A stretch of DNA of 32,655 nucleotides. Origin: Candidatus Azambacteria bacterium. GTDB taxonomy: Bacteria; Patescibacteriota; Minisyncoccia; UBA10092. The translations under genes were made by a program, and so were the position numbers. This document shows, in pieces, positions 1 through 32,655 of this stretch (its first letter is position 1; every line of letters starts with the position of its first letter). The DNA lies in assembly GCA_030646675.1 (NCBI GenBank), contig JAUSKX010000027.1:1-32655 (forward strand), given 5' to 3'. The notes below the pieces were generated by a model, which saw nothing but the letters and a program-made list of their open reading frames with translations, ran no database searches and was not told the DNA's origin.

Positions 1-86
1 TGAAAAAAGCCATAAAATATGGGACTCTGATTCCCGCGATTATTTAGTTGGTATTCATTTTTATTATTTTGGGCGTTTAGGGCCAA

Positions 87-464
87 TTGACTTCATCTGA
101 CTCGATATCCGGGTTCTCTCAAGTTCTTAATTCCAGCTTCATTATGTTTGTCGGGTCATTATTAGGGCTTTTAGCCGTCACCGAAGCGGCGTTGAGTTTT
201 GGGGTCTATTTTAGGGAAACTCTTTGGTATGATCTAAAATTAAATAAAAATATATCCTGGGTTTTAACCGGATTGGCGCCATTATCCCTTTTTCTTTTTG
301 GCGCCAGAGATATTATTCCGGTGATTGATATTGTCGGAGCACTGTTTTTCGGGTTTCAAGCAGTGGTGATTTTAATGATTCATAAAAAATTAAAAAATTC
401 CGAAAATGTTCTTTACTATATTATCGGAGTAATGGTAATTTTAGGCGCCATCTTGTCCCTGTAG
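87..464 (+). CDS. Small hydrophobic membrane protein, unknown function
   Basis: 125-aa ORF with several hydrophobic segments; TTG start; stop lies inside the tRNA-Arg gene. Confidence 0.55.
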   Translation: MTSSDSISGFSQVLNSSFIMFVGSLLGLLAVTEAALSFGVYFRETLWYDLKLNKNISWVLTGLAPLSLFLFGARDIIPVIDIVGALFFGFQAVVILMIHKKLKNSENVLYYIIGVMVILGAILSL

Positions 465-526
465 CTTAACGGATAAAGCGCAGCCCTCCGAAGGCTGAAA
501 TCGAGGTTCAATTCCCCGCAGGGGCA
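455..526 (+). tRNA. tRNA-Arg (anticodon CCG)
   Basis: Acceptor GTCCCTG/CAGGGGC (one G-U), D-arm GCTTAACGGATAAAGC, anticodon arm CAGCC-CTCCGAA-GGCTG, T-loop TTCAATT, discriminator A, no encoded CCA. Confidence 0.9.
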
Positions 527-549
527 TAACACGTTAAAATACAAACAAT

Positions 550-1167
550 ATGTTTATTAAATTCATCAATAAAATAATCAGGGTTTTGGTTATTGGCGAT
601 GTCATGTTTTTTTCCGCCTTTGGATTGATAGGTCCTATCTTTGCTATTTTTGTAACTAACCAAATTGCCGGAGCTACCGTTGCCACAGTCGGCTTTGCGA
701 CTACTATAAACTTATTAACCAGGGCCCTTTTGCAAATGCCCGTGGCAAGATATATAGACCGTCATAAAGGAGAGAAAGATGATTTCAAGTTTATGATTGC
801 CGGTTCGACATTGGTAAGTATCGTGCCATTTATTTATTTATTTATAAACACGCCAATGCATCTTTTTATGGCTCAAGTTGTTTTGGGGGTTGGCGGCGCG
901 TTAGCTAATCCGGGCTGGTTTGCCATTTTTACCCGCCATATTGATAAGGGCAAAGAAGGAACCGAGTGGACGCTTGAAAATGTCAGCGTTGGTTTGGCGG
1001 CGGCCGGAACGGCCGCCATAGGAGGAGTTTTGGCTCAAAATTTTGGTTTTCAAAATTTGTTTTTAATCGTCGGCGTTTTATCCCTTTTGGGTTTAATTAT
1101 TCAAATTTCACTATATAGCACCGTGATTGAAATGGACCATCATCACGATGGCGCTTGCAATGAGTGA
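550..1167 (+). CDS. MFS-like transporter, half-length (about 6 TM)
   Basis: 205-aa hydrophobic protein with MFS-like loop 'MPVARYIDRHKGEKDDF'; His-rich C-terminus MDHHHDGACNE. Confidence 0.6.
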   Translation: MFIKFINKIIRVLVIGDVMFFSAFGLIGPIFAIFVTNQIAGATVATVGFATTINLLTRALLQMPVARYIDRHKGEKDDFKFMIAGSTLVSIVPFIYLFINTPMHLFMAQVVLGVGGALANPGWFAIFTRHIDKGKEGTEWTLENVSVGLAAAGTAAIGGVLAQNFGFQNLFLIVGVLSLLGLIIQISLYSTVIEMDHHHDGACNE

Positions 1168-1172
1168 TATTT

Positions 1173-1202
1173 AAAATAACCCCGTCTTGGCGGGGTTATT
1201 TT
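1173..1202. terminator. Bidirectional rho-independent terminator
   Basis: AAAATAACCCCG-tcttgg-CGGGGTTATTTT, 12-bp stem, between convergent MFS-like gene and rplT. Confidence 0.85.
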
Positions 1203-1540
1203 ATTTTATCTACGATTGATTTAAAAACTTCCGGGTGTTCGCGGGCAATTTGCGACATGACTTTTCTGTCCAGTTCTATGTTCGCCTTTTTTAAGCCATT
1301 GATAAACTTACTGTAATTCAAGCCGTATTGCCTGACAGCGGCGTTGAGTTGAATTTGCCACAGAGCGCGCGCAGTTCTTTTCTTAACGCGGCGGTCGCGG
1401 TATGCGTGTGTCCACGCGTGAAGCAGGGCTTCTTTGGCGGCGCGCACTTTTGACTTGCGGCCCCATTTATAGCCTTTAGTATATTTTAGCGTTTTTTCTC
1501 TTCTTTTTACCGAAATTGTTCCTCTTTTTACTCTTGGCAT
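1196..1540 (-). CDS. rplT: 50S ribosomal protein L20
   Basis: MPRVKRGTISVKRREKTLKYTKGYKWGRKS..., L20-like sequence in canonical infC-rpmI-rplT order. Confidence 0.95.
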   Translation of the reverse strand: MPRVKRGTISVKRREKTLKYTKGYKWGRKSKVRAAKEALLHAWTHAYRDRRVKKRTARALWQIQLNAAVRQYGLNYSKFINGLKKANIELDRKVMSQIAREHPEVFKSIVDKIK

Positions 1541-1543
1541 AGT

Positions 1544-1744
1544 TTATTTATTGTATGGCAAAAATTGTTTAACCGCTTTAATATCTCGGCTCGCTATGAG
1601 CGATTCTTGGCGCTTGGAACGGCGCTGTTGACCCGTAGCCTTTGTGTTGAAATGAGACTGGTTTGTGGCCCGCCTTGTTATTTTACCCCTGCCGGATATT
1701 TTTAAACGGCTCAATATTGACTTGTTTGTTTTTAACTTTGCCAT
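1544..1744 (-). CDS. rpmI: 50S ribosomal protein L35
   Basis: MAKLKTNKSILSRLKISGRGKITRRATNQSHFNTKATGQQRR... Confidence 0.93.
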   Translation of the reverse strand: MAKLKTNKSILSRLKISGRGKITRRATNQSHFNTKATGQQRRSKRQESLIASRDIKAVKQFLPYNK

Positions 1745-1747
1745 ATT

Positions 1748-2260
1748 TTATTTAACTATCGTCACATTCCATCCTTTTGGCTGTTTTTTTAATTCGGAAA
1801 TAATTTTTACGGGAACACTTATTAATTTCAAAAAGTCCTCAATCTTTTGTTTTCCCAAATCGGAAAATGTTTTTTGATACTTGGCGCGTCCTTTAAGAAC
1901 CAACTCCACTTGCACTTTCAAGCCTTCTTCGAGGAACTCGTCCGCTTTCCCGGCTTTGACCTTTAAATCGTTTACGCCGGCATTCAGGCCGAGCCGTACT
2001 ATTTTTAGCGATTCTTTTTTTTGTTTTGCTTTTTGCTTACGTTCTTCTTTCTCTTCTCTGTAGGCAAATTTGCCGTAGTCCATAATTCGGGCCACAGGCG
2101 GCTTGGCCAGGGGAGCGAACTCTATTAAATCGAGCCCTTTTTCCTTGGCCAGTTTCAACGCCTCATCACGGCTCATCACTCCGATTTGCTGCCCATCCGC
2201 ATCCGCTACGCGCAGTTCCGGAGCCGTTATTTGATTATTTATTTTGAATTTCTTAAGCAA
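1748..2260 (-). CDS. infC: Translation initiation factor IF-3
   Basis: KINNQITAPELRVADADGQQIGVMSRDEALKLAKEKGLDLIEFAPLAKPPVARIMDYGKFAY; apparent TTG start. Confidence 0.95.
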   Translation of the reverse strand: MLKKFKINNQITAPELRVADADGQQIGVMSRDEALKLAKEKGLDLIEFAPLAKPPVARIMDYGKFAYREEKEERKQKAKQKKESLKIVRLGLNAGVNDLKVKAGKADEFLEEGLKVQVELVLKGRAKYQKTFSDLGKQKIEDFLKLISVPVKIISELKKQPKGWNVTIVK

Positions 2261-2300
2261 TAGGGGGAATATAACCGTTTAAGGCAAAATTGTCAATTTA

Positions 2301-2656
2301 TGGAGATGGCGAGAGTTGAACTCGCATCTAGAATTTTTTGATTAAATATTTCTACAGGCGTATGTTGCTTAATTTTTTCAGAAAATTCTCTCAAAACAAC
2401 CGAAAAAAGAAAGTTCTGTTTCTTCTTAATTTCCGCCCGAGGCGAAGAATTCCGCGGGTTAAAGCCCAATGGTTGACACCGGTATCGCCCTATTGGACGT
2501 TAAGCGACCGATGCTGCTTAGGCTAAAGCGAAAGCAGGAGTAAAATTTGTTTCGGCAGTTATTATTTGCCTTGTCTCGGGGATTATTTTTCGAGGTTACG
2601 AGACATCCTCGGCCTGCGTATTTAATTTTAAAATCCTATCGAAGCCCTTCACCCCC
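2301..2656 (-). ncRNA. ssrA: tmRNA (transfer-messenger RNA)
   Basis: Minus strand 5' GGGGGTGAAGGGCTTCGATAGG... and 3' ...GCGAGTTCAACTCTCGCCATCTCCA; acceptor GGGGGTG/CATCTCC pairs; tag ORF GCC GAA ACA AAT TTT ACT CCT GCT TTC GCT TTA GCC TAA (AETNFTPAFALA*) at 2556-2518. Confidence 0.92.
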
Positions 2657-3098
2657 TAATTTTTAACTCGCGTTCTATATTTCTTTCTGACTCTCTTTTT
2701 GAAATAGATTCTCTCTTATCGTATTTTTTCTTACCGCGGACGACGGCGAATTCCAGCTTGACTCTACGGCCTTTATTATACACTTTTAGAGCTACCAATG
2801 TCAAGCCTTTTTGTTTTATTTTTCCTATTAAAGACGCGATTTCTTCTTTGCGTAATAATAATTTTCTTGAACGTGAAGGGTCGTAATCGGCGGGTTGATT
2901 TTTTGGCTGATAGGGCGCGACTGTCGCGCCTATCAAATATAATTCGCCGTCGTGAATATTGATATAGGAACCGGCGAGGTTCATCCGGCCGTTTTTTATT
3001 TATTTCACCTCGGGACCGGACAAGACAATTCCCGCCTCGTATGTTTCGAGGATTTCATAATCGAAATGGACTTTTCTGTTTTCGGCAAATGTAGCCAT
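2649..3098 (-). pseudogene. smpB: SmpB, interrupted by an in-frame TAA (at 3002-3000)
   Basis: Minus frame reads [98 protein letters not shown]...; both sides are SmpB-like in the same frame. The ORF track only shows 2649-2984. Confidence 0.85.
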
Positions 3099-3101
3099 AC
3101 C

Positions 3102-3161
3102 AGGTAGTAGAAATTCGACAAATTTTACTTATGCCGCCAGGCAGTCGAATTTTCACTACCT
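3102..3161. repeat. Inverted repeat / hairpin between smpB and argS
   Basis: aggtagtagaaattcgac (3102-3119) and gtcgaattttcactacct (3144-3161), 16/18 complementary. Confidence 0.7.
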
Positions 3162-3224
3162 AGCATAATTTTATTCTATCAGCAGTTTCATTTTTATCAA
3201 AATTCGGTTATTATATGAGAAATA

Positions 3225-4904
3225 ATGAAAGAAGCGCTCAAAATCCTGATTGCAGGTGCAATAAGCGAATCAGCCCCCGATTTTAAGGGGAATATTTTGG
3301 TTGAAATCCCGGAAAAGAAAGAAAATGGCGATTACGCTACCAATGTTGCTTTTATTTTGTCTAAAATTGTTCACAGGCCGCCGCAAGAAATCGCCGAAAA
3401 TCTGGCTGTCGAATTAGTAAAACAAAAAAGTTCGGACTTTTTCAAGATAGAAGCTAAAAACGGATTTATAAATTTTTTCTTGTCGGAAGAACATCTATAT
3501 ATAGAGCTAAGCGAAATTCTGAAGAAAAAGAAAAAATATGGATGCGCGAGTAATCCTTCTTCGCTAAAGCTACGAAGGACAAATGAAATACATTTGGATT
3601 TTATTTCCGCCAATCCGACGGGACCGTTAACTATGGGCAACGGCCGTGGCGGTTTTTACGGTGACGCGCTGGCCAATATTTTGGAGACGCGGGGGAATAA
3701 AGTTTTTCGCGAATATTATGTTAACGACAGAGGCGAACAGATTTTGACTTTGGGGAGGTCGGTTAAATTGGCTCAAGGAGGTTCATCGATTTCCCAAACC
3801 ATCCCGGCTAACGCCTCCTCGGTTTCGGAAATCGATGAAGAAAATCTCTATAAAGGGGAATATATTAATAAACTGGCGGAAAAAATCGGCAAGAAATTGA
3901 ACGAATCCGAGGCCGGGCAAAAAGCCGCGGCGCTGATTTTGAAAACATATATCAAGCCGGCGCTCAAAAAATCCGGAATAAAGTTTGACGCCTGGTTTTC
4001 CGAAAAATCGCTATACCCTTCTTCGCCAAGGCTACGAAGGGCGAGTAAATATGAAGAAATTATGCGGGAATTGATGGAGAAAGATTTAATTTATGAAAAA
4101 GACGGAGCGACATGGTTTAAGACGACGCAATTTGGCGATAGCGAAGACAGGGTTTTAATCAAAAAAACCGGCGATGAAACATATTTTATGTCGGACATCC
4201 TGTATCATTTTGATAAAATAAAAACCAGAAAATTTAGCAAGGCGATTGATATCTGGGGCGCCGACCATCACGGCTACGCGCCGCGCCTTATAGCGGCGCT
4301 CAAGGCGCTTGATATTCCGGAAGATAAATTGGAAATTATTACTATGCAGCTGGTGCGTCTGATTAAGAACGGCAAGGAATTTAAGATTTCCAAGCGCGCC
4401 GGAAATTTTATAACTCTCGAAGAATTAATTAACGAAGTCGGTCTTGATGCCGCGAGATTTTTCTTTTTGCTCTATTCGCCGAATACGCACATGGATTTTG
4501 ATATTGCCCTTGCCAAAGAACGCTCGCAGAAAAATCCCGTTTATTACGTCCAGTACGCGCACGCTAGGATAACTTCGATTTTACAAAAAGCCCACCCTAC
4601 GGGTGGTCACCCGAAGGGTGAAAAATTCAAATTATTGAAAGAGAAAGAAGAATTAAATTTGATAAAAAAATTAGCGGAATTTCCGGAAATTCTAAACGAT
4701 ATTTCCAAAAATTATGAAGTGCATCGATTGCCGCGATACGCGATGGAATTGGCGGGGGAGTTTCATAATTTCTACGAGAAACACCGGGTAATAAACGAAG
4801 ACAAAAATTTAACCGCCGCCCGGCTGTCTTTAATCGCGGCGACCAAAATAATTCTGGCCAACGCGCTAGGCTTGCTCGGCATAAGCGCTCCTGATAAGAT
4901 GTAA
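3225..4904 (+). CDS. argS: Arginyl-tRNA synthetase
   Basis: SANPTGPLTMGNGRGGFYGDALANILE..., YKGEYI, KISKRAGNFITLEELINEVGLDAARFFFL, C-terminal DALR-like region. Confidence 0.93.
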   Translation: MKEALKILIAGAISESAPDFKGNILVEIPEKKENGDYATNVAFILSKIVHRPPQEIAENLAVELVKQKSSDFFKIEAKNGFINFFLSEEHLYIELSEILKKKKKYGCASNPSSLKLRRTNEIHLDFISANPTGPLTMGNGRGGFYGDALANILETRGNKVFREYYVNDRGEQILTLGRSVKLAQGGSSISQTIPANASSVSEIDEENLYKGEYINKLAEKIGKKLNESEAGQKAAALILKTYIKPALKKSGIKFDAWFSEKSLYPSSPRLRRASKYEEIMRELMEKDLIYEKDGATWFKTTQFGDSEDRVLIKKTGDETYFMSDILYHFDKIKTRKFSKAIDIWGADHHGYAPRLIAALKALDIPEDKLEIITMQLVRLIKNGKEFKISKRAGNFITLEELINEVGLDAARFFFLLYSPNTHMDFDIALAKERSQKNPVYYVQYAHARITSILQKAHPTGGHPKGEKFKLLKEKEELNLIKKLAEFPEILNDISKNYEVHRLPRYAMELAGEFHNFYEKHRVINEDKNLTAARLSLIAATKIILANALGLLGISAPDKM

Positions 4905-4909
4905 AAATT

Positions 4910-7795
4910 ATGGAATTATTTAGCCCCAAAACAGAAGAAAAAATTTTAAAATTCTGGAAGAATAACGGAATTTTTGAGAAACTCGTAAAGAAAAATAAAG
5001 GCAAAAAACGCTGGTCTTTTTTGGACGGGCCCATTACGGCCAATAATCCCATGGGCGTTCATCATGCTTGGGGAAGAACATATAAAGATTTATTCCAAAG
5101 ATATAAGGCCATGCGGGGTTTTGACCAAAGGTTTCAAAATGGATTTGATTGCCAGGGGCTTTGGGTGGAAGTTGAAGTGGAAAAAGAATTGAACTTTAAA
5201 TCAAAAAAAGACATTGAAAAATACGGAATTGCCGAATTCGTGGAAAAATGCAAAGAGCGCGTCAGAAAATATTCGGAAATTCAAACAAAACAATCAATCA
5301 GACTGGGCCAGTGGATGGATTGGAAAAACAGCTATTATACAATGTCCGACGAGAATAATTATGCTATCTGGCACTTTCTAAAAAAATGCAAAGAAAAGGG
5401 ATTACTTTATAAAGGAATAGATGTTGTTCCCTGGTGCTGGCGTTGCGGCACGGCTATTTCCCAGCATGAAATGTTGACCGAAGATTACAAAGAAGTCACT
5501 CATGATTCGGTTTATATAAAATATCCTATAGAGGGTAAAAAGAATGCCTATCTTTTGGTTTGGACAACGACTCCTTGGACTATTCCGGGGAATGTGGCCG
5601 TGGCAATCGACCCCGATAAAATTTACGCGGAAGCAACGGGAGAGGTTAAGGGCGAAACATATTACATTATAAAGACGGCGGCGGAAAAATTAAATCTCAA
5701 AGTAACTAAAACTTTTTTGGGGAAAGAATTAGTCGGCTTAAATTACAAGTCGCCTTTTGACGATTTACCGGTCGTTGAAAAAGCTCTGGCCGGCTATGTT
5801 CACAAAATTATTGCCGCCGATTCCCGTATTTTACCCGTTAGCGAGACGGAGGGAACGGGTCTGGTTCATATAGCGCCGGGCCAAGGTGTCGAAGACCGCC
5901 AGTTGGGCAAAAAAGAAAAACTTCCGGTTATTAATTTGATTGATGACGCGGCCGTCTATTTAGAGGGTTTAGGGCAATTTAGCGGGGAGAACGCGAAAAA
6001 ACATCCGGAAATAATTATTGATTATTTAAAAAATGCAGGTTTTCTTTTTGACGTTTTAAAATATACCCATCGTTATCCAATCTGCTGGAGATGCAAAACC
6101 GAGCTGGTGTGGAAAGTCGCCGATGAATGGTATATATCAATGGATAAATTAAGAAAGCCGTTGATAGAAGTGGCGAAAAAGATAAATTGGATTCCTTCGT
6201 TTGGATTAGAGAGAGAGATTGATTGGCTGAAAAACATGTCCGATTGGTTGATTTCCAAAAAGAGATATTGGGGACTGGCCTTGCCGATTTTTGAATGCCG
6301 ATGCGGAAATTTTGAAGTTATCGGTTCTAAAGAAGAGCTAAAAAAGAAAGCGATTGAAGGATGGGAAAAATTTGAAGGCCATACTCCTCATCGGCCGTGG
6401 ATTGATAATGTCAAAATAAAATGTTCGAAGTGCGGTCAAAAAGCTTCGCGTATTTCGGATGTCGGCAATCCCTGGCTGGACGCGGGCATCGTGCCTTATT
6501 CAACTATGGGATATTTTGAAGACAAAAAATTCTGGCGTAAATGGTTTCCGGCCGGATTAATTTGCGAGTCTTTTCCCGGCCAGTTTAAAAATTGGTTTTA
6601 TTCTTTAATTGTAATGAGCGCGGTTTTGGAAAAAGTTTCGCCGATGAAAACTGTTTTTGGCTATGCTTCCGTTCGCGACGAAAAGGGAGAAGAAATGCAT
6701 AAGTCAAAGGGAAACGCCATTTGGTTTGATGAAGCGGTGGAAAAAATAGGCGTTGATGTGATGCGCTGGATGTATGCCAAACAAAATCCCGCGGACAATT
6801 TGAAATTCGGCTATGGAACCGCGAAAGAATCCGAAAGAAAATTAATGAATCTTTGGAACAGTTTCACTTTTTTCAAAACCTACTCTTCAAAAATTGAAAA
6901 TTTAAAATTTAAAATTGAAAATTCCAGCTTGCTAGACAAGTGGGTTCTATCGCGTCTGAATAGTTTGATGGAAAAGATTACTAAAAATATGGATAAGTAC
7001 AATCCGGCTTTTTCCGCTAGAGCCATTGAAGATTTTTTTATCAACGACCTTTCTTTATGGTACATTCGGCGTTCAAGAGGAAGATTTCAAAAGCCGAAAA
7101 CAGAAAAAGAAAAAGAAATGGCAAACGAAACTCTTTATTATGTTTTGCTTAATTTATCAAAAATTATTTCTCCGTTTATTCCATTTTTAGCCGAGGAAAT
7201 TTATTTATTTTTGAAAACAAAAACAATGCCGGAGTCCGTTCATCTTTGCGATTGGCCAAAATCAGGCAAAAAATTTATTAATCCAAAACTGGAGGAGCAA
7301 ATGGATTTTGTTAAAGAAGCGGCGGCGAAGGGGCTAGCATTGCGGGCGGAAGCGGGAATTAAAGTGAGGCAACCGCTCGCTTCGCTAAAGATTCCCCTCC
7401 TTCGCCAAGGCTTCGGAGGGCAAGCAAATTTAAAAGAATTATTAGAACTAATAAAAGACGAGGTGAATGTTAAAGAAGTTATTTTTGGAGATAAGTTTGA
7501 GCTGGATACAAAAATAACGGCCGAACTAAAGGAAGAGGGGCAAATTAGAGAATTGGCGCGGACTATTCAAGAGATGAGGCGCGATGGCGGCCTGGTTCCG
7601 GCGGACTCCATAAAAATTTATTTGAAACTGGAAGGCGAGTTGAAAAACGCGGCAAGCCGTTCCCAAAAAACTTTATGCGCGCTAACCGGCGCCGGGGCGG
7701 TTGAATTTGTCGGCGCCGCCAAAGACGGTTTGTTAGTCGATAAGCATTTTAAAATTGACAATAAAGATACATGGGTCGGAATTATCAAACTTTAG
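4910..7795 (+). CDS. ileS: Isoleucyl-tRNA synthetase
   Basis: NNPMGVHHAWGRTYKDLFQRYKAMRGFDQRFQNGFDCQGLWVEVEVEKEL, WTTTPWTIPGNVAVAI editing-domain motif, C-rich WCWRCGT; IleS-type organisation. Confidence 0.93.
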   Translation: MELFSPKTEEKILKFWKNNGIFEKLVKKNKGKKRWSFLDGPITANNPMGVHHAWGRTYKDLFQRYKAMRGFDQRFQNGFDCQGLWVEVEVEKELNFKSKKDIEKYGIAEFVEKCKERVRKYSEIQTKQSIRLGQWMDWKNSYYTMSDENNYAIWHFLKKCKEKGLLYKGIDVVPWCWRCGTAISQHEMLTEDYKEVTHDSVYIKYPIEGKKNAYLLVWTTTPWTIPGNVAVAIDPDKIYAEATGEVKGETYYIIKTAAEKLNLKVTKTFLGKELVGLNYKSPFDDLPVVEKALAGYVHKIIAADSRILPVSETEGTGLVHIAPGQGVEDRQLGKKEKLPVINLIDDAAVYLEGLGQFSGENAKKHPEIIIDYLKNAGFLFDVLKYTHRYPICWRCKTELVWKVADEWYISMDKLRKPLIEVAKKINWIPSFGLEREIDWLKNMSDWLISKKRYWGLALPIFECRCGNFEVIGSKEELKKKAIEGWEKFEGHTPHRPWIDNVKIKCSKCGQKASRISDVGNPWLDAGIVPYSTMGYFEDKKFWRKWFPAGLICESFPGQFKNWFYSLIVMSAVLEKVSPMKTVFGYASVRDEKGEEMHKSKGNAIWFDEAVEKIGVDVMRWMYAKQNPADNLKFGYGTAKESERKLMNLWNSFTFFKTYSSKIENLKFKIENSSLLDKWVLSRLNSLMEKITKNMDKYNPAFSARAIEDFFINDLSLWYIRRSRGRFQKPKTEKEKEMANETLYYVLLNLSKIISPFIPFLAEEIYLFLKTKTMPESVHLCDWPKSGKKFINPKLEEQMDFVKEAAAKGLALRAEAGIKVRQPLASLKIPLLRQGFGGQANLKELLELIKDEVNVKEVIFGDKFELDTKITAELKEEGQIRELARTIQEMRRDGGLVPADSIKIYLKLEGELKNAASRSQKTLCALTGAGAVEFVGAAKDGLLVDKHFKIDNKDTWVGIIKL

Positions 7796-8283
7796 CGTTT
7801 GTTTTGAAGCGGGAAGATATTTTTGAAGCCGACCGGCTCTATCATTTATATACGGAAGATTTCGGAAAAATTAGAGTTATTGCCGGCGGCGTCAGAAAAA
7901 ACGGAGCCAAACTTACGGGTCATTTGGAACCCTTCAATTTGATTTGGGTGGAATTAATGGCCAAAAAAGGCGGCGATTTATTTATCACAACCGCTTTGTC
8001 GGAGACGAATATATTGGGCGGGAACGCTCCTCCTAATCAAATCGCGCTTTTTACGAAAATGTCGGATTTTATTTTGAGAATGATAAAAGGGCAGGAAAAA
8101 GACGAGCCGATGTGGAATTTTATTATAGAAAGTTTTTGGGCGGCCAAAAATTTGGAGAACCTGCCTGCGCAGGCAGGCGCATCCGACAAATTTTTAGGAG
8201 AATTCAAATCGGGCATTACAAAACTTATGGGCTTTGGCGCCTCTTATGAAGAGGCGAAGTATTATCTTGGCGATTTTTCATGA
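7771..8283 (+). CDS. recO: DNA repair protein RecO (short form)
   Basis: YQTLAFVLKREDIFEADRLYHLYTEDFGKIRVIAGGVRKNGAKLTGHLEPFN is RecO OB-fold-like; overlaps ileS by 25 bp. Confidence 0.82.
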   Translation: MGRNYQTLAFVLKREDIFEADRLYHLYTEDFGKIRVIAGGVRKNGAKLTGHLEPFNLIWVELMAKKGGDLFITTALSETNILGGNAPPNQIALFTKMSDFILRMIKGQEKDEPMWNFIIESFWAAKNLENLPAQAGASDKFLGEFKSGITKLMGFGASYEEAKYYLGDFS

Positions 8284-8320
8284 TGACAATAAAATGTTAT
8301 GATTATGCCGCAACATTTTC

Positions 8321-10105
8321 ATGGTTCAAATAGATTCACCTAAAGCCCCGCCGGAACTTTCGCAACCGTCGCTACCCCAAGCGGTTCGTTTTTTCAATCC
8401 CAAACAAAAGAAAATTCTTGCCGCTTCAAGCGTCGTGTTTCTTGTTATTCTAGTTTTAAGCAGTTTGGCCTTTTATTTTTGGCTGACATCGTTTAAGAAT
8501 TCTTTGGTTGATTTCAATATTTCCGGACCGACCCAATCGTTTTCCGGAGAAACGGTAACTTTTGTTGTTTCTTATTGGAATAATACCAAGCAAATTCTTC
8601 AAAACGCTTCTTTAACTGTGCGCATACCTCAAGACGCGGTTATTGATGGCGGCAAAACTATCCAGAATTTTGATTTGGGAAGCATCGGCATTGGTGGCGG
8701 CGGCAAAAAAACGATTGAGGTAGCGCTTATTGGGCCGGATAAAAGCGTTCAAAAATTGGAAGCCATTTTAAGTTATAAGCCTCAAAACACCGCTTCAAAT
8801 TTTGAAAATGAAGCTTCCAAAGAGGTGGCGATTAACGGTTCGGCTTTGAGCGTTGATTTGAAAGTGCCGGAAATGGTATTGCCAAACACAAAAAATGCGT
8901 ATGCGATTCATTATAAAAACAACACGGCTCAAGTTTTCAGAAATGTTTCGATTGAAGCGATATACCCCGATGGATTCAGTTTGGCTTCTTCGGACAGGGC
9001 GACGGCAAAGGGCGATAATACATGGGAGCTTGGCGACTTAAATCCCGCCGAGGAGGGAAATATCGCGATTTTGGGGATTTTGAAAAATACCCAGAGCGTC
9101 AATTTTGAAGTTGCCATCGGAGTGATTGAAAACGGAAAATTTTACAAATTCAGCCAAAGCTCGTCTCAAATAGGTTTGGTCGCTCCGCCTCTTGAAATGG
9201 ATATTTCGGTTAACAATCAATCAACTTCGGCGGTCAACCCGGGGGAAAATTTGCAATTTAAAATTCATTATAGAAACGGTTCCGGCGCCGCTCTTTCCGA
9301 TGTTGTTTTGAAGGCCGCCCTTAGCGGTTTGATGTATGATTTTTCCACTCTTAGGACAACGGGAAATTTTGACGGAACGGACGGGACAATCACTTGGAAC
9401 GGCGGCAATTTGGCGGATTTTAGGAGCTTGCCGCCCAACGCATCCGGCGATGTTGAGTTTCAAATAAATGTAAAATCGCGCTATGTGATGAGAACTTTCA
9501 GAGACAAGAATTTTTTGCTTCAGGTAGCGGCGGAAATGGAAACGCCGACTGTGCCTTCGTCCCTGGCAGTCAAATCATTGTCGGCGGCAAGCGACATTTC
9601 CATAAAAGTTAACACCAAAGCGGAATTAAAAACGGTCGGTTATTATTTTGACGCGACACTAAAAAATTCCGGGCCATTACCGCCAAAGGTTAACCAAACG
9701 ACAACCTATGCGGTTCATTGGCAACTTACCAATTATTCCAATGATGTTGACGGCGTTACGGTTAAAGCGGTTTTACCGGAAGGGGTAAGCTGGCTTGATA
9801 AAAAAGCCGGCGCCGGAGGCGCCACTCTGGAATATAACGATAGAACAAACGAATTAACATGGAATGTCGGAAAATTGGCGGCAGGAACGGGAGTTTTACT
9901 TGATACATACGAAGCAATTTTTCAAGTAGGCTTGACGCCTTCTATAAACAAGGTAAATATGGTTGTGCCTATTTTGGGCGAGTCAACTTTAACCGGTAAA
10001 GACGCCTTTACCGGCAATGATATTTTAACAACCGCGCCGATTCTCAAAACCGACTTGCCCGACGACCCCGGTGTGGGCATCCTAAAAAGCCGCATCCAGC
10101 CATGA
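8321..10105 (+). CDS. Membrane-anchored surface protein with repeated Ig-like/DUF11-type domains
   Basis: N-terminal TM (ILAASSVVFLVILVLSSLAFYFWLT) then repeated modules such as GPTQSFSGETVTFVVSYWNNTKQILQNASLTVRIPQ and VNPGENLQFKIHYRNGSGAALSDVVLKAAL. Confidence 0.7.
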   Translation: MVQIDSPKAPPELSQPSLPQAVRFFNPKQKKILAASSVVFLVILVLSSLAFYFWLTSFKNSLVDFNISGPTQSFSGETVTFVVSYWNNTKQILQNASLTVRIPQDAVIDGGKTIQNFDLGSIGIGGGGKKTIEVALIGPDKSVQKLEAILSYKPQNTASNFENEASKEVAINGSALSVDLKVPEMVLPNTKNAYAIHYKNNTAQVFRNVSIEAIYPDGFSLASSDRATAKGDNTWELGDLNPAEEGNIAILGILKNTQSVNFEVAIGVIENGKFYKFSQSSSQIGLVAPPLEMDISVNNQSTSAVNPGENLQFKIHYRNGSGAALSDVVLKAALSGLMYDFSTLRTTGNFDGTDGTITWNGGNLADFRSLPPNASGDVEFQINVKSRYVMRTFRDKNFLLQVAAEMETPTVPSSLAVKSLSAASDISIKVNTKAELKTVGYYFDATLKNSGPLPPKVNQTTTYAVHWQLTNYSNDVDGVTVKAVLPEGVSWLDKKAGAGGATLEYNDRTNELTWNVGKLAAGTGVLLDTYEAIFQVGLTPSINKVNMVVPILGESTLTGKDAFTGNDILTTAPILKTDLPDDPGVGILKSRIQP

Positions 10106-10145
10106 TGGTTGACACAAAGTTTATCTTAAGATAACCTTTAATCAT

Positions 10146-10367
10146 ATGGAAAACGCAATAGTGGGATTAAAAGAATTAAGAGAAAATATGGAAAAATACG
10201 CCTCTCTCATTAAAAGAGGCAGGTCCTTTATAGTTGTAAAAAGGTCAAAGCCATTGTTTAAAATTTCCTCCGTTGATGAGGATGACGGATTATGGGAAAC
10301 AGTTATCGATTTTACCAGGCTTAGAAAAGGCGGTATTTCCGCGGAAGAATTGCTTAGTAGACTTTAA
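10146..10367 (+). CDS. Antitoxin, Phd/YefM-like
   Basis: IVGLKELRENMEKYASLIKRGRSFIVVKRSKPLFKISSV; paired with downstream RelE-like gene. Confidence 0.75.
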   Translation: MENAIVGLKELRENMEKYASLIKRGRSFIVVKRSKPLFKISSVDEDDGLWETVIDFTRLRKGGISAEELLSRL

Positions 10368-10369
10368 TT

Positions 10370-10609
10370 ATGGATAAAATTGATAAGGCGTTAAATCAAT
10401 TAATATTCAAAGAAAAAGAACGGATAAGAAATGTTATTAAAGCGCTCCAATTGGGGCGTTTTAATAATCTGGATATTAAAAAATTAAAAGGATTTAGGGA
10501 TATTTTTCGAGTACGAAAAGGAGAACTTAGAATTGTTTATCAATTATTAGGCAAAAATATCATTATTCTAAAAATAGATAGAAGAAAAGAAGATACGTAT
10601 AAGTTTTAG
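10370..10609 (+). CDS. Toxin, RelE/ParE family
   Basis: LKGFRDIFRVRKGELRIVYQLLGKNIIILKIDRRKEDTYKF is RelE-like; 2-nt gap to antitoxin. Confidence 0.82.
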   Translation: MDKIDKALNQLIFKEKERIRNVIKALQLGRFNNLDIKKLKGFRDIFRVRKGELRIVYQLLGKNIIILKIDRRKEDTYKF

Positions 10610-10612
10610 TGA

Positions 10613-10646
10613 GTTTGTTATAAATGCTATAGCATGCATAACAAAC
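10613..10646. repeat. GCTATAGC-centred palindrome, copy 1
   Basis: gtttgttataaatgctatagcatgcataacaaac, 34 nt, near-perfect palindrome. Confidence 0.85.
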
Positions 10647-10689
10647 AGGGGCTCAAATAAGCTATATTATGGCATAAATAGCATCGCTA

Positions 10690-10719
10690 TTGACAAATGC
10701 CATTATCTTATGGTATACT
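10690..10719 (+). promoter_or_regulatory. Sigma70-type promoter for DGR target gene
   Basis: TTGACA (10690-10695), 18-nt spacer, TATACT (10714-10719); about 100-nt leader with SD GGAGG before ATG 10830. Confidence 0.75.
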
Positions 10720-10829
10720 TTGGGCATAAGCATTAGTCCTTTTTATATATTAAAACTCCGCAATTACGCGGCCCCATAACCTCGGGCAGAGGGAAGTTTT
10801 CCGACTAGAAGCCGGAGAAGGAGGATATT

Positions 10830-11387
10830 ATGAAGTACAATGAGATGACTTTTGGACAGATGGAAGCAGTAATCAACAAACTGGGCGGATACGAAGAGAC
10901 ATTGCGATTCCTGCGTGGCGAACTGGTGGTTTCAGAATCGGCTAAAAAAATCGACACAGTCAACCCCTACACTCTTACCATCAACTACACCCGCAGCATT
11001 GAAGACGGAATCAAAGCCGGAAAGTACGACTGGACAAACAGCGATATTACATCCAGCCATTTCCCGAGCAGCGAAGTCGGGACCAAGGAGGTTTCTGTAG
11101 AACTCGTCCATTTCGGAAAAGACATGACAATCGAAGAAGTTCTCTCCGAACTGGACAAGGCGGGCATGCGTCCCACCACTCTCAAAGAACTTCTCGTTCT
11201 CGGAGAAAAGTACCCCGACCTTCAGAGGGAATTTCCAATCATTGCTCTTGCTTCTGTCTGGCAGAATCCGCGTGGCGTCCGCCGCTGCGCGTATCTCGTC
11301 AGGTTCGGCTCCCGGCGCGACCTGGACTGGCGCTGGGTTGGCCGCAGGTGGCTTGGTCTCTGCCGGTTCGCGGCTGTCCGCAAGTAG
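10830..11387 (+). CDS. DGR target (variable) protein
   Basis: 185-aa ORF whose C-terminus (ASVWQNPRGVRRCAYLVRFGSRRDLDWRWVGRRWLGLCRFAAVRK) is encoded by the VR matching the TR downstream. Confidence 0.92.
   Translation: MKYNEMTFGQMEAVINKLGGYEETLRFLRGELVVSESAKKIDTVNPYTLTINYTRSIEDGIKAGKYDWTNSDITSSHFPSSEVGTKEVSVELVHFGKDMTIEEVLSELDKAGMRPTTLKELLVLGEKYPDLQREFPIIALASVWQNPRGVRRCAYLVRFGSRRDLDWRWVGRRWLGLCRFAAVRK
11252..11383 (+). repeat. DGR variable repeat (VR)
   Basis: 132 bp colinear with TR 11719-11850; 26 differences, 25 at TR adenines (hand count). Confidence 0.96.
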
Positions 11388-11394
11388 GGAACTT

Positions 11395-11433
11395 GGAATC
11401 TTGAATCCTCGGCTCTTTTGGATTCTTGATTCC
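11395..11433 (+). promoter_or_regulatory. Hairpin just downstream of VR
   Basis: GGAATCttGAATCC-tcggctctttt-GGATTCttGATTCC, two 6-bp stems separated by a TT/TT mismatch. Confidence 0.75.
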
Positions 11434-11438
11434 TTCAA

Positions 11439-11465
11439 AAAAGGGCGGTTATTAACCGCCCTTTT
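11439..11465 (+). terminator. Rho-independent terminator of DGR target gene
   Basis: AAAAGGGCGGTT-att-AACCGCCCTTTT followed by an A/T-rich tail. Confidence 0.85.
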
Positions 11466-11718
11466 AAATTTTTTATATTTTGATAAAATATATTTAGATA
11501 GTAGATTTATAAAAGCTCGCGGTTACGGCTTCGGGCGATCGAATTCTAAAATTAATAATTCAGAGAATGGCATCGGGCACGCCTTATGCCAGAGTTGGTT
11601 ATTAATTTTTAAAAAATAAAGATACTTGGCGCGCGATATTAAGGGGAGAGATCCCGAATAAAATTCAATCCCGAGAGCATTCAAAGGATGGTGGAACAGG
11701 CGATATCGCGCGCAATGG

Positions 11719-11850
11719 TTCTGTCTGGCAGAATCCGAATGGCAACCGCAACTACGCGTATCTCAACAGGAACGGCTCCAAGCGCAACCTGAACTTGAAC
11801 TGGATTGACAACAGGTGGAATGGTAACTGCCGGTTCGCGGCTGTCCGCAA
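11719..11850 (+). repeat. DGR template repeat (TR)
   Basis: Asn-rich template ttctgtctggcagaatccgaatggcaaccgcaactacgcg...; conserved GC-rich 3' end tgccggttcgcggctgtccgcaa shared with VR. Confidence 0.96.
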
Positions 11851-11862
11851 TTTTCTTTATTT

Positions 11863-11888
11863 CCCCGTAAAATACGGGGTTTTATTTT
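11863..11888. terminator. Terminator after TR (probably bidirectional with avd)
   Basis: CCCCGTA-aaa-TACGGGG followed by TTTTATTTT; avd stop codon lies at 11882-11884. Confidence 0.8.
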
Positions 11889-12193
11889 GTCGACTGTCTC
11901 ATCCATCCCCCTAGCATTTGTCCTATTTCGCTTAAATGTTCTGAAAGAATGATGTATTTTTTGTTATCCAAAGATTTTATTTCCCAGGCGATTTGGAGAA
12001 AGAATTTAAGCAAATCAAATTTGCCGCTGGCTTTCCGCAAGTAAATGATTTTCTCCGGCTTGCTCAAATAACTTGCGATGAAAAATAACTCTACCGTATC
12101 TAAAAATAAAGAATCAATTTTTGCGCCGAGCGTATGGCGGGATTTCTTATGAAAGTGATTTCTGAATTCATCCCAAATCTTGTATACTGCCAA
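11882..12193 (-). CDS. avd: DGR accessory protein Avd-like (four-helix bundle)
   Basis: YKIWDEFRNHFHKKSRHTLGAKIDSLFLDTVELFFIASYLSKPEKIIYLRKASGKFDLLKFFLQIAWEIKSLDNKKYIILSEHLSEIGQMLGGW; Avd-like size, helical pattern and position. Start codon uncertain. Confidence 0.82.
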   Translation of the reverse strand: MAVYKIWDEFRNHFHKKSRHTLGAKIDSLFLDTVELFFIASYLSKPEKIIYLRKASGKFDLLKFFLQIAWEIKSLDNKKYIILSEHLSEIGQMLGGWMRQSTK

Positions 12194-12249
12194 AAACTTT
12201 TGGATTATAGAAATAGAACCCGTTGGGGGGGGGTAATAGAAAAATTATT

Positions 12250-13245
12250 ATGAAAATTCAATTGCGTCATAATTTTGAATCTATTATTAGTATTGATAAT
12301 TTGTTGGAAGCGTGGAAAGAATTTATAAGAGGAAAAAGAAACAAAAAGGACGTCCAAGAATTTTCATTGTGTCTGATGGATGATATTATCACGCTTCATC
12401 AAGAACTCGCCAGTGGAATATACCGTCACGGCAGTTATCAAGCGTTTAACATATCCGACCCTAAACCAAGGAATATCCATAAAGCCAGCGTGAGAGACCG
12501 GCTTTTGCACCACGCCATTTATCGTATACTTTATCCCTTTTTCGATAAGACATTTATTGCAGATTCATATTCTTGCCGAAAAAATAAAGGCACACATAAA
12601 GCGATTAACAGATTCAAATATTTTGCCGCCAGAGTTTCAAAGAATAATACAAAAACATGCTGGGTCTTAAAATGCGATATCAAGAAATTCTTTGCGAATA
12701 TCAACCATGAAGTTTTATTGAACATTTTAGAGCAGTATATATCAGACAAGGATATTTTATGGCTTTTGGATAAAGTTATTTCAAGTTTTCATTCTGTTTG
12801 TCCAGGCGTCGGCCTGCCACTAGGCAATCTAACCTCCCAGCTCTTTGTTAATATCTATATGAACGAATTTGACCAATTTGTTAAGCATAAATTAAAGATT
12901 AGATATTATATAAGATATGCCGATGATTTTGTGGTTTTGTCGGATAATAGAAAAGAGCTTGAGGATTTAGTTTTTCCAATCAGCGAATTTCTTTCTGAAA
13001 AACTTAAATTGCAACTGCATCCGAACAAGGTTTCCATCGAAACTCTGAATTCAGGAGTTGATTTTCTGGGATGGGTTAATTTTCCAGAACACAGAATATT
13101 AAGAACCGCCGCCAAAAGAAGAATGTTCAGAAGAATAGAAGAATCTCCCACGCCTGAAACATTGAATTCTTATTTGGGGTTATTGAGGCATGGAAACACA
13201 TACAGATTGCAGAAAGAACTTTATGCACGCAAAAGTTTCCTATAG
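12250..13245 (+). CDS. DGR-type reverse transcriptase
   Basis: LKCDIKKFFANINHEVL, GVGLPLGNLTSQLFVNIYMNEFD (DGR-type GNLTSQ), IRYADDFVVL (YADD), LHPNKVSIETLNSGVDFLGW. ATG at 12250 preferred over TTG at 12223. Confidence 0.93.
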   Translation: MKIQLRHNFESIISIDNLLEAWKEFIRGKRNKKDVQEFSLCLMDDIITLHQELASGIYRHGSYQAFNISDPKPRNIHKASVRDRLLHHAIYRILYPFFDKTFIADSYSCRKNKGTHKAINRFKYFAARVSKNNTKTCWVLKCDIKKFFANINHEVLLNILEQYISDKDILWLLDKVISSFHSVCPGVGLPLGNLTSQLFVNIYMNEFDQFVKHKLKIRYYIRYADDFVVLSDNRKELEDLVFPISEFLSEKLKLQLHPNKVSIETLNSGVDFLGWVNFPEHRILRTAAKRRMFRRIEESPTPETLNSYLGLLRHGNTYRLQKELYARKSFL

Positions 13246-13259
13246 GAAGTTTTTGCGTG
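13226..13259. repeat. Palindrome/terminator over the RT gene end
   Basis: cacgcaaaagtttcctataggaagtttttgcgtg, 34-nt palindrome fully paired if two G-U are allowed. Confidence 0.75.
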
Positions 13260-13317
13260 AAATAAAAGACTTTTTTCATTTGCGTTATTTTTTTTGATAA
13301 TCTATATTTAAGTAAAC

Positions 13318-14640
13318 ATGGCAAAACCGAAGGCAGAAAATAAATCGGATTTAATGGAGAAAATTGTTTCGCTTTGCAAAAGGCGGGGATTTGTTTTTCC
13401 CGGTTCGGAAATTTACGGCGGACTGCAGGGGTTTTATGATTTTGGGCCGCTGGGAGTTGAAATGAAAAATAATTTAAAACGGCTATGGTGGGATTGGATG
13501 ACCAGAGAGCATGATAATATTGTCGGCATCGACGGTGCGATTATCACCAACCCCAAAGTTTGGGAGGCGAGCGGTCATCTCAAAAACTTTGTTGACCCGC
13601 TGGTTGAATGTAAAAAATGCCATCATCGGTTCAAGGCGGATGATATAAACGCCGAATGTCCTGATTGCGGTGGCAATTTGACCGAGCCCAAGGTTTTTAA
13701 TATTTTGGTTCCGACTCAACTGGGTGTAATTGAAGAGGAAAAAACTAGCGCCTATTTAAGGGGCGAGGCGTGCCAAACAATCTATCTGGACTACAAAAGC
13801 GTTTTGGACACGACCAGATTGAAAATTCCCTTCGGCATCTGTCAAATCGGCAAAGCATTTCGCAACGAAGTTACTCCCGGAAATTTTTTATTCAGGCAAA
13901 GAGAGTTTGAACAGTGGGATTTGCAATGGTTTTGCCGCCCCGAAGAAATGGAGAAATGGTTTGAATATTGGAAAAGCGAAAGAATGGCTTGGTATAAAAG
14001 TATTTTTACCCATCCGGAAAATCTTGGTTTTTACCAGCATGAAAAGTTGGCGCACTATGCCAAAAAAGCCTTTGATATTGAATATACCGCTTCGCCGGTG
14101 GGCAAAGAAATGGAGGGCATCCATTGGCGCGGAGATTGGGACTTATCCAGACACGCGGAATTTTCAGGCCAAGATTTGAGTTATGCTGATTTGGAAACCG
14201 GCGAAAAATTTATTCCCAATATTGTTGAAACTTCCGGCGGCGTGGACCGCGCTTTCTTGTTTTTATTGTTGGATGCTTATTGTGAAGAAAAAGACCCCGC
14301 CAAGGATGGGGCAAGCCGCGTTGTTTTGAAATTGAATCCGAAAATAGCGCCGTACAAAATTGCCGTTTTCCCGCTTTTGGCGAATAAACCGGAGCTTGTT
14401 AAAATGGCTAAAGACATTTATGATTCTTTGAAAACACAATTTATGGCGGCTTGGGACGACAGGGGCAATATCGGCAAACGGTATTATGCCCAAGACGAAA
14501 TCGGGACACCCTTTTGCGTTACGGTTGATTTTGATTCGCTTGAAGACAAAAAAGTTACTGTCCGCGAACGCGACAGCATGAAACAGGAAAGAGTGGAAAT
14601 AAATGAATTAGCGGAGTATATTAAAAAACAACTTAATTAA
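13318..14640 (+). CDS. glyS: Glycyl-tRNA synthetase (single-chain, class II)
   Basis: CKRRGFVFPGSEIYGGLQGFYDFGPLGVEMKNNLKRLWW, FRNEVTPGNFLFRQREFEQ, DDRGNIGKRYYAQDEIGTPFCVTVDFDSL. Confidence 0.95.
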   Translation: MAKPKAENKSDLMEKIVSLCKRRGFVFPGSEIYGGLQGFYDFGPLGVEMKNNLKRLWWDWMTREHDNIVGIDGAIITNPKVWEASGHLKNFVDPLVECKKCHHRFKADDINAECPDCGGNLTEPKVFNILVPTQLGVIEEEKTSAYLRGEACQTIYLDYKSVLDTTRLKIPFGICQIGKAFRNEVTPGNFLFRQREFEQWDLQWFCRPEEMEKWFEYWKSERMAWYKSIFTHPENLGFYQHEKLAHYAKKAFDIEYTASPVGKEMEGIHWRGDWDLSRHAEFSGQDLSYADLETGEKFIPNIVETSGGVDRAFLFLLLDAYCEEKDPAKDGASRVVLKLNPKIAPYKIAVFPLLANKPELVKMAKDIYDSLKTQFMAAWDDRGNIGKRYYAQDEIGTPFCVTVDFDSLEDKKVTVRERDSMKQERVEINELAEYIKKQLN

Positions 14641-14646
14641 AATCTC

Positions 14647-15912
14647 GTGCACAAAAAAATAACATTACCGAACGGTTTGAGAATTTTAACTATGCCGATG
14701 GCTCACACCAAGACGGCGACTGTTTTGGTGCTTGTCGCGGCCGGTTCGAAATACGAAGAAAAAAACATAAACGGTATTTCCCATTTTTTGGAGCACATGA
14801 CTTTCAAGGGCACCAAGAAAAGACCGACGCCGCTTGATATTGCCGAGCCGCTTGACCGCGTCGGCGGCAATTACAACGCTTTTACCGGCCAGGAATATAC
14901 CGGTTATTACGCCAAGGCCGACGGCAAACATCTGGACCTGCTTTTGAATATAATTTCCGACATTACCCTGAATCCCAATTTCGCTCAAAAAGAAATCAAC
15001 AAAGAAAGGGGCGTGATTATCGAAGAAATAAATATGTACGAAGATATGCCGTCAAGAAAAGTCGGGGATGTCTGGGAAGAATTGTTATATGGCGACCAAC
15101 CCGCGGGACGGTCAACCGCCGGCCAAAAAGAAATAATAGCCAGGCTTGAGCGAAAAGATTTTTCAAAATATCATAAGGAGCACTATGTCGCTCCTAAAAT
15201 TGTCGTTGCCGTTTCCGGGATGTTCAAATCCGAAGAAGTTATTGAAAAAATCAAAGCGCTTTTCGGGACAATCAGTGATTTTAAGGGAAAAGAAAAAATT
15301 GCGGTGAAAGAATCGCAAGAAAAGCCGGAGGTCAAACTGGTTTATAAAAAAACCGACCAGACCCATATTATTTTAGGAGGCCGGGCCTACAATATATTTG
15401 ACGACAGGCATTACGCGGCGGAAGTTTTAGCCACTATTCTCGGAGGGGGGATGTCTTCGCGTCTTTTCGCGTTGTTGCGCGACAAGATGGGAGCGGCCTA
15501 TTACGTGCGGACTTCCGCGGACGAATCTACCGACGCCGGTTATCTGGCGACAAGCGCCGGAATTGATAACCGCCGCGTAGAAGAAATAATCGGGGCAATA
15601 CTGGAAGAATACAAAAAAATTAAAAAAATTAAAGTTGGCGAATCGGAGCTAAGCAAGGCCAAGGAGCATATAGAGGGCGGCCTGACATTAAGCATTGAAA
15701 CATCCGACGAATTAGCCAGTTTTTATTGTTTTCAAGAAATTCTAAAAAAAGAAATCTTGGAACCGGAAGAATTTGTTAAAAAAATTAACGCCGTTACCGC
15801 CGATGATGTTTTGGAAGCGGCCAGAGATATTTTCCAGCCGGAAAAATTGAATTTAGCGCTCGTCGGCCCTTTTAAGGATAAGAAGCTATTTGCCGATTTG
15901 CTCAAAGTATAG
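14647..15912 (+). CDS. M16 family zinc metallopeptidase
   Basis: HFLEHMTFKGTKKR (HxxEH) and the M16 fold sequence; GTG start. Confidence 0.92.
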   Translation: MHKKITLPNGLRILTMPMAHTKTATVLVLVAAGSKYEEKNINGISHFLEHMTFKGTKKRPTPLDIAEPLDRVGGNYNAFTGQEYTGYYAKADGKHLDLLLNIISDITLNPNFAQKEINKERGVIIEEINMYEDMPSRKVGDVWEELLYGDQPAGRSTAGQKEIIARLERKDFSKYHKEHYVAPKIVVAVSGMFKSEEVIEKIKALFGTISDFKGKEKIAVKESQEKPEVKLVYKKTDQTHIILGGRAYNIFDDRHYAAEVLATILGGGMSSRLFALLRDKMGAAYYVRTSADESTDAGYLATSAGIDNRRVEEIIGAILEEYKKIKKIKVGESELSKAKEHIEGGLTLSIETSDELASFYCFQEILKKEILEPEEFVKKINAVTADDVLEAARDIFQPEKLNLALVGPFKDKKLFADLLKV

Positions 15913-15931
15913 TATATTCAAGCCATAATCT

Positions 15932-16960
15932 ATGGCTACGAATAATGGAACAATAATAGAAATTTCTCCCAAAACAATATTTTGGGCGCTTGGTATTGTA
16001 ATTTTGACGGTTTTAGCCTATATGGTGCGCGATGTTATCGCGATTTTGATTTTCGCCATCATCATCGCTTCGGCGCTTGAGCCGGTTCTGGAGTTTTCCC
16101 AAAGGAAAAAAATACCAAGACTTTTATCGCTGATTGTTATTTATATTTTATTTGTCGTATTTTTCGCCGCTTTGGTTTATATTCTTCTGCCTTTGTTGCT
16201 CGACCAGTTTCGCGACTTCTCGCAAAACTATCCGGTTTATTTCGGCAAGATAGAAGAGGCGGCCGGAACGATAACATTCTTGCCGGGCCTTTCCGGAAAT
16301 ATTCACGAATTGTTAGTGCAATTAACCGGGCAAATACCAAGTTTCACTTCTCTGCTTTCTTATGCCTCGTCGATTGTTGGCGGTATCGCCTCTCTTGTAG
16401 TGGTCTTAGCTGTGTCGTTTTATTTGTCTTGGTCGCGAGGCGCTTTGGACGATTTCCTAAGGTCGGTTTTGCCGCCGCGATTTGAAACATATATCCATGA
16501 ATTATGGCTCCGCGCTCAGAAAAAAATGGGCCGCTGGCTGCAAGCCCAGATTCTTTTGAGTCTTATAATGGCGACAATGGTGGGTGTCGGCCTGTGGATT
16601 TTGGGTGTAAAATACGCATTCCTTATTGCTATAGTTGTAGGTATTCTGGAAATAGTGCCCTATGTCGGCCCGATAATTTCCGGAGGGTTGGCGACAATTT
16701 TGGCTTTGTCGCAATCAACAATGCTCGGACTCTGGACATTAATCTTTTTTGTCGCGGCGCACCAATTGGAGAATCACATATTGGTTCCTTTGCTTATAAA
16801 AAAATTGGTCGGTCTTAATCCCGTCGCCATTATTCTCGCTATTTTGGTCGGCGCGAAACTGGGAGGTATTTTCGGTGTTATATTGGCCGTGCCTCTGGCG
16901 GCCGTTGTAGATGAATTTTTTGACGATTTGGCAAAACGCAAATCAGCCCCCGTTCAATGA
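15932..16960 (+). CDS. AI-2E family transporter (PerM-like)
   Basis: Multi-TM protein; VVGILEIVPYVGPIISGGLATILAL and LVGLNPVAIILAILVGAKLGGIFGVILAVPLAAVV. Confidence 0.88.
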   Translation: MATNNGTIIEISPKTIFWALGIVILTVLAYMVRDVIAILIFAIIIASALEPVLEFSQRKKIPRLLSLIVIYILFVVFFAALVYILLPLLLDQFRDFSQNYPVYFGKIEEAAGTITFLPGLSGNIHELLVQLTGQIPSFTSLLSYASSIVGGIASLVVVLAVSFYLSWSRGALDDFLRSVLPPRFETYIHELWLRAQKKMGRWLQAQILLSLIMATMVGVGLWILGVKYAFLIAIVVGILEIVPYVGPIISGGLATILALSQSTMLGLWTLIFFVAAHQLENHILVPLLIKKLVGLNPVAIILAILVGAKLGGIFGVILAVPLAAVVDEFFDDLAKRKSAPVQ

Positions 16961-17376
16961 AAAAATTCCCGTCTTTTTTATTTTTGGGAGGCGCCATTGT
17001 TGCCTTGAGTTATTTGGCGGATTTTTATCTTAATCTGGGATTATTGACTGGGTGGTGGGTTGCTAATATTTTTCATTTTTTTGGCGGCATATACGCTTTT
17101 TTCTTTATAAGAGCCTTTTATTATTTGACGGAGAAGTACCACAAAACAATAACGGCTTTTTGGTTTGAAATGGTTATTTTTGCCGGGGGCGCGTTAATAT
17201 TGGGAGTGTTCTGGGAATGGTATGAGTTTGTTTTTTATTATAAATTCGGAACTTTTGCAATATCTCAATGGAGTGTTACAACTTATATGGACACTATATA
17301 CGATTTGATGTTTGATTTAGTTGGCGCTACATTTGCAGGCGCCTATCTATTTATAAGAAATGGAAAAAACAAATAA
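16957..17376 (+). CDS. Small multi-TM membrane protein, unknown function
   Basis: 139-aa hydrophobic ORF overlapping its neighbours by a few bases. Confidence 0.65.
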   Translation: MKKFPSFLFLGGAIVALSYLADFYLNLGLLTGWWVANIFHFFGGIYAFFFIRAFYYLTEKYHKTITAFWFEMVIFAGGALILGVFWEWYEFVFYYKFGTFAISQWSVTTYMDTIYDLMFDLVGATFAGAYLFIRNGKNK

Positions 17377-18826
17377 AAAATTTTACATAACAACTTCCAT
17401 ACCATATGTTAACGCGCCGCCGCACATAGGGCACGCGCTGGAGTTTATCCAAGCCGATGTTTTGGCCCGCTCTCAAAGGGCGGCGGGCAAGGATGTTTTT
17501 TTCTTAACCGGCGCCGACGAGCATGGCGTTAAGATAGCCAGGGCGGCCGAAGAAGCCAAAAAAACGACAAAAAAATTTGTTGATGAAAACACGGACAAAA
17601 TAAAAAAGCTTATTAAGATTTTAAATATTTCCAATGACGATTTTATCCGCACAACCGACAAAAAACGCCATTGGCCGGGCGCCCAAAAACTTTGGCTCAA
17701 TCTTGCTAAGGCGGGCGATATATACAAAAAGAAATACAGGGGGCTTTACTGCGCCGGCCATGAGGCCTTTGTTACCGATAAAGACCTTGTTAACGGTGTT
17801 TGCGCGCTCCACAAAACCAAGCCGGAAATTATCGAAGAAGAGAATTATTTTTTCCGTTTGTCCAAGTATTCAAAGAAAATAGAAACGTTTATAAAAAGCG
17901 GCAAACTGAAAGTGTCGCCGGTTTCGCGGCGGAATGAAATTTTGTCTTTGCTTAAAGAAGGTTTGGAAGATATAAGCTTCTCAAGACCGGCCAAAAGTTT
18001 GAGTTGGGGCGTGCCGGTGCCAAACGATTCCGAACACACAATGTATGTTTGGTGCGATGCCTTGTCGAATTATATTACCGCCATTGATTATGCCGATAGC
18101 GACAATTTAAAATTTAAAATTAAAAATTTAAAATTTCAGCACTGGTGGCCGGCCGATGTTCATGTTATCGGTAAAGACATTTTGCGGTTTCATGCCGCTA
18201 TTTGGCCGGGGATGCTTCTATCGGCGAAATTGCCGCTGCCCAAAACAATTTTTGTTCACGGATTTATAACTTCGGGCGGCGAAAAAATGTCCAAGACCGT
18301 CGGCAATGTAATCGACCCGCTTGAAGTTGCCGCGAAATACGGCGTTGACGCTTTAAGATATTATTTGCTTCGGGAAATTCCGTCCGGAGAAGACGGTGAT
18401 TTCACTTTTGAAAAATTTGAAGAGAGATATAAAGCCGACCTGGCAAAGGGCATCGGTAATCTGGCGGCGAGAGTTTTAACATTGGCGCAAAAGGGAAAAG
18501 TAAAAGCGTTTAAGAACATGGCATTTGCTTCGGAAATCGCCAAAGTAAAAAAAGATTCTGCGCAGTCCGTTTTGGAATTCAAATTCAACGAGGCGTTGGA
18601 AAAAATTTGGCGGCTTATCGCTTTAGGCGATAAATATATTGATGTTCAAAAACCTTGGGCGCTGGAAAGCGATTCAAAGAAATTTAAGGAAATAATCGGG
18701 CATCTTTTATTTTTGATTTCGGGTATTGGCGAATTGCTTATTCCATTTATGCCGGAAACGGCGGTTCAAATCGCCAAACATATCTCAAAAAGCAAAAGTG
18801 TGGTTTTATTTCCCCGGCTTAAATAA
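17360..18826 (+). CDS. metG: Methionyl-tRNA synthetase
   Basis: YITTSIPYVNAPPHIGHALEFIQADVLAR, GADEHG, GEKMSKTVGNVIDP. Confidence 0.95.
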   Translation: MEKTNKKFYITTSIPYVNAPPHIGHALEFIQADVLARSQRAAGKDVFFLTGADEHGVKIARAAEEAKKTTKKFVDENTDKIKKLIKILNISNDDFIRTTDKKRHWPGAQKLWLNLAKAGDIYKKKYRGLYCAGHEAFVTDKDLVNGVCALHKTKPEIIEEENYFFRLSKYSKKIETFIKSGKLKVSPVSRRNEILSLLKEGLEDISFSRPAKSLSWGVPVPNDSEHTMYVWCDALSNYITAIDYADSDNLKFKIKNLKFQHWWPADVHVIGKDILRFHAAIWPGMLLSAKLPLPKTIFVHGFITSGGEKMSKTVGNVIDPLEVAAKYGVDALRYYLLREIPSGEDGDFTFEKFEERYKADLAKGIGNLAARVLTLAQKGKVKAFKNMAFASEIAKVKKDSAQSVLEFKFNEALEKIWRLIALGDKYIDVQKPWALESDSKKFKEIIGHLLFLISGIGELLIPFMPETAVQIAKHISKSKSVVLFPRLK

Positions 18827-18827
18827 A

Positions 18828-19610
18828 ATGCTATTTGATTCTCACGCGCATCTGTCTCACGAGCTTTTCGCTCAGTCTCGCGAAGAAATAATCAAGAAAC
18901 TTTGTGTTCTTGGAATTAAAGTCGTGAATATCGGCGTTGGTTCAGAAGAGTTTGAAAAGACTGTTGCTCTTGCGGAAAAGAATCCAAAACAAATATGGGC
19001 GGCTATCGGTTTTCATCCTGATGACGCGAAAGTAACGGATGAAGATTTTGTAAAATTAAAAGATTTTGCCGTGAATAAAAATGTTGTCGCGATAGGAGAA
19101 TGCGGGCTGGATTACTACCGTAATCTTGAAAATCAAAATTTACAAAAAGAAGTTTTTATAAAACAAATTGAGTTGGCGCAGGAATTAAAAAAACCATTAA
19201 TAATTCATTGCCGTCCGACTATGGGAACATCCAATGCCTATGAGGACGCTATTGAAATATTAAAATTTAAACATTTAAACATTTCAAGTGGCAATGGTGT
19301 CGCGCATTTCTTTTCTGGGACCGTAGAGATGGCCAAGAAATTTTTGGATTTGGGATTTTATATTTCATTTGCCGGTCCGATAACATTTGCCGAAGAATAT
19401 AAAGAAGTTGTTGAGTATGTCCCAAACGACAAAATTTTGGCCGAAACAGATTCGCCTTTTGCCGCGCCGTTTCCTTATCGCGGCAAGCGCAACGAGCCGG
19501 CGTTTGTGGAGTTCGTGGTTCGCCAAATAGCTCTTTGGAAGGGTTTGAGTTTTGAGGAAGCGGCGCGGCTTACAACCGAAAACGCGGAAAAACTTTTTCA
19601 GTTGCCGTAA
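18828..19610 (+). CDS. tatD: TatD family hydrolase
   Basis: MLFDSHAHLSHELF, IGECGLDYYRN, IHCRP, LAETDSPFAAPFPYRGKRNEP. ATG 18828 preferred over the 18726 extension, which overlaps metG. Confidence 0.9.
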   Translation: MLFDSHAHLSHELFAQSREEIIKKLCVLGIKVVNIGVGSEEFEKTVALAEKNPKQIWAAIGFHPDDAKVTDEDFVKLKDFAVNKNVVAIGECGLDYYRNLENQNLQKEVFIKQIELAQELKKPLIIHCRPTMGTSNAYEDAIEILKFKHLNISSGNGVAHFFSGTVEMAKKFLDLGFYISFAGPITFAEEYKEVVEYVPNDKILAETDSPFAAPFPYRGKRNEPAFVEFVVRQIALWKGLSFEEAARLTTENAEKLFQLP

Positions 19611-19637
19611 TGCCTCGTTGGTGATTAAATTATATAA

Positions 19638-22046
19638 ATGGAATACGACCATAAAAAAATAGAAGCCGAATGGCAAAAAATATGGGAAAAGAATGAGAAA
19701 CTTTGGGCAGCCGAAGATTTTTCTAAAAAGCCAAAACAGTATATTTTGGTTGAATTTCCCTATCCTTCGGGCGAAGGGCTTCATGTCGGCCACGTGAGAA
19801 GCTATTCGGCGTTAGACGCTTTTGCGCGGAAAAAAAGGATGGAGGGAAACAATGTTTTGTATCCTATCGGCTGGGATGCTTTCGGCCTGCCGACGGAAAA
19901 CTATGCCATAAAAAATGGCATCCATCCCCGGGAAGCGACGGATAAAAATATCAAAAACTATAAAAGACAAATTAAATCGCTGGGCTTGTCTTTTGACTGG
20001 AAAAGGGAAATAGATACAACCGACCCCGCTTATTATAAATGGACCCAGTGGATATTTTTGAAATTTTTCGAAAAAGGATTGGCATATCAAGTTGAAATGC
20101 CTATCAATTGGTGTCCTCAATGTAAAATAGGGCTGGCAAATGAAGAGGCCGTCGGCGGCGTTTGCGAACGGTGCGGCGCGCCGGCCGAAAAACGCAATGT
20201 AAAGCAATGGCTTTTAAAAATAACCGCTTACGCCGACCGGCTTATTGATGATTTGAATGAAGTTGATTATTTGGAAAAAATTAAAACTCAGCAAATTAAT
20301 TGGATAGGCAGAAGCTATGGAACAAATGTTGATTTTAAAATCAAATCAAACAGCCAAAAAATATCGGTATTCACAACCCGGATTGACACTATTTTCGGGG
20401 TAACGGCCCTGGTTTTGGCTCCGGAAAATAAAATCTTGCAAGATTTTAAAGAAAATATAGCCAACTGGCCGGAAGTCGAAAATTACATAATAGCATCGGC
20501 AAAAAAGTCAGACCTTGAAAGAACTACTGAGCAAAAAGAACGGATAGGCGTCGAAATTAAAGGAATAAAAGTTATTAATCCTTTAAACCAGGAAGAAATT
20601 GCCGTGTGGGTTGCCGATTATGTCATTGCCACTTACGGCGGCGGAGCGGTAATGATGGTTCCGGCTCATGACAGACGCGATTGGGATTTTGCCAAAAACT
20701 ATAGCATAGCCATTAAAGAAGTTGTCGGCGGGGGCGATATTTCAAAGGAGCCGTATGTTGAATACGGCCGTCTTGTCAATTCCGAGGGGTTTAATGGCTT
20801 GGATTCCCAGGAGGCGATTGAAAAAATAACCCAATGGCTGGCAGATAATACATTAGGCGGCAAGGCCGTAAACTATAAACTGCGCGACTGGATATTTTCC
20901 CGCCAGCATTATTGGGGCGAGCCCATTCCGATAATTCACTGTGATAAATGCGGCACAGTTCCCGTCCCGGAAAGCGAATTGCCGGTTGAATTGCCTTATG
21001 TCGAAAAATATCAGCCGACAGGCACGGGTGAATCACCGCTGGCGGCAATTAAAGAATGGGTGAATGTTAAATGCCCGAATTGCCAAGGGCAGGCAAAACG
21101 CGAAACCGATACAATGCCAAATTGGGCCGGGTCTTCTTGGTATTTTTTGCGCTATATCGACCCCAAAAATAACAATATCTTTGCCGATGGCAAAAAATTA
21201 AAATATTGGCTGATGGTGGACTTATACAATGGGGGAATGGAGCACACGACTCTTCATCTTTTGTATTCCCGCTTTTGGCATAAATTTTTATACGATTTGA
21301 AACTGGTCCCGACTTCGGAACCCTATGCCAGGCGGCAGTCGCACGGAATAGTTCTGGCTGAAGACAATCAGAAAATGAGCAAGAGCCGCGGCAATGTTAT
21401 CAACCCTGATAACATCATTGAAACTTACGGCGCCGATTCCTTGAGAATCTATGAAATGTTCATGGGACCGTTTGACCAAACTATCAGCTGGAATACCAAT
21501 GGACTGGTTGGATGCTATAGGTTTTTAAATCGGGTCTGGGATATTTTTCACCGGCCGGAAAAGTTTGGCTCGACGGTTCAAGATGCCGAAATCAAAATCA
21601 ATCAATTGATAAAAAGGATTGGTGAAGATTTGGAGGCGATGAAATTTAATACCGCCGTTGCCGCTTTTATGGAGTTCATAAATTTTTGGTCCGAAGACGC
21701 AAAGACGCTTTCCAAAAAAGATTCCGAAACATTTTTGAAATTATTAGCCCCTTTCGCTCCGCACATATGCGAGGAGCTTTGGCTGGGTTTGGATAACAAA
21801 ATGTCAATTCATCTTGAAACATGGCCGGCATATAATCTTGAACTTCTTGAAAAAGGGGACTACGAACTGATTATCCAAATTAACGGCAAAGTACGCGATA
21901 AGATAATGGTCTCGAAAAAGCTGGAACGCTCGGAAATCGAGAAATTGACAATGGCTCGCGACGCCGTCAAAAAACATATTAGCGGCAAGGAAATAAAAAA
22001 GATAATATTTGTCCCGAACCGTCTCATAAACATTGTCGTTTCTTAG
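19638..22046 (+). CDS. leuS: Leucyl-tRNA synthetase
   Basis: EFPYPSGEGLHVGHVRSYSALDAFARKKRMEGNNVLYPIGWDAFGLPTENYAIKNGIHP, CPQCKIGLANEEAV, KMSKSRGNVINPD. Confidence 0.96.
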   Translation: MEYDHKKIEAEWQKIWEKNEKLWAAEDFSKKPKQYILVEFPYPSGEGLHVGHVRSYSALDAFARKKRMEGNNVLYPIGWDAFGLPTENYAIKNGIHPREATDKNIKNYKRQIKSLGLSFDWKREIDTTDPAYYKWTQWIFLKFFEKGLAYQVEMPINWCPQCKIGLANEEAVGGVCERCGAPAEKRNVKQWLLKITAYADRLIDDLNEVDYLEKIKTQQINWIGRSYGTNVDFKIKSNSQKISVFTTRIDTIFGVTALVLAPENKILQDFKENIANWPEVENYIIASAKKSDLERTTEQKERIGVEIKGIKVINPLNQEEIAVWVADYVIATYGGGAVMMVPAHDRRDWDFAKNYSIAIKEVVGGGDISKEPYVEYGRLVNSEGFNGLDSQEAIEKITQWLADNTLGGKAVNYKLRDWIFSRQHYWGEPIPIIHCDKCGTVPVPESELPVELPYVEKYQPTGTGESPLAAIKEWVNVKCPNCQGQAKRETDTMPNWAGSSWYFLRYIDPKNNNIFADGKKLKYWLMVDLYNGGMEHTTLHLLYSRFWHKFLYDLKLVPTSEPYARRQSHGIVLAEDNQKMSKSRGNVINPDNIIETYGADSLRIYEMFMGPFDQTISWNTNGLVGCYRFLNRVWDIFHRPEKFGSTVQDAEIKINQLIKRIGEDLEAMKFNTAVAAFMEFINFWSEDAKTLSKKDSETFLKLLAPFAPHICEELWLGLDNKMSIHLETWPAYNLELLEKGDYELIIQINGKVRDKIMVSKKLERSEIEKLTMARDAVKKHISGKEIKKIIFVPNRLINIVVS

Positions 22047-22092
22047 TTCATATCGCGTTTTTTCCGCTTTTGATAGCCAATAAATATCTTCG

Positions 22093-22126
22093 GTTTGTTA
22101 TAAATGCTATAGCACGCAGAATAAAC
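22093..22126. repeat. GCTATAGC-centred palindrome, copy 2 (decayed right arm)
   Basis: gtttgttataaatgctatagcacgcagaataaac, 3 differences from copy 1 at 10613. Confidence 0.8.
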
Positions 22127-22142
22127 TTTAATAAAAATATTT

Positions 22143-22694
22143 ATGAAGAAAAGCAAAATTGGCAAGGATTTCTTAAAGTATTTGGCTTTGGGCGGTTTGG
22201 TAACCGTAGCCATGCTCTCTCCCATAAATGGACACAAAGTGGCCAAAGATCTGGTGAAGCACGTTAAATATAAGCTTAAACAGCTTAAAAATAACGCCTA
22301 TTATCTTAAAAAACGAGGCCACATCGAGTTTGTTAAAGAGAATAGCAACGAGATTGTAGTTAGAATCACGGATGGCGGTAGAAAATATCTAAAAACATTT
22401 GATATAGACAATATGGCCCTGAACAGGCCCGAGCGCTGGGACGGGAAGTGGCGGCTGGTGATTTTTGATGTGCCGGAAAAGCATAAAAATGCGCGCGAAG
22501 CGTTAAGAAGAAAACTGAAAGATCTTTGTTTTTTTCGATTACAAGACAGCGCGTGGGTAACTCCGCATCCCTGCGATGACGAGATCAGATTTTTGAGAGA
22601 AATTTTTAATATTTCTTTTAACGTTGATGTTTTTACCATAAGTGACTTGAAACATCACGAGATCAAACTGAAGAAACATTTCAATATCGCTTGA
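22143..22694 (+). CDS. PaaX-like / Cas2-like fold protein with N-terminal winged helix
   Basis: RWDGKWRLVIFDVPEKHKNAREALRRKLKDLCFFRLQDSAWVTPHPCDDEIRFL matches the PaaX central (Cas2-like) pattern. Confidence 0.78.
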   Translation: MKKSKIGKDFLKYLALGGLVTVAMLSPINGHKVAKDLVKHVKYKLKQLKNNAYYLKKRGHIEFVKENSNEIVVRITDGGRKYLKTFDIDNMALNRPERWDGKWRLVIFDVPEKHKNAREALRRKLKDLCFFRLQDSAWVTPHPCDDEIRFLREIFNISFNVDVFTISDLKHHEIKLKKHFNIA

Positions 22695-22871
22695 AGGGGA
22701 GTGATTCAGAAATTCAGCCATGGTAGCCATCTTTCGGGCGGTTTTCGGTAGTCGAAAATCCATAAAACAGCCGAATGATGCTAGTGGTAAACTCGATAAA
22801 AATAAATTCCTACCGGTGAGATTATTAAAATCAGAAATCAGAATTTCTTTATATTGTCGCGCGATAATTTT

Positions 22872-22915
22872 CTCCATTTTGTTATAAATGCTATAGCATT
22901 TATAACAAAATGGAG
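22872..22915. repeat. GCTATAGC-centred palindrome, copy 3 (perfect 44 bp)
   Basis: ctccattttgttataaatgctatagcatttataacaaaatggag equals its own reverse complement. Confidence 0.95.
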
Positions 22916-23076
22916 GTATGGGAATCGAGTAAGTTATGGGCGCTTGGTTAATTATAGATATCCAACATCCAGCAAGAGATATGCCGGATGTCTTCAATAC
23001 AAATATTGCGGGCCATTTAGCAACCCTAAAAATTATTGGTTCCGGCATTCGTAGTTTTAAGCCGTTCATACAGCGG

Positions 23077-23116
23077 CCAGTTTGTTATGGATGCTATAGC
23101 ATGGATAACAAACTGG
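23077..23116. repeat. GCTATAGC-centred palindrome, copy 4
   Basis: ccagtttgttatggatgctatagcatggataacaaactgg, 40 nt, one 2-nt internal mismatch. Confidence 0.9.
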
Positions 23117-23418
23117 GAAAACAGTTAAGCGCGAATAGCGGCAATAACAACACTAATAGCGACAATAATGACGCCAATAGCGATAACAACACTAGCAGCA
23201 TATGTCGAGTGTAAATATTAGGAATGGATATTAAGCATAAATATCAATCAATAGGTTTCCGACTCCTATTACTCCTATTGATACGCGCCTTCCGGAAAGT
23301 TTGGCTACGGCAAATAAAGGATATAACCGTAATAGAGCAAGAACTGCATATCGCGGAATATTGGCTTTGTAAAAACAAAAATCAAAAAGTACGCCCGTAT
23401 TGCAATTCCATTTAAACG

Positions 23419-23445
23419 AGCCCCGCCATGGCGGGGCTAGTTTTA
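23419..23445 (+). terminator. Rho-independent terminator
   Basis: AGCCCCGCCATGGCGGGGCT palindrome followed by AGTTTTATT. Confidence 0.7.
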
Positions 23446-23481
23446 TTCGTATTTATAGCCAAAAAACGAAGAACGATTTGG

Positions 23482-23534
23482 TATAATTTAACCAATGCTC
23501 TGATATCCAATCAACATTGATTGGATATCAGAGC
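23482..23534 (+). promoter_or_regulatory. TATAAT -10 box and 5'-terminal hairpin of the giant gene
   Basis: TATAAT 23482-23487; GCTCTGATATCCAATCA-acat-TGATTGGATATCAGAGC (23497-23534), 17-bp perfect stem. Confidence 0.75.
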
Positions 23535-26500
23535 AAGAACAAATTTGTGCTTAATTTACCCGAAGAAATAAAAAATACCAAACAGAATTCGCGATATATT
23601 CCGCTAGCCGAAGCCGGGGAAATTTTGGGCACTTCGCGCGACTATCTGAACGTGCTTGTCAGGCGCGGAAAACTCCGCGCCGTAAAACTCGGCCGAAACT
23701 GGTTCACAACGGACGAATGGATTTCGGAATATAAAGCGCCCGCGGGCAAATTGGAACAAGAAGAAAAAGCCGAGCTGGCATCTTTGCGCGACGCTTCGCT
23801 GGCTGAAAGATTGGAGCGCGTGGAATCCCGATTCGAAAATATTTCAACTTTTAGAGATAAAGAAATATCTAAAAAAATTTATTCCGTTGTTTCTTCCCAA
23901 GAAATTAAACTGCCATCCAGAAAATTAGAACCGGAAGAGAAAACAAAGATTCTGGAATCGGTAAAAGAAAGAATCCAAACAATCGATTCCAATAATTTCC
24001 ACAATGTCTCCAAGAAATTGGGAATCAGGAAATCTCTAGAGAGCTGGTCGGCGAAGAAACTCTCCATCGCTTCAGCGCTGGCAGGCCTTGTTTTAATTGT
24101 ATCTCTCGGAATGGCGGCGGGTGTTTTCAATTTTTCCCCCTTCGGGGGATCCCCCGTAGGGGGACAATTTTCCCGCATAGCGGGACAAGCTAACATCTTC
24201 AGCAACTTCCCCAATGACGTTTCTCAATTTACGAACTGGCTGGCAAATGGAATCAACAAATCCATTTCTATTTTCAATCCATCCCAAACGGATTTAACAA
24301 TCGAAGAACTGGAATCGGGAAAATCCAAAATTGCGGTTCAGGAAGAAACTTTAAATTCAATCAATTCTCTTGCTCAAGCCGAGGCGTTGGATAGCCAAGC
24401 GATTGAGGAATATCAAAATATCGCTTCGGGCGAAACCGGAACAGGCGGTCAGACCGTATCAATCTCTGGCAGTAACTTTTCTCTTTTAGAGAATCGCCTG
24501 TCTCTAATCGAAACAAATCTGCGAGACCAGTCGGAACTTTTCAATTCCGAGTTGTCCGTTCAGAAAAAAACAATTCTGGGCACTCTCGGGGCTTTATTCG
24601 GCATTGCCAAAATGGTTCCCGAACATCCCGGTTCCACCATTGTCGTTCAAGGCCAGCCGGCTACTCTAACCACATACTCCGTCTCTCCCCAGGTCCAATC
24701 GGGATTTGACCGCCTTTCCGCCACCTATCTCTCTGTAGCCAATGACGCCACTATCAATGGTTCTCTGACGGTTAAGTCGGGAGGAAACTTCAATTCTCTT
24801 GGAGTTTCAGGAAACACATCCCTAAATACACTTTCAGTTTCCGGTCTTTCTTCCTTAACCACTCTTAATATTTCCGGCGATTCCACTTTGAATAATCTCA
24901 CGTTATCCGGAACTTTAGACGCCAGCGCCAGCAGTGTTATTTTCGCCAACGCCTCAACCACCAATCTGACGGTTTCGGGTAACACTTGGATTACCAACGG
25001 AACAATAACAAATGGAACCATCACCAACGGAACGATTACCAACGCCTCAACAACATATGCCACTTTGCCGACATTTTGGGGGACGAATGGAACAATAACA
25101 AACGCTTCAACAACATACGCCACTCTTCCAAACTTCTGGTCCACTAACGGAACCATCACTAACGCTTCAACCACCTATCTGACGGTCGGCAGTAACTTTT
25201 GGGGAGATGCCGGCTTAGTTTCTACCGCCATCCAGACTCCGCTAATTTGGAACAACGGAACTCTAACCGCTTCCACCACCGGCGCCAACCCGATTATTTT
25301 CGCGACTAATTCTTTGGAAAGAATGAGAATTGACGCCAACGGCTACGTTGCTATTGCGACCACAACAATGCCAGTTGGCTTCGGATTTAATATCGCCACT
25401 TCCACTTTCACTTATGGCAACCAATTTATTTCCGGCGGTCTCGGCGTTGGCATTGCCACAACAACCAACGGCGTTCTTCAAACTTCGGGAGATGCTTCAA
25501 TTGGCGGCAATCTTTATGTTTCCGGAAATTCTACGATCGCCAGCAATTTAACCGTTATCGGCGCTTCTTCCGCCAACACCTTAACTATCAATTCTTCCAT
25601 CAATTCTAATTTGGTTCCCGACCAGAACGCGGCGAGAGACCTCGGTTCAACTTCAATGTATTGGAAAAACGCGTATATCAGCACTCTTACCGTAAACAGC
25701 ATTTCCGCCGCTTCAACCACTATCGGCGGCACCCAGTCGGACACTTTTACCATAAATTCAGACAATGCCACTGCCGACAACGAAACCGAAACTTTAATCT
25801 TTTTCCGCGGCCAAATTCAGCCCAATGCTTTATTAACCTGGAACTCCGCCACCTCTTCCAAGAGATTTGAATTTAACCAATCGCTGTATATTAACAACGG
25901 TTCGGCTTCCACCACCAATCCGACTTTTACGATTCAAAGCATCGCCAACCAAACCGCCAACGCTTTGCAAATAATTGATAATAATTCCAGCGCGTATTTC
26001 ACGGTTAACCCGACGGGAAGTAAAACCACGATGGTCAACGCTTCAACTACCTATGCCACTCTGACAAATTTCTGGGGAACGACGGGGAATGTCGCTAATC
26101 TGACTGTTACCAATGCTTCCACCACCAACCTTTCCATCTCCGGCAATCTCTGGGGAGCCGGCAGCATACTTTTGTCCGACGGCTTACTGGGTTCTCCCTC
26201 CCTTTCTTTTACCAACGACACCGACTCCGGCCTTTATCGGGTTAGTGATAACAAAATGAGTTTTGTCACTGGCTCCGCCGTCGCTTTAACCATCGATTCT
26301 CAGCAATACGTCGGCATTGGAGCCGTTACCAGCCCTCAAGCAACGATTGATATCGGCACCAACGATATCTACAACAACACGATTGTTGACACTGCCATCA
26401 TCAGGCACAACACCACGGGAACCGCCGCCAATGGATTGGGAACAGCCCTTTCTTTCTGGGGTGAGGCGGTTGAAGGAACCAGCCAACAGCTGGCCAGAAT

Positions 26501-29387
26501 CGCCGGAGTGGTTGAACAGGCCACCACTACCTCGGCGACATTCGGTTCCTATCTTTCGTTCTGGACGACAGGTTCAGGAGGCATACAGGAAAAAATGCGC
26601 CTCACCTCAACCGGCGGCTTGGCTTTGGCAACCACCACAATGCCGTCAGGTTACGGATTTAATGTCGCCACATCTACAAATATCTACGGCAATCTTACCG
26701 TCTCCGGCAACGGAACCATAACCAATGCTTCTTCTACTTACTCAACAGTTTCCGATACTGCTTGGATTAACAATTTGGTCGCCACCAACGCCACTACCAC
26801 GACATTCAGAGCTTCAGGTCTGGCAACATTCGGAGGAAATGTGGGGATTGGGACGACAAGTCCGGGGGCACCGTTAGTGGTGGCAAATACCAGTCAAGCA
26901 TCACAGGCGTGGATAGTAAATAGTACTAACGGGAGGGGCATGTCGTTGAATGGCGACTATCCAGGGTTTGGTGTTAATTCCTATTATGATGGGGGTGCTG
27001 CCTGGAAAGCATTTAATAGTGAATACACCGGCATCTTTCAATTCAATCCGCTTAATGGGAACTGGCAATTCTTTACTGGCAATAATCCAGGTGCTAATCA
27101 AAACATGACGATAACTTTGCCAGTTGTCATCCAACAGGGTGGAAGTGTCGGCATCGGTGGAAACATAAACAACGATGGCACTTTAACAGGGGCAAAGTTA
27201 GTGGTTCAAAGTACCGGCAACGTCGGCATCGGGACGACGAGTCCGAATAATCTTCTGACTATTTCAGGGGCAACCACGCCCTCTCTTGGTTTTACAGTTG
27301 CTAATGGTCTTGGTTGGACAATGGGAATTGATACCGCGGATTCAAACAAGTTTAAAATTGCTTCTTCCACCGCTGTCGGAACAAACACAAGGTTGACAAT
27401 AGATAATTCGGGCAACGTCGGCATCGGGACGACGAATCCGGCAGGTCTTTTAACTCTTCGTACGGCAACAGCACAATCATTGGCTAACTCATTTTCAAGT
27501 TTGCGACTTGAATTACAGACAGCCAGCACTTCCCCTGGCGGCACGGGGCCACAATTAACTTTTGCGCAAAGTTATCATTCAGGTGCTCCAGCTGAAATGG
27601 CAGTAACGGGTGCAATTCGCGGATATAAAACCGGAAATGATTTGGGCTATGGTGGTGGGCTTCAATTGCTTTATCAACCTGATAATGTGGGCTTTGGGAT
27701 GCTTCCCGCCGTCACTTTAACAGGCGGAGGCAACGTTATTGTTAATGGTACTAGCGATACCACATCAAAGTTTTCAGTTTTCGGTGGTGCTAATGTACAT
27801 GCTGGACGCTTCTACGGAAATTCCACTGCAAGTCAAAGTTTGGGCATAAATATTGATGCGGGTACTAATTCAGCAGATTATGCGTTGTATATTAGAAATC
27901 AAGCGGCGTCAGCTGATTATTTGTATGTTAGAGGCGACGGCAACGTCGGCATCGGGACGACGACGCCAAAAGCCCCTTTGCAAATAGGTGGACAGTTATC
28001 CTTTCCGACAGATGGAACCGATGCCGTAATAGCAGATAACCTTTATTACTCTTCCGGGTGGAAGCATATAGCCAATTCTCTTGGTTCAATGGTTTATCAA
28101 CAGGACGGCAGTATTACTCTGTACACGTCAGCAACGGGAGCGGCTGATTCTGCCGCAACATTGGTGTCTGTTATGAGTACGACTGCGGCAGGAAACGTCG
28201 GCATCGGGACGACGGCGCCGGACGGGAAATTACACGTTTTTTCAGGATCAGCAGGGACAGTAACTGCTGATGCTAACGCTGATGACCTTACTGTGGAAAA
28301 TTCCGGTGCGGGCGGAATATCTATTCTGACTCCAGGTGCTTCAGATGGTAATTTATTTTTTGGCAATGAAAGCGAAAATGCCACAGCGCGTATCACTAGA
28401 GAAGCCACTACCGGCGATTTAAAGTTTAGTTTTCAGTCGGGGGTTGGAATATTTAGGTTCCAACAAGACGGCAAGCTCGGCATCGGGACGACGGCTCCTA
28501 CAGCAGGAATAGAACTTGACGTAGAAGGACAAGCAGAATGCGATGGAGCAGGATGTTGGACGGTTGAATCAGACATGGCGTATAAAAAAGACATAATAGA
28601 TTTGAATTATGGTTTAAGCGAGGTTCTACAAATGACCCCAAGAAGATACACCCTTAGAGAAACTAATGAAAATAGTTTTGGATTAATCGCGCAAGAACTT
28701 GAAACAATAATCCCTGAATTAGTTAGAGGAGAAGAGGGTCATAAAAACATAGGATATGACGGACTTGCTCCGATTTTGGTTAATGCGATGAAGGAGTTGG
28801 CATCAACCACAGTATCTTTGCAGAATCAAATTAACGCGTTAGTCGCATCATCAACTTTAACCGCGGCTAATGGAACATTCGCTCTTTCCACTATGAACTC
28901 CGACCTGAACCTCAACGGCTTTGCGATTTTGAATGTTAAGAGCATCACCGGATTTAATAATCTTTGGTCCATAGATTCCGAGGGCAATATTATCGCTAAA
29001 AGCGTTCAAACCCAGGCGTTGACCGTCGGCGGCGGCGCTGCCTCCGGCATCACGGTTTATGACCGCCAAACTTCGGCTCCAAAATGTATATATATAGAAG
29101 GAGGGGCGATTATGGCTTCGGATGGCGCCTGTGGCAGCACAATTAACGCCGGAGTTATCGCGCCGATTTCCCAAACCATCCCGGTTGCTACCTCCTCGGT
29201 TTCGGAAATCAATACGGCGACCTCAACTCCAGAGATAATAATTCCGCCGGCAGAGACGGCGACAAGTACGCCGGAAATACTGCCGACCGAAACGGCAACC
29301 TCAACCGAGCCGATTATTATTGACACGGCAACCACTACACCGGACATAATAATTCCACCGGTGGAAACGGCGACAACAACGCCATGA
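23517..29387 (+). CDS. Giant surface fibre protein: N-terminal HTH (excisionase-like), TM, coiled/beta repeats, S74 intramolecular chaperone, T/P-rich tail
   Basis: IPLAEAGEILGTSRDYLNVLVRRGKLRAVKLGRNWFTTDEWISEY (HTH); LSIASALAGLVLIVSLGMAAGVF (TM); repeated GNVGIGTT(S/T)P; SDMAYKKDIIDLNYGLSEVLQMTPRRYTLRETNENSFGLIAQELETIIPELV (S74). Start codon uncertain (TTG 23517 or GTG 23547). Confidence 0.85.
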   Translation: MIGYQSKNKFVLNLPEEIKNTKQNSRYIPLAEAGEILGTSRDYLNVLVRRGKLRAVKLGRNWFTTDEWISEYKAPAGKLEQEEKAELASLRDASLAERLERVESRFENISTFRDKEISKKIYSVVSSQEIKLPSRKLEPEEKTKILESVKERIQTIDSNNFHNVSKKLGIRKSLESWSAKKLSIASALAGLVLIVSLGMAAGVFNFSPFGGSPVGGQFSRIAGQANIFSNFPNDVSQFTNWLANGINKSISIFNPSQTDLTIEELESGKSKIAVQEETLNSINSLAQAEALDSQAIEEYQNIASGETGTGGQTVSISGSNFSLLENRLSLIETNLRDQSELFNSELSVQKKTILGTLGALFGIAKMVPEHPGSTIVVQGQPATLTTYSVSPQVQSGFDRLSATYLSVANDATINGSLTVKSGGNFNSLGVSGNTSLNTLSVSGLSSLTTLNISGDSTLNNLTLSGTLDASASSVIFANASTTNLTVSGNTWITNGTITNGTITNGTITNASTTYATLPTFWGTNGTITNASTTYATLPNFWSTNGTITNASTTYLTVGSNFWGDAGLVSTAIQTPLIWNNGTLTASTTGANPIIFATNSLERMRIDANGYVAIATTTMPVGFGFNIATSTFTYGNQFISGGLGVGIATTTNGVLQTSGDASIGGNLYVSGNSTIASNLTVIGASSANTLTINSSINSNLVPDQNAARDLGSTSMYWKNAYISTLTVNSISAASTTIGGTQSDTFTINSDNATADNETETLIFFRGQIQPNALLTWNSATSSKRFEFNQSLYINNGSASTTNPTFTIQSIANQTANALQIIDNNSSAYFTVNPTGSKTTMVNASTTYATLTNFWGTTGNVANLTVTNASTTNLSISGNLWGAGSILLSDGLLGSPSLSFTNDTDSGLYRVSDNKMSFVTGSAVALTIDSQQYVGIGAVTSPQATIDIGTNDIYNNTIVDTAIIRHNTTGTAANGLGTALSFWGEAVEGTSQQLARIAGVVEQATTTSATFGSYLSFWTTGSGGIQEKMRLTSTGGLALATTTMPSGYGFNVATSTNIYGNLTVSGNGTITNASSTYSTVSDTAWINNLVATNATTTTFRASGLATFGGNVGIGTTSPGAPLVVANTSQASQAWIVNSTNGRGMSLNGDYPGFGVNSYYDGGAAWKAFNSEYTGIFQFNPLNGNWQFFTGNNPGANQNMTITLPVVIQQGGSVGIGGNINNDGTLTGAKLVVQSTGNVGIGTTSPNNLLTISGATTPSLGFTVANGLGWTMGIDTADSNKFKIASSTAVGTNTRLTIDNSGNVGIGTTNPAGLLTLRTATAQSLANSFSSLRLELQTASTSPGGTGPQLTFAQSYHSGAPAEMAVTGAIRGYKTGNDLGYGGGLQLLYQPDNVGFGMLPAVTLTGGGNVIVNGTSDTTSKFSVFGGANVHAGRFYGNSTASQSLGINIDAGTNSADYALYIRNQAASADYLYVRGDGNVGIGTTTPKAPLQIGGQLSFPTDGTDAVIADNLYYSSGWKHIANSLGSMVYQQDGSITLYTSATGAADSAATLVSVMSTTAAGNVGIGTTAPDGKLHVFSGSAGTVTADANADDLTVENSGAGGISILTPGASDGNLFFGNESENATARITREATTGDLKFSFQSGVGIFRFQQDGKLGIGTTAPTAGIELDVEGQAECDGAGCWTVESDMAYKKDIIDLNYGLSEVLQMTPRRYTLRETNENSFGLIAQELETIIPELVRGEEGHKNIGYDGLAPILVNAMKELASTTVSLQNQINALVASSTLTAANGTFALSTMNSDLNLNGFAILNVKSITGFNNLWSIDSEGNIIAKSVQTQALTVGGGAASGITVYDRQTSAPKCIYIEGGAIMASDGACGSTINAGVIAPISQTIPVATSSVSEINTATSTPEIIIPPAETATSTPEILPTETATSTEPIIIDTATTTPDIIIPPVETATTTP
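25026..25184 (+). repeat. 60-bp tandem repeat in the giant gene
   Basis: Units at 25026-25085, 25086-25145 and partial 25146-25184 encoding NGTITNASTTYATLP(T/N)FW(G/S)T; preceded by 15-bp subrepeats from 24996. Confidence 0.9.
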
Positions 29388-29598
29388 AAAAAATAAAAAT
29401 CCCATCCGAAGACAGAATTTTTAATGTGGAGTCAAGGGGAATTGGACCCCTCAATCCGAGCGTCGACCACAGATTGCCTCACCAGAGGTGGCCCCTTAAA
29501 CTCCACATTGATAATATTATCAAGAATACGGACAAAAAGAAAATCCGAGAAAAAATCTCGGACTTTCAGAGCCACAATTTGCAATCTGTGGTCGACTT
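29387..29598 (-). ncRNA. Candidate structured ncRNA of unknown family (about 212 nt)
   Basis: Minus-strand TTGACA (29632-29627), 16-nt spacer, TATACT (29610-29605); terminator AAAAATTCTGTC-TTCG-GATGGGATTTTT (29422-29395) then ATTTTTTT; internal helices described in findings. Confidence 0.72.
29395..29422 (-). terminator. Minus-strand rho-independent terminator with C(UUCG)G tetraloop
   Basis: 12-bp stem (with G-U pairs), UUCG loop, followed by A then seven T on the minus strand; no T tract on the plus strand. Confidence 0.85.
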
Positions 29599-29668
29599 AC
29601 CGCCAGTATATCACATTAACAGGTCGTGTCAATAGTTAATTTGTGGATAACTTTTAGCGAAAAATAAC

Positions 29669-30991
29669 ATGTTAAATATAGAAAATTTTTTACAAAAAAT
29701 CTCCGAAAAAATCGCCCAATTTCGTATCACGCTTACCCGTGAGGTGGCCAAATTTTCCAAAACTCGTGAGATTTCAACCCCCCAAAGTGATGAGATTTCC
29801 CGTGAGGTAATGAGAAGCAAGAGCCTTAGTCCCGATCCGTCCCTTTGCCCTTACTGCAACTCCAAAGAATTTGTTAAACGTGGCTTGCGAAAAAAGAAAC
29901 TGGAAACCGTCCAGCTGTATCTTTGCGGCGCCTGCAAAAGAACCTTCACTTCGCAATTCATAAAAGGCAGGCACTTTCCAATGAACTTGGTTATTGAAGG
30001 CCTGAATTATTATAACTTGGGGTTCGGGCTGGAGGAGACCTGTAATTTACTTAATCAAAAGTTCGGGGTCAGGCCGGAAGCATCGACACTTTCAAATTGG
30101 ACATCTCAATATTCGGAATTATGCAGATATTCGCGCCTGCGGCCTTTTGCGGTAAAAATGTTCAAGCCGGAAGACACGGTGGAGACCACAAGCATGGCTC
30201 ATCGCCAAATCTACCGTTTTCGCTACCATCGCGCCAAAATGAAAATTCTTTTGGAGGACTACAAGCACCGCAACTTCGGCCCGCTCAAGGAATATCTGGA
30301 AGCCGTGTCGAGCGAAACCCCGCACCAGTATTTCCAGGACGGCCTGCGTATTTCGGAAATAAAAACCAAGTTCGACAAGGCGCAGATGATTATAAGGAGC
30401 AAAACGAATTACGCCAACGCGCTGGCAAAGTTTGTTTTGCAGTCGGTGAAGGAAAACAAATTCCGGCATGAGGCGCTTCAGAGGTTTTTTATCGCCAACG
30501 ACTCGGTAACCGTGGCCTCCGAAGTTCCGGTGTATATAAAGAAGGAAGATATCGAGCATATGGAAAATACTCTTGGTTTTAAGATTTTGGATGAAGAAAT
30601 TCGGGTAAAGGGACAAAAGGAAAATGGGGAAAAGGGACGAGTGCCAAAGGCAACTTCAAATTCGGCACTGGACGGCCTGCCCCGTCTGCTGACGGGGCAT
30701 ATCGACCTGGTTCAAGTTCGCAACGGAATGATTCACATTCTGGATTACAAGCCGAACGCGGCCAAGGAAAAACCGATTGAACAGCTGACTTGGTACGCTC
30801 TCGCCCTGTCGCGGCTCACCGGCTTGCGGCTGTACGAGTTCAAGTGCGGGTGGTTCGATGACAAGGATTATTTTGAATTTTATCCGCTTCACGTGGTTTA
30901 TAAAATGAAAGACAGAAAAAAGAAAAAAGTGAGGTTCAAGAGCGGAGATTCAGTTGAAATCCCGGAAAATAATGAAATAAAAGTTGTATGA
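29669..30991 (+). CDS. Zinc-ribbon/HTH (transposase-like) + PD-(D/E)XK nuclease-like protein
   Basis: CPYCNSKEFVKRGLRKKKLETVQLYLCGACKRTFT zinc ribbon, helical transposase-like segment, C-terminal GHIDLVQVRNGMIHILDYKPNA (D...DxK). Confidence 0.7.
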   Translation: MLNIENFLQKISEKIAQFRITLTREVAKFSKTREISTPQSDEISREVMRSKSLSPDPSLCPYCNSKEFVKRGLRKKKLETVQLYLCGACKRTFTSQFIKGRHFPMNLVIEGLNYYNLGFGLEETCNLLNQKFGVRPEASTLSNWTSQYSELCRYSRLRPFAVKMFKPEDTVETTSMAHRQIYRFRYHRAKMKILLEDYKHRNFGPLKEYLEAVSSETPHQYFQDGLRISEIKTKFDKAQMIIRSKTNYANALAKFVLQSVKENKFRHEALQRFFIANDSVTVASEVPVYIKKEDIEHMENTLGFKILDEEIRVKGQKENGEKGRVPKATSNSALDGLPRLLTGHIDLVQVRNGMIHILDYKPNAAKEKPIEQLTWYALALSRLTGLRLYEFKCGWFDDKDYFEFYPLHVVYKMKDRKKKKVRFKSGDSVEIPENNEIKVV

Positions 30992-31401
30992 CATACAAAT
31001 TTTCGGTGAAAAAACCTGTCCATAGCTTTAGGGATTTAGAAGTTTACCAGAAAACAATGGAGGCGTCGGTTATCGTTGTCAAAAACCTGAAAGCGAAATT
31101 AACCCAGTTGAGATACCCGTTTGTGGAAGGAATGACGCAGTGCTCAATGTCTGTCCCTCTATATATAGGAGAGGCGCACTCCATCAGGTTTGGAGACCAT
31201 CCGCGGGGGATTCTTCTTTTGGAAAATGCCATGGCCGGCTGCAACAAGATGATTATTTATCTGGAGCAGGCGCGGGGGATTTACGGCAGTAAATTGGATT
31301 TCGATTTGATTGACGACTTAATCAAGAAATACGCCGAAACCCGGACAAAAATTTTCCGCCTGGAAAAAGCGTGGCAGAAATTCACTCCTCCGCAGCAATG
31401 A
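30988..31401 (+). CDS. Four-helix-bundle protein (S23/IVP-like)
   Basis: SFRDLEVYQKTMEASVIVVKNL...; ATGA overlap with the upstream gene. Confidence 0.65.
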   Translation: MTYKFSVKKPVHSFRDLEVYQKTMEASVIVVKNLKAKLTQLRYPFVEGMTQCSMSVPLYIGEAHSIRFGDHPRGILLLENAMAGCNKMIIYLEQARGIYGSKLDFDLIDDLIKKYAETRTKIFRLEKAWQKFTPPQQ

Positions 31402-31442
31402 TAATTTTAAATTTTAAATTATAAATTTTAAATCAAATCAAA

Positions 31443-31820
31443 ATGATTGAATTTTCAAATAAATATAATTTAGAAGAAAGAACATCCAAATTTGGGGAAA
31501 ATATTATTGATTTTTGCAGGAAAATAACGCAGGATGTTGTTACAAGGCCAATTACTAGCCAATTGATTCGTTCCGCAACTAGCATAGGTGCCAATTATAT
31601 GGAAGCCAATGGTGCTAGTTCAAAGAAAGATTTTAGAAATAAAATTTATATATGCAAGAAGGAGTCAAGGGAAACGAAGTACTGGCTTCAAATGATTGCT
31701 AAAGCAGATTCAGAAGCAAAAGAAAAGGCAAGAATTTTGTGGAAAGAAGCTCACGAATTAACACTTATATTTTCAAAAATTTTATTGACCATAGAGAAGA
31801 AGGGAAATTTTAAAAGCTAA
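31443..31820 (+). CDS. Four-helix-bundle protein (S23/IVP-like)
   Basis: LEERTSKFGENIIDFCRKITQDVVTRPITSQLIRSATSIGANYMEANGASSKKDFRNKIYICKKESRETKYWLQMI, typical of the family. Confidence 0.85.
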   Translation: MIEFSNKYNLEERTSKFGENIIDFCRKITQDVVTRPITSQLIRSATSIGANYMEANGASSKKDFRNKIYICKKESRETKYWLQMIAKADSEAKEKARILWKEAHELTLIFSKILLTIEKKGNFKS

Positions 31821-31916
31821 ATTTTAAGTTTTAAATGAATTGTTTAATTTAAAAATTTAATAAATTAGATTTCAATTAAAATTTAAAATTTATAATTTAA
31901 AATTAGAAATAAAGCC

Positions 31917-32655
31917 ATGGACATAAACATCAGACAAGAAACGGAAAAATTTCAGGATGCGCGACCGAAAGTGCGAGAGGTCGCCTTTCACACGGTTCCT
32001 CCGAGAGCGCTTCACTACTGGTCGGCTATAGGCCGCTGGGCGCTGATTATTTTCGCGGGCCTGGTCCCTATTTTCTTTTTGCCTTTTACCGATTTGCCCG
32101 TCGCCGCCAATAAAGAAATTTTGGTTTTCGCGCTGATTCTAATTTCTTTTTTCGCGCTTTTGGGAAAAATTTTGGTTGAAGGCCGCATTCGCTATCCCGG
32201 GCATCTTTTGACAATCGCTCTTGTTGTTTTGATTGTTGTTTGGGGCGTGTCGGCGTTTTTGTCTTTCAATCAGTATGCCAGTTTAATCGGTTACTGGGCG
32301 GCTCCGGACAGCTTTTTCGCTATTTTGCTTTTTTCCGTTTTAACGTATTCAATCGCGGCGACATTCAATCGCAAAGATATCATTGTTTCGCTCCTTGTTT
32401 TTTTGGCATCACTTTCTATTTTGGGGCTTTTTGAACTGTTTCAGCTTGCCAAGGTTTTTATTCTGCCTTTTGAGTTTGCCAAGAACGCCGGTTTTAATCC
32501 GATTGGCTCAATTAACGAACTTGGAGCGCTGCTGGCTTTCGGGCTGGTTCTTGCGGCCGGGCTAATATCCAGTTCCGAGTCGCCACTTCTGAAACGATTT
32601 TTGAGCTTGGCCGCCATCATATTTATTGTAAATCTTGTTATTATTGATTTTTGGG
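31917..32655 (+). CDS. O-antigen ligase/polymerase-like multi-TM protein, incomplete at window end
   Basis: ATG 31917, open to the window edge: MDINIRQETEKFQDARPKVREVAFHTVPPRALHYWSAIGRWALIIFAGLVPIFFLPFTDLPVAANKEILVFALILIS...; absent from the ORF track because it has no stop in the window. Confidence 0.7.
   Translation, partial: MDINIRQETEKFQDARPKVREVAFHTVPPRALHYWSAIGRWALIIFAGLVPIFFLPFTDLPVAANKEILVFALILISFFALLGKILVEGRIRYPGHLLTIALVVLIVVWGVSAFLSFNQYASLIGYWAAPDSFFAILLFSVLTYSIAATFNRKDIIVSLLVFLASLSILGLFELFQLAKVFILPFEFAKNAGFNPIGSINELGALLAFGLVLAAGLISSSESPLLKRFLSLAAIIFIVNLVIIDFW

What the first reader, a model, noticed from the sequence alone, without database searches (positions are those of the whole stretch)
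11252..11850. Active-looking DGR: VR/TR pair with near-exclusive adenine substitution
VR (11252-11383) and TR (11719-11850) align without gaps over 132 bp. By hand count they differ at 26 positions: 25 are TR adenines changed to C, G or T, and one is not. 25 of 35 TR adenines are changed, against 1 of 97 non-adenines. About 15 codons vary, mostly Asn AAC/AAT, the hallmark of DGR templates. The TR is intact and the target ORF stays open, so the system looks functional.
Basis: partly seen in the sequence, partly recalled or inferred. Interest (0 to 1): 0.85.

Follow-up and report, generated by a model that had tools for sequence, protein, structure and literature searches.

The report
Self-mutating gene with slippery off-switch
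This tiny bacterium (Patescibacteria) carries a real diversity-generating retroelement, a machine that rewrites part of one of its own genes, and comparison with about 160 relatives suggests two features we found no report of: its template RNA has a conserved fold, and its helper gene sits behind a slippery DNA repeat that can flip it on or off.

Summary
It is a genuine diversity-generating retroelement (DGR) of the kind known to be restricted to Patescibacteria: RT 12250-13245, target gene 10830-11387, one TR and one VR in the genome. (1) The TR lies in a stand-alone RNA (about 11496-11886) with its own promoter, seven covarying helices and a terminator. Helix P0 brackets the TR; P1 ends about 2 nt before the TR and the distal strand of P0 starts about 3 nt after it. 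The 108-nt element occurs in 93/293 genomes of the class and is not in Rfam. The structure lies 5' of the TR, whereas in the BPP-1 model it trails the TR. (2) The accessory gene avd is antisense, overlaps the RT start, and carries a C/G homopolymer (12225-12233) between its start codon and body. Of 163 relatives, 120 have this C tract and 14 have 2-, 4- or 7-nt repeats instead; reading frames are mixed, whereas repeat-free loci are in frame. This is the signature of phase variation. As assembled, the window's avd is OFF, so "active" is unproven.

The parts
10830..11387 (+). Target (variable protein) gene, 185 aa; promoter-like site 10690-10719 upstream
   Evidence: ORF, TTGACA-18-TATACT 11/12; AF2 model pLDDT 90.7; weak C-type-lectin matches in PDB
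11252..11383 (+). Variable repeat (VR)
11439..11465 (+). Hairpin plus T run after the target gene: terminator, possibly also the target-site stem-loop
11481..11489 (+). Conserved extended -10 (TGATAAAAT) of the TR RNA; predicted start about 11496
   Evidence: TGNTANNNT 100-160 nt upstream of P0 in 43/71 loci, mostly 126-137 nt, vs 0.07 expected per 60-nt window
11504..11540 (+). Hairpin HP1 (11504-11506/11538-11540 and 11515-11519/11532-11536), loop motif GRYYAMGGYUU
   Evidence: 97.3% paired, all pairs with compensatory changes, 37 loci
11568..11591 (+). Hairpin HP2, similar loop motif
   Evidence: 96.4% paired, all six pairs with compensatory changes
11614..11622 (+). P0, 5' strand, pairs with 11854-11862 across the TR
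   Evidence: 87.5% paired in 71 loci, 8/9 pairs with compensatory changes; also in the single-sequence MFE
11624..11624 (+). Invariant adenosine 2 nt beyond P0: proposed priming nucleotide
   Evidence: invariant column A25 in 71 loci; role inferred
11629..11713 (+). Structured element: P1 (11629-11640/11702-11713), P2 (11644-11647/11652-11655), P3 (11668-11671/11686-11689)
   Evidence: 96.6%, 92.4%, 98.2% paired with compensatory changes; covariance model R1, 106 bits
11719..11850 (+). Template repeat (TR)
   Evidence: homology starts median 2 nt after P1 and ends median 3 nt before P0' in 71 loci
11854..11862 (+). P0, 3' strand
11863..11879 (+). Intrinsic terminator of the TR RNA; the antisense avd stop codon lies just beyond it
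11882..12270 (-). avd (accessory variability determinant), antisense to RT; body 11882-12224, leader ATG 12270-12268, out of frame as assembled
   Evidence: bAvd PF22296 3.9e-13; NF033474 68.4 bits, below its cut-off of 80; antisense in 188/188 loci; leader
12225..12233 (-). C9 tract (G9 on +): predicted phase-variable repeat in the avd 5' end
12250..13245 (+). DGR reverse transcriptase, 331 aa, YADD and LPLGNLTSQ motifs
   Evidence: RVT_1 2.6e-27; PHROG 1423 8.6e-111; best PDB match 8ub7 6e-47

Best explanation
A complete DGR of the Patescibacteria-restricted kind. (a) Shown by comparison: a separate TR RNA (about 11496-11886) folds into HP1, HP2, P0, P1-P3, TR, P0' and a terminator. (b) Inferred: P0 holds the 3' edge of the TR beside the 5' leader, so an adenosine in the leader (best candidate A11624) primes cDNA synthesis by RT-Avd; RT copies the TR, misreads adenines and stops at P1; the cDNA replaces the VR in the target gene. 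(c) Avd, which the BPP-1 DGR needs for cDNA synthesis, is encoded antisense and is gated by a short repeat (C9 here) between its start codon and body. Slippage of this repeat during replication, in cells lacking MutS, shifts the frame and turns hypermutation on or off. The repeat, its frame mixture and the continued coding constraint on the avd body are shown; switching itself is inferred. The assembled genome is in the OFF frame, although the VR records past ON periods.
For: DGR. RNA: 36 pairs in 71 loci, 91.1% paired vs 74.7% shuffled and 40-53% slid, 485 compensatory cells vs 141; HP1/HP2 96.9% vs 64.9%; of 37 loci found with the RNA model, 35 have a TR/VR pair starting next to the element, 36 an antisense avd, 33 an RT, several losses being at fragment ends. 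Repeat: 66 G runs of 8 or more inside the avd 5' regions of 79 loci vs 5 G/C runs in the rest of 873 kb; 3 distinct G/C runs of 8 or more in the whole own genome; 120 C tracts plus 14 dinucleotide, tetranucleotide or heptanucleotide repeats, no unit a multiple of 3; frames 0/1/2 = 25/52/38 with C tracts, 4/7/2 with other repeats, 18/2/0 without, p=9e-9; 30 of 98 OFF loci have no ATG, GTG or TTG in the avd frame; OFF avd bodies are full length (96/98) with the same third-position bias as ON; the family profile is matched from position 2 when read from just after the tract but from 19 when read from the TTG; MutS_I absent from 57/60 class genomes including this one.
Against: No reads were available, so no within-population variation in tract length was seen; few close pairs exist, and only a handful differ in tract length. 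The leader peptide is antisense to the conserved RT N-terminus (MKIQLRH), which alone could keep its ATG. Out-of-frame states exceed two thirds (C tracts: chi-square p=0.009), which neutral drift between frames would not predict. NF033474 does not reach its curated cut-off. No transcript, cDNA or mutagenesis data exist. Dependence on Avd and an internal priming adenine are extrapolated from BPP-1 (PMC12875486).
Confidence: 0.8

Rival explanations
1. Ordinary constitutive DGR: Avd starts at the in-frame TTG 12193 (or another near-cognate codon), and the C tract is a neutral relic or a DNA feature.
For: TTG 12193 is in frame; 60 of 98 OFF loci have an in-frame GTG or TTG; bAvd scores the same without the upstream residues.
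Against: 30 OFF loci have no start codon at all; from the TTG the NF033474 match begins only at profile position 19 and the score drops; repeat-free loci use an in-frame ATG; G/C runs are otherwise very rare.
Confidence: 0.1
2. Programmed slippage: RNA polymerase or the ribosome shifts frame on the homopolymer, so some Avd is always made whatever the genomic frame.
For: Long C tract; mixed genomic frames are tolerated and the avd body stays under coding constraint.
Against: Di-, tetra- and heptanucleotide repeats replace the C tract at the same place; these are not standard slippage sites for polymerase or ribosome. Genomic offsets are not uniform.
Confidence: 0.12
3. The repeat acts mainly on the RT (spacing in its 5' leader or promoter) rather than on the avd frame.
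For: The G tract usually lies about 15-25 nt before the RT ATG and avd and RT overlap head to head.
Against: Repeat units are never multiples of 3 and the frame statistics concern avd; both effects could coexist.
Confidence: 0.08
4. Decaying DGR or assembly error: avd is truly broken or the homopolymer is miscounted.
For: A few loci carry stops in RT, e.g. L024; homopolymer counts can be wrong.
Against: 96 of 98 OFF avd bodies are full length with coding constraint; the tract recurs in over 100 separate assemblies; RT, TR and target are intact here.
Confidence: 0.07

Closest known systems
Patescibacteria-restricted DGRs (DGR clade 2 of Roux et al. 2021, PMC8144416)
   Same: Cellular, Patescibacteria, RT plus TR/VR, target without recognisable domain.
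   Different: That text contains neither 'Avd' nor 'secondary structure', so the antisense avd, repeat tract and TR-RNA fold are not described there. Membership in the clade is inferred from host and gene content; no tree was built. Paul et al. 2017 could not be read.
Bordetella phage BPP-1 DGR (avd-TR-Sp-brt)
   Same: RT homologous to the solved 8ub7 chain (identified as BPP-1 bRT from memory), Avd homologue, A-specific changes, VR at the 3' end of the target gene.
   Different: In BPP-1, avd coding sequence lies 5' of the TR and the folded, priming spacer lies 3' (PMC12875486). Here the folded domain is 5', only about 35 nt follow the TR before the RNA ends in a terminator, and avd is antisense.
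Retrons (msr-msd RNA)
   Same: Inferred layout: structured, priming 5' part, then template, with 5' and 3' parts paired.
   Different: RT is closest to DGR RTs, template adenines are mutated, and the product rewrites a gene.
Phase-variable contingency loci (poly-G/C tracts of Campylobacter, Neisseria, Helicobacter)
   Same: Homopolymer of 8-13, or other frame-shifting repeats, in the 5' coding region with mixed ON/OFF frames.
   Different: The gated gene is a mutagenesis factor rather than a surface or modification gene; switching not yet measured.

Membership tests
Diversity-generating retroelement | TR/VR pair with adenine-specific differences | tested here: met
   25/35 A vs 1/97 non-A
Diversity-generating retroelement | Adjacent DGR-type reverse transcriptase | tested here: met
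   PDB 8ub7 6e-47, well ahead of group II RTs; PHROG RT; group II equivalog below cut-off
Diversity-generating retroelement | Accessory protein Avd | tested here: met
   bAvd PF22296 50.3 bits, cut-off 40; PHROG 'Avd protein of DGR'; NF033474 below cut-off; out of frame as assembled
Diversity-generating retroelement | VR at the 3' end of an open target gene with C-type lectin fold | tested here: inconclusive
   Position met; fold only weakly matched, lectin hits with prob up to 0.80 but E of 0.24 or more
Diversity-generating retroelement | GC-rich shared 3' end (IMH) and stem-loop after VR | tested here: inconclusive
   24 identical nt, 17 of them G/C; hairpin 55 nt downstream that looks like a terminator; hairpin in 39/76 loci
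Diversity-generating retroelement | RT- and TR-dependent mutagenic retrohoming | not testable with these tools
   needs expression or read data
Phase-variable (contingency) locus | Short repeat of unit not divisible by 3 in the 5' coding region | tested here: met
   C tracts plus 2-, 4-, 7-nt units
Phase-variable (contingency) locus | Mixed frames among relatives, in frame when the repeat is absent | tested here: met
   29/128 vs 18/20 in frame, p=9e-9
Phase-variable (contingency) locus | Reversible length change within a population | not testable with these tools
   no reads or strain series held
Retron | Retron RT and msr/msd with branched msDNA | tested here: not met
   only weak similarity to a retron RT model (56.9 bits, cut-off 235), A-mutated target present; branching not testable

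The most novel reading that the evidence does not exclude
Across Patescibacteria, targeted hypermutation is itself phase-variable: a hypermutable repeat in avd, kept or re-invented as different repeat types, flips the DGR on and off in cells without MutS. Its template RNA is a re-ordered, retron-like DGR RNA primed from the 5' side.
Probability: 0.65. Interest if true: 0.88.

Novelty: new variant of a known kind. Interest (0 to 1): 0.77.

Why it matters
DGRs make huge protein diversity, but how bacteria decide when to use them is an open question. A slippage switch on avd would be a mutator controlled by a mutator: most cells keep a working target protein while a minority diversify it. It is directly testable from existing metagenome reads by counting tract lengths at one site. 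The conserved TR RNA gives a covariance model that locates TRs without an RT (used here), defines template boundaries, and offers a compact system for studying how DGR cDNA is primed.

Tried and rejected
Rfam: no family covers the element; weak hits such as RT-9 lie outside it or far below cut-off. Second target or TR in the genome: none. IMG/VR as a source of near-identical pairs for a within-species tract test: only relatives at 63% RT identity or less. PDB sequence search of the target protein: nothing significant; Foldseek: no hit at E<=0.001. The first TR/VR scan timed out and was replaced by a seeded one. The hairpin after the VR as a conserved cruciform: not supported, spacing varies and most copies look like terminators. 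My first P2 register was wrong and was corrected. Handa 2025, Paul 2017, Wu 2018 and Handa 2018 are not held, so novelty against them is unchecked.

Full report
OBSERVATION. The hand count was exact. VR 11252-11383 and TR 11719-11850 align without gaps over 132 bp with 26 differences: 25 at TR adenines (12 to G, 7 to C, 6 to T) and one T>G. That is 25/35 adenines against 1/97 other bases, p=7e-18. Sixteen codons change and the TR holds 12 Asn codons.

WHAT IT IS. The genome is 448 kb in 30 contigs, 92% complete, with one RT of this kind and one TR and VR. The 80 closest loci in other genomes carry Patescibacteria-type labels where named. Roux et al. (PMC8144416) describe a DGR clade restricted to Patescibacteria whose targets lack recognisable domains; host and target fit, but I built no tree.

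LAYOUT. VR, TR and RT are on one strand and avd on the other in almost every relative; avd is antisense to RT in 188 of 188 loci where both were found. The avd leader ATG (12270) and the RT ATG (12250) overlap head to head.

THE TEMPLATE RNA. The sequence around the TR is conserved as structure. In 71 loci I tested five helices: P0, which pairs 11614-11622 with 11854-11862 across the TR; P1, P2 and P3 just 5' of the TR; and the terminator stem. 91.1% of cells pair, against 74.7% in column shuffles and 40-53% when strands are slid; 33 of 36 pairs carry compensatory changes and no shuffle reaches the observed values. Folding the window alone gives P0, P1, P2 and the terminator. TR/VR homology begins a median of 2 nt after P1 and ends a median of 3 nt before P0'; these limits come from TR/VR identity, not from the fold. 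A covariance model of the 5' element finds one site in this genome, 93 of 293 genomes of the class and 69 of 389 of the phylum. Of 37 loci found with the model, 35 have a TR/VR pair next to the element and 36 an antisense avd; some of these were already known from the RT search. Rfam has no match. Further 5' are two more hairpins with the same loop motif, 96.9% paired with every pair covarying, and a conserved extended -10 in 43 of 71 loci against 0.07 expected. The TR RNA is therefore predicted to be its own transcription unit, about 11496-11886.

HOW IT PROBABLY WORKS (inferred). In BPP-1 the folded spacer is 3' of the TR and an internal adenine in it primes cDNA at the TR's 3' junction (PMC12875486; see also PMC8867640). 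Here the folded part is 5', and only about 35 nt follow the TR. P0 brings the leader to the TR's 3' edge, and an adenosine invariant in 71 loci (A11624) sits 2 nt past P0, where a primer would be needed. P1 would stop the RT at the TR's 5' edge. This is a re-ordered, retron-like layout; no biochemistry supports it yet.

THE SWITCH. The avd body starts right after a run of C (C9, 12225-12233). In 79 loci, the avd 5' regions hold 66 G/C runs of 8 or more, while the rest of 873 kb holds 5; the whole own genome has 3. In 163 distinct avd 5' ends, 120 have a C tract and 14 have (CT)n, (CA)n, (GA)n, (TC)n, (CAAC)n or a 7-nt repeat at the same place; no unit is a multiple of 3. With a repeat, the leader ATG is in frame in 29 of 128 loci; without one, in 18 of 20, p=9e-9 (the repeat-free set includes more distant DGRs). 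Thirty OFF loci have no usable start codon in the avd frame. OFF avd bodies are full length in 96 of 98 cases and show the same third-position bias as ON ones (pairs not phylogenetically independent), so they are still constrained as protein. MutS is missing from 57 of 60 genomes including this one, which should raise slippage. Related loci L012 (C8, OFF) and L033 (C10, ON) have nearly the same leader. The simplest reading is phase variation of avd by slipped-strand mispairing. I found no report of this for a DGR in the held library, which lacks several key papers.

THE WINDOW ITSELF. With C9 the leader reads MTQLNFHNNFSITPP... and stops after 21 codons, so avd is OFF as assembled. The profile match starts at position 2 if read from just after the tract but at 19 from the internal TTG, so that TTG is a poor start. 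The VR still records earlier activity. 'Active-looking' is thus right about the past and unproven for the present.

TARGET. The 185-aa target models at pLDDT 90.7. C-type lectins are the plausible PDB matches, but E is 0.24 or worse, so the fold is only suggested.

LIMITS. No reads, transcripts or experiments; loci are one genome per species; cells in the pair counts are not independent; frame calls on some loci were ambiguous (14 set aside).

Noticed in passing
23517-29387: 1956-aa repetitive protein (many NASTTNLTVSGN-like repeats) whose C-terminus looks like a phage-type intramolecular chaperone (S74-like); probable large surface fibre. Assigned by eye only.
   Followed up: no
30988-31401 and 31443-31820: Two adjacent four-helix-bundle ORFs; the second is a clear 23S-rRNA-intervening-sequence protein (PF05635 1.3e-16), a distant Avd-like family, away from the DGR.
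   Followed up: partly
10370-10609: ParE-like toxin ORF (just below the Pfam cut-off) directly upstream of the DGR target gene.
   Followed up: partly
22143-22694: PaaX/Cas2-like domain protein (PF20803 2.4e-22); no CRISPR array was looked for.
   Followed up: no
29669-30991: ORF with a zinc-ribbon/transposase-like N-terminus and a C-terminus that looks like a PD-(D/E)XK nuclease, by eye.
   Followed up: no
11515-11536 and 11570-11589: HP1 and HP2 carry nearly the same loop motif (GRYYAMGGYUU), a tandem repeat that might bind Avd or RT.
   Followed up: partly
L094, L097, L098, L147, L148, L151: More distant DGRs carry a longer, weakly matching version of the element (22-38 bits) and, where tested, no avd repeat.
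   Followed up: partly
genomes G091, G176, G218, G287 and others: Several copies of the element per genome, suggesting several DGRs in very small genomes.
   Followed up: no
G167, G172, G290: Element found but no RT match listed for these genomes: missing contigs, divergent RT, or orphan template RNA.
   Followed up: no
L045: avd repeat is a 7-nt unit (GCCAGCC)6.6 in place of the C tract.
   Followed up: yes
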